Assembly (NCBI RefSeq): GCF_000153765.1
Contig: NZ_DS022294.1
Location: 1,023,456-1,075,362, forward strand
Length of the DNA: 51,907 nt
Reading direction: 5' to 3'
DNA from: Mariprofundus ferrooxydans PV-1
Lineage (GTDB): Bacteria; Pseudomonadota; Zetaproteobacteria; Mariprofundales; Mariprofundaceae
The position numbers and the translations under genes were made by a program. Below are positions 1 through 51,907 of the stretch, piece by piece. The notes beneath the pieces were generated by a model. That model had not been told where the DNA came from. It saw only the letters and a program-made list of their open reading frames with translations, and ran no database searches. Within the stretch, counting starts at the first letter, position 1. Each line of letters opens with the position of its first letter.

Positions 1-268
1 GCGTATTGCGTGCGATGTCGCGGGTCATACAGGACCTCAGGCGCAGTTGGAAATCCGCACTATCGGCCAGGTGTATAAAGGCCGCAGCTGGGTCAATGCC
101 CAGCTCAAGCAGAAGGTGGCAGATGACCTCTTCAGTGCATTTGAAGAACAGTTGGCCAGCACACAGGCGCATGCGCAAAAACCGGCACCAGCTCAGGCAA
201 CCCCTGCCACTACAGCAACGCCTGCTGATGAGTCTGTCGCCACTCCCCAAAGTCTGGATAATCAATAA
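1..268 (+). CDS. 3' end of an unidentified protein gene (partial)
   Basis: The reading frame is open from the left edge and ends with TAA at 266-268, so only the last 88 or so residues are visible. An ATG at 47 lies inside a frame that continues upstream with sensible residues, so I treat it as internal. The visible part has a mixed stretch (IRTIGQVYKGRSWVNAQLK) followed by an amphipathic segment and a tail rich in Ala, Gln, Pro and Thr, which looks unstructured. I do not recognise the family. The gene runs towards the end of the oppositely oriented trp operon. Confidence 0.5.
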   Translation, partial: RIACDVAGHTGPQAQLEIRTIGQVYKGRSWVNAQLKQKVADDLFSAFEEQLASTQAHAQKPAPAQATPATTATPADESVATPQSLDNQ

Positions 269-431
269 TCCATTACCACAGAGAGTTTCGCGGAGTAAAT
301 CTTATTAGTCGGGTTGCCCTGTTTGTGATTTAATTGGCCAGTTTGAGCACCGCAGATAAATAATAGCGGCATTTTCCGAATTGCTTTAACTCTGTCTAAT
401 GTTGCCTGTGCAGCGGTGAATCTTTTTCGAC

Positions 432-1226
432 TTACGACTGGACGGCGATCAGCTCGGCCAGAGCCGCGCCCGGCTCGGGTTGGCGCATCAGCGATTCTCC
501 GATCAGGAAGCCATAGACACCGGCTGCGTTCATGGCTGCAATATCATTACGGGTGAAGATGCCGGACTCAGTGATCACCGTCCGCTGATCACCCATCAAG
601 CCAAGCAGCTCCAGCGTCGTATCAAGTGTGGTATCAAAGGTATGCAGGTTGCGGTTGTTGATACCCATCAGTTCGGTGTCCAGTTTCATTGCCCGTTCGA
701 GCTCTGCAGCATTGTGAACCTCCGGCAATACCGATAGTCCGAGATCCCGGGCGCAGGCGGTTAGCTCCAGTGCGAGCGTGTCATCCACCATAGCCAGTAT
801 CACCAGAATGGCATCGGCCCCCATCGCCTTGGCTTCGATGATCTGATAAGGATCGAGCATGAAATCCTTGCGCAGAATCGGCAACGAGACCGCTTTTCTT
901 ATATCACGGACATAACTGTCGGCACCCTGAAAATAGTTCACATCGGTGAGTACGGAGAGGCAGCTGGCACCGCCGCTTGCGTAGGATCGGGCGATAGCAA
1001 CCGGATCAAAATCAGGCCGGATAACGCCTTTTGACGGGCTGGCCTTCTTCACTTCGGCAATTACGGCATTCTGCTTGTTATTTATCCGGCTGCTCAGCGC
1101 ACCGGCAAAGTCGAGAGGAGTGCAGGCGGCAGCCAATGCCAGCAATTCGGATTCCGGGTGCTGCTGCTTACAAGTTGTTACCCAGCCGCGTTTATATTCG
1201 GCGATTTCATTCAGAATTGAGCTCAT
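432..1226 (-). CDS. trpC: Indole-3-glycerol phosphate synthase
   Basis: This enzyme closes the indole ring from carboxyphenylaminodeoxyribulose phosphate, the fourth tryptophan step. The 264-residue product has the family's usual length. The TIM-barrel motifs [11 protein letters not shown], the [15 protein letters not shown] strand carrying a catalytic lysine, [10 protein letters not shown], and ITESGI followed by FLIGESLMR near the end are all present. The frame is open upstream to 1376, but that part overlaps trpD and looks non-coding. ATG 1226, preceded by an AAAGGAT stretch, matches the family N-terminus. It is the last gene of trpEGDC, 23 bases after trpD. There is no TrpF fusion as in Escherichia coli. 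I saw no convincing terminator downstream. Confidence 0.96.
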
Positions 1227-1249
1227 GTCGCTTGGGTATCCTTTAGGGT

Positions 1250-2305
1250 TCAGGGTTTTGCCTGTTGAGTGAAGGCGATCAGTTCGTCCAGCTTTTGCCG
1301 GACTCTGCCTGAATCGATAGCCCGGGCAGCCATGACAAGTCCATCTGCGATGCCGTCCACGCGGCCGGCAACCCACAGGGCGGCCGCGGCATTGAGCAAT
1401 ACGATATCGCGCCCTGCTCCGGTCTGGCCTGCGAAGATATGCTGCAGGATGGCGGCATTGGTGGCTGCATCATCGCCGGCCAGTGCAGAAGGTGCGGCGT
1501 AGGGCATGCCGAAGGCGGAGGGGTCGATTTCAAAGCGGATCGGTGGTTGGTCGGCCTGAACCAGTATGGCATCGGTGATATCGGTGGTGGTAATCTCATC
1601 GAGCCCGTCACGCCCGTGCACAACGAGGGCCCGCCTGATGCCGAGTTGCTGCAATGCTCCTGCAACCAGCTCCAGCTTATCTTTGGAGAACACACCCAGC
1701 ACCTGATATTCAGCGCCGGCGGGATTGGTCAACGGACCGAGCAGGTTGAAAATCGTACGTACGCCGAGCTCACGTCGCACTGGCCCGGCAAAATGCATGG
1801 CCGGATGCAGCTTTTGGGCAAACAGAAAGCCGATGCCAACCGCATCAATGCTGTCGGAGACCTGAATCGGGCTCAAATCCAGGTTGACGCCAAGCGCTTC
1901 CAGCACGTCAGCCGACCCGGACTTCGACGTCATGGCGCGGTTGCCATGCTTGGCCACGGGTACACCGCAGGCAGCAACAACCAGGGACGTAGCCGTTGAG
2001 ATGTTGAACAGCTTGGCGCCACCTTTGCCGCCGGTTCCGCCAGTTCCACAGGTGTCGATCAATCCTTTCGCGTTGGGCGATATGCGGGTTGAGGCTGCGC
2101 GCATGGCTTTGGCCGCGCCGGCAATAATATCGGCCGATTCTCCGCGTATGGAGAGGCCAAGCAGGATGGCGCCAATCTGTCCGGGTGTTGCATAGCCGCC
2201 CATGATTTCGCCGAACACCTGTTCAGTTAGTTCGCCGCTAAGAACCTCACCAGACTGCAGCAGGCGAATGGCTTGCTGCGTGGCAAGGGGGGCTGCTGAA
2301 GTCAT
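1250..2305 (-). CDS. trpD: Anthranilate phosphoribosyltransferase
   Basis: TrpD transfers phosphoribosyl from PRPP to anthranilate in the cytoplasm. The 351-residue protein has the normal length. The PRPP-binding loop [10 protein letters not shown] lies near residue 85, followed by [27 protein letters not shown]-type sequence split over two motifs, and GPLTNPAG near residue 190. It is a stand-alone TrpD rather than a TrpGD fusion. Its ATG (2303-2305) overlaps the TGA of trpG (2302-2304) as ATGA, which suggests translational coupling. The gene lies third in the trpEGDC unit. Confidence 0.96.
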
Positions 2306-2868
2306 ACGCTTGTCTCCAGAAAATTCTTCAGCATCTGATGCCCGTGTTCGGTCAGGATGGATTCCGGATGGAATTGCAGACCGAAGGTGGGGTGCTCGCG
2401 ATGGCGCAGGCCCATCAATTCACCTTCCGGCGTCCATGCGGTTTTGACCAGACAATCGGGCAGCGGTTCCGGTACAATCAGTGAATGGTAGCGCGTGGCT
2501 GTGAACGGAGAGGGGAGTCCGGCAAAGATAGCAGCACCATCATGCTCAATCGGGCTGGTTTTTCCGTGCATCAGGCGCGGCGCGCGAATGACCTGGCCTC
2601 CGAATACGGCGGAGATTGACTGATGGCCGAGGCATACGCCGAGAATCGGTATTTCGCCGGAAAAGCGGCGGATCAGATCCATTGAGATACCCGCCTCGTA
2701 TGGTGTGCGGGGGCCGGGTGAAACCAGAATATGGTCAGGCTGCATGGCGGCAATTTCGTCCAGCGTGATTTTATCGTTTCGATGCACCAGAGGCGTCTCG
2801 CCCAGTTCACCCAGATACTGAACCAGATTAAAGGTGAACGAATCGTAGTTGTCGATGACCAGAATCAT
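2302..2868 (-). CDS. trpG: Anthranilate synthase glutaminase subunit (TrpG/PabA type)
   Basis: This class I glutamine amidotransferase feeds ammonia to TrpE, and the same subunit often also serves p-aminobenzoate synthesis. The 188-residue product starts [20 protein letters not shown]. It carries the oxyanion motif [12 protein letters not shown], the nucleophile loop LGVCLGHQ with Cys near residue 79, and the catalytic His-Glu in [11 protein letters not shown]. The frame continues upstream to 3246 inside trpE, but ATG 2868 gives the exact family start. It begins one base beyond the trpE stop and overlaps trpD by four bases. No trp-specific or pab-specific feature lets me separate the two roles; the location favours trp. 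Confidence 0.95.
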
Positions 2869-2869
2869 G

Positions 2870-4306
2870 TTACACCTTCTTCCCTTTCGGTTGCGCTTCC
2901 GCCAGTGCCACGGCGCGGAACATGGCCGTTGCCTTGTTGACGCATTCGGTATGCTCACGCTCTGGCACCGAATCGGCAACGATGCCGGCCCCGGCCTGGA
3001 TATGTACTTCATTGCCGTGAATGACGGCCGTGCGAATGGCGATCGCTGTGTCCATGCGCTCGCCGCCAAAACCGATATAGCCGACGGTGCCCGCATAGGG
3101 GCCTCGTGCAACAGGCTCCAGCTCATGGATGATTTCCATCGCCCGCACCTTGGGGGCGCCGGATACGGTGCCGGCCGGGAATGTAGCAGCCAGCAGGTCG
3201 AGTGAGTCGACATCATCGCGCAGGGTGCCTTCAACCTGGGAGACAATATGCATGACGTGCGAATAGCGCTCGATCACCATCGATGATGTAAGCTCCACCG
3301 TGCCGTATTGGCAAACACGCCCCAGATCGTTGCGACCGAGATCCACCAGCATGACATGCTCGGCGAGTTCCTTGGCATCGGCCAGCAGTTCGGTCTCCAG
3401 GGCCTTGTCTTCTATTGCAGTTTTACCGCGCGGGCGGGTGCCGGCAATAGGGCGAACGACCGCCTTGTCCATATCGCGACGCACCAGAATTTCCGGCGAT
3501 GAACCGACCAGTATCGTGTCGCCGATATGCAGGTAGAACAGGTAAGGTGACGGATTGATATGACGTACGGCACGATAGATATCAAATGGCATGCAGTTTA
3601 ACGGACGTGAAAAGCGCTGGCTCAAGACCACCTGAAAAATGTCGCCGGCCAGAATGTATTCCCGTGCCTTGCTTACCGCAGCCTCGAAATCGGCCTGTGA
3701 TGTTTGTGCCCGTGGTGCGGCAACACCTGATGTGTCGGCATCGAGCCTCAGTACCTGAGCCACTTCGCCTTCATTAAGGCTGGCTTCCATGCGGTTGAGT
3801 GCTACTTCCGCAGCTTCCGTCTGGTCGGCAGGCAGGCGTACGCAGCAGGTCAGTGTGCCGCGCAGGTTATCGAATACCATAAAGCGGTCGACCAGCAGGC
3901 AGGCCGATTCAGGTGCCCCAACCGGATCGGGCAGGTCAGCCGGAATATCTTCAAAATGCGAGACCAGTTGATAGCCGAAATAACCGACGGCGCCGCCGGC
4001 AAAGGGCAGGTCATGCTCGGCCAGAAAGGGCTCTTCCAGCACATGCTCCCGCAACCAGGCGAGAATATCTCCCTCATAGATCTCTTCATGTCCGTCGCGG
4101 TAGTGCAGTCGCGTCTGTGTTCCATCCGCGGTCGCCCGACAGGCAGGGTTCATGCCGAGAATGCTATAACGGCCCCACTGCTCGCCCCCCTCGGCTGACT
4201 CGAACAGAAAACAGTCACCGCGCTCAACCATGCGGGAAAACAGACCCGGTGGCGTCAGACAGTCGGCAGAGAGGGTGCGGCGGAACAGATGCATGGGAGG
4301 GTTCAT
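2870..4306 (-). CDS. trpE: Anthranilate synthase component I
   Basis: TrpE converts chorismate to anthranilate with ammonia from TrpG and is usually the tryptophan-feedback point. The protein has 478 residues, a little under the typical 490-520. The C-terminal chorismate-binding domain contains [19 protein letters not shown], the PIAGTRPRG motif, [12 protein letters not shown], the [11 protein letters not shown] region and [11 protein letters not shown]. The N-terminal LES-type tryptophan-binding signature is altered to [15 protein letters not shown], keeping the ES pair. ATG 4306 is used; an ATG four codons later is the alternative. It is the first gene of trpEGDC. A tRNA gene on the other strand begins only 41 bases upstream, which leaves little room for a leader peptide. 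Confidence 0.95.
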
Positions 4307-4307
4307 G

Positions 4308-4336
4308 TTGACAAGCCTGAGTGGCCGCGCTTAAAT
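4308..4336 (+). promoter_or_regulatory. Sigma-70 promoter of the tRNA-Ala gene
   Basis: A perfect -35 box TTGACA (4308-4313) is followed, after exactly 17 bases, by TTAAAT (4331-4336), which matches the -10 consensus at four of six positions. Transcription would start near 4343, a few bases before the mature tRNA end at 4348. The stretch after the -10 box is GC-rich (GCGCG), as in stringently controlled stable-RNA promoters. The -35 box lies immediately beside the trpE start codon on the other strand. Confidence 0.7.
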
Positions 4337-4347
4337 GCGCGTCCTTC

Positions 4348-4423
<76 letters not shown>

Positions 4424-4431
4424 AATAGAGA

Positions 4432-4458
4432 ACCGGGCGCATTGCGTCCGGTTTTTTT
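4432..4458 (+). terminator. Rho-independent terminator after tRNA-Ala
   Basis: A nine-pair stem ACCGGGCGC/GCGTCCGGT with one G-T pair closes on the loop ATT. Seven T residues follow directly (4452-4458). It begins eight bases after the tRNA CCA end and fits a single-gene tRNA transcript. Confidence 0.88.
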
Positions 4459-4569
4459 ATGCCCTGATGTGAGTGAAATACGCATGCAGCGAAGGTTATC
4501 TATTCTGCCTGTTGCGTGCTATCCCTAATTCTCTGCGTTACAGTGGCATGAAGTGATCGGGAGGCATGA

Positions 4570-5877
4570 ATGTCCATCGAGAAGATGACTGAACTGCTGA
4601 ACAAGCAGAAGCTGGTTGAAGCGGTGAGCCTTGGGCAGGAGTCGCCTCGCCATGAGCTTATCGAAACAGTTGTGCACCGCCAGCATAAGGCGGAACTGCA
4701 GCATTTCATTGCTTCTCTGCCAACAGGGGAGATCAGCAGCATACTGGAAACACTCAGACTGGATGATGCCCGCCTGCTCTGGGAGCAGATTCCGCAGGAG
4801 AGGGAAAATGATATCCTGTGGGAGTTGGTTGATGAACGCAGGCAGGAGCTTGTCGGGGATCGTGAGCCGAGTTTTACAGAGAGCCAGCTTAATGCCTTTG
4901 AGCTTGTGGATGGCAAACTGCGGCAGATTGCCATCACCGGACGCGGTGATCTGGAGAGTGTCAGGCCTGTTTGGGTTGATTTGCTTAATGTTACGAAGGC
5001 AGAGCGCCAGTATGTCGGCCAGCATTTCGGCCTCTTGCTTCCCGATCCCGGCGACACCATTGATCTTGAAGTCAGCTCCCGCTTTCATATTGAAGAGAAC
5101 GGTGCAATCCACTTTCATTCGAATTTCCTGCTGGATCGGGACGATGACGCACGCAGCATCCCTGTGGCCTTTATTCTCTACGAAGGTATTTTGTTTTCCA
5201 TGCATAATGCGGAATTACCCGCTTTTCGCCTGCAACGCCGTCGAGCCAGACTGCAGCCAGGCTCGGTCTCGGACTGTCATGATCTGTTGCTGGATTTGTA
5301 TAGTGCTGACATAGAGTACTCAGCGGATGCGCTGGAAGATATGTATGATACCTTGCGTATGGTTGGCAATCAGGTGTTAAGCGAAACGATGAGCGATGCG
5401 GAGGCGGCAGCTATTCTGGCGGATATTGCTGAAGAAGAGGATATGAACGGCCGCATTCGTAGTAACATCCTGGATACCCAGAGAGCTCTGTCATTTCTGT
5501 TGCGCTGCAAGATTCTGATGCCCCATCAGCAGGATGATGCAAGACAGACATTGCAGGATATCGAGTCACTGAACAGCCATACCTCATTCCTGTTTGGTAA
5601 AATAAATTTTTTGATGGATGCCACCATTGGTTTCATCAATATCAACCAGAACAAACGGGTCTCGCAGCTGACTATTTTTGGTGTGGTTTTCATGCCTATT
5701 AACATTCTCGCCGGTATGGGCGGGATGTCCGAGTTTTCGATGATGACAAAGGGGATACCATGGCCGATCGCATATGCGTCATTTGCTGTCGGGGTCGGCC
5801 TGCTCGGCTGGTTCACCTATGTCTTGCTCAGGCACATGGAAAACAAGCGACTCAGGCAACGGGGCAAGGTGTTCTAG
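4570..5877 (+). CDS. CorA-like divalent cation transporter with an MgtE_N-like N-terminal domain
   Basis: This 435-residue protein is probably an inner-membrane magnesium or other divalent-cation channel. Residues about 1-95 are helical repeats of the MgtE_N kind (for example LPTGEISSILETLRLDDARL). The middle part resembles the CorA cytoplasmic funnel. The last 75 residues contain two membrane helices with LFGKINFLMDATIGFIN before the first. Where CorA proteins carry GMN, this one has GMGGMSEF at residues 382-389, an acidic variant I recall from a CorA subgroup. ATG 4570 follows a good GGGAGG site. The regulatory domain of one Mg transporter class joined to the pore of another is unusual. Specificity cannot be read from sequence. 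Confidence 0.8.
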   Translation: MSIEKMTELLNKQKLVEAVSLGQESPRHELIETVVHRQHKAELQHFIASLPTGEISSILETLRLDDARLLWEQIPQERENDILWELVDERRQELVGDREPSFTESQLNAFELVDGKLRQIAITGRGDLESVRPVWVDLLNVTKAERQYVGQHFGLLLPDPGDTIDLEVSSRFHIEENGAIHFHSNFLLDRDDDARSIPVAFILYEGILFSMHNAELPAFRLQRRRARLQPGSVSDCHDLLLDLYSADIEYSADALEDMYDTLRMVGNQVLSETMSDAEAAAILADIAEEEDMNGRIRSNILDTQRALSFLLRCKILMPHQQDDARQTLQDIESLNSHTSFLFGKINFLMDATIGFININQNKRVSQLTIFGVVFMPINILAGMGGMSEFSMMTKGIPWPIAYASFAVGVGLLGWFTYVLLRHMENKRLRQRGKVF

Positions 5878-5924
5878 ATGTGGCGATCTGAAATGGCTGT
5901 CGCTGATTCCGGACAAAAGACGCT

Positions 5925-6635
5925 ATGCTATCGGATACCGCGATGACGGATATGCTGATCAAACTGGTGGCGGCATGGATGCTGCTGGCCGGCGTGGCAT
6001 TGTGGGCCAGGCGTGAGCAGCTGGGGCTCTCGCAGCGGATGCTGGTGGCTTCGGCACGCGGTCTGGTGCAGTTGCTGGCGCTGGCATTCGTGCTGCACTG
6101 GATTTTTGATATTCGCTCACATATTGCACAGGCTGCCTTGATTGCCGTATTTTGTATGCTGGCGGCTCATAACAGCGCCAGCCATTATGATGGCAAGGTA
6201 TCCACATGGGTGGCTGCTGCGACAGGTCTGATCTGCGGTTGCCTGCTAACGTTGCCCTGGTTGGCATGGGCTGGCGCCATTGGTGATGATACCCGAACGC
6301 TGGTGCCGCTGGGCAGCATGATTGCCGCCAATGGCATGAACGCCGTATCGATCATGTTTGAACGGATGAAGTCGGGCAGCGTGGTGGGCGAAGGCATGAA
6401 AACGGCGATGATTCCGACGATTGATACCCTGCGTGTGGTGGGACTGGTGCATATGCCGGGTATTTTTGTCGGTATGGTGTTGGCCGGCGCTGCCGCGCTG
6501 GATGCAGCGGCGGCGCAGCTGGTGGTGCTCTACATGATTATTGCCTCCAGCTTCACATCCTGTCTGGTCAGCGTTTTGATGATGAATCATGTGCAGAAGC
6601 GTGGAGGAGCAGGTGCCGGATCTCCCGATGTGTGA
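5925..6635 (+). CDS. FetB/UPF0014-type ABC transporter permease (putative iron exporter)
   Basis: The 236-residue hydrophobic protein has about six or seven membrane helices. It carries the family signature IPTIDTLRVVGLVHMPGIFVG near residues 165-185, followed by VLAGAAALDAA. In Escherichia coli, FetB works with the ATPase FetA to export iron under oxidative stress. No FetA-type ATPase gene is adjacent here, so the partner must lie elsewhere or be lost. The start is uncertain: ATG 5925 has a weak AAAAG upstream, and ATG 5943 is also possible. It lies 47 bases after the CorA-like gene and may share its transcript. Confidence 0.82.
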   Translation: MLSDTAMTDMLIKLVAAWMLLAGVALWARREQLGLSQRMLVASARGLVQLLALAFVLHWIFDIRSHIAQAALIAVFCMLAAHNSASHYDGKVSTWVAAATGLICGCLLTLPWLAWAGAIGDDTRTLVPLGSMIAANGMNAVSIMFERMKSGSVVGEGMKTAMIPTIDTLRVVGLVHMPGIFVGMVLAGAAALDAAAAQLVVLYMIIASSFTSCLVSVLMMNHVQKRGGAGAGSPDV

Positions 6636-6753
6636 CAGCTCTTTTCATTTCACCCTTCAATCTTATCCATTTTCTTGAACTGACACCCCTTTCCTGCGAC
6701 GCTTGCATGATGTATCGGGAGAAGGGATTTTTGTTTGATGGAGTCGCCAGACG

Positions 6754-9700
6754 ATGCGCTTGAAGCGCATTGAGCTGGCCGGCTTCAAATCTTTTGTCGA
6801 CCCCACCCGTATTGAACTGGGTGAGGGTATCACCGCCATCGTTGGGCCCAATGGTTGCGGCAAGTCGAATATCATTGATGCCCTGCGCTGGGTACTGGGC
6901 GAGCATTCAGCCCGCCACCTGCGCGGCGGGGTGATGGATGACCTGATCTTTCAGGGTTCCGACACGCGGCCCCCGGTCTCGGTGTGTGATGTTGAACTGA
7001 CTTTTTCCGTGGAGCATGGCCAGCTTGCGCCCCCCTATCATGAACTGGAGGAGATCTCCGTGCGCAGGCGACTGATGCGGGAGGGCGGTTCCGATGCGTT
7101 TATTAATGGCAAGATGGTGCGACTGAAAGATATTATCGATCTGTTTCTCGATACGGGTATCTCCACCCGCGCCTATGCCATTGTCGAACAGGGCTCGATA
7201 GCGCGTATGGTAACAGCCAGGCCGGAAGAGCGACGGATGATTTTCGAGGAAGCGGCCGGGGTGATGAAGTATCGCTCTCGTCGTCGTGAAGCCGAACGAC
7301 GTATGAAAGATACCCGTCAGAACCTTGATCGTGTACTCGATCTGCTGGAAGAGGTGCGTACGCAGTGCCGGAGTTTGAAGCAGCAGGCTTCGCGTGCGGA
7401 GCGGTTCCGTAGTTTGCAGCAAGACTTCAGCAGGCTGGAGTCGTTGGGCCTGGCTTTGCGTTTCGGGGCACTGCAGAAGCAGTGTGCCGAAGTCGAACAA
7501 CAGCTTCAGCTTGCACAACGCGATCAGGCGGAAACTGCCGGTAAACTGGCCACATGTGAGCATGCCAGTAACGAAGCCAGAGCGCAGATGCAGCGCTGTG
7601 AGGAGCAGGCGCAGGCTCAACAGGACCAGCTGCGTGTGGCGGAGCAGCAACGGGCCGCTTTGCAGCAACAGGCGGAGCGCATGGCCGGGGAGCGCAGGTT
7701 GCTTGGCGAGCGCCAGCATACTCTGGAGGCCCGTATTGAAGAGGGCGCTGCACATATCCAGCGGGTTGCAGGCGAGGTGGATCATGCGCAGGCGGCGATT
7801 GATGCGCAGGATGACAGTGTGTTGCAGGCCCAGCGTGCCCGTGCTGCAGATGCTGTGGAGCAGGCTTTGCAGCATTATCGTCAGCAGGGGCTGGAGCGAG
7901 ACCGGCTGCTGGCAGAGTATGAACGACTCAAACGTGACCGGGAGCAGGCTGAGTCTCTGCGCCAACAGGCGGGCGAGGCTGCGCTGCGTCTGTCAGAACG
8001 GCATACTCAGCTCAATGGTCAGCTCGAGCAGATGCAGGAGCAGCGCATAGCGGTGCTGGATCAGCTCGGTGAGTACAGGCAGCTGTTGGATCAGGCCCTG
8101 CAGGCTCAGGCAGAGAAAGATCAGGTGCTGGAGGTGGCGGCAGAGGAGCTGGAACGCGGTCGTGGTGCGCGTGACGAAGCAGCGCAGGCGTTATCCGGGG
8201 CGGAGGCCACGCTACGTGAGCATGCGGGGCTGGTTCAGGAGTTGACAGCGCGCACCCGCAATCAGGATGTGGATGAATCTCTGCGTGAAGCATTGAAGGT
8301 AGAGGGCGCAGTGTGGATGGATGAGGCACTGCATGTGCCGGAAGGGCTGGAAGAGGCTGTTGCGGCAGCCTTGCGCGGTCGTTCGGCAGACGCACTGATG
8401 CCGTCGGATGGAGGTGGGAGGGAATGGTCCTCTCTGATTGCGCGGGTTTCGACAGCACCTGTCGCGATGTTTGTTGCCGGCGCTAACGCCTCAGGTCATT
8501 CGGCCTCAAAGCCTGCAGGTAGCCGTTCTCTGGCGGAAGCCATCGGCTTGGGCAAAGGTGATCCGATGCGTGTTGTGTTTGCACCGGTTTTTCTGGTCGA
8601 ACGGATCGAAGATGCCATCGGCCATGACGTGGCATGTGTCAGCCTCGATGGCTGGCGTTATGAGCCGCAGGGCTGGTTTGTACCGCCGGTCGGTAATCGT
8701 CTGGCACGGCGCATGGCCGTGAAGCGACAACTAAAGGAGCAGCAGCTGGTACTGGCTACCGCAGAGGCGACATTGTCCGGGGTGCGCGCTGACTTTGAAC
8801 AGGTACAGGCGCAACTGGAGCAACGGCAGCATCAGTGGCAGCAAGCCCATCTGGACAAGACGGCTGCGGATAGTGCTGTGCAGGCAGCAGAATCGGCTAT
8901 TGCACGACTGCAGGCAGAGTCGACAGGTGTGGATGAGCGGTTGCAGCGACTGACTGCCGACTTAGACGATGTCGCGGCTCAGCAACGCCACTGGCAGCAA
9001 CAGCTGGATGAGGTGAATGATATCGATCAGGAGAGGTTGGTTGACGCCGAAGCGGCACTGGATGGCAGCTCTGCAGGGATGCATGCGGCCGAGCATGCGC
9101 TGAACCGGGTGCGCTCAGAGCTGGCGGAGGCCGAGCAATCGCTGGCCCTGTTTGTGCAGGCCAGAGATAACCTTCAGCATCAGTACCAGCGCTTGCAGAG
9201 TGAAAGAGAGCGGTTGATCGAGCAGCGGGAGACAGACCGGGAGCGTCTGGCTCAAGTGGCTTTGGAGCTGATGCAGGCCAATAAACACTCCGATCTGGAT
9301 GCGCAAATGCTGGCGGCATCGGCGGCAGTCGAGCAGGCGCATGTGGCGATGAATCAGCTTCGACAGCAGGGACATGTACAGCAGCAGGTTGCTCATGAAG
9401 CCGAGCGTGCCGAGCGGCAGGCCAGAGATAGCCTGCAGCAGATGGCGATGAACTGCCAGCGAATTGAACTGGCGCTGGATCAGGATATGAGGCGGCTGCA
9501 GGAGTTGGAAACAGAAGTGCAACAACGCTGTCGACAGTCCGCTGCTTCCCTGCTGGCCGCAACCGACATGGCTGATGCCGATGTCGATGAGGTGATGGCA
9601 CGCAGTCGCGACCTGAGTGAACAACTGAGTCGATTCGGGCCGGTCAACCTGCTGGCCATCAAGGAATTTGAGCAGGCGAACGAGCGAGAGCGTTTTCTGG

Positions 9701-10233
9701 CCGGGCAAGCTGGCGACCTGGAAGCAAGCCTGACGACATTGAACGATACCATTGTGCGTATTGATCGCACCACGCGCCAGCGTTTTCGGGAGGTGTTTGA
9801 GCAGACCAATGCTATTTTCAAGCAAACCTTTCCACAGTTATTTGGCGGTGGCCGGGCTGAGTTGCGACTGGATTCCGACGATATTCTGACGGCAGGCGTG
9901 GAGGTGATCGCTCAGCCGCCTGGAAAATGCTTGCAGGATATAGGCCTGCTTTCCGGTGGGGAGAAGGCACTGACGGCCGTGGCGCTGGTGTTTGCCATCT
10001 TCCGTATCAAGCCTGCACCGTTCTGCGTGCTGGATGAGGTGGATGCGCCACTGGATGATGCCAATGTCGGCCGGTTTGGCGATATGGTGCGCGAACTGGC
10101 GGATCGGGTGCAGTTTATGGCGATTTCTCACAATAAAATAACCATGCAGAAAGCCGACCGTCTGGTTGGTGTCTCCATGCCGGAGCCCGGCGTGTCGCGG
10201 ATAGTCGCGGTAGAGATTGAAGGCGAAACCTGA
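6754..10233 (+). CDS. smc: Chromosome partition protein SMC
   Basis: SMC dimers with ScpA and ScpB load on DNA and extrude loops for chromosome segregation. The 1159-residue product is full length. Walker A GPNGCGKS lies at 31-38, then a long Gln/Glu/Arg-rich coiled coil. A hinge of about 150 residues is centred near 500-650 and contains AVAAALRGRSADALMPSDG. A second coiled coil follows. The signature LSGGEK is at 1066-1071 and Walker B CVLDEVDAPLDD around 1091-1102. ATG 6754 follows a GGAG site, and MRLKRIELAGFKSF is the standard N-terminus. The scpAB genes are not in the window. It appears to be a single-gene unit between two short intergenic gaps. Confidence 0.97.
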   Translation: MRLKRIELAGFKSFVDPTRIELGEGITAIVGPNGCGKSNIIDALRWVLGEHSARHLRGGVMDDLIFQGSDTRPPVSVCDVELTFSVEHGQLAPPYHELEEISVRRRLMREGGSDAFINGKMVRLKDIIDLFLDTGISTRAYAIVEQGSIARMVTARPEERRMIFEEAAGVMKYRSRRREAERRMKDTRQNLDRVLDLLEEVRTQCRSLKQQASRAERFRSLQQDFSRLESLGLALRFGALQKQCAEVEQQLQLAQRDQAETAGKLATCEHASNEARAQMQRCEEQAQAQQDQLRVAEQQRAALQQQAERMAGERRLLGERQHTLEARIEEGAAHIQRVAGEVDHAQAAIDAQDDSVLQAQRARAADAVEQALQHYRQQGLERDRLLAEYERLKRDREQAESLRQQAGEAALRLSERHTQLNGQLEQMQEQRIAVLDQLGEYRQLLDQALQAQAEKDQVLEVAAEELERGRGARDEAAQALSGAEATLREHAGLVQELTARTRNQDVDESLREALKVEGAVWMDEALHVPEGLEEAVAAALRGRSADALMPSDGGGREWSSLIARVSTAPVAMFVAGANASGHSASKPAGSRSLAEAIGLGKGDPMRVVFAPVFLVERIEDAIGHDVACVSLDGWRYEPQGWFVPPVGNRLARRMAVKRQLKEQQLVLATAEATLSGVRADFEQVQAQLEQRQHQWQQAHLDKTAADSAVQAAESAIARLQAESTGVDERLQRLTADLDDVAAQQRHWQQQLDEVNDIDQERLVDAEAALDGSSAGMHAAEHALNRVRSELAEAEQSLALFVQARDNLQHQYQRLQSERERLIEQRETDRERLAQVALELMQANKHSDLDAQMLAASAAVEQAHVAMNQLRQQGHVQQQVAHEAERAERQARDSLQQMAMNCQRIELALDQDMRRLQELETEVQQRCRQSAASLLAATDMADADVDEVMARSRDLSEQLSRFGPVNLLAIKEFEQANERERFLAGQAGDLEASLTTLNDTIVRIDRTTRQRFREVFEQTNAIFKQTFPQLFGGGRAELRLDSDDILTAGVEVIAQPPGKCLQDIGLLSGGEKALTAVALVFAIFRIKPAPFCVLDEVDAPLDDANVGRFGDMVRELADRVQFMAISHNKITMQKADRLVGVSMPEPGVSRIVAVEIEGET

Positions 10234-10298
10234 GGCGCGGGTCGTGAGTCTCGGCAAGAGTCAGTGTGCTCGGCTTACCTTTACTTTTCCCCCATTTT

Positions 10299-10313
10299 TG
10301 GCACCAATCCTGC
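10299..10313 (+). promoter_or_regulatory. Sigma-54-like promoter of the pilus-type ATPase gene
   Basis: TGGCAC (10299-10304), five bases, then CTGC (10310-10313) matches the sigma-54 pattern TGGCAC-N5-TTGC with one mismatch and the required GG-to-GC spacing. A start near 10324 would give a leader of about 16 bases that holds the AGGAGG ribosome-binding site at 10330-10335 ahead of ATG 10340. RpoN control is well known for type IV pilus genes. A similar string occurs by chance inside lnt, so placement is the main support. Confidence 0.5.
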
Positions 10314-10339
10314 TGTAGCAGCGTTCTGCAGGAGGCAAG

Positions 10340-11447
10340 ATGAGTGAAGTTCGGCAAGGCGGCAGCACAGGCGAAGAGATAGAGGGATTAGATCAGCAAC
10401 CTGGTGGTACTTTTGCCGGTATACTGATCAATGACGGCGTGCTTACTGCCGGACAGGTGAAGAAATCTGTCCGTGTTCAGGAAAAGCTGGGCGCAAGCAA
10501 GTTGTTGTCCACCATATTTGTTGAACTGGGCATGCTGACCGAGGATGAGCATCGTCGGCTGGTGTGCAAACATGGTCGCAGTTTTCGTTTGGGTGAACTG
10601 TTTTGCGAGCTTGGTTATATCACGCTGGCACAGCTGTTGCAGGCAGAATTGGTACTGAAACAATCGCCTGGCAAGCGCATAGGGGCTATTTTCCGTGAGC
10701 TGGGCATGATTGATGATCGTCAGCTGGCTCAGGCACTGTCGGAACAGTTGAGGATACCGCTGATCCATATCGACCTGGATACAGCGGATCATGATTTGAT
10801 GCGTCAATTTCCAGTTAAATTTATGCGTATGCATCTGGCTGTGCCCTATGAGGCCAGTGCCACCAGAGTTTCAATCGCTACAGCCAATCCGTTGGACAAC
10901 CCGGCTATCGAGGAGGTGGAGCGGCGCCTGCGCAAGAAGGCGGTGGTTGTTATTGCGGCGGAAAGCGCATTGTTGTCGATGCTGGGCAAACTTGAAATGG
11001 CTGGCGGCAAAGGGAGCGAGCAGCACGACCAGGTGGCCGAGGTCGTGGACAGTATTTTGCTGGCGGCGATTCGTCAGCACGCAAGCGATATTCACATTGA
11101 ACCGATGGAGAGTCATACGCGCATCCGCCTGCGTCTGGATGGAGTGCTGATCCACAAAATGGATCTGCCGTCTGAGCTGGCACAGCGGGTAATTGCCCGC
11201 CTTAAGGTGTTGGCAAGTATGGATATCTCCGATAGCAGGCGGCATCAGGATGGCCGTTTCAGTCGCGATGTGGGACATATTAATGCGGATTATCGCGTCT
11301 CCACCTATGTGACCATCTATGGTGAAAATATGGTAATGCGTGTGCTCCGCAGTACTGGCGGACTGAAGAATATCGAACAGATCAGTATGAGTCGCGGCCT
11401 GCTGGATCGGTTCAAGCACGAGGCGCTGGATGTGCCGACGGGGGTGA
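10340..11447 (+). pseudogene. PilB/GspE-family ATPase, 5' part, interrupted by an IS256-family element
   Basis: This is the N-terminal 369 codons of a secretion/pilus assembly ATPase of the PilB/GspE family. It holds repeated T2SSE_N-like helical units (residues about 20-135, with FVELGMLT, CELGYITLAQ and FRELGMID), then the N2 domain with RQHASDIHIEP and the RLRLDGVL strand. The gene begins at ATG 10340 after a strong AGGAGG site. It stops being itself at codon 370, just before Walker A, where the insertion sequence enters. The frame then reads 16 codons into the element and ends at 11494. Removing the element and one 8-base repeat restores a 634-codon gene ending at 13566. The truncated product lacks the ATPase core and should be non-functional as a motor. 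Confidence 0.92.
11440..11447 (+). repeat. Target-site duplication, left copy
   Basis: GGGGGTGA occurs directly outside the left inverted repeat and again at 12762-12769. Eight bases is the usual IS256-family duplication size. A preceding C is also shared, so nine bases cannot be excluded. Confidence 0.88.
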
Positions 11448-11472
11448 GAGGCTGTAAATTGAACTGTGTAAA
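11448..11472 (+). repeat. Left terminal inverted repeat of the IS256-family element
   Basis: The first 25 bases, starting GAGGCTGTAAATTG, mirror the right end at 12737-12761 with four mismatches. The outer edge abuts the GGGGGTGA duplication. Confidence 0.9.
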
Positions 11473-11507
11473 TGCTTTACTCAGCAAGAACTGAGGAAGG
11501 AGCATTT

Positions 11508-12728
11508 ATGAAGAAGAATGAGAAACGAAACGAGCTTGAAGCGATTGCCCGTGAGCTGGCGAAGCACGTCAAGACCGAAGAAGATTTGTCTAATCTGAGC
11601 CGAGACCTGGTGAAGATGACAGTTGAGGCGGCGCTTGGTGGAGAAATGGAAGCACATCTGGGCTATGCCCCGAGCGAGCGCAGCGATTCATCTAACAGCC
11701 GCAATGGTTATTCAACCAAGCGCCTGATTGGTGGGCACGGTGAAGTCGAGATTGAGGTCCCCCGGGATCGTCATTCGAGCTTTGAGCCTCGTATTGTGGA
11801 GAAGGGCCAGAGTCGTCTGACGCAATTTGATGATCAGATTCTGGCCTTATATGCCAAGGGCATGAGTACACGGGACATTGTGGCCGCATTTAAGGAGATG
11901 TACGGCGCCGATGTTTCTGCCGGATTGATTTCCAAGGTAACCGAATCTGTACTGGAACGGGTTGTTGAGTGGCAGAACCGTCCACTGGATACTCTGTATC
12001 CGATTCTGTATCTGGACTGCATCGTGGTGAAGATTCGCCAGGATAAGCGGGTTCTGAACAAGGCCATCTATATTGCCTTGGGCATCAATCTTGAGGGCGA
12101 GAAGGAAGTTCTCGGTCTTTGGCTGTCCGAGAACGAGGGTGCGAAGTTCTGGCTTTCAGTGCTGACGGAGCTGAAGAACCGGGGTATGCAAGATGCCTTT
12201 ATCGCCTGTGTGGACGGCCTGACGGGCTTTCCGGACGCCATCAACGCGGTGTTCCCGCAAACGAAGGTGCAGCTATGCATCGTGCACATGGTGCGCAACG
12301 CCTTGCGCTTTGTTGCCTGGAAGGATCGCAAGCACGTGGCTACGGATTTGCGTAGGATTTACCAGTCGGTCACTGTGGAAGAAGCTGAACGGGAGTTGGA
12401 TATCTTTGCTGAGAAATGGGATGGAAAATATCCGTCCATCAGCATCATGTGGCGCAGGCATTGGCCAAATCTGATCACGATTTTTGAATATCCTGATGAG
12501 ATCCGCAAGGTCATTTACACGACCAATGCGATCGAATCGCTCAACAGCGTGATTCGCAAGGCCATCAAGAATCGCAAGGTATTCCCAAACGATCAGGCGG
12601 CCATGAAGGTCGTCTGGCTGGCCATCGAGGCTGCGGCCAAAAAATGGACCATGCCCATTCGCGACTGGAAAGCCGCACTGAACCGCTTTATGATCGAGTT
12701 TCCGGATCGAATGCCGGAGAGAATCTGA
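11508..12728 (+). CDS. IS256-family (mutator-type) transposase
   Basis: This 406-residue DDE transposase appears intact. The N-terminal part has GYAPSERSDSSNSRNGYSTK, typical of the mutator family. The catalytic residues can be assigned as D170 (YLDCIVVK), D236 (ACVDGLTGFPDA) and E343 (TTNAIESLNSVIRK), with the CIVHMVRN helix between the last two. ATG 11508 follows an excellent AGGAAGGAG site; the frame is open further upstream into the repeat and the host gene but without a start signal. The TGA at 12726-12728 lies just before the right inverted repeat. It mobilises its own element by a copy-out or cut-and-paste route as known for the family. Confidence 0.97.
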   Translation: MKKNEKRNELEAIARELAKHVKTEEDLSNLSRDLVKMTVEAALGGEMEAHLGYAPSERSDSSNSRNGYSTKRLIGGHGEVEIEVPRDRHSSFEPRIVEKGQSRLTQFDDQILALYAKGMSTRDIVAAFKEMYGADVSAGLISKVTESVLERVVEWQNRPLDTLYPILYLDCIVVKIRQDKRVLNKAIYIALGINLEGEKEVLGLWLSENEGAKFWLSVLTELKNRGMQDAFIACVDGLTGFPDAINAVFPQTKVQLCIVHMVRNALRFVAWKDRKHVATDLRRIYQSVTVEEAERELDIFAEKWDGKYPSISIMWRRHWPNLITIFEYPDEIRKVIYTTNAIESLNSVIRKAIKNRKVFPNDQAAMKVVWLAIEAAAKKWTMPIRDWKAALNRFMIEFPDRMPERI

Positions 12729-12736
12729 GATGGCTA

Positions 12737-12761
12737 TTTACACAGATAGATTTACAGGCTC
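12737..12761 (-). repeat. Right terminal inverted repeat of the IS256-family element
   Basis: Read on the minus strand, this begins GAGCCTGTAAATC and matches the left end at 21 of 25 positions. It holds an outward-facing TTTACA (12751-12756) that could act as a -35 box, but no good -10 box lies at the right distance in the host sequence. Confidence 0.9.
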
Positions 12762-12769
12762 GGGGGTGA
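12762..12769 (+). repeat. Target-site duplication, right copy
   Basis: This GGGGGTGA is identical to 11440-11447. Joining 11447 directly to 12770 restores the frame reading V-P-T-G-V-I-L-I-T-G-P-T-G across the Walker A motif. Confidence 0.88.
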
Positions 12770-13566
12770 TTCTGATTACCGGCCCGACCGGGTCAGGCAA
12801 AACGACGACCCTGTATGCCGCCATTGATTATCTCAATCGCCCGACCACCAAAATCATTACCGTTGAGGATCCGGTCGAATATGTTGTGCCTGGTATTATC
12901 CAGTGCTCGGTTGATGAAACGGCCGGTCGCTCATTCGATGACTCATTGCGGGCAGTGGTGCGGCAGGATCCGGATGTTATTGTCATGGGCGAGGTGCGGG
13001 ACAGGAAATCCGCACAGGTGGCGGTGCAGGCAGCCCTGACCGGGCACAAGGTGCTGACAACATTTCATACAGAAGATTCGATCGGTGGCTTGTTGCGCCT
13101 GATCGATATGGGCATTGAAACATTTCTGATCTCCTCGACTGTGGTCAGTATTCTGGCCCAGCGTCTGATTCGCACCATTTGCCCGGACTGCCGGCAGGCT
13201 TATATGCCGAATAAACGTATAGCCAACATGATCGGCATTGATGATGCCACGCTCAGGTCACACACCTTCTATCGCGGCACAGGTTGCGGTACCTGTTATG
13301 GCACCGGTTATCATGGTCGCACGGCGTTGCATGAGCTGCTGGTGCTCAATGAGGATGTACGCGAGGCGATACTGGAGCGGCGCTCCTCGCAGGATGTGCG
13401 CAAGATCAGTTGCGAGAGCACGCAGCTGTTGTCACTGATGGAGGATGGTTTGTACAAGGTATTGCTGGGTTTTACCACGGCTGAGGAGGTGTATCGCATT
13501 GTACCGCGTGCGATCGCGCATCGCAGTGTGGCAGAAATTTATGAATTGATGGGGCATGAAAAATGA
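12762..13566 (+). pseudogene. PilB/GspE-family ATPase, 3' part with the catalytic domain
   Basis: This is the C-terminal ATPase half of the gene split by the insertion. It contains Walker A GPTGSGKT (residues 374-381 of the restored protein), the Asp box TVEDPVEY, Walker B VIVMGEVRD, the His box TFHTEDSIGG and a four-cysteine zinc site (CPDC and CGTC). An ATG at 12730 inside the element gives an open frame of 278 codons that adds 11 element-derived residues (MAIYTDRFTGS) in front of the host sequence, so a catalytic fragment might be made. The TGA overlaps the next gene as ATGA. The original 634-residue protein fits a PilB or GspE length. No pilC, pilM-Q or gsp neighbours are present, so the exact machine is unknown. 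Confidence 0.9.
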
Positions 13567-14414
13567 GTGTGGATGCATTTAAACTGGCGCAGGAGATTCG
13601 CCGCCGATTCGAGGAAGGGGATGCCCGCCTGCCCGTATTGCCTGAGGCTGTCATCAAGGTTCGGGCGATGGTGAATGACAAGGACAAGGGCGCGGCCGAT
13701 ATTGCCAAGGTTATTGCTACGGATTCGACATTTTCGACAACGGTGCTGCGCATTGCCAACAGTGCCCGCTTCAAAACGGCAGGTGTTGAGATTCGCAACC
13801 TGTCGATGGCTATCCAGCGCCTGGGAGGACGCCGTACATTGCAGCTTATGACGGCTATCTCCTCACAGATTCATCTGGCCGTGAAGGATCCGGATCTGCA
13901 GGCGCTGTTGCGCGAAAGTACGCAGCACTCGCTGCTGGTAGCAGCCGCTGCCCAGCATCTGGCATGCCTGGTCGGCAGTGTTGATCCGGAAGAGGCATTT
14001 ATGGGCGGCATGCTGTTTGATGTCGGTGTGGCCGCGATTATCTGTGCGGTGCCGGAAGAAATGGCCGCCTGTGATGACCAGCAGCGGCATGAGCTGCTGC
14101 GTCAGTTACACCGTGAGATGGGCGGGCGCTTGCTGACCTATTGGGAGATGCCGGATGCCTTTATCGCTTTGGCATCCCATCATGGCGTTGAGGCGGATGA
14201 CCGGCCACGTGAAAATCTGATCGATGTGATTGATGTCGTGCAATTTCTGCTGGCGGGGACAGGCCATACACCTCCCTTTGACGTCATGCCGGAGGGGATT
14301 GATGTGTTGCACTACCCGCCTATGAAACGACTAGGTCTGAATGAAACGCATCTGGCAGCCGTCGAAGTGGAGCTGGAGGACGGTTTCGAAGAACTGGCAG
14401 GTATTTTCAGTTAG
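13563..14414 (+). CDS. HDOD-domain protein
   Basis: This 283-residue cytoplasmic protein is built around an HDOD domain, a non-catalytic relative of HD phosphohydrolases found in signalling proteins. LPVLPEAVIKVR and ATDSTFSTTVLRIANSARF near residues 25-75 are typical, as is SMAIQRLGGRRTLQL. The metal-binding HD pair is replaced by FD in GGMLFDVGVAAII, so hydrolase activity is unlikely. The start overlaps the stop of the pilus-type ATPase by four bases (ATGA), so it was co-translated with it, and the upstream insertion may now reduce its expression. HDOD proteins are known to influence type IV pili and motility in several proteobacteria, which fits the pairing. Confidence 0.88.
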   Translation: MSVDAFKLAQEIRRRFEEGDARLPVLPEAVIKVRAMVNDKDKGAADIAKVIATDSTFSTTVLRIANSARFKTAGVEIRNLSMAIQRLGGRRTLQLMTAISSQIHLAVKDPDLQALLRESTQHSLLVAAAAQHLACLVGSVDPEEAFMGGMLFDVGVAAIICAVPEEMAACDDQQRHELLRQLHREMGGRLLTYWEMPDAFIALASHHGVEADDRPRENLIDVIDVVQFLLAGTGHTPPFDVMPEGIDVLHYPPMKRLGLNETHLAAVEVELEDGFEELAGIFS

Positions 14415-15489
14415 TCGTCGATTGGCTCTCGACCGGTGCGCTGATCGTCCAGATATGAAAGCCGGAGACGGAGCCTGAGTTCAGCTGGTGCCGGGCACGC
14501 TGCTCTTTGCTGATTTTGCGATCCGAATGAAAATAGACTTTGCCATCAAGCCCCATAGAGGGGGCGCCGTCGCGAGCGCTATCACTGGTCAGTTGGGTGA
14601 GATTGCGACCGTTGGTTCCAATGCGCCAGATATCCCACTGTCCGCCATCGGCATGACGCAGGTCAGGTTTGCTGCGATTGGATGTGAACAGCAGCCACTG
14701 TCCGTCACGGCTCCATGCCGGTTGAACATCCTCGCTTCTGCTGTCGGTGAGCTGAATCAGCTCAGAACCATCCGGATGCATGCGGAACAGATGCATGCTG
14801 CGTCCTGTCGCCATGGAAAACGCGATCCACTTCCCATCCGGTGACAGGGCAGGATTGACGCCTGCAGAGAGTACTTTCTCGCTGCCATCGCTGTTAAAGC
14901 GGACGATTTCTGTCTGGAAACCCGGGAAGCTCCAGTTGTTGAAGCTCTCTTTTGTGCCGGCTTTAGAGATTCGGTGATCATTATTATTGCTGCGCCTGGC
15001 GGACTTGAGTCGAACGGCGATGATGGATTGATCCGGCAGTAATAAGGGTTGCGTGATCATGCCGCGCAACGACTGAATGCGGCGTTGCATAGCCTCACCG
15101 TCTGATATTTTTTCCCACAGCCCCAGCCCACCGGCCCGCTCCGACAAATAATAGACATGGCCATCATCCAGCCACCCTGCGGAGTCCAGGGCCCTGTCAT
15201 CATCGCTAACCGGGTTGGCCGGGTCGCCATTTTCACTATAGCGGCGGGAAATCCACGCCTGTTTCCCTTTGCTGCTCAGGGTCATCAGAAAGCGGCCGTT
15301 TGGCGAAAGGCGGGGATACATTTCAGTTTGACGTGGCTCCAGTGTCAGCAGCTGCGCTGAATCTGCAGGCTGGGTCTGTTGCTGTGCCTGCGACGGTCGG
15401 TGTTCGTTCAGCCAGTCGAGAAGGGAGTTGGCGGCAGCCGGCTGGGATGCAGCGCTAATGCAAAGGATCAGGCCGATGATTCTTTTCAT
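14407..15489 (-). CDS. Secreted TolB/PD40-like beta-propeller protein
   Basis: The 360-residue protein starts with a signal peptide (MKRIIGLILCISAASQPAAA, cleavage near residue 21), so it is exported. Several WD40-like PD40 repeats follow: YPRLSPNGRFLMTLS, NPALSPDGKWIAFS, VQPAWSRDGQWLLFTSNRS and a last one with APSMGLDGKVYFHSD. This resembles the TolB propeller, but the N-terminal TolB domain is missing and there are no tol-pal neighbours, so it is not TolB itself. The function is unknown. ATG 15489 follows GGAGAG. The 3' end overlaps the HDOD gene tail to tail by eight bases. Its upstream region holds a -10 box, a Crp-type site, an FNR-like site and a G12 tract, described separately. Confidence 0.78.
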   Translation of the reverse strand: MKRIIGLILCISAASQPAAANSLLDWLNEHRPSQAQQQTQPADSAQLLTLEPRQTEMYPRLSPNGRFLMTLSSKGKQAWISRRYSENGDPANPVSDDDRALDSAGWLDDGHVYYLSERAGGLGLWEKISDGEAMQRRIQSLRGMITQPLLLPDQSIIAVRLKSARRSNNNDHRISKAGTKESFNNWSFPGFQTEIVRFNSDGSEKVLSAGVNPALSPDGKWIAFSMATGRSMHLFRMHPDGSELIQLTDSRSEDVQPAWSRDGQWLLFTSNRSKPDLRHADGGQWDIWRIGTNGRNLTQLTSDSARDGAPSMGLDGKVYFHSDRKISKEQRARHQLNSGSVSGFHIWTISAPVESQSTTN

Positions 15490-15519
15490 ATTGCTCTCCT
15501 GTCAATGTATCAGTATGCC

Positions 15520-15531
15520 GGGGGGGGGGGG
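15520..15531. repeat. Homopolymer of 12 G (C12 on the transcript) in the leader of the PD40 gene
   Basis: An uninterrupted run of 12 G lies 30-41 bases upstream of the minus-strand ATG at 15489. It falls between the predicted transcription start (about 15545) and the ribosome-binding site. Runs this long are prone to slippage, so the length may vary between cells, and it could also be a sequencing-length error. Confidence 0.9.
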
Positions 15532-15551
15532 CGGATGCACAAGTGGTGCGC

Positions 15552-15557
15552 AATATA
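15552..15557 (-). promoter_or_regulatory. Predicted -10 box of the PD40 gene
   Basis: TATATT on the minus strand would place transcription start near 15545. No good -35 box is present 17 bases upstream, as expected for a promoter that relies on an activator. The choice is supported by the Crp-type site, whose centre then falls at -41.5. Confidence 0.5.
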
Positions 15558-15578
15558 ACGATGGCGATGTCGCATACT

Positions 15579-15594
15579 TGTGATCTGCATCACA
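15579..15594 (-). promoter_or_regulatory. Crp/Fnr-family binding site, consensus Crp type
   Basis: TGTGATCTGCATCACA contains both perfect half-sites of the Crp consensus TGTGA-N6-TCACA and is symmetric over six bases on each side. Its centre is 41.5 bases upstream of the start predicted from the TATATT box, the classic class II activator position. The only gene it can serve at this distance is the PD40 protein gene. Confidence 0.75.
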
Positions 15595-15600
15595 GATAAA

Positions 15601-15614
15601 CTGATGTTCATCAA
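15601..15614 (-). promoter_or_regulatory. FNR-like binding site
   Basis: On the minus strand TTGATGAACATCAG matches the FNR consensus TTGAT-N4-ATCAA with one mismatch. Its centre lies 21 bases, two helical turns, upstream of the Crp-type site, at about -62.5. It would place two regulators of this family on the same DNA face. Confidence 0.5.
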
Positions 15615-15670
15615 TGCTTCAGGTTGAGTTAAAGCGGGTTTGCCGGGGAGGTGTTGTCCCCGTTATTGTA

Positions 15671-16117
15671 TTACGCCTCTGCTTCGAGCAGCTCTTTGAG
15701 GTTGTTGAAATCCATCTCCAGTTCGCGCTTGGCGATATGCGCGACAACCGGGGTGGCTACTTTGAAAAAACGACCGACATCAACACTGAGTGTGCGCTTG
15801 ACCAGTGTGCCGGCCTGTGTCGCTTCAAACGACATGGTGGCAGCCATCGGGAACGGCCCGGTGGTGGATTTCGCTGCCCACTGGCTGCCATCGGGATTGC
15901 GTGCGGTGACCACCCAATCCTGTTCGATCACGCGGCCGAGGAACTTTTCCTTGATATGGTAGATTGTGCCCACACAAGGCGAACCGTCGGTCTTTTTCTC
16001 GGATTCGAGTATCGATGATTGCCACATAGGGTCATTGATATTGTCGTCGACATAGGCGATGACCTCGGCAATCGGACGATTGATTTCAATGCTTACTTCC
16101 AGCTTGCTTAAAGGCAT
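15671..16117 (-). CDS. SRPBCC-fold protein
   Basis: The 148-residue protein has the START/polyketide-cyclase (SRPBCC) pattern: an N-terminal strand KLEVSIEINRPIAEVIAYVDD, a central WVVTARNPDGSQWAAKST strand pair and a long C-terminal helix KRELEMDFNNLKELLEAEA. Such proteins bind a hydrophobic ligand in a deep cavity; no catalytic residues can be assigned. ATG 16117 follows a GGAGGGG site. It stands alone on the minus strand downstream of dapD, 71 bases away, and could be read through from it. The function is unknown. Confidence 0.75.
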   Translation of the reverse strand: MPLSKLEVSIEINRPIAEVIAYVDDNINDPMWQSSILESEKKTDGSPCVGTIYHIKEKFLGRVIEQDWVVTARNPDGSQWAAKSTTGPFPMAATMSFEATQAGTLVKRTLSVDVGRFFKVATPVVAHIAKRELEMDFNNLKELLEAEA

Positions 16118-16188
16118 AACCCCTCCGTATCCCTCTGGTTGATGAAGGGGCTCATATTACACCGGGATTATGGCCGGTGCCAGAGTCA

Positions 16189-17013
16189 TCAGAAGTCGCG
16201 CAGCAGTTCGGTGATGCCGGTTTTTGAACGGGTTTTTTCATCCACCTGCTTGACAATGACTGCGCAGTAGAGATTCGGCCCGCCGGATTTACCCGGCATG
16301 GAGCCGGAGACCACGACAGAGTAAGGTGGCACCTCACCATACATCACTGCGCCGGTTTCGCGGTCGATAATGCGGGTGGACTTTCCGATATAGACGCCCA
16401 TGGATATGACTGAACCTTCACGGACAATGACACCCTCGACAATTTCCGAGCGCGCACCGATAAAGCAGTTGTCCTCAATGATGGTAGGAGTGGCCTGCAG
16501 CGGCTCGAGCACGCCGCCGATACCGACACCGCCGGAGAGATGCACGTTTTTGCCAATCTGGGCGCAGGAACCGACGGTTGACCAGGTATCCACCATGGTG
16601 CCCTCATCAACATAGGCACCGATATTGACGTAGGAGGGCATCAGCACGACCTTGGGGGCGATGAAGGCACCTTTGCGGACGGTGGCAGGAGGCACGACAC
16701 GCATGCCACCCTTGCGGAACATGTCCTCGCCCCAGTTGGCGAACTTCTGCGGCACCTTATCGAAGTAATTGGTGTCGCCACCGCTGATCACCTGATTATC
16801 ATGCAGCTTGAAATAGAGTAGTACTGCTTTCTTCAGCCACTCCTGAGTCACCCATTTACCATCAGCATCCTTTTCAGCAACGCGTACGCCGCCGTCATCC
16901 AGTAGCTGGATGGCGTGCTCGATGGCCTCTCTGATCTCGGCGCTCACCGTGCTGGATGTCCATGACTCGCGTGTATTCCAGGCCTGCTCAATGGTATCCT
17001 GTAAATGGTTCAT
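16189..17013 (-). CDS. dapD: Tetrahydrodipicolinate N-succinyltransferase
   Basis: DapD adds a succinyl group from succinyl-CoA to tetrahydrodipicolinate on the way to diaminopimelate and lysine. The 274-residue length equals that of the Escherichia coli enzyme. The left-handed beta-helix hexapeptide repeats run from about residue 105 ([20 protein letters not shown]) to 220, with [19 protein letters not shown] in the middle and [10 protein letters not shown] near the end. The frame is open to 17043, but ATG 17013 follows AAAGGAG and matches the family start. It lies 143 bases downstream of the PLP decarboxylase gene on the same strand. Together with dapC it identifies the succinylase route. 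Confidence 0.96.
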
Positions 17014-17156
17014 GCTAGCTCCTTTCGCCGAGGTTGCGGTCATCTGCCGCTGCTCTCAGCTGCTCTCCTGATGGCAATCGCATGTGAGCGACTACGTCCT
17101 GTATATGCCAATGCTGCATAATGCGCATGGCCTTGCAAGCACCCTGCCCGCTCTGG

Positions 17157-18356
17157 TTACAGAATGATTTCCTGTGGTCGTTCATGGCTGAGAAACTCCA
17201 GATTGGACATGGTCAGTCCGTAAGCGCCGGCCAGACCGAAGACGGCAATATCTCCGACATCAACGGCATTCATCAAGACATTGTTGGCCAGTTTATCCGC
17301 GCCGGTACACAAGGGCCCGCCGAAATAGACGGCCTCATCACGGACCTGCTCCTGAGCCGGAAACAGCTTCTCCCTGTGCATAGGTATGATCGCCATCGGA
17401 TGGTTGATGGCGAGCGCTGCCGGCCGGCGAAAATGGTTGATGCCGCCGGCACAGATGACCTGCTTTTTACCCCGGCTGTCCTTGATATCCAGCACCTCTG
17501 TACAGAACCAGCCGGAATCGGCTGCCAGATAGCGGCCCAGCTCCAGAAAAAAGGTGCGTTCGCCAAAGCCATACTGCTCAATTAGCGCTGCCAGGCCGTC
17601 GGCATAGGCCTGCGGGTCGAAATCGTGTCCCTCTTCCAGGTAGTCCACGCCAAAACCGCCACCGAAGTCGATCGTGTCGCAGCATGTGCCGGGATGGTTT
17701 GCTTCGATATTCCGGGCCATGCCGAATACCAGTTCGCAGTTTTTCAACAGATCACCGACATTGAGCACGCCTGAGGCGGCATAGACATGCAGGCCGCGGA
17801 ATCTCAGGTGATCCAGTGCCAGAATCTGCGGCAGGAAATCGGCGAGTTTCTCTTCGTCGATGCCGAATTTTTTCGAACCGCCCGAGAAGGTGGTTTGTGC
17901 TTCGTGGATATCAAAGTCTGCATTGATACGCAGCAGAATATCCTGGTTCTTGCCCAGTTCGGTGCAGATGGCCTGCAGCCGGTGTGCTTCAGTCAGGGAT
18001 TCGATATGGATGGTGCGAATGCCATGTGCTACGCCCCAGCGTAACTCTTCAGATGATTTGCCAGGGCCGGTGTAGATCAGCTGACCGGCGGGAAACCCTG
18101 CCGTGACGGCCTTTTCAGCCTCACCGAGACTGGCGATTTCAATGCCTTTGGCGCCGGCTTCGCGCGCGGCCTGCAGGAAGGCAGGATGCGGATTGGCTTT
18201 CATGGCGTAAAACACCTCAACGCCGGCTGGCATGATCTGATTCAGGTGAGCGATTTTTTCGCGCATGGGTGTCGTGTCATAGACGTAGCAGTTCAGGGTT
18301 GTGTCTGCTGTCGCCATTTGGCGCAATCGTTGTTCGAGGTGGGATGGGATTTTCAT
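17157..18356 (-). CDS. PLP-dependent decarboxylase, alanine-racemase fold (LysA/ornithine decarboxylase superfamily)
   Basis: The 399-residue protein is a fold-type III PLP enzyme. The PLP lysine is in FYAMKANPHP near residue 52, the phosphate loop in DFGGGFGVDY near 235, and the C-terminal barrel has GGPLCTGAD and GAYGLTMS. Where classical diaminopimelate decarboxylase has EPGR and HIGSQ, this one has ELGRYLAADSGW and HVYAASG, as in the BtrK-like or exosortase-associated decarboxylases. Its place between dapC and dapD makes a LysA role attractive, but an ornithine, lysine or related acid decarboxylase is possible. Its ATG overlaps the dapC TGA as ATGA. I leave the symbol blank for that reason. 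Confidence 0.82.
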   Translation of the reverse strand: MKIPSHLEQRLRQMATADTTLNCYVYDTTPMREKIAHLNQIMPAGVEVFYAMKANPHPAFLQAAREAGAKGIEIASLGEAEKAVTAGFPAGQLIYTGPGKSSEELRWGVAHGIRTIHIESLTEAHRLQAICTELGKNQDILLRINADFDIHEAQTTFSGGSKKFGIDEEKLADFLPQILALDHLRFRGLHVYAASGVLNVGDLLKNCELVFGMARNIEANHPGTCCDTIDFGGGFGVDYLEEGHDFDPQAYADGLAALIEQYGFGERTFFLELGRYLAADSGWFCTEVLDIKDSRGKKQVICAGGINHFRRPAALAINHPMAIIPMHREKLFPAQEQVRDEAVYFGGPLCTGADKLANNVLMNAVDVGDIAVFGLAGAYGLTMSNLEFLSHERPQEIIL

Positions 18357-19555
18357 GATAGTCCGCTCATTGCCTTGAGGCGCCTGCCCAACTCTGCGGC
18401 CTTGTCCGGTCCGTCAACCAGAGCAATGCGCACGTAACCGGCGCCGGGATTATGGTCTGTGGCATCATCGGCAGCCAGATAGGAGCCGGGCAACAGGGTG
18501 ATTGCCTGCTGTTCGTAGGCGGCAACGGCAAATGCTTCATCGTTTGCTACAGGTAGCCATATGAAAAATGAGCCGAAAGGCGGTTCACCTCGTCCGAAGG
18601 CTGCGAAAAATGCCTTCAGGCTCTGGCGATAGAGCATCAGGTGCTGCTCGACATGTGACTCATCCGACCATGCTGCAGCCGCTACATGCTGTAGCGGCAA
18701 CGGTGTGGCAGGTCCCGTATAGCTGCGCAGTTTGGCAAAACGGGCGATCAGTGAGTCATCGCCGGCAATCAGTCCTGAGCGCAGGCCCGGTAGCGCCGAG
18801 CGCTTGGAGAGGGAGTTCATGACCAGGCAGCGCGCATAATCCGTCCGCCCCAGCGATTCGGCTACCTGCAGCAGGCCGACCGGCGCCTGTTGCCAATAGA
18901 TTTCCGAATAACACTCATCCGATACAATATGAAAGTCGTGACGGTCGGCCAGTTCGATCAGACGGGTAAAATAGGCATGGTCTGCAATCCATCCTGTTGG
19001 ATTGGATGGAGAACAAACATATACAATAGCAGTATCGGCCCATACTTCGGCAGGGACTGCATCAAGATCCGGCTCAAAAGCGTTGGCCGATGTGCATGGC
19101 ATAAAGAAGGGCTTGGCACCGGCTGTAATCGCAGCTCCCAGATAGATCTGGTACATCGGGTTGGGCATCAATGCGTATGGCTTTTTCGACGCTTCCGGAT
19201 TGATCAGGGCATGGGCAATGGCAAACAACGCCTCACGCGTGCCATTGGCGCTGAGCACCTGCGTGGCAGGGTCAATACGGGCCAGGCCATAACGGCGCAT
19301 TAGCCATGCGGCAATGGCCTCACGTAAGGCATCGTTGCCGGTGGTGGCTGGGTAGCGGGAGAAGCCGTCAAGGTGGGCGGCCAGCGTACCTGCGACGAAG
19401 TCGGGCAGCGGCAGCCGAGGCTCCCCCGCACCCGCATCAATATGGGGAAGTTCAGGGTTGGGGTGACGACCTGCCAGCAGTGTTTTCAGGCGCGCAAACG
19501 GGTAGGCCCCCAGTTGCTCCAGTCGCACCTGGCGTGATTGATCTGTATGACTCAT
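18353..19555 (-). CDS. dapC: Succinyldiaminopimelate aminotransferase
   Basis: This class I/II PLP aminotransferase is predicted to make N-succinyl-diaminopimelate from the keto compound using glutamate. The 400-residue protein shows ANGTREALFAIAHAL for cofactor binding, CSPSNPTGWIADHAYF, SDECYSEIYW and the PLP lysine in MNSLSKRSALPGLRSG near residue 240. The combination resembles DapC of proteobacteria. The frame is open up to 19660, but ATG 19555, with GAGG upstream, gives the family start. It overlaps the decarboxylase gene by four bases and lies seven bases from the lipoprotein gene. An ArgD-type dual enzyme is excluded by the subclass of the motifs. Confidence 0.88.
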   Translation of the reverse strand: MSHTDQSRQVRLEQLGAYPFARLKTLLAGRHPNPELPHIDAGAGEPRLPLPDFVAGTLAAHLDGFSRYPATTGNDALREAIAAWLMRRYGLARIDPATQVLSANGTREALFAIAHALINPEASKKPYALMPNPMYQIYLGAAITAGAKPFFMPCTSANAFEPDLDAVPAEVWADTAIVYVCSPSNPTGWIADHAYFTRLIELADRHDFHIVSDECYSEIYWQQAPVGLLQVAESLGRTDYARCLVMNSLSKRSALPGLRSGLIAGDDSLIARFAKLRSYTGPATPLPLQHVAAAAWSDESHVEQHLMLYRQSLKAFFAAFGRGEPPFGSFFIWLPVANDEAFAVAAYEQQAITLLPGSYLAADDATDHNPGAGYVRIALVDGPDKAAELGRRLKAMSGLS

Positions 19556-19562
19556 GGTAACC

Positions 19563-19991
19563 TCAGCGGGAGAGATCCACGCCCTTGGCATGAATGGCGC
19601 GGCTCCACGGTCCCAGATTCCCGTCGATATCATAGGCGCGGATACGGAAGAGATATTCAACCGTGTCGTTTTTCAGTTTGATCAGTCTCTTGGACGGCTC
19701 GCCGACCTGCACCGGCATGGGAGGGCGGTCGTAAAAACGGCGCCAGAAGCCGGGGCACTGGCAGTAGGGATCGACTTCGGTACGGTCGACCTGAAAGCCG
19801 ACGCCCCGTGGGTTGCCGGTCAGTACAAATGTCAGCTCCAGCACATTGCCGACGACCCGATCTTGCAGGTTGTTGAGTTGCGGCTTGTTGTCGCCGGCGC
19901 TTGCGATTTGCGGTGCTTCCTTGCGGCCGCAGCCGGAGAGGGCAAGCAGGCCGATGAGCAGGGCTGCACTGTAGATGCGCCATTTATGCAT
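19563..19991 (-). CDS. Lipoprotein with a fibronectin-III-like domain
   Basis: The 142-residue product has a lipoprotein signal peptide ending in LLALSGC, with the lipid-modified Cys at residue 21. The rest looks like one beta-sandwich of fibronectin type III character, ending YLFRIRAYDIDGNLGPWSR. Its start overlaps the argH stop by eight bases and it is followed closely by dapC and the decarboxylase. In many proteobacteria the small lipoprotein LptM (YifL) sits at just this place beside lysA, but LptM is about half as long and lacks such a domain. Whether this protein is an LptM replacement is speculative. No enzyme motif is visible. Confidence 0.75.
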   Translation of the reverse strand: MHKWRIYSAALLIGLLALSGCGRKEAPQIASAGDNKPQLNNLQDRVVGNVLELTFVLTGNPRGVGFQVDRTEVDPYCQCPGFWRRFYDRPPMPVQVGEPSKRLIKLKNDTVEYLFRIRAYDIDGNLGPWSRAIHAKGVDLSR

Positions 19992-21372
19992 GATTATTCT
20001 CCAGGGCCGTTTTCCAAAGTGCTACCTGAGCCATCACCTGATCGGGGGCGGTGCCGCCGATATGATTGCGGGCGGCTACACAGGCTTCCACCGATAGCGC
20101 ACCGACCATCTCGGCGGTCAGGCGTGGATCAATCTGCTGGCAGGCCGCGGCATCCATCTGATGTAACTCAATGTCGGCCTTGATACAGTAGCCGACCGAT
20201 TTTCCGACAATCTCATGGGCATCTCGGAACGGTACACCTGCCCGCACCAGCGCGTCAGCCAGATCGGTGGCGGTGGCAAAGCCGGAGGATGCAGCTTGAT
20301 GCAGTGCTTCCACGTTGACGCGCATACCCGGCAGCATATCACCGAATACGCGCAGGCTGCCCTGTAGGTTGTCAAAGGCATCGAAGATGGCTGTCTTGTC
20401 TTCCTGCATGTCCTTGTTGTAGGCCAGCGGTAACCCTTTGACGGTGATCAGCATGGCCACCAGGCCGCCGATAATGCGACCGGCTTTGCCGCGAACAAGC
20501 TCAGGCATGTCCGGATTTTTTTTCTGCGGCATGATCGATGAGCCGGTGCAGAAGGCATCTGGCAGATCAATAAAATGGAACTGGGCGCTCATCCAGAGGA
20601 TCAGCTCTTCGGCCAGACGCGACAGATGTACGGCGCAGACCGAAGCGGCGGCGAGCAATTCGATAATAAAATCACGGTCGGATACCCCGTCCAGTGAGTT
20701 GCGCGTGGGCGCATCGAAGCCGAGCTCGGCGGCGGTCATGTTGCGGTCAATGGCGAAGGTGGTGCCGGCCAGTGCTGCGGAGCCGAGCGGGCACTGGTTC
20801 ATGCGTTTGCGTGCATCAAGAAAACGTCCGGCATCGCGTTCGAACATCTCCACATAGGCCAGCAGGTGGTGACCGAGCGTAACCGGTTGAGCTGTCTGCA
20901 GATGGGTAAAGCCGGGCATGATGGTCGCTGCATGTTCTTCAGCCAGTGTGACCAGTACGCCCTGTAATTTGCGGATATATGCGATCATCGTATCTGTACG
21001 TGTGCGCAGGTAGAGACGCGTGTCGGTGGCGACCTGATCATTGCGTGAACGGGCGGTATGCAGGCGTTTGCCGGCATCACCAATGATTGCCGTCAGGCGC
21101 GATTCGATATTCATGTGTACGTCTTCCAGCGCAATGGTGAATTCGAGGTCGCCGCGCTCAATCTCTGCCGAGACCTGATCGAGTCCGCGCAGAATGGCGT
21201 CGAGATCCTCGCTACTGAGGATGCCCTGCTGGCAGAGCATGCGTGCATGCGCCCGCGAGCCGGCAATATCTTCGCCGTACATACGCGCATCCACATCAAT
21301 TGAGGCGTTGAATGCTTCTACGAATTCATTGGTGGGGGACTCGAACCGACCGCCCCAGGGTTTTTCAGACAT
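19984..21372 (-). CDS. argH: Argininosuccinate lyase
   Basis: ArgH splits argininosuccinate into arginine and fumarate, the final step of arginine synthesis. The 462-residue protein is the usual length. It starts [19 protein letters not shown], has [12 protein letters not shown] and [13 protein letters not shown] in the first 120 residues, the [10 protein letters not shown] motif near 160-170, and the fumarase-family signature [12 protein letters not shown] at 277-288. ATG 21372 has an AGG upstream. It heads the minus-strand run argH - lipoprotein - dapC - decarboxylase. I saw no ARG box in the short upstream gap to slyX. Confidence 0.97.
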
Positions 21373-21447
21373 GGCTTCTACCTGTATTCATGATGCGGCA
21401 ACACTATCGCCGGAACGGGTATACGGAAACAGTGGACAGCGATGATG

Positions 21448-21660
21448 TCAGTAATGTGGCGGCGGCACCTCTTCATCCGGCCGTGCCAGTCCCGACGATC
21501 CCTGTTGCTTCAGGTGCTGACGCAGTTGGCGAACGGCCTCTTCCAGACGATCAATCTGCCGTTGCTGGCGAGTGACCACCTCGTTCAGCTCGCCGATAGT
21601 ATGCTCCTGATAGGAGAGTCGTGTTTCCAGTTCAATGATGCGATTTTCCATCGGCGCCAT
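21448..21660 (-). CDS. slyX: SlyX family protein
   Basis: SlyX is a short coiled-coil protein of unknown role, conserved in proteobacteria. This one has 70 residues: a single helix ENRIIELETRLSYQEHTIGE with heptad leucines and a Gln/Arg-rich second half, ending in the family hallmark PPPHY. The frame is open much further upstream (to 21948) through the MscS start region. Comparison with known SlyX proteins favours ATG 21660 or ATG 21651. The ribosome-binding site is weak. It lies 75 bases upstream of argH on the same strand and may be cotranscribed. Confidence 0.85.
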   Translation of the reverse strand: MAPMENRIIELETRLSYQEHTIGELNEVVTRQQRQIDRLEEAVRQLRQHLKQQGSSGLARPDEEVPPPHY

Positions 21661-21791
21661 GCTATATCGACCGGCCTGTGAATGCATGTAGCAGGCACTC
21701 CCATCATGGTTGCGTACCCTGATGGTTTCCATATGAGCCGTGATGCGGCAGTCTGGCAACAGCTTATTTTTGCCGGCAGGAGGTACAGGTG

Positions 21792-23099
21792 ATGGAATCG
21801 ATACAGCAGTCACTGTCAGCATGGATGACCCGGCTTGGTCATCCGGAGTTCTGGTGGCAGGTGGGTATTCTTGCCCTCGCCGTGGCTGTGGCGATGATGT
21901 TGCGTTCGATAATGCTGCGGCCATCTCATGCACAGCAAGAGGGGACAAGTTTCAGCCGCCTGCGCAAAATGTCGCGCAAGAGCCTGGATCGTATCCAGTT
22001 TCCGCTATCGATGCTGCTGATCACACTGATTGGTGAGTCGATACTGCAGCAGTTCGGCATGGCCGTGCCGCTGCTCGCAATCGCCACGCCGTTGCTGCTA
22101 TCGCTGGCCGGCATCCGTATTGCCGTTTATATGCTGCGCAAGGGCTTTGCGCCGAGCCCGCTGATCAAGGCATGGGAGAATCTGATTGCTACGGCGGCAT
22201 GGTCACTGGTTGCGCTGCATCTGCTCGGTTGGTTGCCGACCGTGCTGGCAGGGCTCGATGCGGTTGCTTTTAATCCGGGCGGCACGCATGTGTCGTTGTT
22301 GCTGGTGCTCAAGCTGATGCTGACCATTGCCGGTTGCTGGCTGCTGGCGCTCTGGCTGGCCAATGTCATTGAGCAGAGCCTCAATCGTTCGGAACACTTC
22401 AGCAGCAGTGCCCGTGTTGCACTGGCAAAATTCAGCCGCTTCTTCCTGATTACCATTGCGATTCTGATCGCAATGGATGCTGTCGGCATTGATCTGACTG
22501 CGCTGGCAGTGTTCGGCGGTGCGGTCGGTGTCGGTATCGGTTTCGGCCTGCAACGGATCACCAGTAACTTCATCAGCGGTTTCATCCTGCTGCTTGATCG
22601 CTCGATCAAGCCGGGTGATGTGATTACCGTGCGCGACAAGTTTGGCTGGGTGCAGGAGCTGCATGCCCGCTATATCGTTGTGCGCGATCGTGACGGCGTG
22701 GAGACGCTGATTCCGAATGAGAATCTGGTAACCTCTGAAGTAATCAACTGGAGTTACAGTGATCCGAACCTGCGAATGAAGATACGCGTTCAGATCAGTT
22801 ATGATGATGATCCGGAGCAGGCCATGCAGCTGATGCTCGACTGCGCCCGGGCTTCACCGCGCGTGCTGACGGAGCCTGAGCCGCTGTGTCGACTGATCGA
22901 TTTCGGCGATAACGGCATAGTGCTGGAGTTGCGCGTCTGGATTGCCGACCCGCAGAACGGGCTTGGCGGCCCGCGCTCCGACGTAAATCTCGCCATCTGG
23001 CGCGCCTTCAAGCAGGCGGGTATTACGATTCCCTATCCGCAGCGCGATATTCATCTCAAAAACGGCGGCAGGGCATCGATTGCCGAGGCGGGCGACTAA
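21792..23099 (+). CDS. MscS-family mechanosensitive channel
   Basis: This 435-residue inner-membrane protein probably opens under membrane tension to release solutes. Four or five N-terminal hydrophobic helices precede the pore helix TM3 with LAVFGGAVGVGIGFGLQRIT near residues 238-257, the Gly/Ala packing typical of MscS. The beta domain follows with SIKPGDVITVRDKFGWVQEL and TLIPNENLVTSEVINWSYSD. The C-terminal part ends with the IPYPQRDIHLK motif. It is larger than Escherichia coli MscS because of extra N-terminal helices. ATG 21792 lies eight bases after AGGAGG (21778-21783); a GTG one codon earlier is the alternative. The 3' end overlaps the kinase gene tail to tail. Confidence 0.92.
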   Translation: MESIQQSLSAWMTRLGHPEFWWQVGILALAVAVAMMLRSIMLRPSHAQQEGTSFSRLRKMSRKSLDRIQFPLSMLLITLIGESILQQFGMAVPLLAIATPLLLSLAGIRIAVYMLRKGFAPSPLIKAWENLIATAAWSLVALHLLGWLPTVLAGLDAVAFNPGGTHVSLLLVLKLMLTIAGCWLLALWLANVIEQSLNRSEHFSSSARVALAKFSRFFLITIAILIAMDAVGIDLTALAVFGGAVGVGIGFGLQRITSNFISGFILLLDRSIKPGDVITVRDKFGWVQELHARYIVVRDRDGVETLIPNENLVTSEVINWSYSDPNLRMKIRVQISYDDDPEQAMQLMLDCARASPRVLTEPEPLCRLIDFGDNGIVLELRVWIADPQNGLGGPRSDVNLAIWRAFKQAGITIPYPQRDIHLKNGGRASIAEAGD

Positions 23100-24082
23100 C
23101 CCATCCACTGCAACGATGGCTGCTCAATCGCCGTGAGCTGCTCCGTCAGTGATTGCAGCTGTTCCTGCCAGTAGTGGTGGGTGTTGAACCACGGAAAAGC
23201 AGCCTTGAAGGCCGGGTCATCCCAGCGGCGGGCGAGCCATGCGGCATGGTGCATGATGCGCAGGGCTCTCAGCGGTTCGATCAGGGCCAGCTCGCTTCGG
23301 TCAAAGTCGTAAAACTGCGTATAGGCTGTGAGCAGCGTGTCGAGTACGGAAGCCTGCTGCGCCCTGTCGCCAGAAAGGAACATCCACAGATCCTGCACGG
23401 CCGGCCCCATACGCGCATCATCGAAATCGACAATAAACGGGCTCTGCTCATGCCAGAGAATGTTGCCCGGATGACCGTCGCCGTGCAGGCGGATTTTGTG
23501 CGGTGATACCTCGGCGAATATCTCTTCGATGCCGTCGAGCAGCTCTTCAGCGACGTTATTGTAAGATGATTCCAGCTCGGCCGGAATAAAGCCGTTATTG
23601 AACAGGTAGGCGCATGCGTCATCGCCGAAGGTGTGGACGTTTAGCTCTGGCCGATGGATGAAGTCATGTGCCGCGCCGAGTGCGTGAATGCGTGCGATAT
23701 AGCGGCCCAGCTGTTGCAGTTGCTGGCGGTTTTCCAGATCCGGTGCGCGACCGGGGCGGCAGGGGTAGAGAGCAAGGCGGAATGCACCGGCGTGGTACAG
23801 GGTGGCGCCATCAATCACCATGGGTGCGATGACCGGGATATCCATGTCAGCCAGCTCCAGCGTGAAATCATGCTCTTCAATAATGGCGGCATCGCTCCAG
23901 CGGTTGGGCCGGTAAAACTTGGCGACGACAGAGGGCGCATCCTCCAGCCCGATCTGGTAAACGCGGTTTTCATATGAATTGAGCGCCAGTTGAAAGCCAT
24001 TGCACAGCAAGCCGGTGCTTTCAATGGCCTGGATGACCTGTTCCGGTCCGAGTGCGAAAAATGAATCTGTACCGTTATCCAT
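23096..24082 (-). CDS. srkA: SrkA/YihE-type serine/threonine protein kinase
   Basis: SrkA is a kinase-like stress-response protein with a choline-kinase fold; in Escherichia coli it protects against stress-induced death. The chosen start ATG 24082 gives 328 residues, the same as the E. coli protein. Visible motifs are the N-terminal ALNSYENRVYQIGLED, an ATP-site lysine in VVAKFYRP, the catalytic loop RLHGDGHPGNILW and the metal-binding SPFIVDFDDARMGP. The frame is open to 24169, but that part has no family similarity. The ribosome-binding site is poor. It is transcribed divergently from the glucosaminidase gene. Confidence 0.9.
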   Translation of the reverse strand: MDNGTDSFFALGPEQVIQAIESTGLLCNGFQLALNSYENRVYQIGLEDAPSVVAKFYRPNRWSDAAIIEEHDFTLELADMDIPVIAPMVIDGATLYHAGAFRLALYPCRPGRAPDLENRQQLQQLGRYIARIHALGAAHDFIHRPELNVHTFGDDACAYLFNNGFIPAELESSYNNVAEELLDGIEEIFAEVSPHKIRLHGDGHPGNILWHEQSPFIVDFDDARMGPAVQDLWMFLSGDRAQQASVLDTLLTAYTQFYDFDRSELALIEPLRALRIMHHAAWLARRWDDPAFKAAFPWFNTHHYWQEQLQSLTEQLTAIEQPSLQWMG

Positions 24083-24178
24083 AACAGCGATGCTAACATG
24101 TTGCAGCCAGTCGTCGCGGTTTGATGGATTGTGGCGCGGCTCACAGATGCAGTGGCTCACAACGGTCATGATTACACC

Positions 24179-24934
24179 ATGAAGATGACACGATATCTCC
24201 CCACAATTATTTCACTGGCAGCAGCGCTGCTGCTTTCGGCGTGCTCCGGCAGTCTGTTCGTAAGCGAAGAGCTGACCCCGGCCAAACCGGTACATACTGC
24301 ACCGCTCAATGGTGTCGAGGCCAAAAAAGCTGCCTTCTTTGCCAGCCTGAAGCCGATTGTGGTACAGGAAAATCTACGAATTGCCGCATTACGGAAGGAG
24401 CTGTTTACTTTGCGCCAGGTGGTTCATCCCGATGCCCGTCAGTTAAAGCGGATCAGGCAGGTTGCCATGCAGTATAAGGTGAATCCAACCTCTCACCCGG
24501 ATGGCGCATTCTGGGAAACGCTGCTGAGCAGGGTAGATGAGGTGCCGCTGGAGATGGCGCTGGTGCAGGCCGCCAACGAGTCGGCCTGGGGGCAGTCCCG
24601 CTTTGCCCGTGAAGGCAATAATTACTATGGTCAGTGGTGCTACCAGAAGGGGTGCGGGCTGGTGCCGAATCAGCGAGCGGAGGGAGCCAGCCACGAAGTG
24701 CGTCGTTTTGCCAGTATGGAGGCATCGGTGCGTGCCTATATGCAGAATATCAATACTACGGCGGCCTATGCCGAATTTCGCAGTATCCGCCACAGTCTGC
24801 GCGTGCAGAGTCGTCCGCTGGATGCCGAATCACTGGCCTACGGCCTGCGTGCCTACTCCGAGCGAGGCATGAGCTACGTTCATACGATTCAGTCCATGAT
24901 CCGCAGCAACCGGGAGCTGATCGCCAATAGCTGA
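24179..24934 (+). CDS. Bax/FlgJ-like glucosaminidase lipoprotein
   Basis: This 251-residue protein carries a lipoprotein signal ending LLLSAC and, from about residue 110, a mannosyl-glycoprotein endo-beta-N-acetylglucosaminidase (GH73) domain of the Bax type. The catalytic glutamate is in ALVQAANESAWGQSRFAREG, followed by NNYYGQWCYQKGCG with two cysteines that could form a disulfide. SERGMSYVHTIQSMIRSN closes the domain. Such proteins cut peptidoglycan glycan strands in the periplasm. The start is ATG 24179 or ATG 24185; both give the same signal peptide core. A possible small peptide gene starts 12 bases after the stop. Confidence 0.85.
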   Translation: MKMTRYLPTIISLAAALLLSACSGSLFVSEELTPAKPVHTAPLNGVEAKKAAFFASLKPIVVQENLRIAALRKELFTLRQVVHPDARQLKRIRQVAMQYKVNPTSHPDGAFWETLLSRVDEVPLEMALVQAANESAWGQSRFAREGNNYYGQWCYQKGCGLVPNQRAEGASHEVRRFASMEASVRAYMQNINTTAAYAEFRSIRHSLRVQSRPLDAESLAYGLRAYSERGMSYVHTIQSMIRSNRELIANS

Positions 24935-24946
24935 GGAGAGCTTGCC

Positions 24947-25054
24947 ATGTGCGGATGCGACCGACCGTCGCTATGCATTTTGGCAGCACCCGGTCTGTTG
25001 TGCGGGCAGTTTTGTCACACAGCGCGTTTTCTGATTCAATGCGGCGCATGTTAA
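24947..25054 (+). CDS. Possible 35-residue cysteine-rich peptide
   Basis: A short frame starts at ATG 24947, seven bases after a strong GAGGAGAG ribosome-binding site and 12 bases after the glucosaminidase stop, and ends with TAA at 25052-25054. Seven of its 35 residues are Cys (positions 2, 4, 10, 19, 23, 32 and 35), beginning MCGCDRPSLC and ending IQCGAC. The spacing could suit metal binding or disulfides. The middle is hydrophobic. No homologue comes to mind, and so short a frame could be accidental; the ribosome-binding site and the Cys content are the only support. Confidence 0.35.
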   Translation: MCGCDRPSLCILAAPGLLCGQFCHTARFLIQCGAC

Positions 25055-25118
25055 GCGAGCCCTTAATCCCGAATGAGCAAACTTGCGCCACCTCTGTTCT
25101 GATGTTGTTACATTCATA

Positions 25119-25841
25119 ATGAGTCGTTTTATGATTCTCAAGAATCAAAAAATACATGCTATTGAATCATCTGTTGATGATGTAAACGCCTCGATTGGTC
25201 GGGATTTTCGGGTGAAGAAACAGGACAGTTATGAGGTTCAGGACCTTAAGTCGGGTGAGAAGGTTTGTGTTGAAGCGCTGTTAAAGCGATTAAGAGTGGA
25301 TGCGACTCCTGTCAAAGAGGTAAAGATATCACCTCAAAAACAGCGGAAGCCGATCGCTCGCTCAACCAGGCCTATTGCCCGCACGCCTATTACCCGTTCA
25401 ACCAAGCCGATCGCACGGCAGCCTGCAAGTTTCCCGTCCAATAAGTCCGGCAGCGTCCAATCCTGGCGTGCGTCCGGCAAGAAGCCAAAGCCCGGTCGCA
25501 ACGATATTATCGATGATCAATACTCTGCCTGGTTAGGCGGGCAGCCGTGCATTATTACCGGCATGGTTGCGGATCGGGGTGTCGGACCGGATTCGATCCA
25601 CTGCCACCACATCAGGGGCAGGTCCAGAGGGCGGCGCAATGACTATGCACAGGTTCCGTTGATCGGTCACATGCACACATGGTCAAATCACAGTTATCAT
25701 GTGCTGGGGAAGAGTAGTTTCCTGGAGCGATGGAAGGATTGTATTCCTGACGGTGTGGACGATATTGTTGTATACTTTGAGGCTCGCGCGAAGGCATTCA
25801 AGGCGCAATATGATGCAGAAATGAAAGGGCTTATTTCCTGA
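25119..25841 (+). CDS. HNH-like protein with a basic repeat linker (phage-type nuclease candidate)
   Basis: The 240-residue protein has a unique N-terminal part of about 75 residues, then a basic, proline-rich repeat linker (about residues 78-105, with RKPIARSTRP-type units), then a compact C-terminal domain. That domain contains a Cys-Ile-Ile-Thr-Gly turn, IHCHHIRGRSRGRRNDY, VPLIGHMHTWSN and a last SFLERWKDC. The HH pair followed by GR and a later H-x-H resembles HNH folds of the DUF968/Ref class found in phages, although the usual second Cys pair is incomplete. Start choices are TTG 25083, ATG 25119 or ATG 25131, none with a good ribosome-binding site. Its composition looks more AT-rich than its neighbours, suggesting transfer. 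Confidence 0.6.
   Translation: MSRFMILKNQKIHAIESSVDDVNASIGRDFRVKKQDSYEVQDLKSGEKVCVEALLKRLRVDATPVKEVKISPQKQRKPIARSTRPIARTPITRSTKPIARQPASFPSNKSGSVQSWRASGKKPKPGRNDIIDDQYSAWLGGQPCIITGMVADRGVGPDSIHCHHIRGRSRGRRNDYAQVPLIGHMHTWSNHSYHVLGKSSFLERWKDCIPDGVDDIVVYFEARAKAFKAQYDAEMKGLIS
25345..25424 (+). repeat. Coding repeat in the HNH-like gene
   Basis: Imperfect units encoding variants of K-P-I-A-R-S-T-R and P-I-T-R-S-T are repeated about four times. They form a basic linker between the N-terminal part and the HNH-like domain. Confidence 0.6.
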
Positions 25842-25873
25842 TTCTCAGCTTTCGATCCGATTAGTCTGATTGA

Positions 25874-26374
25874 TTAAGCGCAGCGTTCCAGAATAGTGAA
25901 AGTGTAGGGGTGGGCATTTCGTTCATCCGCCGGGTGCGATTCGGAGGAAACGGTGTGCCAGGCGCTACGGTCGAATGCGGGGAACCATGCATCACCCTCG
26001 AATTCGGCATCGATTTCGGTGATATAGAGACGATCGGCATGCGGTAGCAGCAGGGCATAAATTTCAGCACCGCCCATGACCATAATTTCTGAGGCATCCG
26101 CCACGGCAGCGACGGCGCTATCCAGATTGTCGACAACGGTGCACCCGTCGATGTGCAAATCCTGTTGCCGGCTGAGGATCAGGTTGGTGCGACCCGGGAG
26201 CGGGCGGCCAATGGAGTCGTGGGTTTTGCGGCCCATCAGAATCGGTTTGCCCATCGTGTTTTTTCTGAACCAGGCCATATCGGCCGGCAACTGCCAGGGT
26301 AGTGCGTTGTTGCAACCGATCAGTCGGTTGTGATCCATCGCCCAGATCAGCGAAACAAGAGGGTGTTTGTCCAT
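25874..26374 (-). CDS. folA: Dihydrofolate reductase
   Basis: FolA reduces dihydrofolate to tetrahydrofolate with NADPH. The 166-residue protein is the normal length. It has SLIWAMDHNRLIGCNNALPWQLPADMAWF at the N-terminus (read in two motifs: IWAMDHNRLIG and LPWQLPADMAWF, with the catalytic Asp), GKPILMGRKTHDSIGRPLPG for NADPH binding, VMGGAEIYALLLP and LYITEIDAEFEGDAWFP. It is divergent from xth, with 88 bases between the two starts, and convergent with the HNH-like gene. The start codon is ATG 26374 with a modest AGG upstream. Confidence 0.96.
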   Translation of the reverse strand: MDKHPLVSLIWAMDHNRLIGCNNALPWQLPADMAWFRKNTMGKPILMGRKTHDSIGRPLPGRTNLILSRQQDLHIDGCTVVDNLDSAVAAVADASEIMVMGGAEIYALLLPHADRLYITEIDAEFEGDAWFPAFDRSAWHTVSSESHPADERNAHPYTFTILERCA

Positions 26375-26462
26375 CGCGACAGCCTGCGCATATGGAGGAT
26401 GGTGGCAAGTCCCTGCGCAGCTCCGGCTTGAGACCGGCCGGCTATCGGGTCATTATCGGGGC

Positions 26463-27221
26463 ATGAAAATCACCACATGGAACGTCAATTCGCTGAATGT
26501 GCGCCTGCCGCATGTGCTTGCCTACCTGCGCGATGAGCAGCCGGATGTGCTGGCGCTGCAGGAGACCAAGACGCCGGATGCCGGTTTCCCTGTCGCAGAG
26601 CTTGAGGCTGCGGGTTATAAGGTCATCTTTTCCGGTCAGAAAACCTATAACGGTGTTGCCATGCTTGCCCGCTCCTCCATGCAGCAGGTGGTGAATGATC
26701 TGCCCGGACTGGATGATCCGCAGCGCCGGCTGTTGGCAGCAACCATTGATGGCATGCGCGTCGTCAATGTCTATATCCCCAACGGGCAGGAGATAGGCTC
26801 GGATAAATATGCCTACAAAATGCGCTGGCTGCAGGCACTTTGCGATTTTCTGCAGGAGGAGCTTAAGCAGCATGACAGACTGGTGCTGCTCGGTGATTTT
26901 AATATTGCCCCTGCCGATATCGATGTGCATGACCCAACCCGGTGGCAGGGGAAAATCCTGTGCTCAGAACCGGAACGCGAGTTTTTTTCAACGTTGTTGC
27001 AACTGGGGTTGATTGATGGCGTGCGCAGTCTGCATCCGGAGAAAGAGATGTTCAGCTGGTGGGATTACCGCATGAGCGCTTATCGCCGCGGTTGGGGGGT
27101 GCGTATTGACCATCTGCTGGTTACCCATGCCCTGGCGCTGAGCGCGGCCGGGGTGGCCGTGAAATACCGGGAGTTGGATCGCCCGAGTGATCATGCGCCG
27201 GTCTGGATTGAGTTTGAATGA
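26463..27221 (+). CDS. xth: Exodeoxyribonuclease III
   Basis: This AP endonuclease/3'-5' exonuclease repairs abasic and oxidised 3' ends in DNA. The 252-residue product contains TTWNVNSLNVRLPHV, the metal-binding ALQETK, NVYIPNGQEIGSDKYAYK, the LLGDFNIAPADIDVHDP motif, FSWWDYR and the terminal RPSDHAPVWIEF with the catalytic His. These residues match ExoIII. The frame is open from 26367, but ATG 26463 begins exactly at the family start MKITTWNVNS. There is only a G-rich stretch rather than a clear ribosome-binding site. It is divergent from folA. Confidence 0.96.
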   Translation: MKITTWNVNSLNVRLPHVLAYLRDEQPDVLALQETKTPDAGFPVAELEAAGYKVIFSGQKTYNGVAMLARSSMQQVVNDLPGLDDPQRRLLAATIDGMRVVNVYIPNGQEIGSDKYAYKMRWLQALCDFLQEELKQHDRLVLLGDFNIAPADIDVHDPTRWQGKILCSEPEREFFSTLLQLGLIDGVRSLHPEKEMFSWWDYRMSAYRRGWGVRIDHLLVTHALALSAAGVAVKYRELDRPSDHAPVWIEFE

Positions 27222-27314
27222 GCAGCGCCCCGTTTTTCGGGCAATATTGTTAAGTTAGTATGGCTTTACCTGTCTCTCCTGTGCAACTAGTCTCGGCATT
27301 TCACCTTTTTATAG

Positions 27315-28364
<1,050 letters not shown>

Positions 28365-28367
28365 GCC

Positions 28368-29156
28368 ATGCCCCTCAATAGACGCCGCTATCAACTGTGG
28401 CTGATTGGAGGGACCCTGGTGGCGGGGCTCTATGTCTTTTCGCAGCTGGCTACCGGTTCAACACCGATGTTGTTGATGTCGCCTGTACTGGAGGCATTGC
28501 ATGCCCCGGCCAACTGGTGGCAGTCAGCGACGCTGTGGTTTTCCGAGCGGCGGCAATTACAGTCAGACTACATGAGTTACCGTATTAAAGTGGAGCAACA
28601 GGCAGCCCTGATTCAGGAAGCTAACAGTCTGCGTGAGGAAAACAGGCAGCTGCGCAATATCCTGGACATTGCCGGCATGCCCGGTTATCGCTGGCATGCC
28701 GCCAAGGTGCGCGGTCGCAGCCCGGAAAGTATGAGCCGACGACTGGTTCTGGAGGTGAATGGTGTCTCCCGGGATGATGTTATTGTCTCCAGTGAGGGGC
28801 TGGTCGGCGTGGTTGACTCTACGATGCGGGATCATGCGACAGTGCGCACCATTTTCGATGCGTCGCTGGCGGTACCGGTGACGATTCCCGGCACGGCGCT
28901 GGCGGCGCTGGCGCGTGGTCAGGGCAACAGCATCGCGATTGATTTTATTCCCGTACAGATGGCTCCGCGACGAGGGGAGGTACTGTTTACCAGTGGTGCC
29001 GGCGGCCTGTTCCCGCCTGGTATTGCTGTGGCACGTATTACCAATGTAGAGCCCATCGCCGGCCGCCTGTTTGTTCAGACGACGGCAGAACCTGCAGCCC
29101 ATTGGCAACGGGATAACTGGCTGGCTGTTGCTTCGCAATTGCATGCAGGGCCATGA
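28368..29156 (+). CDS. mreC: Rod-shape-determining protein MreC
   Basis: MreC is a bitopic inner-membrane protein that links MreB to the PBP2-RodA synthase in the periplasm. The 262-residue product has a short cytoplasmic start, one membrane helix (about residues 12-32), a coiled coil (EQQAALIQEANSLREENRQLR) and the double beta-barrel domain with LVLEVNGVSRDDVIVSSEGLVG split around residues 125-145 and GEVLFTSGAGGLFPPGIAVARI near 205-225. It follows mreB by three bases and overlaps mreD by four bases (ATGA). Confidence 0.95.
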   Translation: MPLNRRRYQLWLIGGTLVAGLYVFSQLATGSTPMLLMSPVLEALHAPANWWQSATLWFSERRQLQSDYMSYRIKVEQQAALIQEANSLREENRQLRNILDIAGMPGYRWHAAKVRGRSPESMSRRLVLEVNGVSRDDVIVSSEGLVGVVDSTMRDHATVRTIFDASLAVPVTIPGTALAALARGQGNSIAIDFIPVQMAPRRGEVLFTSGAGGLFPPGIAVARITNVEPIAGRLFVQTTAEPAAHWQRDNWLAVASQLHAGP

Positions 29157-29560
29157 TTACACTGACGGTGCTGCTGCTGGCCCTGCTGGGGTTGAATATG
29201 AATATGGCCTTTTCCAGCTCACTGATCCAGCCGGACTGGGCGCTGGCGCTGTTGCTGGCGAGCCTGCTGGCCAAACGACACAACTGGTTTTGGGTGTTGC
29301 CGGCCATCCTGCTACATGATGTCACTTTCTACTGGTCACTGGCGACTGTTTTCATGGTTGTGGCTATGATTCCACTGGCCATGATCTATCTGGACCAGCA
29401 TCTCGGCGCGGGACTGCCGCAGCGATTGGTGCTGCTTGTTCTGGCTCTGCTGGCCATGATGGCGGACGGTTGGACCCTGCAAGCCTGTCTGCTTACACTC
29501 TGTCTGTGCATACCTGTATGGCATTTATTAACGAGGCAATATGCGCAACAAGCAGCTTGA
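29153..29560 (+). CDS. mreD: Rod-shape-determining protein MreD
   Basis: MreD is a polytopic membrane partner of MreC. This 135-residue protein is shorter than the usual 160 or so but is hydrophobic throughout, with about four or five predicted helices. It keeps the fourth-helix style LPAILLHDVTFYWSLATVFM. Identification rests mostly on position between mreC and PBP2, since MreD sequences diverge strongly. Its ATG overlaps the mreC stop, and its last 20 bases overlap mrdA, so the whole run is probably translationally coupled. Confidence 0.8.
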   Translation: MITLTVLLLALLGLNMNMAFSSSLIQPDWALALLLASLLAKRHNWFWVLPAILLHDVTFYWSLATVFMVVAMIPLAMIYLDQHLGAGLPQRLVLLVLALLAMMADGWTLQACLLTLCLCIPVWHLLTRQYAQQAA

Positions 29561-31370
29561 GAAGCGCAGCCGTTTTGACCTGCGCATGCTGGTGTTTTAC
29601 GTGGCAGTACCTCTGTTTATGGGGCTGTTGTTGTTGCAGGTACTCAAACTGCAATGGTTTGAGCATGATCGTTATATGTTGCAGGCGGAGCAGAACCGAC
29701 TGAATATCGTGCCGACTCTGCCGGTTCGCGGTGAAGTGATCGATGCAGAGGGGCGCGGCCTGGCGGTCAACAGGATTGCCTATCATGTGCAGCTGATTCC
29801 GGAGCGGGTGACCCGGATGGATTATACGTTGCATGCGTTGGCGAATATATTGCACTGGAGTGATGTGAAGCTCGCGTCTGTGCGCAAGCGTATTGAACAT
29901 ACCCGAGCCGATCGCCCTGTGTTGCTGGATGACAAACTGCAATGGGAGCAGGTATCGCCACTGGCTGCGAGGCTGCATCACTTTCCGGGCGTGGATGTCG
30001 AGTCCGGCAGCTATCGCCAGTACCCCTACGGAGCACTGGCTTCGCACGTGATCGGCTATCTGTCGCTGGCACGCAAGGGTGACCTTGATGCCGGCTACTT
30101 TCCGAGTGAATTCGTCGGCCGTACAGGGGTTGAGAAGGCCTTTGAGCAGCAGCTGCATGGTGTGGCCGGTTACCAGCAGGAGGAGGTGGATGCAGTCGGT
30201 CGCAGGGTGGCTGTGCTCAAGCGTGCGCCTTCAAAGATGGGACAGACGCTGCAACTGGCGCTGGATATCGATATCCAGCAGGCAGCTTCGGATGCGCTCG
30301 GTGACAGGACGGGCGCGGTTGTTGTTCTGGATGTGCATACGGGCGCGATTATCGCGCTGCTCAGTAAACCTGGGTACGATACCAATCGCTTTATAACGGG
30401 GCTTGAGTCCGACCAGTGGAATGCGTGGTTGAATGATCCGGAAAAGCCATTGCTGAATCGGGCGATGCAGGCCGCTTATCCCCCGGCTTCGACATTCAAG
30501 TTGGTGACCGGTTTTGCCGGTCTGGAACATCATGCCAGGCTGGCCACGGGTTCGACCTTTTGCCCCGGTTTTGTCGAGCTGGCAGATAGAAAGCTGCGCT
30601 GCTGGAAACATTCAGGGCATGGTAAAATCAGTATGCATCAGGCACTGGTTGAGTCCTGTGACGTCTTTTTCTATGAGTTGGGTGACGAGCTGGGGATGTC
30701 GGCGATCAGTGATGCAGCGCAGGAGTGGGGGCTGGGTGAGAAAACAGGTATTGAGCTTAGTCCCGAGTCACGCGGCAGTGTACCCAGCCAAAGCCCGTAT
30801 ATGATGTCGGCTATTAAAAACAATGCCAGCAAGCGCAAGCGATGGTTTCGGGGTGAAACCATGATCACAGCGATTGGTCAGGGCACACTGACGACAACAC
30901 CGCTGCAGATAGCCCGCCTGGCTGCTGCCATTGCCAATGGCGGAAAAGTGCTCAAGCCGCAGCTGCTGGCGGGCGCACAGGCGGAGGTAATGCATCAGGT
31001 TGATGTTTCTGCGGAACAGCTGAATGTTATTCGCAAGGCAATGCGTAGCGTGGTGTCAGACCCGCATGGGACGGCGCACAGGGTGCTGGCGAACTCTCCA
31101 TGGGATGTAGCGGGTAAAACCGGCACGGCCCAGGTGATCAAGATGTCACAGGATAGAAAGAAAATAATCAGTCAGGCGCAGCAGGAGCGGGAGTATCGGG
31201 ATCATGCATGGTTTATGGGTTATGCTCCTTACAAGAACCCGAAAATAGCGATTGCCGTGCTTGTCGAGCATGGTGGTCATGGAGGCAGTGCGGCAGGCCC
31301 TGTTGCCGCAGCTGTTATTCGCGCTATGGCGGCGAAGGATCATCTCGTCACGACAGGGAGAGAGCCGTGA
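29541..31370 (+). CDS. mrdA: Penicillin-binding protein 2 (elongation transpeptidase)
   Basis: PBP2 crosslinks peptidoglycan during side-wall growth and works with RodA. The 609-residue protein has one N-terminal membrane helix (about 16-36), the pedestal domain with LPVRGEVIDAEGRGLAVN, the dimerisation segment FVGRTGVEKAFEQQLHG, and the transpeptidase domain. The catalytic SxxK is STFK at 317-320, SCD serves as the second motif, and KTGTAQ is the third. The ATG has a GAGG site inside mreD. Its TGA overlaps the rodA ATG by one base. The length and motifs match class B PBP2 of proteobacteria. Confidence 0.97.
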   Translation: MRNKQLEKRSRFDLRMLVFYVAVPLFMGLLLLQVLKLQWFEHDRYMLQAEQNRLNIVPTLPVRGEVIDAEGRGLAVNRIAYHVQLIPERVTRMDYTLHALANILHWSDVKLASVRKRIEHTRADRPVLLDDKLQWEQVSPLAARLHHFPGVDVESGSYRQYPYGALASHVIGYLSLARKGDLDAGYFPSEFVGRTGVEKAFEQQLHGVAGYQQEEVDAVGRRVAVLKRAPSKMGQTLQLALDIDIQQAASDALGDRTGAVVVLDVHTGAIIALLSKPGYDTNRFITGLESDQWNAWLNDPEKPLLNRAMQAAYPPASTFKLVTGFAGLEHHARLATGSTFCPGFVELADRKLRCWKHSGHGKISMHQALVESCDVFFYELGDELGMSAISDAAQEWGLGEKTGIELSPESRGSVPSQSPYMMSAIKNNASKRKRWFRGETMITAIGQGTLTTTPLQIARLAAAIANGGKVLKPQLLAGAQAEVMHQVDVSAEQLNVIRKAMRSVVSDPHGTAHRVLANSPWDVAGKTGTAQVIKMSQDRKKIISQAQQEREYRDHAWFMGYAPYKNPKIAIAVLVEHGGHGGSAAGPVAAAVIRAMAAKDHLVTTGREP

Positions 31371-32473
31371 TGCGTTTTCTGAAATCGATCGACTGGGTGC
31401 TGTTGGCGATCTTGTGTGCTCTTGCTGTGGTGGGCATGGTGACGCTGTTTGCCGCAGTGCATCAGGGGGATACGGGGCTGTGGCAGAAGCAGGGGATATT
31501 CTGGGGCGTCGGGATGCTGGTATTTATGGCGTTGTGTTTTATGCCCTTGCGCCTGCTTGGTCTGGCCTGCTGGCCGATGTATGGCGTGGCACTGCTGCTG
31601 GTGTTGCTGGTACCGCTGATCGGTGATGTTCACATGGGTGCACGCCGCTGGCTGGACCTGGGGGTGATGAATCTGCAGCCCTCCGAAATCATGAAGTGGG
31701 CGCTGATGTTTATTCTGGCCCACTGGTTTTCCTCTCGTGAAGCCAGGGGATGGGTGGAGATTCTGACAGCGTTGCTGTTAACGGTGCTGCCTGCTTCCCT
31801 GATTATTATGCAGCCGGATCTGGGCACGACGCTGGTTCTGCTGTTTGCCGCATCGGCGATGATTATCGCCGCAGGCCTACCTTGGCGATTGTTGGGGTTG
31901 GCGATGGTGGCGGGGCTTGCCTCACTGCCTTTGCTCTGGCACTTCATGCATGACTATCAGAAGCAGCGGGTGCTTACGCTGCTGGACCCGCAGTCCGATC
32001 CGTTGGGAGCAGGCTATCATGTGATTCAATCGACGATTGCCATCGGTTCCGGTGGCCTGCTGGGCAAAGGGTTTCTGCACGGTACGCAAGACAGGCTTCA
32101 CTTTTTGCCGGAACAGCATACAGATTTTATTTTCTCCGTTCTGGCTGAAGAGGGCGGATTTATCGCTGTGGCGCTGTTGTTGTTTCTCTACGCTGCGTTG
32201 ATTTTGCGTATCCTGTGGATCGGCCACAAGGCCTATAGCCGCTTTGCTTCGTTGTTATGTATTGGTATTGCATCGATCTTCATGCTCTATATTACGGTCA
32301 ATATAGGCATGGTATCGGGGATATTTCCGGTGGTTGGTCTGCCGCTGCCATTCATCAGTTATGGCGGATCAGCACTGGTGACGATGCTGGCTGCGTCGGG
32401 TCTGGTGATGCGCATCGCCATTGAGTCGAAGGGCCAGATTCCCTGGCAGAGGCCGGGTAGTCCGTTGGCGTAA
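31370..32473 (+). CDS. rodA: Rod-shape peptidoglycan polymerase RodA
   Basis: RodA is a SEDS-family glycosyltransferase that polymerises lipid II together with PBP2. The 367-residue protein has about ten membrane helices. It keeps ARRWLDLGVMNLQPSEIMKW, MQPDLGTTLVLL, RVLTLLDPQSDPLGAGYHVIQS split over two loops, the catalytic Asp region FLPEQHTDFIFSVLAEEGGF, and GLPLPFISYGGSAL. The frame is open from 31208 within mrdA, but ATG 31370 gives the family N-terminus and overlaps the mrdA stop by one base. It is the last gene of the rod operon. Confidence 0.97.
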   Translation: MRFLKSIDWVLLAILCALAVVGMVTLFAAVHQGDTGLWQKQGIFWGVGMLVFMALCFMPLRLLGLACWPMYGVALLLVLLVPLIGDVHMGARRWLDLGVMNLQPSEIMKWALMFILAHWFSSREARGWVEILTALLLTVLPASLIIMQPDLGTTLVLLFAASAMIIAAGLPWRLLGLAMVAGLASLPLLWHFMHDYQKQRVLTLLDPQSDPLGAGYHVIQSTIAIGSGGLLGKGFLHGTQDRLHFLPEQHTDFIFSVLAEEGGFIAVALLLFLYAALILRILWIGHKAYSRFASLLCIGIASIFMLYITVNIGMVSGIFPVVGLPLPFISYGGSALVTMLAASGLVMRIAIESKGQIPWQRPGSPLA

Positions 32474-32519
32474 AGAAGCTGTCGCGCTGTCAGTTCTTGT
32501 CATGTGTTCGCGCGGGGTC

Positions 32520-32554
32520 AAAAAAACGCCCCGTCTGTTTCCAGACGGGGCGTT
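32520..32554 (-). terminator. Rho-independent terminator of the cold-shock gene
   Basis: A perfect 13-pair stem AACGCCCCGTCTG/CAGACGGGGCGTT (32525-32554) with loop TTTC is followed on the minus strand by a run of seven U. It lies about 37 bases after the cold-shock stop codon. On the plus strand the stem is followed only by GTTG, so it would be a weaker end for rodA. Confidence 0.92.
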
Positions 32555-32590
32555 GTTGATGTTTATATTGTTGTACTGAAGTGTTGTTGC

Positions 32591-32794
32591 TTACGCAGCG
32601 GTGACGTTGCGAGCCTGTGGGCCCTTCTGTCCATCTTCGATTTCGAACTCAACTTTCTGACCTTCCTGCAGAGACTTGAAGCCGTCTGTCTGGATTGCGG
32701 AGAAGTGTACAAACACGTCATCGCCGCCATCATCCTGCGCGATAAAGCCGAAGCCCTTAGTATCGTTGAACCACTTTACTGTACCTGTTGCCAT
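32591..32794 (-). CDS. Cold-shock protein, CspA family
   Basis: This 67-residue OB-fold protein binds single-stranded RNA and acts as an RNA chaperone. It carries both RNP motifs, KGFGFI (residues 13-18) and DVFVHFSAI (26-34), and the standard start [10 protein letters not shown]. The family includes cold-induced and constitutive members, and sequence alone does not tell which this is. The gene stands alone on the minus strand with a strong terminator and a possible long 5' leader (32795-32930), as in cold-regulated csp genes. Confidence 0.96.
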
Positions 32795-32936
32795 TTGAAT
32801 TATACCTCAATCGTTATTCGATAAATTATGCATGCATGTTTAATCAAATGAGACTGTTCGTTGGGATAATCGAGAAGAAACTTCCGAGCCGGCCAAACAA
32901 CACTTTCAACAACCATGTTCTGCAGGGCACATTGTA
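32795..32936 (-). promoter_or_regulatory. Possible long 5' leader and promoter of the cold-shock gene
   Basis: A TACAAT (32931-32936, minus strand) could be a -10 box, giving a leader of about 130 bases with AT-rich sequence near the start codon. Long structured leaders are typical of CspA-type genes. No clear -35 box was found, so this is tentative. Confidence 0.25.
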
Positions 32937-32979
32937 GAGGACCCAAAAGCATAACACCAGCATTTTTTTATCCGGCTCT

Positions 32980-33004
32980 CCGGCCGGGCATGGAGCCCGG
33001 CCGG
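32980..33004 (-). other. Perfect 10-bp GC-rich hairpin after the OmpA-like gene
   Basis: CCGGCCGGGC and GCCCGGCCGG enclose a five-base loop, 18 bases past the stop codon of the OmpA-like gene. On the minus strand the sequence after it is A-rich rather than T-rich, so it is not a standard intrinsic terminator. It could protect the mRNA 3' end. Confidence 0.5.
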
Positions 33005-33022
33005 ACTTGCCTGTCTGACGAG

Positions 33023-33703
33023 TTACTGAATATCCTGATCCGGAACGATCAGCATTTCGACGCGCCGGTTCAGCTGGCGGCCGGCTTCGGTGTCATTGGT
33101 GGCGCGTGGCTGCAGTTCGCCACGACCTTCAGCGATGATGCGACGCGGATCGACGCCGCGGTCACTCAGATACCATTTTACGGCCTGGGCGCGCTGCTCT
33201 GAGAGCTGTTGATTGTACTGGGTCGAACCGCGGTTATCGGTATGGCCGGTAATACGGATGGTCGAACGCGGATAGCGCTTCAGGATATCGGCTACCTTGT
33301 TCAGTGTGTCGGTAAAGGCCGGCTTCAGCTGGGCTGAGTTATAGTCGAAGGAGATCTCCGAATTCATTGTGATTTTTAGGTTCTCGTTTTGTAAACGCTC
33401 CACTTCAATCTGGTGGGCCTGCTGCTCTGCAGCCAGTTGCCGGTTGAACTCAGCCTGCTGTTTGTCCATATAGATGCCGACGCCGGCACCCAGTGCACCG
33501 CCTGCCGCACCACCGATCAGGGCTCCGCGCAAAGCGCCGCCGGAGTGATCTCCCTGGTAGCCGATCACGGCTCCTGCGAGTGCGCCGATGGTTGCGCCCA
33601 CGGCTGCTTTCTCCTTGGTATTTTTGTTCGGATCATTCGGATCACTAACGCAGGCTGTGAGTGTCAGGCCTGCTGCCACACCCAGTATGATGATTCTGTT
33701 CAT
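33023..33703 (-). CDS. OmpA/Pal-type lipoprotein with a glycine-zipper domain
   Basis: The 226-residue protein starts with a lipoprotein signal ending LTLTAC (Cys near residue 18). A glycine-zipper segment follows (about 35-80: GATIGALAGAVIG, GGAAGGALGAGVG). A short helix leads to the OmpA C-terminal peptidoglycan-binding domain, with FDYNSAQLKP, ITGHTDNRGSTQYNQQLSEQRA and LNRRVEML. It probably anchors the outer membrane to peptidoglycan, like YiaD. The frame is open to 33766, but ATG 33703 has a GGAGG site and starts the signal peptide. It is divergent from the fatty acid hydroxylase gene. Confidence 0.93.
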   Translation of the reverse strand: MNRIIILGVAAGLTLTACVSDPNDPNKNTKEKAAVGATIGALAGAVIGYQGDHSGGALRGALIGGAAGGALGAGVGIYMDKQQAEFNRQLAAEQQAHQIEVERLQNENLKITMNSEISFDYNSAQLKPAFTDTLNKVADILKRYPRSTIRITGHTDNRGSTQYNQQLSEQRAQAVKWYLSDRGVDPRRIIAEGRGELQPRATNDTEAGRQLNRRVEMLIVPDQDIQ

Positions 33704-33903
33704 GTTCCATCCTCCGTTGGCGCCATCGGCACCATGCCGATTTATTAATGTATAAAGCCGCGCCAATGATATGAATCCTCAGGCTAACGGCAATGACCTG
33801 CATCACCAAGCGTAATATAGCCCCCGCAGGTGAAACAGCCGCACTATGTTCGCGCTCCTATTTTCTGCTTTCGCAGTGTGCATGCTTGCTGCATGATACT
33901 GAA

Positions 33904-34743
33904 ATGGACGAATCTTCAATACGGGTGAGCATTTTTTTTGCTGTTTTTGCCATGATGGCTATAGCCGAGGGGTTGGCACCTCGCCGCAGGCTACGTTTCG
34001 GCTACCGTCGCTGGCCGGCCAACCTGTTGATTGTACTGATCAACAGTCTGCTCGTGCGATTGTTGCCTGTGGCCGGAGCCGGTGCTGTTGCGCTGTGGGC
34101 AGAGTTGCATCACTTCGGATTGTTTCATCTCATGGCCTGGCCGCCCGCGATTGCACTGGTTTGCGCAGTGGTGCTGCTCGATCTGGCGATCTATGCCCAG
34201 CATCGTCTGTTCCATGCCGTACCGGCGTTATGGCGATTGCATCAGGTGCATCATGCAGACCGTGATATTGATGTGACAACGGGGCTGCGATTCCATCCGT
34301 TCGAAATTCTGCTGTCGATGCTGATCAAAATGGCTGTTGTCGCGCTGCTCGGAGCATCTGTCCCGGCCGTGCTGCTGTTCGAGGTGATACTTAACGGGAT
34401 GGCTATGTTCAACCATGCCAACTTCCGGTTGCCTGTGCGTGCGGATGCCGTTATCCGCCGACTGTTTGTCACGCCTGATATGCACCGGGTGCATCACTCC
34501 GTTATCAGGCGTGAAACCAACAGCAATTATGGATTTAACCTGAGCCTGTGGGATCGGCTGTTTGCAACCTATCATGCGCAGCCGGAGGCGGGCCATGATG
34601 CGATGACGATTGGCCTTGCACACCTGCAGTCTGCCCCGACTCACAGCCTGACCTACATGCTGTGCTTGCCGTTTTCGGGGGAGATCGGCCAGTATCCATC
34701 GCTGCGCGGCAAGTCGCGCCTACGGGAGAGAGATGATGTGTGA
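33904..34743 (+). CDS. Fatty acid hydroxylase/sterol desaturase family membrane protein
   Basis: The 279-residue integral membrane protein has the three His clusters of the di-iron hydroxylase superfamily: HRLFH (about residues 100-104), HQVHHADRD (near 113) and MHRVHHSVIRRETNSNYGF near 198. Four or more membrane helices surround them. The reaction is likely an oxygen-dependent hydroxylation of a lipid; the substrate is unknown. The frame is open from 33793, and ATG 33904 is the best start by content, without a strong ribosome-binding site. The 3' end overlaps a small Fe-S-like gene by 11 bases, suggesting coupling. Confidence 0.85.
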   Translation: MDESSIRVSIFFAVFAMMAIAEGLAPRRRLRFGYRRWPANLLIVLINSLLVRLLPVAGAGAVALWAELHHFGLFHLMAWPPAIALVCAVVLLDLAIYAQHRLFHAVPALWRLHQVHHADRDIDVTTGLRFHPFEILLSMLIKMAVVALLGASVPAVLLFEVILNGMAMFNHANFRLPVRADAVIRRLFVTPDMHRVHHSVIRRETNSNYGFNLSLWDRLFATYHAQPEAGHDAMTIGLAHLQSAPTHSLTYMLCLPFSGEIGQYPSLRGKSRLRERDDV

Positions 34744-34939
34744 TGAACAGGTGAACCGCTGCGAGTGCGTGCATAAGACATTTGAGGAGCTCAAGGCGTT
34801 TGCCAGCCTGGAAGCTGCTCAGCAGGCCACAGGCTGCGGGCTTGAATGTGAAGGCTGCCTTCCCTACCTGAAGCTGATGTTCGCCAGTGGTGATACGGTT
34901 TTCGAGCTGGATGATCCGCGTCTGGCAGCGTACGAGTAA
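34733..34939 (+). CDS. BFD-like [2Fe-2S]-binding small protein
   Basis: This 68-residue protein has cysteines at 3, 10, 12, 35, 39 and 42. The C-x-C pair followed later by GCGLECEGCLPYL is the bacterioferritin-associated ferredoxin (BFD) kind of [2Fe-2S] site with C-x-x-C. ATG 34733 follows GGGAGAG; the next codon is also ATG. It overlaps the hydroxylase gene by 11 bases and is followed three bases later by the AI-2E permease. It could pass electrons to the di-iron hydroxylase or work in iron handling. Both ideas are inference. Confidence 0.7.
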   Translation: MMCDEQVNRCECVHKTFEELKAFASLEAAQQATGCGLECEGCLPYLKLMFASGDTVFELDDPRLAAYE

Positions 34940-34942
34940 GCG

Positions 34943-35974
34943 ATGCAGACCGGTAACCCGATATTGATGACAGGTGCAGCCTTTGTGGTGGTGGTCGCAG
35001 GCATGCAGGCGGCAGCCTCGCTGCTGATTCCATTTCTGCTGGCCGCATTTATCGCCATTATCTGCCTGTCACCGCTCTACTGGCTGCATGCGCGCGGTCT
35101 TCCGAGCGGGGTGGCCGTGCTGATCATCGCGCTGGTTCTGGTGCTGACCGGAACATTGATCGGTGTGTTCGTCGGTGCTTCGTTGTCCGATTTTTCACAC
35201 AATCTGCCGGTTTTTCAGGCCAGGTTGCAGACGCAGACGGATGGCCTGCTGAATTGGCTGTCGGGATTCGGCCTGCAGCTGGATTCGCAACTGCTGCGCG
35301 ATAATTTCAGTCCGTCGCTGGCCATGGGCATGGCGGGTAAACTGCTGGCGGGGCTCGGCAATGCGCTGGCCAATACCTTTCTGATTGTGCTGACGGTTAT
35401 TTTTCTGTTGCTGGAAGCTTCCGCGCTGCCGCATAAATGGACGCTTATGGGTCGACATGCCCCCTCCGGTGAGCATTTCAGCCGTTTTATCGCCAGCGTG
35501 AACTCTTATCTGGCGATCAAGGGCTGGGTCAGTCTGGCGACCGGCGCTGTTATTGCCATCTGGCTGGCACTGCTTGGTGTTGATTATCCGCTGCTGTGGG
35601 GGCTGATCGCCTTTCTGTTCAATTTTGTTCCCAATATCGGCTCCATTATCGCCGCCGTTCCGGCCGTGCTGCTGGCTCTGGTTCAACTTGGGCCGGGCAG
35701 TGCCCTAGCGGCGGGTGTTGGCTATCTGGCGGTCAATATCATCATGGGTAATGTGGTTGAGCCGCGTTACATGGGTCGCGGTGTCGGGCTCTCCACGCTG
35801 GTCGTGTTTGTGTCGCTGGTGTTCTGGGGCTGGATACTGGGGCCGGTTGGCATGCTGCTCTCTGTGCCGCTGACGATGATTGTCAAACTGGCTCTGGAGG
35901 CGAATGATGATACACGCTGGATTGCTGTGCTGCTGGGGCCGGATATTGAGCCGCTGCAGAATGATAAAGGCTGA
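34943..35974 (+). CDS. AI-2E family transporter (PerM-like)
   Basis: The 343-residue membrane protein has about seven or eight helices and belongs to the AI-2 exporter/PerM family. The signature region VEPRYMGRGVGLSTLVVFVS lies near 270-290, preceded by WGLIAFLFNFVPNIGSIIAAVP near 213-234, and FWGWILGPVGMLLSVPLTM near 295. Members export AI-2 or exchange Na+/H+ in some bacteria, but most are uncharacterised. It starts three bases after the Fe-S gene and shares its transcript. It runs convergently into the MFS gene. Confidence 0.9.
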   Translation: MQTGNPILMTGAAFVVVVAGMQAAASLLIPFLLAAFIAIICLSPLYWLHARGLPSGVAVLIIALVLVLTGTLIGVFVGASLSDFSHNLPVFQARLQTQTDGLLNWLSGFGLQLDSQLLRDNFSPSLAMGMAGKLLAGLGNALANTFLIVLTVIFLLLEASALPHKWTLMGRHAPSGEHFSRFIASVNSYLAIKGWVSLATGAVIAIWLALLGVDYPLLWGLIAFLFNFVPNIGSIIAAVPAVLLALVQLGPGSALAAGVGYLAVNIIMGNVVEPRYMGRGVGLSTLVVFVSLVFWGWILGPVGMLLSVPLTMIVKLALEANDDTRWIAVLLGPDIEPLQNDKG

Positions 35975-35988
35975 TAATCCGGGCTGGT

Positions 35989-37191
35989 TCAGTGGCTGTG
36001 TCGACTGAGCCCCCGGTGGAATATCACGCCGAGCATGGCCGTGCCGGCAAACAGGGCTCCGCACAGGAATGTGGCTGACGGGCCGACCTTGTCCCAGAGC
36101 ATACCGGCAATGATGCTTGCCATCAGTAGGGCCAGACCGCTGATCAGGTTGAACAAGCCGAATGCCGATCCGTGCAAATGAGCGGGAGTGCTGTCGGCCA
36201 CCAGTTTTGACAGCAGCCCCTGAGTCAGGCCCATATGCATGCCCCACAATGCTGAGCCGATAAGTACGGACCATGCCGAATCAGCCGATGCCAGCTGCAG
36301 GTCTGCCAGCACCAGCACGAACAAGCCCGCCACCAGCATGGAGCTGGCTCTGAAGCGATCGGAGGCGATGCCGGCCGGTAACGAAACGATGGCATAAGCC
36401 AGACTCATTACCACCATGACCATTGGAATGAATGCAAGCGACAAGCCGGTATTTTCAGCGCGCAGAACCAGAAATGCTTCGCTGAAGCGGGCCAGCGTAA
36501 AGACGGCGCCGAGGCAGACAACCAGCCAGTAATGCAGATGCAGGCGCTTTAAATCCGCCCATAGAACAGGTGCTGATGATTTACCCGTACGTGCTTTCCC
36601 TTCGGGATCATGTACCCACAGTGCCAGGATGATGACGGCGGCAACAGCCGGTAACACAGCCAGCCAAAGCACCATGGTGATATTATTGGCCAGCAGCAAC
36701 ATCAGCAAGACGGCCAGCAGAGGGCCGATAAATGCGCCGACCGAATCAAGCGACTGACGCAGGCCAAAAGCCGCGCCGCGCAGCTCCGGTGGTGAGAGCT
36801 CGGCAACCAGCGCATCTCGGGGGGCACCGCGGATGCCTTTGCCTACTCTGTCGGCAACCCGGGCAAAGAGCACCCAGCCGATCGACGATGCCAATGGAAA
36901 AACCGGTTTGGTCAGTGTTGAAAGCCCATAGCCGAAGAGCGCGACGGCTTTGCGTTTACCCGACCAGTCGCTGAAAAAACCGGAAAAGAATTTGCTGAAG
37001 GCGGCGGTTGCTTCGGCAACTCCCTCAACCACACCTATGGTTGTCATGCTGGCGCCCAATACCGAGCTCATGAATATTGGCAGCAGGCTGTGAACAAGTT
37101 CCGATGAAATATCCATAAACATCGAAACCAGACCGAGAGCCCAGATACCGGACGGCATGCGATGAAGCACGGCGTGTGCATGTTTCAGCAT
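35989..37191 (-). CDS. Major facilitator superfamily transporter
   Basis: The 400-residue protein has 12 predicted membrane helices. The MFS motif A equivalent after helix 2 reads FFSDWSGKRKAVALFGYG. RVADRVGKGIRGAPRDALVAE is a well-conserved loop of a subfamily of uncharacterised proteobacterial MFS proteins. The second half repeats the pattern with LPAGIASDRFRASSML. A drug or metabolite exporter is possible, but no substrate can be assigned. ATG 37191 is used; ATG 37158 is an alternative, and neither has a strong ribosome-binding site. It is transcribed alone on the minus strand. Confidence 0.9.
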   Translation of the reverse strand: MLKHAHAVLHRMPSGIWALGLVSMFMDISSELVHSLLPIFMSSVLGASMTTIGVVEGVAEATAAFSKFFSGFFSDWSGKRKAVALFGYGLSTLTKPVFPLASSIGWVLFARVADRVGKGIRGAPRDALVAELSPPELRGAAFGLRQSLDSVGAFIGPLLAVLLMLLLANNITMVLWLAVLPAVAAVIILALWVHDPEGKARTGKSSAPVLWADLKRLHLHYWLVVCLGAVFTLARFSEAFLVLRAENTGLSLAFIPMVMVVMSLAYAIVSLPAGIASDRFRASSMLVAGLFVLVLADLQLASADSAWSVLIGSALWGMHMGLTQGLLSKLVADSTPAHLHGSAFGLFNLISGLALLMASIIAGMLWDKVGPSATFLCGALFAGTAMLGVIFHRGLSRHSH

Positions 37192-37308
37192 GGGGCAGGG
37201 ACGGGCCGATCAGGCGGGCGGACTGGGACATGGCTTATGTGAATATCAATGCTCACTTTATATCCTGCCGTTAGTCGTGACAGCCGCTATAGGGCGTTGA
37301 TGGAGTGA

Positions 37309-37608
37309 CTAGGAAGGCGTGTTGGCCGACATGGTGGCGATCACATCCCGATAGGGGGCTTTGCGGCCCAGCCACAGGCGGGTAAAGAAAAAGGAGACCT
37401 TTTTCAGATAGATCAGAGCCAGCAGCATCAGGATGCTGGATATGCCCATCAGCCAGAGTGCGCCGCTATAACCTCTGTCTACCATCATGGCATAGGTGAA
37501 AAAGTAGATGCACATGGTCAGTGTAAAGATCACGCCGATAACCACGGCAATGTTTTCCTGCGTTTTTCTGATGGATGCGAGGATGTCGGACGTATCGTTA
37601 CTGGTCAT
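37309..37608 (-). CDS. Small protein with two membrane helices
   Basis: The 99-residue protein has a short hydrophilic N-terminus, two hydrophobic stretches (about 20-42 and 48-68), then a basic segment FFTRLWLGRKAPYRDVI. I do not recognise the family. It is 42 bases after the ASCH gene on the same strand and may be cotranscribed with it. Nothing suggests an enzyme. A role as a membrane accessory protein is only a guess. Confidence 0.6.
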   Translation of the reverse strand: MTSNDTSDILASIRKTQENIAVVIGVIFTLTMCIYFFTYAMMVDRGYSGALWLMGISSILMLLALIYLKKVSFFFTRLWLGRKAPYRDVIATMSANTPS

Positions 37609-37650
37609 GGCTGATGGGCTCCTGAGTGAGATCGATATTGCGGGGGGATG

Positions 37651-38001
37651 CTAACCTTCACAAGCGGGCGCGGCATCAAGCTTGCGGAAGCGGTGCACCC
37701 AGACCAGTGCATCCGGGTTCCATTGCATGCCCTTGTGCATGCGCAGAATCAGATCTTTGTATGCGGCAAGGTTCGGATAGCCTTCCGCTTGGGCATCGGC
37801 ATCGGTCATGTCGCCCAGTCTTTCTCGCGTGAGTGAGGTGACGACGAATGTAACACCCTCCAGTTCAAATGTCTCTTCGGGCCAGGCATAGACGCCGTCG
37901 CGCCCCTGTCTGGTTTTCATGCCGCGGACGGCGGCCTCCACCAGTTTGGGGTGACGCACAAGGTTGCTGATGTCGCATGTTTTTGCCGGATAATCGCTCA
38001 T
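37651..38001 (-). CDS. ASCH-domain-like protein
   Basis: The 116-residue soluble protein looks like an ASCH domain: VYAWPEETFELEGVTFVVTSLTRERLGDMTDADAQAEGYPN has the typical strand, loop and DA-x-x-EGY segment (here in shorter motifs LTRERLGDMTDADA and AEGYPNLAAY). WNPDALVWVHRF is the last strand. ASCH proteins are related to PUA and bind RNA; some deacetylate acetylcytidine, but the residues for that are not evident to me. ATG 38001 is the start. It is followed by the small membrane protein gene and preceded on the same strand by an HDOD gene 41 bases upstream. Confidence 0.72.
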   Translation of the reverse strand: MSDYPAKTCDISNLVRHPKLVEAAVRGMKTRQGRDGVYAWPEETFELEGVTFVVTSLTRERLGDMTDADAQAEGYPNLAAYKDLILRMHKGMQWNPDALVWVHRFRKLDAAPACEG

Positions 38002-38042
38002 GTGCGAACTATCGTTGATACCGGTGCAGGAAGTCCACCGTT

Positions 38043-39248
38043 TCAGCGTTGCTTGCAGTCAGGTGAAGGTTGCAAGCTGGTTTCCGGCGGAAACAGGTCG
38101 GGAAAACTCGTTTTCAGACGATCGACGGATTGCTGCAGCTGCTGAAAGAATGTTGGGCTGTGTGCGGGAATTTTCAGCAGTTCGATAGCTCGACGGGTGG
38201 CGTCGGGATCGGAGCTGCGCAAAGAGGGTAGCCAGATGGCGTCCGTCTGCTCATGGTCAATGGAGTGTTGCAGAATCAGGTGAGCGAGATGATTCACCAT
38301 GGCGGGTTCAGGCGCCGCTACAGGTGTTATGTCTGTCCGGTCCGGGTGATGGTGGTGTGCAATAAATTGTTTGATATGAGCGGGTAGTCGCCAGTGCAGG
38401 GAGAGCATCATCCCGGCATCAATATGGGTATAACCCAGAATGGCGAACTCAGCCGAGAGTGATGGTTCACCGTCATGGATTGCTGAGCCCAGCTGCGCCA
38501 GTCTCTGTGGTGATTCGATATTCAGGATCACCAGTTTGCCAATGTCATGAAGCATGCCATTGAGCGATGCCTGTGATCGATCGACGATTTGCGCTGGTTC
38601 TGCCAGTAAGCGGGAGAGGGCCGCAATGGCCTGGGTATGAAACCAGATATGTCGTATTTGCTGACGGTTGTTGTCATTGGTCATGTCTGGCGCAAGTGTC
38701 CGAAATATGACGGCGGTTGTTTCATGCAGGCCGAGACGTGCGATGGCCAGCGGGATGTTGCCGATATCGGACTGACCGGGCGTGGCATAGGCCGCCGAGT
38801 TGCAGACGGTGAGTATGCGTGCCGAGAGCACCGGATCACGCGCCACGCAGTGACCAAGGTCGCTGGCAGATGTGCCCGGATGTTGCAGAATATCCTGAAT
38901 TTCATTCCATATTTCAGGCATGGGCGGGATGGCCCGGATGTGGCGACTGAGCCGATCCAGTACTTCTTTTTGCATGCCTGGTGGCTGCTCCAGATTGTAC
39001 GTGGAGCGGGCTCGCGGTGGAGATTGATCGAGCAGCTGTTGCAGGGTTTTCTGTGTGCCGGTATCTGCCTGTTGTACTTGTCCGGGGGTCATTTTTCTGA
39101 CGATCGGGCGAGCGGGTGTAGCCGGAGCGGAGGTTGATCTGTTTGACGGGTGCTGGTCAATGCCGGCGCCGGATGACCACGTGACGATTTTACTTAGCCA
39201 GGACAAGGTTTTTCTCCCATGATGCAGGTTGCCATGAATCCGCTTCAT
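38043..39248 (-). CDS. HDOD/HD-domain signalling protein
   Basis: This 401-residue protein has a variable, Pro/Gln/Ser-rich N-terminus of about 110 residues, then an HDOD domain: IRAIPPMPEIWNEIQDIL, VARDPVLSARILTVCNSAAY and IPLAIARLGLHETTAVIF. The metal-site HD pair is present in NGMLHDIGKLVIL, with a later HHHHPDRTD stretch, unlike the HDOD protein at 13563-14414 where the pair is lost. It could therefore keep hydrolase activity. ATG 39248 is chosen because the longer frame has no family similarity. It is divergent from miaB. Its role is probably regulatory. Confidence 0.82.
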   Translation of the reverse strand: MKRIHGNLHHGRKTLSWLSKIVTWSSGAGIDQHPSNRSTSAPATPARPIVRKMTPGQVQQADTGTQKTLQQLLDQSPPRARSTYNLEQPPGMQKEVLDRLSRHIRAIPPMPEIWNEIQDILQHPGTSASDLGHCVARDPVLSARILTVCNSAAYATPGQSDIGNIPLAIARLGLHETTAVIFRTLAPDMTNDNNRQQIRHIWFHTQAIAALSRLLAEPAQIVDRSQASLNGMLHDIGKLVILNIESPQRLAQLGSAIHDGEPSLSAEFAILGYTHIDAGMMLSLHWRLPAHIKQFIAHHHHPDRTDITPVAAPEPAMVNHLAHLILQHSIDHEQTDAIWLPSLRSSDPDATRRAIELLKIPAHSPTFFQQLQQSVDRLKTSFPDLFPPETSLQPSPDCKQR

Positions 39249-39341
39249 GACTGTGCTGCATGTGTTTAATGGAATCCTGAGCAAGAATATTGCCACCAAT
39301 GTTTGCCTGTGCGCCGCCTGCCCTTTAGCTTCGAGCTTTCT

Positions 39342-40700
39342 ATGAAAGATAAAACCAAATCCCTGCAATCTCTGGATACGCTGTTTATCAGAACCTACGG
39401 CTGCCAGATGAATGAATATGATTCAGGCCGCATGGCCGATATTATGAAACAGGCTTACGGCCTGAGGCTGGTCGCCCTGCCTGAAGATGCTGATGTGATT
39501 CTGATGAATACATGTTCGGTACGTGAAAAAGCCGAGGAAAAAGTCTATTCGGAGTTGGGTCGCTACCGCAAACTGAAACTCAAACGGCCGGATATGATCA
39601 TCGGCGTAGGCGGTTGCGTCGGTCAGCAGGAGGGCGAACGTATTCAGAAGCGAGCCCCCTATGTTGACCTGGTGTTCGGGCCGCAGACCTATCACCGCCT
39701 GCCTGAAATGGTGAAGCAGATTCGTCGTGAGCGCGTGCACCTGACACAGGTTGAAATGCCTGAAATCGAGAAATTCGACCATCTGCCGAAGCATCAGGGG
39801 CAGGGCGTCGCCGGCTGCGTTACCATCATGGAGGGCTGCGACAAGTTCTGCACTTTCTGTGTGGTGCCCTATACACGCGGCCCGGAATTGTCGCGGCCGG
39901 TTGCAGATATACTGAGCGAATGCAGACAGCTGCTGGCTGACGGGGTGGTTGAAATCAGTCTGCTGGGCCAGAACGTCAACGGTTATCGCGGAGTGGGCCC
40001 GGATGACGAGGAGTGGGATTTTACTATGCTGCTCTATGCTGTGGCGAAGCTGGATGGTTTGAAACGTTTGCGTTTTACCACCAGTCACCCGATGGAGATG
40101 ACCAGCGAGTTGTGTCAGGCGTTTGCCGAGATTCCACAGCTGATGCCCTATCTGCATCTGCCGGTGCAGTCCGGCTCCGATGCCATGCTCAAGGCGATGC
40201 ACAGAGGCCATGATCGCGACACCTATTTGCGCCAGATTGAAGAGCTGCGTGAATATTGTCCTGATATTGCACTCTCGTCTGACTTTATTGTCGGTTATCC
40301 GGGTGAATCCGACGCTGATTTTGAAGATACGCTCGATCTGGCGCGGCGGGTCGGCTATGACTCGGCCTACTGTTTCAAATATTCGCCACGACCGGGCACG
40401 CCGGCTGCACATGCCGAGGATAACGTACCCGAAGCGGTAAAAGATGAGCGGTTGCAGCGCTTGCTGACGCTGATGCGTGAACAGAGTCGGGAGGCGATGC
40501 AGCGCCAGCTGGGCCGTACCGTCGAGGTGCTGGTCGAGAAGGCCGGGCGCAATGAAGGTGATATGGAAGGGCGCACTGCGGACTACCGTATCGTGCATTT
40601 CCGCGGCAGTGCACGTCAGATCGGTCAGGTGATGCCGGTGCGCATCGTCGAGACCTATGGCCAGTCCCTGCGCGGGGAGCTGATACTTGCCGGCGACTGA
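39342..40700 (+). CDS. miaB: tRNA-2-methylthio-N6-dimethylallyladenosine synthase MiaB
   Basis: MiaB is a radical-SAM methylthiotransferase that modifies A37 of tRNAs reading UNN codons. The 452-residue protein has the UPF0004 domain with cysteines 21, 58 and 92 for the auxiliary cluster. The radical-SAM triad is Cys166, Cys170 and Cys173 in GCDKFCTFC, and the TRAM domain is at the end (VLVEKAGRNEGDMEGRT). ATG 39342 gives the family start. It heads the run miaB-phoH-ybeY-corC-lnt-gpsA-smr and overlaps phoH by 14 bases. Confidence 0.97.
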   Translation: MKDKTKSLQSLDTLFIRTYGCQMNEYDSGRMADIMKQAYGLRLVALPEDADVILMNTCSVREKAEEKVYSELGRYRKLKLKRPDMIIGVGGCVGQQEGERIQKRAPYVDLVFGPQTYHRLPEMVKQIRRERVHLTQVEMPEIEKFDHLPKHQGQGVAGCVTIMEGCDKFCTFCVVPYTRGPELSRPVADILSECRQLLADGVVEISLLGQNVNGYRGVGPDDEEWDFTMLLYAVAKLDGLKRLRFTTSHPMEMTSELCQAFAEIPQLMPYLHLPVQSGSDAMLKAMHRGHDRDTYLRQIEELREYCPDIALSSDFIVGYPGESDADFEDTLDLARRVGYDSAYCFKYSPRPGTPAAHAEDNVPEAVKDERLQRLLTLMREQSREAMQRQLGRTVEVLVEKAGRNEGDMEGRTADYRIVHFRGSARQIGQVMPVRIVETYGQSLRGELILAGD

Positions 40701-41652
40701 GCCCAAGCCGGTCACCGTGCTCCTGCACCTGCATGAACAGTTGGGCAGCGCCGACCTGCAGCAGCTGTGCGGGCCGGACAACCGTAATATCAAACGTATT
40801 GAAGACCGTTACAGGGTTCGCCTGCTCGGTCAGCCCGGTCACTGGCAGGTGGACGGCGAGCGGGCTGAGGCTGCCGCGCAGGCGGTGAGGCGGTTGCAGG
40901 CGCAGCTGGTGCTGCACGGGGAGTTAAGCGAGGTGGATATCGAAGGGGTATTGAAAGACGATGCGGTGACAGCCGATGACACGGCGGCCGGATCCGATGT
41001 GATGATTGCCGGACGGCGGCATATTGTCGGCAAGACACCCAATCAACGCGCCTATCTGAAAGCGATCCGGAACAAGACGCTGACGCTGGCGGTCGGCCCG
41101 GCCGGTTCCGGCAAGACCTATCTGGCGGTGGCTGCTGCGGTGGCTGCGATGAGCAGTAATCGGGTGGAGCGCATTATTCTGACCCGGCCTGCAGTTGAAG
41201 CCGGAGAGCGGTTGGGCTTTCTGCCGGGCGATATGCAGCAGAAGGTTGACCCCTATCTGCGTCCGCTGTTCGATGCGCTGGCGGACATGCTGGGTGTGGA
41301 GCGGATGAGCGGGCTGTTGGAGCAGGGTAAAATCGAGATTGCGCCGCTGGCCTATATGCGCGGGCGCACGCTGAACGATGCCTTTATTATTCTCGATGAA
41401 GCGCAGAATACGACCCGTGAGCAGATGAAAATGTTTCTCACCCGTCTGGGCTTTGGTGCTTGTATGGTGGTGACCGGTGATGTGACGCAGGTTGATTTGC
41501 CACGTCATCAGCACAGTGGTCTGTTGCATGCCTTGCAGGTGTTGGAGAATGTGCCGGATATTGGCATCTGTCGGTTGGCCGCGGGTGATGTCGTGCGGCA
41601 CCGGCTGGTGGAGCAGATTGTCAATGCCTATGAGGCGGACGAGCATGAGTGA
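40687..41652 (+). CDS. ybeZ: PhoH-family ATPase (YbeZ type)
   Basis: YbeZ is a PhoH-like ATPase that works with YbeY in ribosome and RNA quality control. The 321-residue protein has Walker A GPAGSGKTYL near residue 138, the LTRPAVEAGERLGFLPGD motif and Walker B FIILDEAQNTTREQMKMFLTR. The N-terminal 80 residues form a KH-like domain. A TTG at 40687 is the best start and overlaps the miaB stop, implying coupling; a later GTG is the alternative. It overlaps ybeY by eight bases. The order ybeZ-ybeY-corC-lnt is conserved in proteobacteria. Confidence 0.93.
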   Translation: MPATEPKPVTVLLHLHEQLGSADLQQLCGPDNRNIKRIEDRYRVRLLGQPGHWQVDGERAEAAAQAVRRLQAQLVLHGELSEVDIEGVLKDDAVTADDTAAGSDVMIAGRRHIVGKTPNQRAYLKAIRNKTLTLAVGPAGSGKTYLAVAAAVAAMSSNRVERIILTRPAVEAGERLGFLPGDMQQKVDPYLRPLFDALADMLGVERMSGLLEQGKIEIAPLAYMRGRTLNDAFIILDEAQNTTREQMKMFLTRLGFGACMVVTGDVTQVDLPRHQHSGLLHALQVLENVPDIGICRLAAGDVVRHRLVEQIVNAYEADEHE

Positions 41653-42124
41653 GAGCAGGCTGGATATTATTGTTGATGATGAGCTGGCAGAGGATTTTAC
41701 TCCGCCGGAGAATATTGCCGCGGCTGTGCAGGCTGCCTGTTCTGTTGCAGGTTTTCAGAATGAGCCGATGCTCTGCATCCGCTTTGCCGGCGATGCGGAG
41801 GTCAGGGAGCTCAACAGTCAGTGGCGCGGACTGGATTGTGTGACCGATGTGCTCTCCTTTCCGATGCAGGATGATAGTGATGCCATCGACCCGAACCAGT
41901 CGCTGGGCGATATCGCGCTGGCCCTACCGTTTGTACAGCAGGAAGCCGGGCGTCTTGGTCTGCCTCAGGCAGATCATATCCTGCACCTGATCGTGCATGC
42001 TACACTGCACCTGCTGGATTATGACCATATCGATGATGAGGAGGCTGCGCAGATGCAGCAACTGGAACGTCAGGCCATGCAGCAGCTAGGGCTGCATGAT
42101 CCCTACCCGGAGTTGAGCCAGTGA
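41645..42124 (+). CDS. ybeY: Endoribonuclease YbeY
   Basis: YbeY is a zinc-dependent RNase acting in 16S rRNA 3'-end maturation and ribosome quality control. The 159-residue product has LNSQWRGLDCVTDVLSFPM and, near the end, HLIVHATLHLLDYDH. The three zinc histidines and the Asp are kept, but the usual HGxLHLxGYDH reads HATLHLLDYDH, with both glycines replaced. ATG 41645 overlaps the ybeZ stop. The gene overlaps the CorC gene through GTGA. Confidence 0.93.
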   Translation: MSESRLDIIVDDELAEDFTPPENIAAAVQAACSVAGFQNEPMLCIRFAGDAEVRELNSQWRGLDCVTDVLSFPMQDDSDAIDPNQSLGDIALALPFVQQEAGRLGLPQADHILHLIVHATLHLLDYDHIDDEEAAQMQQLERQAMQQLGLHDPYPELSQ

Positions 42125-42951
42125 GTGGCATCTTGCCCGGCTGGACAAGGCGGCTGCGCTCGCTGCTGATCGACTCACTGCGACCGGGCCGCGATGAACA
42201 GGAGTTACTGACCATCCTCGGCCGTGCCGTTGCCGTGCAATCGGAAGGGCAGCGCAATATGCTGGAAGCTATTGTGCACTTTCACGATACGCGCGTACGG
42301 GAAGTGATGGTTCCACGCTCGGATATTGAAGCGGTGGCGGCAGATACGCCGCTGGCAGAGGTGCAGCGGAGCATGATTGAGCTGGGTGTTTCGCGTATGC
42401 CGGTCATTGATGGCGATATCGATCATGTGCTCGGCATGGTGCATGTGCAGGATATTATGCAGGCCGGGCTCAACGGTAAGTCGCCGGTACTGGCGGAGCT
42501 GTTGCGCCCCTGCCTGAAAGTCCTGGAGCTGGAGCAGGTGTCCGGCCTGTTGTCCGAGATGCGTGAGCATGCCTGTCGTATTGCTATCGTCCTTGATGAA
42601 TTCGGGGGTACGGCGGGTCTGGTGACGCTCTCCGATCTGGTCAGGGAGATCATCGGCGAAGTCGGTGAAGACGGGCAGGATGAGGAGCAGGAGTGCAAGG
42701 CGCTGCCGGATGGCAGCTTTCAGGTGCTGGCACGCATGCATATTGAGGAGTTGGCGGAGGCCGTGGGCTCGCCGTTGCCGGAGGGTGATTACGATACGGT
42801 TGCCGGCTGGCTGATCACCCGGCTTGGTCGCATACCGCATGTCGGAGAGAGCGTGAAGCTCGATGGTTTCCGTATCCATATCGTAGAGGCAGATCCGCGA
42901 CGGATCAGCAAAGTGCGCATGCAGCGGCTTATGCGGCCGGCGAAACCATAA
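42121..42951 (+). CDS. corC: CorC/hemolysin-type CBS-domain protein
   Basis: The 276-residue cytoplasmic protein has a short N-terminal segment, two CBS domains (about 65-185, with REVMVPRSDIEAV and RIAIVLDEFGGTAGLVTLSD) and a C-terminal CorC/HlyC domain with DTVAGWLITRLGRIPHVGE. It is linked to Mg/Co efflux or ion homeostasis in the family. The GTG start at 42121 overlaps the ybeY TGA (GTGA). It is followed two bases later by lnt, the conserved pairing in proteobacteria. It lacks the membrane DUF21 domain of longer relatives. Confidence 0.93.
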   Translation: MSGILPGWTRRLRSLLIDSLRPGRDEQELLTILGRAVAVQSEGQRNMLEAIVHFHDTRVREVMVPRSDIEAVAADTPLAEVQRSMIELGVSRMPVIDGDIDHVLGMVHVQDIMQAGLNGKSPVLAELLRPCLKVLELEQVSGLLSEMREHACRIAIVLDEFGGTAGLVTLSDLVREIIGEVGEDGQDEEQECKALPDGSFQVLARMHIEELAEAVGSPLPEGDYDTVAGWLITRLGRIPHVGESVKLDGFRIHIVEADPRRISKVRMQRLMRPAKP

Positions 42952-42953
42952 CC

Positions 42954-44417
42954 ATGTCGTTATTCTCAGCGCGCCACTTCAGTCGCTATGCGACGGCTTT
43001 CGGACTCGGTGCGCTAATGCCGTTCCTCTTTTCCCCCTTCGATCAGATATGGCTGGCACCGTTGCTGCTGGCCGGCTGGTTGAAGCTGCTGATGCCCGGC
43101 AGGGCGATCAGTGTGGGCTATGCCTTCGGACTGGGCTGGTTCGGGCTCGGTGCATGGTGGCTGGCATCGACGCTGCATACCTACGGTCATTTGCCATGGC
43201 TGGTGGCGGCTTTCTGCGTATTGCTGGTCGGCTGCGTGATGGCGGCTCTGCCGGCCCTGCTGGCATGGTTGTGCTGGCGCACTGCTGGCCGGAGCAACTG
43301 GATACTGATTGCTTTTCCGGCCGCAACCGTGCTGGAAGAGTGGCTGCGCGGTCATCTGTTTACCGGCCTGCCGTGGACGGCGCTGGGCAACCTGTTGCTG
43401 GATACGCCGGCCGTGGGTTGGGCCTCCTGGTTCGGGGTCTATGGTGCGGCGGCGCTGCCGGCACTGGCGGCGGCTACGCTGGTCCTGTTGTCGATGCGCC
43501 GCTGGCGACCTGCGGCGACGGGCCTGATAGCAATCATGTTGCTGATGCTACTGGCACCGGCTCCCTATACAGGCGTCGGTGATATGCACCGTGCCACGCT
43601 GGTGCAGGGTGATATTCCGCAGGATCACAAGTGGGACAGAGCCTTTGTCGGTGAAACCATGCATCGCTATGCCGATTTATCGGCATCCGCCGCAGGCAGC
43701 AGTGATCTGATCATCTGGCCAGAGGCTGCGGTTCCATTTTTTCTTGAACGGGCGCCCGGCTGGAGTAGTTGGCTGGATGCGCAGATTAACGACTGGCAGA
43801 CACCGCTGTTATTCGGCGGCCTGAAGCTGACCGGTGGCAAAACGGCGCAGAACGGATTGATGGCCGAGGATCCGGCGGTGCCCGGACGGCAGTTTGCCGG
43901 CAAGCAGCATCTGGTGCCGTTTGGTGAGTATGTCCCATCGTGGATTCCGTTTCTGCACACACTGGTGCCGGAAATTGCCAATTTCCGGCCGGCAGAGGAT
44001 AGCGGCGTAGTGAGCATACGCGGGCATCGTTACGGCGCACTGATCTGTTATGAATCGCTGTTCCCCGAACAGGCCCGCTCGCGTGTACTTAACGGCGCGA
44101 ATGTACTGGTCAATGTCACCAATGATGCCTGGTACGGCACCACGCCGGCAGCCTGGCAGCACTTTCAGGCGGCGCGCATGCGGGCTGTCGAGACAGGTCG
44201 CTATGTGCTGCGTGCGGCCAATACAGGTATTACTGCAGCGATCGGGCCGGACGGACAGGTCAGGGATAGCCTGCCCTGGTGGACACAAGGCGCACTGACA
44301 GTGGACTATCAGCTGTCGGATAAACAGACGCCTTACGTACGTTGGGGTGACTGGCCTCTGCTGGCCACGCTGATGATGTTGATTGTGGCATGGCTGAGGA
44401 GTCGACAAGATGGGTGA
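42954..44417 (+). CDS. lnt: Apolipoprotein N-acyltransferase
   Basis: Lnt adds the third acyl chain to lipoproteins in the inner membrane. The 487-residue protein has about six N-terminal membrane helices and a nitrilase-type periplasmic domain. The catalytic triad can be placed at Glu in IIWPEAAVPFF, Lys in the GGLKLTGGK-to-GKQHLVPFGEYVP region, and Cys in YGALICYESLFPEQ. VNVTNDAWYGTTPAAWQHFQ follows, as expected. It lies between corC and gpsA and overlaps gpsA by eight bases. This enzyme implies a full triacyl lipoprotein pathway, in line with the lipoproteins seen here. Confidence 0.96.
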   Translation: MSLFSARHFSRYATAFGLGALMPFLFSPFDQIWLAPLLLAGWLKLLMPGRAISVGYAFGLGWFGLGAWWLASTLHTYGHLPWLVAAFCVLLVGCVMAALPALLAWLCWRTAGRSNWILIAFPAATVLEEWLRGHLFTGLPWTALGNLLLDTPAVGWASWFGVYGAAALPALAAATLVLLSMRRWRPAATGLIAIMLLMLLAPAPYTGVGDMHRATLVQGDIPQDHKWDRAFVGETMHRYADLSASAAGSSDLIIWPEAAVPFFLERAPGWSSWLDAQINDWQTPLLFGGLKLTGGKTAQNGLMAEDPAVPGRQFAGKQHLVPFGEYVPSWIPFLHTLVPEIANFRPAEDSGVVSIRGHRYGALICYESLFPEQARSRVLNGANVLVNVTNDAWYGTTPAAWQHFQAARMRAVETGRYVLRAANTGITAAIGPDGQVRDSLPWWTQGALTVDYQLSDKQTPYVRWGDWPLLATLMMLIVAWLRSRQDG

Positions 44418-45396
44418 ACGGGTGGTTACGGTACTCGGTGCCGGTTCATGGGGTACTGCGCTGGCGCTGGTGCTGGCGCGTAGCGGGCGCACCGTGCGAC
44501 TGGTTGCACGTAGTGATGAACAGGCTGAGTACATGCATGCGGCGCGGGAAAACAGCCGCTACCTGCCCGGTATCAGACTGCCGGACAACCTGATCGTGAC
44601 GGCGAATACCGTCGAGGCGTTGCAAGGAACGGTCGCCTGTGTCTATGCGCTGCCCTGTGCGGCTGCCGATGAGATACTGCCTGTCCTGAGAGAGGGTGAT
44701 TATACGGTGATTGCCGCCTGTAAGGGGCTGCACCCGACGACGCTGGAACGTACCGATCAGGTGTTGGCTCGATATATCGACCTTTCCCGCATTGCGCTGC
44801 TCTCCGGCCCCTCGTTTGCGCTGGAAGTGGCACAGGGGCAGCCGACTGCAATCACTATGGCGGCTTCCAGCATCGCCCGGGCGGAAGCTGCGGCAGCCCT
44901 GTTCGATGACACCTCTTTCCGCATTTACAGCAGCGATGACCTGATCGGTGTAGCCATGGGTGGTGCGTTGAAGAATGTTATTGCCATTGCGGCCGGTATG
45001 GCCGACGGACTGGGCTTTGGACACAACTCGGTGGCTGCGGCGGTAACCCGCGGGCTGGCTGAAATGGCGCGCCTGACATCGGCGTGCGGCGGGCGTTATG
45101 AAACAGTGATGGGGCTTTCCGGGCTGGGTGACCTGGTGTTGACCTGTACCGGTGAATTATCCCGTAATCGCCGTTTCGGTGCGGCTATCGCGCAGGGCAG
45201 CGGGGTGGAAGAGGCCGTTGAGGGGATCGGTCAGGTTGTCGAGGGCGTACGTACGGCTGCGGCGGCGGATCGTCTGGCGGTCAAGTTGGATATCGAACTG
45301 CCGTTGATGCAGATGGTGCACCGGGTGCTGTGCGGCAGTGTGCCGCTACAGGAAGCTGTGCATGGGCTGATGAGCCGACCGGAGCGGGTGGAGTAG
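44410..45396 (+). CDS. gpsA: Glycerol-3-phosphate dehydrogenase [NAD(P)+]
   Basis: GpsA makes sn-glycerol-3-phosphate from dihydroxyacetone phosphate for phospholipid synthesis. The 328-residue protein starts with the Rossmann motif VLGAGSWGTALALVLA, has SGPSFALEVAQGQPTA, ALKNVIAIAAGMADGLGFGHNS and the substrate loop MGLSGLGDLVLTCTGELSRNR. The length is typical. Its start overlaps the lnt 3' end by eight bases, and the Smr gene follows three bases after its stop. Confidence 0.97.
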   Translation: MGERVVTVLGAGSWGTALALVLARSGRTVRLVARSDEQAEYMHAARENSRYLPGIRLPDNLIVTANTVEALQGTVACVYALPCAAADEILPVLREGDYTVIAACKGLHPTTLERTDQVLARYIDLSRIALLSGPSFALEVAQGQPTAITMAASSIARAEAAAALFDDTSFRIYSSDDLIGVAMGGALKNVIAIAAGMADGLGFGHNSVAAAVTRGLAEMARLTSACGGRYETVMGLSGLGDLVLTCTGELSRNRRFGAAIAQGSGVEEAVEGIGQVVEGVRTAAAADRLAVKLDIELPLMQMVHRVLCGSVPLQEAVHGLMSRPERVE

Positions 45397-45398
45397 AA

Positions 45399-45935
45399 GT
45401 GTCCGCCGGGCATGATGAGGCTGACGATCTGTTTGCCGAAGCCATGGGTAAGGTCCGGCGTATGCCCGAGCCGGACAAAGTGCCGGCCAAAAAACGCCCG
45501 CCTCGCGCCCGTGACGTAACCGGGCTGCGCCCGCGTGCTGCGGTCGTGGTGCCGGAGACCGCGACCGCAGCGCTGCAGGAGACAGATCAGCCCTGGTGGC
45601 TGGTGGCAGACGGTGTCTCCCGCGAGCGTCTGAAACGGCTCACAGGCGGCCGGCCGCCTGTATCGCGCACCTTTGACCTGCACGGCATGACCCGGGATGC
45701 GGCACTTGATGCACTGGGCGATGGTTTTTCCATGGCTATCAGTGAAGGGGCGCGGGCACTCTGTGTCATCCATGGCCGCGGTCTGCACTCGCCCGATGGT
45801 AATCCGGTATTGAAGCAGGCTGTTTACCACTGGTTGCGCGAAGGACCGTTCGCCGGTCATGTGCTGGCGGCGGTGCCGCAGCCGGGCAGTGGCGGCGGCG
45901 CCTGCCTGGTGCTGCTGCGTCGTACGGGATCGTGA
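45399..45935 (+). CDS. Smr-domain protein (SmrA/YdaL type)
   Basis: The 178-residue protein has a charged N-terminal part (ADDLFAEAMGKVRRMPEPDK) followed by a C-terminal Smr domain with FDLHGMTRDAALDAL, CVIHGRGLHSPDGNPVLKQAV and GGGACLVLLRRTG. Smr domains of this kind cut or nick nucleic acids. The H-G-R-G-x-H-S pattern in LHG...GRG matches active members. A GTG at 45399 with GGAG upstream starts three bases after gpsA. The frame is open further upstream but inside gpsA. Confidence 0.87.
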   Translation: MSAGHDEADDLFAEAMGKVRRMPEPDKVPAKKRPPRARDVTGLRPRAAVVVPETATAALQETDQPWWLVADGVSRERLKRLTGGRPPVSRTFDLHGMTRDAALDALGDGFSMAISEGARALCVIHGRGLHSPDGNPVLKQAVYHWLREGPFAGHVLAAVPQPGSGGGACLVLLRRTGS

Positions 45936-45963
45936 ATAATGCTTTCAGATTAGAGGAAAATGG

Positions 45964-47940
45964 ATGAACAGTTTATGGGATGAAAAGGACGCGCAGCCTC
46001 TGGCAGACGACCCGCTGGCACTGCGCGTTTACAGCTCGCGCCTGCTGGGACAGGAGCCGTCGCTGGTGCTGCACGGGGGCGGCAACACATCGGTGAAGGC
46101 CGATGCGGTCAACCTGTTCGGAGAAACGGAGTCGCTGATCTATGTCAAGGGCAGCGGCTGGGATCTGGCGACCATTGAGAAGGCCGGTTTTGCGCCGGTG
46201 CGGTTGGATGTGCTGCTCAAAATGGCGCGACTGCCATCGCTTTCCGATACGGATATGGTCACGGCCCAGCGGGCTGCAATGCTTGATCCATATGCGCCGA
46301 ATCCGTCGGTGGAAGCGATTCTGCATGCGATTATTCCGTTTGCGTTTGTCGATCATACGCATGCCGATGCGGTGGTCACGATCAGTAATACGCCGGATGG
46401 CGAGGCACGGCTGCAGGAGATCTACGGCGAGCAGGTGCTGATTCTGCCCTATATCATGCCCGGCTTTGTGCTGGCCAAACAGGTGTTTGCCATGACCGCT
46501 TCGGTTAACTGGTCGCAGCTTCAGGGGATCGTATTGCTTGGCCACGGCATCTTCACCTTTGCCGATTCGGCGCGCGAGAGTTATGAGCGGATGATTAGCC
46601 TGGTATCGCAAGCTGAACGCTTTCTGGCCGAATATGCGAAGCCGCCTGTGGCTGACGCTGTCGCACAACCTGTGAATTCGCTGCAACTGGCAGCGGTGCG
46701 CGCGGCCGTATCGCAGGTGCGCGGGGTGCCGGTACTGGCGCAGATCGACAACAGCGCCATCGTCGCCGGCTTTGCCGGGCGCGATGATGTGGCCGAGGTT
46801 GCCACACGCGGACCATTGACGCCGGACCATGTCATTCGCACCAAGCGCACCCCGCTGCTGCTGGGTGACGACGATGAGCCGGCTGCGGTAGTTGCAGCCT
46901 ATGGCGAGGACTACCGGACCTATTTCGAGCGTCACTGCACGCCCGGCCTGAGATGTCTGGATCAGGCGCCGCGCTGGGGCTTGTGGGCGGATCGCGGCGC
47001 CATCGCGTTCGGCACGACGGTGAGTGAATGCACGATCATTGCCGATATCGGCCGTCATACCATGCAGGCGATTGCGCAGGCAGAGTCACTGGGTGGATGG
47101 CAGGCGCTGCCAGAGCAGGATATTTTCGAGCTTGAATACTGGGAGCTGGAGCAGGCCAAACTGAAAAAAGGCGGAAGTGCACCGGAATTTCGCGGTCGCA
47201 TTGCGCTGGTTACCGGTGCTGCCAGCGGCATCGGCGAGGCCTGTGTACACGCATTGCTGGCCCACGGTGCTGTTGTGGCGGCACTCGATATCAATCCGGC
47301 AGTAACCACGATGTTCGATAGTGTATCTGTGTTCGGAGTGGTTTGTGATATGACCGATGCCGGGTGCGTGCAGCAGGCGGTAGACGCATGCGTGCGTCAT
47401 TTTGGAGGCCTGGATATTGTCATCAGCAATGCCGGCTGTTTTCCGCTGAGTCATCATATTGAGCGGATGCCTGCGGATATCTGGCAGCAGAGTATGGAGC
47501 TGAACCTGACCTCGCATCAGCGACTGCTTCAGTATGCTACTCCATACCTCAAGCTGGGCATCGAGCCTGCGGTCGTGATTATGGCCTCGAAGAATGTACC
47601 GGCGCCGGGACCGGGAGCTGCCGCTTATTCGGTGGCCAAGGCCGGCCTGACGCAGCTGGCGCGGGTGGCGGCGCTGGAGCTGGGAGGTGACGGTATACGG
47701 GTGAATGTTCTGCATCCGAATGCCGTCTTTGATACCGCGATCTGGAGTGAGGAGGTACTGGTGAAACGGGCTGCCAGTTACGGCTTGAGTGTGGGAGCCT
47801 ACAAAAAGAACAATGTGCTGGGATGTGAAGTCACATCACGGCATGTGGCGGAGATGGCTTGCGCCATGGCCGGCCCGCTATTTGCGTGTACAACCGGAGC
47901 GCAACTGCCGCTGGATGGAGGAAATGACCGTGTTATCTGA
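45964..47940 (+). CDS. Bifunctional aldolase/short-chain dehydrogenase (RhaD-like)
   Basis: This 658-residue fusion has an N-terminal class II aldolase/adducin domain and a C-terminal short-chain dehydrogenase. The aldolase part shows LVLHGGGNTSVKA, KGSGWDLATIE, zinc histidines in FVDHTHADAVV and VLLGHGIFTFAD. The SDR part has the cofactor loop VTGAASGIGEA, ISNAG, and the catalytic Tyr/Lys in AAYSVAKAGLTQ, with the catalytic Ser position occupied by MASKN. Related fusions act on rhamnulose or other sugar phosphates/lactaldehyde. No other sugar genes are nearby, so the substrate is open. ATG 45964 follows AGGAAA. Confidence 0.9.
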   Translation: MNSLWDEKDAQPLADDPLALRVYSSRLLGQEPSLVLHGGGNTSVKADAVNLFGETESLIYVKGSGWDLATIEKAGFAPVRLDVLLKMARLPSLSDTDMVTAQRAAMLDPYAPNPSVEAILHAIIPFAFVDHTHADAVVTISNTPDGEARLQEIYGEQVLILPYIMPGFVLAKQVFAMTASVNWSQLQGIVLLGHGIFTFADSARESYERMISLVSQAERFLAEYAKPPVADAVAQPVNSLQLAAVRAAVSQVRGVPVLAQIDNSAIVAGFAGRDDVAEVATRGPLTPDHVIRTKRTPLLLGDDDEPAAVVAAYGEDYRTYFERHCTPGLRCLDQAPRWGLWADRGAIAFGTTVSECTIIADIGRHTMQAIAQAESLGGWQALPEQDIFELEYWELEQAKLKKGGSAPEFRGRIALVTGAASGIGEACVHALLAHGAVVAALDINPAVTTMFDSVSVFGVVCDMTDAGCVQQAVDACVRHFGGLDIVISNAGCFPLSHHIERMPADIWQQSMELNLTSHQRLLQYATPYLKLGIEPAVVIMASKNVPAPGPGAAAYSVAKAGLTQLARVAALELGGDGIRVNVLHPNAVFDTAIWSEEVLVKRAASYGLSVGAYKKNNVLGCEVTSRHVAEMACAMAGPLFACTTGAQLPLDGGNDRVI

Positions 47941-47992
47941 GCGTATAAAAAAAACTGCTGCCGCTGAGCCAACCGGCTGCTATCATGCATGC

Positions 47993-48391
47993 ATGATAGT
48001 GATGCGTGTAACTTTCTCCCTGATAATGCTACTGATGTTCTCATTGCCGGCGCAGGCTGCCGATGATGCGATGGCGCCGCCGGATGCGACATCATCGCCG
48101 GCGACCACGGCTGAGCAGCCGGATGTGATTGAAAAAGCGCCGAATATGCGGGATGAGATGAAGGCGCCGGATAAAGATACAGCGGTGGATATTCGCTCCT
48201 ATCAGCGAAAGGATGGAGCCACTGTTACCGAATACGGCCAGCGCGGCCACGTGTTCAAGATCAAGGTACAGCCTGCCGGAGGCCTGCCAGCCTATTATCT
48301 CTATCGCGACCCCACCGGTAATTTTGTGCGCCGCCTCCCCGGCGGAGCCACAGGTATTACCCCGCCCAGCTGGATTTTAAAGGAATTCTGA
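47993..48391 (+). CDS. DUF2782-like exported protein
   Basis: The 132-residue protein starts with a signal peptide (MRVTFSLIMLLMFSLPAQAA, from ATG 48002, or ATG 47993 three codons earlier), then an Ala/Pro/Thr-rich low-complexity stretch. The compact C-terminal domain reads RKDGATVTEYGQRGHVFKIK and ends WILKEF, as in the DUF2782 family of small periplasmic proteins. In other proteobacteria such genes neighbour polA; here it stands between the aldolase/dehydrogenase and the ThiE-like gene. The function is unknown. A weak ribosome-binding site makes the start uncertain. Confidence 0.78.
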   Translation: MIVMRVTFSLIMLLMFSLPAQAADDAMAPPDATSSPATTAEQPDVIEKAPNMRDEMKAPDKDTAVDIRSYQRKDGATVTEYGQRGHVFKIKVQPAGGLPAYYLYRDPTGNFVRRLPGGATGITPPSWILKEF

Positions 48392-48414
48392 TTCCTGCCT
48401 GAGGGGGCCCTGTC

Positions 48415-49029
48415 ATGACCGTTACACCACCGGCACTGACACTGATTACCGATACATCCCGTTATTCCGGAGATGCTTTTTTCGACGCTGTAGAGCAATC
48501 ACTGACTGGCGGTCTGGATGCGGTACTGTTGCGCGAGAAAACGCTGAGTTCAGCCAAGCTGCTGGCCATGGCATCCCGTCTGCGGGAGTTGACGCGTGTG
48601 CACGGAGCTCAACTGATCATTCATAGCCAGGCCGATATTGCCGAAGCGGTCGATGCCGACGGGGTACACCTTGCTGCGCGAGATATCGGAACGATCCCTC
48701 TTGTGCGCGGATGGCTTAATGACCCGGCTAAAATGATCGCCGCCTCCTGTCATAATGCACAGGAGCTGGCGCTGGCGGCGCAGGCCGGGGCTGATTATGC
48801 CACGCTCTCTCCGGTCTTTCCGACAGCCAGTCATCCCGGCAGTGCATGTCTGGGCGTGGATGATTTCCGCAGGCTGGCTGAGCAGGCGGCGCTGCCGGTG
48901 GTGGCACTCGGCGGCATTACCACGCACAACTGCAATGAGCTGGACTGGCCGTATATGGCCGTCATCAGTGCGATTGCGGGTGCTGCATCACCATGTGATG
49001 CCACCCGGCTACTGCGTAGCTGCGATTAG
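48415..49029 (+). CDS. ThiE/TenI-family protein (thiamine phosphate synthase-like)
   Basis: The 204-residue TIM-barrel protein resembles thiamine phosphate synthase and its non-catalytic relative TenI. It has ALTLITDTSRYSG, VLLREKTLSS, ADGVHLAARDIG, ASCHNAQELALAAQAGADYAT and VVALGGITTHN. The usual GQxD after VHL is replaced by AARD, and the pyrophosphate-binding Thr/Lys pair of ThiE is not clear, so a TenI-like or other function is possible. No other thiamine genes are nearby. ATG 48415 starts 23 bases after the DUF2782-like gene. Confidence 0.75.
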   Translation: MTVTPPALTLITDTSRYSGDAFFDAVEQSLTGGLDAVLLREKTLSSAKLLAMASRLRELTRVHGAQLIIHSQADIAEAVDADGVHLAARDIGTIPLVRGWLNDPAKMIAASCHNAQELALAAQAGADYATLSPVFPTASHPGSACLGVDDFRRLAEQAALPVVALGGITTHNCNELDWPYMAVISAIAGAASPCDATRLLRSCD

Positions 49030-49056
49030 CCTCACAGGTTGTTTTGCGCGGTTGAA

Positions 49057-49989
49057 TTACCCGTGTGAACCTTCGGCGTAGAGTGCTTCAAGAATAGGGC
49101 GCGCGCCGGCATCGAGGATTTCATCGGCCAGAGCAATGCCCATGGCAGCGCCATCGCGACGTAAGCCGACGATTTCACGCCGGATCACAATTTTCCCGTC
49201 AACGGAACCGACCAACCCTTTCAGGGTCAGTTGATCACCATCGAGCGTGGCGAAGGCTGCAATCGGCACCTGGCAGCCACCCTCAAGCCTGGCCAGAAAG
49301 GCACGCTCGGCGCGGGTGCGATCCACGGTGTCGGCATGATTCAGTCTGTCTACCAGTGCATTGACGACGTCATCATCATTACGTGTCTGTATGCCCAGCG
49401 TTCCCTGCGCCACAGCCGGCAGCAGCATTTCGGTATCGATAAACTCATGCATCTGATCTTCCATGCCCATGCGGCGAATGCCGGCAGCCGCCAGAATGAT
49501 GGCATCGACCTCCTGACCCATTTTGGACAGGCGGGTCTGGATATTGCCGCGCACAGAAACAAACTTGAATGTGGGGAACCGCGCCTGCAACTGCGCAACA
49601 CGACGCAGGCTGGAGGTGCCGATGGTGGCGCCTTCAGGCAGTGTATCCAGTCCGCCGCCGGTAATGGTGGCAGCGGCATCGCGCGGATCGGCGCGCTCGG
49701 GCAGGGCGCGAATACTGGTGCCTTCAGGTAGCTGGGTCGGCACATCTTTCATCGAATGCACGGCAACATCTGCACGTCCGTCGAACAGCGCCTCATCAAT
49801 CTCTTTGGTGAACAGCCCCTTGCCGCCAACCTTTGCCAGCGGCACATCGAGAATCTTGTCGCCGCGGGTGACGATCTTCACCAGCTCAGTGGTGACGTCC
49901 GGACTCATCTTCTCCAGCTCGGCAGCAATATATTCGGCCTGCCAGAGGGCAAGCGGGGAACGACGGGTGGCGATACGAATGTGGGGCAC
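49057..49989 (-). CDS. hemC: Porphobilinogen deaminase (hydroxymethylbilane synthase)
   Basis: HemC joins four porphobilinogens into hydroxymethylbilane on the way to haem. The 310-residue protein is typical. It shows IRIATRRSPLALWQAEYIA, VKIVTRGDKILDVPLAKVGGKGLFTKEI (in two motifs), VHSMKDVPTQLP, IGTSSLRR and the cofactor Cys in LEGGCQVPIAAFA near residue 240. The long open frame reaches 50058, but a GTG at 49989 just after GAGGAGAA gives the family start. It converges with the ThiE-like gene. The upstream 370 bases hold no other gene. Confidence 0.96.
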   Translation of the reverse strand: MPHIRIATRRSPLALWQAEYIAAELEKMSPDVTTELVKIVTRGDKILDVPLAKVGGKGLFTKEIDEALFDGRADVAVHSMKDVPTQLPEGTSIRALPERADPRDAAATITGGGLDTLPEGATIGTSSLRRVAQLQARFPTFKFVSVRGNIQTRLSKMGQEVDAIILAAAGIRRMGMEDQMHEFIDTEMLLPAVAQGTLGIQTRNDDDVVNALVDRLNHADTVDRTRAERAFLARLEGGCQVPIAAFATLDGDQLTLKGLVGSVDGKIVIRREIVGLRRDGAAMGIALADEILDAGARPILEALYAEGSHG

Positions 49990-50362
49990 TGAATTCTCCT
50001 CCTGATTGAGAATGCGAAACGTACCTTTTTGCCCCTCCGAAGTAAAAACCTGCAGCAAAATTCATCGCAGAGGACACATAGGAAAGGAAAAATCGATTAA
50101 TCAGGGGGAGTGGTAAAATGAAACCTGATACTCCCGAAATAATGTGATGAAGTGGATTTCACTGAGTCGCTACCATTGTGTTAGACTTTTATAAGTTTTG
50201 TTTTTGGCCGAACATCATTCAGTGGGGCTCTGTATTGTGCTTCTGAGCGGGAGAGGAAGTGCGGGGTGGTAACGCCGTAGCGGCGGGACTGCTCGCAGGG
50301 CCCGCCGGCAGGCATCGAAGATCGACTTGCTGCGCTGTTCCAACAACTTAGTGAAGTGGCTC
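49990..50362. other. Non-coding stretch upstream of hemC
   Basis: These 373 bases contain the hemC upstream region and, to the right, a GC-rich part (50250-50330) between the terminator and an AT-rich stretch (50100-50215). The only frame over 60 codons (50215-50409, minus) runs through the terminator hairpin and looks accidental. I see no RNA gene, repeat or clear promoter here. Confidence 0.6.
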
Positions 50363-50395
50363 AAAAAAACAGGGCTACGTTTGACCGTAGCCCTG
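50363..50395 (-). terminator. Rho-independent terminator of the SQR-like unit
   Basis: A perfect 10-pair stem CAGGGCTACG/CGTAGCCCTG with loop TTTGAC is followed on the minus strand by seven U. It lies 27 bases after the stop of the 53-residue gene and ends the flavoprotein transcript. Confidence 0.92.
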
Positions 50396-50422
50396 AGGGT
50401 CTCCTTCAAGTGTTGGTTTGCT

Positions 50423-50584
50423 TTAGTGCTGCGACTTCATCATCAGCTTGATCATCTTCACGTTGATGACGATGAAGCGGATGAACTGCCACGGTAGCGA
50501 ATTACGCATATAGCGGGTGAAGCCCGTCGGCGTGGGCGGGTAATAGGACTGCTGGTAGGGCTCACGGTTGGTGGCTTTTGGCAT
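50423..50584 (-). CDS. 53-residue protein cotranscribed with the SQR-like flavoprotein
   Basis: A short frame starts at ATG 50584 after an excellent AGGAGAG site and ends with TAA at 50423-50425. The N-terminal half is polar and rich in Tyr and Pro (REPYQQSYYPPTPTGFTRY). The C-terminal half is a basic amphipathic or membrane-surface helix (WQFIRFIVINVKMIKLMMKS). It begins 27 bases after the flavoprotein stop and is followed by a strong terminator, so the two form one transcript. It may help attach the enzyme to the membrane. I do not recognise a family. Confidence 0.75.
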   Translation of the reverse strand: MPKATNREPYQQSYYPPTPTGFTRYMRNSLPWQFIRFIVINVKMIKLMMKSQH

Positions 50585-50611
50585 TTCTCTCTCCTGGATT
50601 TGTATTCTGGG

Positions 50612-51907
50612 TTAGTCCGGCATATATGACCAGCCGGGTTTCATCTTCGACTGGTACATGAAGGTGTAGTGCAGCATGTACTTCATCCAGTGGCCGGCCA
50701 GGCCGACTTCGCCGGTGGTCAGGTTGAGGTCGCGGCCGTATGCCGGATACTTCACGTAGTCCGGTACAACCGGGTAGACAGCCATCGAGACGGCACTGCC
50801 GCGGATGAAATGCGAACCCGTGGAGGCTATACAGGCAGCTCCCATCTCAGCCATGGAGGCATGGTGGGTTGGCTTCTCGGCGCCATTGAGCATGTCGCGG
50901 ATGCTTTTGGCCACGTTGACGGCCATGGCGGCGGAAGGCATACCGGTGCGCGGGGGTGTGGGGCTGATCGGCGTGCCGTTGGTGCTCTTCATCGGCTTGC
51001 TGATCGGGTGCGGCGGGGCGAACGCGATGCCGATGGCAAACAGGTTCTTGTAGGTCGGGTTCTGATAGGTCTTCGGCCAGTCCTCGGCACTCCACTCCTC
51101 GTAGGGGCGCGGCGTGTAGTCGCCGTCCACCTTCAAAAAGCCGTTCGGGGCGAACAGGTTTCCGGTGATGTCCTCGCCCTTCTTATCGAAGGCCTGCAGA
51201 CCCACGCCGGCGAAGGGGGGAATGAGCATCGAGAAGTCGAACTCAAGTTCGCCCATGCTGCCGTCGAGCAGTTCATAATGAATCTTGCCCGGTTCGACCT
51301 TGTTGACATGGGCACGCGTGATCCACTCGATGTCGCGCTCCACCATCAGCGATTCGGAGAAGGTTTTGGCGTTGGTCACATAGCCGCCGCGCTTGATGTG
51401 CACGCCGCCCATGCCGAAATCGCCCAATTCGTACTCGTTGCTGATCCAGATAATGCGTGCCTTGTCGCGCACGCCGGCCTCGCGCAGCGTGTGATCCACG
51501 TTGTAGGTGTATTCGAAGGCCGCGCCCTGGCAGGTACACATGCCATGGCCTGTACCGATCACGAAGGTTCGCTGCTCGCCATTCTTCATGGCTTCGATCT
51601 GCTCATGCAGCTTCTCGTTAGCTTCCAGGGCGTGCTTGGCGGTACATACGGACACGGTGTAGCCATTATCCGGGCCGAGGCCCTCGGTGGCGTTGAAGTT
51701 CAGCTTGGGTCCGGTGGCATTGATCAGGTAGTCATAGGTAAGGGCTTCTTCCTGGCCCGCACGTGCCTCGTCGGTGAATTCGACGGTAACGAATGGGGAT
51801 TCGTTGTCCTTGCTTCCCTCCGGGTGGATGGAGATTGCCTTGGCCTGATGGAAGGTGATTCCAGCCTTGTCGTACACCTGCTTCAGGTCGAAGGTCACAT
51901 CCTCTCT
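50612..51907 (-). CDS. Sulfide:quinone oxidoreductase-like FAD flavoprotein (partial, N-terminus outside window)
   Basis: The frame is open through the right edge, so the first 50 or more residues, including the FAD GxGxxG, are missing; a GTG at 51898 is internal. The visible 431 residues resemble the SQR branch of the two-dinucleotide-binding flavoproteins: YDYLINATGPKLNF, VIGTGHGMCTCQGAAFEYTY, the NLFAIGIAFAPPHPISKP FAD motif, TPPRTGMPSAAMAVNVAKSI and a C-terminal MGAACIASTGS. Cysteines in VSVCTAKH, GMCTCQG and AACIAS are candidates for the redox-active set. SQR oxidises sulfide at the membrane and passes electrons to quinone. The match is by pattern; another quinone-linked flavoprotein is possible. 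Confidence 0.78.
   Translation of the reverse strand, partial: REDVTFDLKQVYDKAGITFHQAKAISIHPEGSKDNESPFVTVEFTDEARAGQEEALTYDYLINATGPKLNFNATEGLGPDNGYTVSVCTAKHALEANEKLHEQIEAMKNGEQRTFVIGTGHGMCTCQGAAFEYTYNVDHTLREAGVRDKARIIWISNEYELGDFGMGGVHIKRGGYVTNAKTFSESLMVERDIEWITRAHVNKVEPGKIHYELLDGSMGELEFDFSMLIPPFAGVGLQAFDKKGEDITGNLFAPNGFLKVDGDYTPRPYEEWSAEDWPKTYQNPTYKNLFAIGIAFAPPHPISKPMKSTNGTPISPTPPRTGMPSAAMAVNVAKSIRDMLNGAEKPTHHASMAEMGAACIASTGSHFIRGSAVSMAVYPVVPDYVKYPAYGRDLNLTTGEVGLAGHWMKYMLHYTFMYQSKMKPGWSYMPD

Follow-up and report, generated by a model that had tools for sequence, protein, structure and literature searches.

A conserved small protein encoded beside an SqrD-like sulfide:quinone oxidoreductase of Mariprofundus ferrooxydans PV-1 as a candidate second subunit

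Sulfide:quinone oxidoreductases (SQRs) are monotopic membrane enzymes and a principal route by which electrons from sulfide reach respiratory and photosynthetic chains. At one end of the window, by which we mean the whole stretch of 51,907 nucleotides of Mariprofundus ferrooxydans PV-1 that was analysed (contig NZ_DS022294.1, positions 1,023,456 to 1,075,362 of the forward strand), a gene for a flavoprotein of the SQR family is followed by an open reading frame of only 53 codons. This raised the question whether the small frame is a gene at all and, if so, what its product does for the flavoprotein.

The two genes and their products

The features of the locus, in window coordinates, are the following.

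50612..51907, reverse strand: SQR-family flavoprotein gene, C-terminal 431 of about 485 residues; the 5' end lies beyond the window
50648..50701, reverse strand: single C-terminal amphipathic helix of the flavoprotein, model residues 457-474 of 485 (AlphaFold2 model of the relative L015, mapped by sequence)
50585..50611, reverse strand: intergenic gap of 27 nt with the Shine-Dalgarno sequence AGGAG at 50591-50595, 6 nt before the ATG
50423..50584, reverse strand: gene of the 53-residue small partner protein, ATG start, conserved core PT-x6-R-x5-Q-x2-RF-x3-N-x-K-M
50501-50524, reverse strand: short preceding helix of the small protein, residues 21-28, predicted with AlphaFold2
50432..50497, reverse strand: basic amphipathic helix of the small protein, residues 30-51, predicted with AlphaFold2 (pLDDT about 93 in the helix)
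50370..50395, reverse strand: intrinsic terminator CAGGGCTACG-GTCAAA-CGTAGCCCTG followed by TTTTTTT, a 10-bp stem and T7 just behind the stop of the small gene

The initial annotation had described a real small gene with a strong ribosome-binding site, 27 bases after the flavoprotein and with a terminator behind it, and this description was borne out by the AGGAG motif, by the 10-bp stem with its seven T, by the dN/dS values and by the homologues. A frame of 53 codons that belongs to no database family might be a chance reading frame or a feature of the 3' untranslated region. We give this a negligible probability and rejected it, since the median dN/dS of the small gene was 0.05-0.11 within groups, the ATG and the Shine-Dalgarno sequence were conserved, and profile matches were found in distant phyla; in addition, three plasmid records annotate it as a protein gene. 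At the level of sequence the frame is thereby confirmed as a real gene. An operon of the flavoprotein gene and the small gene is the best explanation of the arrangement, and the terminator at 50395-50370 on the reverse strand closes this two-gene unit. The pairwise distances of the small proteins and of the flavoproteins were correlated (r=0.91 over 57 pairs), a figure to which shared ancestry contributes.

The flavoprotein frame (50612-51907, reverse strand) has 431 codons in the window and no start, as the window ends inside the gene. Judged from its relatives, whose proteins have 483-491 residues, about 54 N-terminal residues fall outside. The relative L015 is full-length and 94% identical. 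It matched Pyr_redox_2 with 49.9 bits (cut-off 26.1), and the FAD-binding Rossmann domain of the two-dinucleotide-binding-domain flavoproteins was present, with SQR structures as the best matches in the PDB. The best solved relatives were type I SQRs, namely those of A. aeolicus (3hyv, E=1.8e-38) and A. ferrooxidans, and a profile search reached E=1.7e-52. The AlphaFold2 model of L015 had a pLDDT of 89 and TM scores of 0.74/0.84 to the A. ferrooxidans SQR. Among 25 diverse family members C142, C180 and C413 were invariant; they align with the SQR cysteines (C128, C160 and C356 in A. ferrooxidans) and correspond to residues 88, 126 and 359 of the fragment in the window. The sequence thus shows the flavoprotein to be an SQR homologue that retains the three cysteines, and its model has the fold of an SQR; the enzyme would oxidise sulfide at its FAD and pass the electrons to membrane quinone. 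The model contains one amphipathic helix of the kind with which SQRs bind the membrane, and the chain stops after this helix. Typical complete members of the family scored 700-940 bits against the family profile, a green-sulfur subgroup about 490-570 and other SQRs at most about 190, which sets the family apart by sequence as a discrete group among SQRs.

The small protein has a conserved core that consists of the PT motif, R27, Q33, R36-F37, N41, K43-M44 and then a final His. The head upstream of the PT motif varies in length and sequence, and it is missing or nearly absent in the protein of about 38 residues found in green sulfur bacteria. The earlier description as a polar Tyr/Pro head with a basic amphipathic tail therefore fits the copy in the window, but the head is not the conserved part, which begins only with the PT motif. 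The net charge of the C-terminal half is +4 to +9. With several basic residues along the helix, it is unlikely to span the membrane. Conservation on the long helix lay on one face (permutation p=0.002), which lies about 100 degrees from the hydrophobic side, and the hydrophobic moment of the helix was not significant against permutation (p=0.13). Cysteine is absent from the protein in the window and from many homologues. The family had no match in Pfam, NCBIfam or the PDB, and its profile found nothing among PDB sequences even at E 10; membership of a known small-protein family was ruled out on these grounds. Neither DUF1641 nor DUF2892 was matched by any of the 26 members checked. A split-off piece of an SQR C terminus was ruled out as an origin by homology, as the small protein matched neither the PDB nor the flavoprotein profile.

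Elsewhere in the window (45964-47940, forward strand) a single frame of 658 residues was observed in which a class II aldolase domain is fused to a short-chain dehydrogenase.

Pairing of the genes across bacterial phyla

For the survey of other genomes, 84,980 genomes were scanned with flavoprotein peptides only as the query, so that the result carries no bias towards the small gene. The scan found 61 loci, from Zeta-, Beta- and Gammaproteobacteria, Campylobacterota, Planctomycetota, Actinomycetota and Bacteroidota. All 59 loci examined with downstream sequence had a small frame behind the flavoprotein. These frames encode 48-69 residues, start 2-92 nt behind the flavoprotein stop and nearly all have a Shine-Dalgarno sequence. 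The small gene was also present in each of 41 additional loci, of which one is from Actinomycetota and 40 are from Bacteroidota in the GTDB sense, in many cases green sulfur bacteria; some profile scores of the small gene were weak there (down to E=2e-5), with its position constant. Overall the small homologues have about 35-70 residues. The same treatment found no small gene beside SQRs of other types (0 of 15 loci).

Presence and absence of the two genes coincided. Twelve of 61 relatives had both genes, with the small homologue in the same position and frame, and 49 had neither; in Campylobacterota the corresponding figures were 41 and 159 of 200 genomes. In Actinomycetota strong matches to both genes fell in the same two of 246 genomes, and four further weak matches to the small protein (E 0.003-0.008) were at chance level. 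A search of 398 Pseudomonadota that started from the small protein gave 24 matches, all of which adjoin the flavoprotein gene, whose frame seems broken in one draft genome (L166). The pair was also found on plasmids of an Alphaproteobacterium, a Chromatiaceae member and Sulfurovum, and the small gene is annotated as 'hypothetical protein' in all three records. Altogether the pairing spans at least five bacterial phyla.

No other neighbour was found to be conserved across phyla, and the flavoprotein gene and the small gene therefore appear to travel as a unit. A larger operon was ruled out, a deformylase-like gene and others being linked solely within Campylobacterota. One clear orphan small gene was found, a second copy in Sulfuricurvum (L085:5117-5278, reverse strand; G065:C95) that has no flavoprotein gene. 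It stands directly before a frame resembling peptide deformylase, a gene that often follows the pair in Campylobacterota, and an intact pair is present elsewhere in the same genome; for both reasons the orphan is probably a relic. Within its own genus and family the pair is patchy (12 of 37 genomes, relatives G000-G036), which suggests that the two genes were repeatedly lost or transferred together.

The initial annotation had called the small protein a real and dedicated partner, and the co-occurrence and adjacency of both genes in at least five phyla, with no other conserved cross-phylum neighbour, strongly support this. Conservation of the frame beside SQR-like genes had been set beforehand as the test of the idea; the frame was conserved and the idea survived. 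The pair was widespread and not special to iron oxidisers; its distribution ruled out a feature specific to them. We conclude that the small protein is almost certainly a functional partner of the flavoprotein and probably a stable subunit.

The class of the flavoprotein and the role of its partner

Green sulfur bacteria carry the flavoprotein family, and the FMO protein was present in 18 of 24 genomes checked. In one FMO-type single-contig genome of 2,154,946 bp, which we take to be the Chlorobaculum tepidum TLS chromosome, the family gene lies at 112,431-113,885. If its fmoA is taken as CT1499, the position at 1,404,108 gives about 937 bases per locus number and places the family gene at about number 120; counting of open reading frames with a rough caller gave 103-109 genes before it. 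These estimates fit CT0117, and do not fit CT1025 or CT1087. The family gene in this presumed C. tepidum genome is therefore probably CT0117, the type IV SqrD, and the flavoprotein in the window is best explained as an SqrD-like (type IV) SQR. CT0117 is known as a type IV SqrD that gives most of the SQR activity in C. tepidum (PMC3368242, PMC4584964), and deletion of CT0117 together with CT1087 abolished SQR activity there (PMC4584964).

Green sulfur bacteria also have a second, shorter flavoprotein subfamily (about 500 bits and 477 residues), alone or beside the main one and with a partner of about 38 residues (loci L098, L100, L102, L104, L106-L108 and L133-L136). It is possibly the class that others call SqrX. 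On the photosynthesis plasmid pTs485 of Thiodictyon syntrophicum (L076, NZ_CP020372) a family member occurs with its small partner. This copy differs from the SqrD and SqrF listed in the genome paper (PMC5944118), and we take it to be an extra copy.

Most SQRs end in two amphipathic helices, with a C-terminal domain that binds membrane and quinone, and type VI SQRs have one such helix (PMC9666304). The flavoprotein has one C-terminal helix, against two in type I SQR; most simply, its partner would provide the second. The small protein, with its variable head, short helix and long basic amphipathic helix, would bind the shortened C-terminal membrane domain of the flavoprotein through a face made up of Q33, R36, F37, N41 and K43, and the hydrophobic face of its helix would sit in the lipid interface. 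The second amphipathic helix, part of the same chain in type I SQRs, would here come in trans from the small protein, which would thereby hold the enzyme on the cytoplasmic membrane and close the quinone channel. The absence of a profile match to the SQR C terminus means that the likeness to the second helix of type I is one of analogy only. A second helix is also not obligatory in SQRs: some type I-like SQRs among the 15 controls, which have no small partner, likewise seem to end after one helix, and type VI SQRs have one as well. SqrF (type VI) of T. roseopersicina that had lost its only C-terminal helix was still membrane-bound and active (PMC9666304). The second SQR of the M. ferrooxydans genome itself, which is type I-like (L083:1330-2703; G000:C3:556996-558096), carries both C-terminal helices in a single chain and lacks a small partner gene behind it; a frame close behind its stop looks OsmC-like.

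As a plain membrane tether, the small protein would have no part in quinone binding or catalysis. The basic amphipathic helix, the positively charged C-terminal half (+4 to +9), the monotopic nature of SQRs and the single C-terminal helix of the flavoprotein would all suit such a tether, but a plain lipid anchor would keep just its hydrophobic character, whereas conservation here is strongest at polar or aromatic residues of one face (Q33, R36, F37, N41, K43). Moreover, the flavoprotein retains a C-terminal membrane helix of its own. We regard the plain tether as unlikely. Somewhat less likely still is a transient role, in which the small protein would assist the assembly or stability of the flavoprotein, for example at FAD insertion, or would regulate it, and would not remain in the mature enzyme. 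Such a role would leave the same pattern of strict co-occurrence and adjacency, and the absence of a solved relative agrees with it; the tracking of distances and the single conserved helix face suit a lasting interface better, although both are compatible with a transient one. The dedicated partner of an enzyme from a sulfide-oxidising family might also handle the sulfur that is produced; it could, for instance, be a persulfide carrier and accept sulfane sulfur from the flavoprotein. The lack of a conserved cysteine excludes a persulfide carrier for the protein in the window and its cysteine-free homologues, and sulfur handling as such is very improbable.

The reading we prefer, and consider somewhat more probable than its alternatives together, is a flavoprotein with a dedicated small subunit that docks on the membrane/quinone face by its basic amphipathic helix and replaces in trans part of the type I C terminus. 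Genomics shows the partnership, and the docking we infer. For the specific trans-helix mechanism we see the balance as about even. The predicted helix is in keeping with the earlier suggestion that the small protein may be a membrane tether or a small subunit. A wider generalisation would be that SqrD-type SQRs, among them the enzyme responsible for the bulk of sulfide oxidation in green sulfur bacteria, necessarily consist of two subunits, with an overlooked protein of 35-70 residues completing the membrane/quinone domain in trans. This generalisation is more tentative and in our judgement falls a little short of even. Should a second subunit be constant in one of the six SQR classes, the way in which this class binds the membrane, its quinone site and its heterologous production would need rethinking, work on the flavoprotein alone would be the study of an incomplete enzyme, and surveys of 'sqrD' would gain a reliable marker. 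The locus is also a case of a tiny protein that is tied to one enzyme class in five or more phyla, yet its annotation is still 'hypothetical'.

Comparison with known systems

Type I SQR (SqrA; A. ferrooxidans 3t31/3kpk, A. aeolicus 3hyv) shares with the flavoprotein the fold, the FAD Rossmann domain and three catalytic cysteines in the same places. In comparison, the flavoprotein is 26-27% identical, about 50 residues longer and has one C-terminal helix instead of two, and it has a separate small gene, which was lacking at the type I genes inspected. With type IV SqrD (C. tepidum CT0117, A. vinosum Alvin_2145) the link is the family gene at the expected position of CT0117 in the genome taken as C. 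tepidum. The open-access papers searched make no mention of a partner protein. This agrees with the statement of the initial annotation that it knew of no described SQR subunit of this type, as do the family libraries and the PDB.

Small membrane proteins of the DUF2892 family are likewise encoded beside SQR-like genes on three plasmids. They differ in that they belong to another family, stand before or after the gene and accompany other SQR classes; the small partner has no Pfam DUF2892 match. The plasmids are from Shinella, Methylocella and Azospirillum (L079, L080, L082), and an ArsR-type regulator was seen in two of the three.

Closest in function is ForE (DUF1641) of the Bacillus ForCE complex, a small protein in an operon with the catalytic subunit, which is essential for the use of menaquinone by a formate dehydrogenase without transmembrane helices (PMC8808070). 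ForE works in a similar way to that proposed here, but it has no sequence relation to the small partner, which does not match DUF1641, and with 17-21 kDa it is larger than a protein of about 35-70 residues. A flavoprotein with the same fold as that in the window, YjlD, is paired with another protein, YjlC, in the YjlC-YjlD structure (PDB 9a63).
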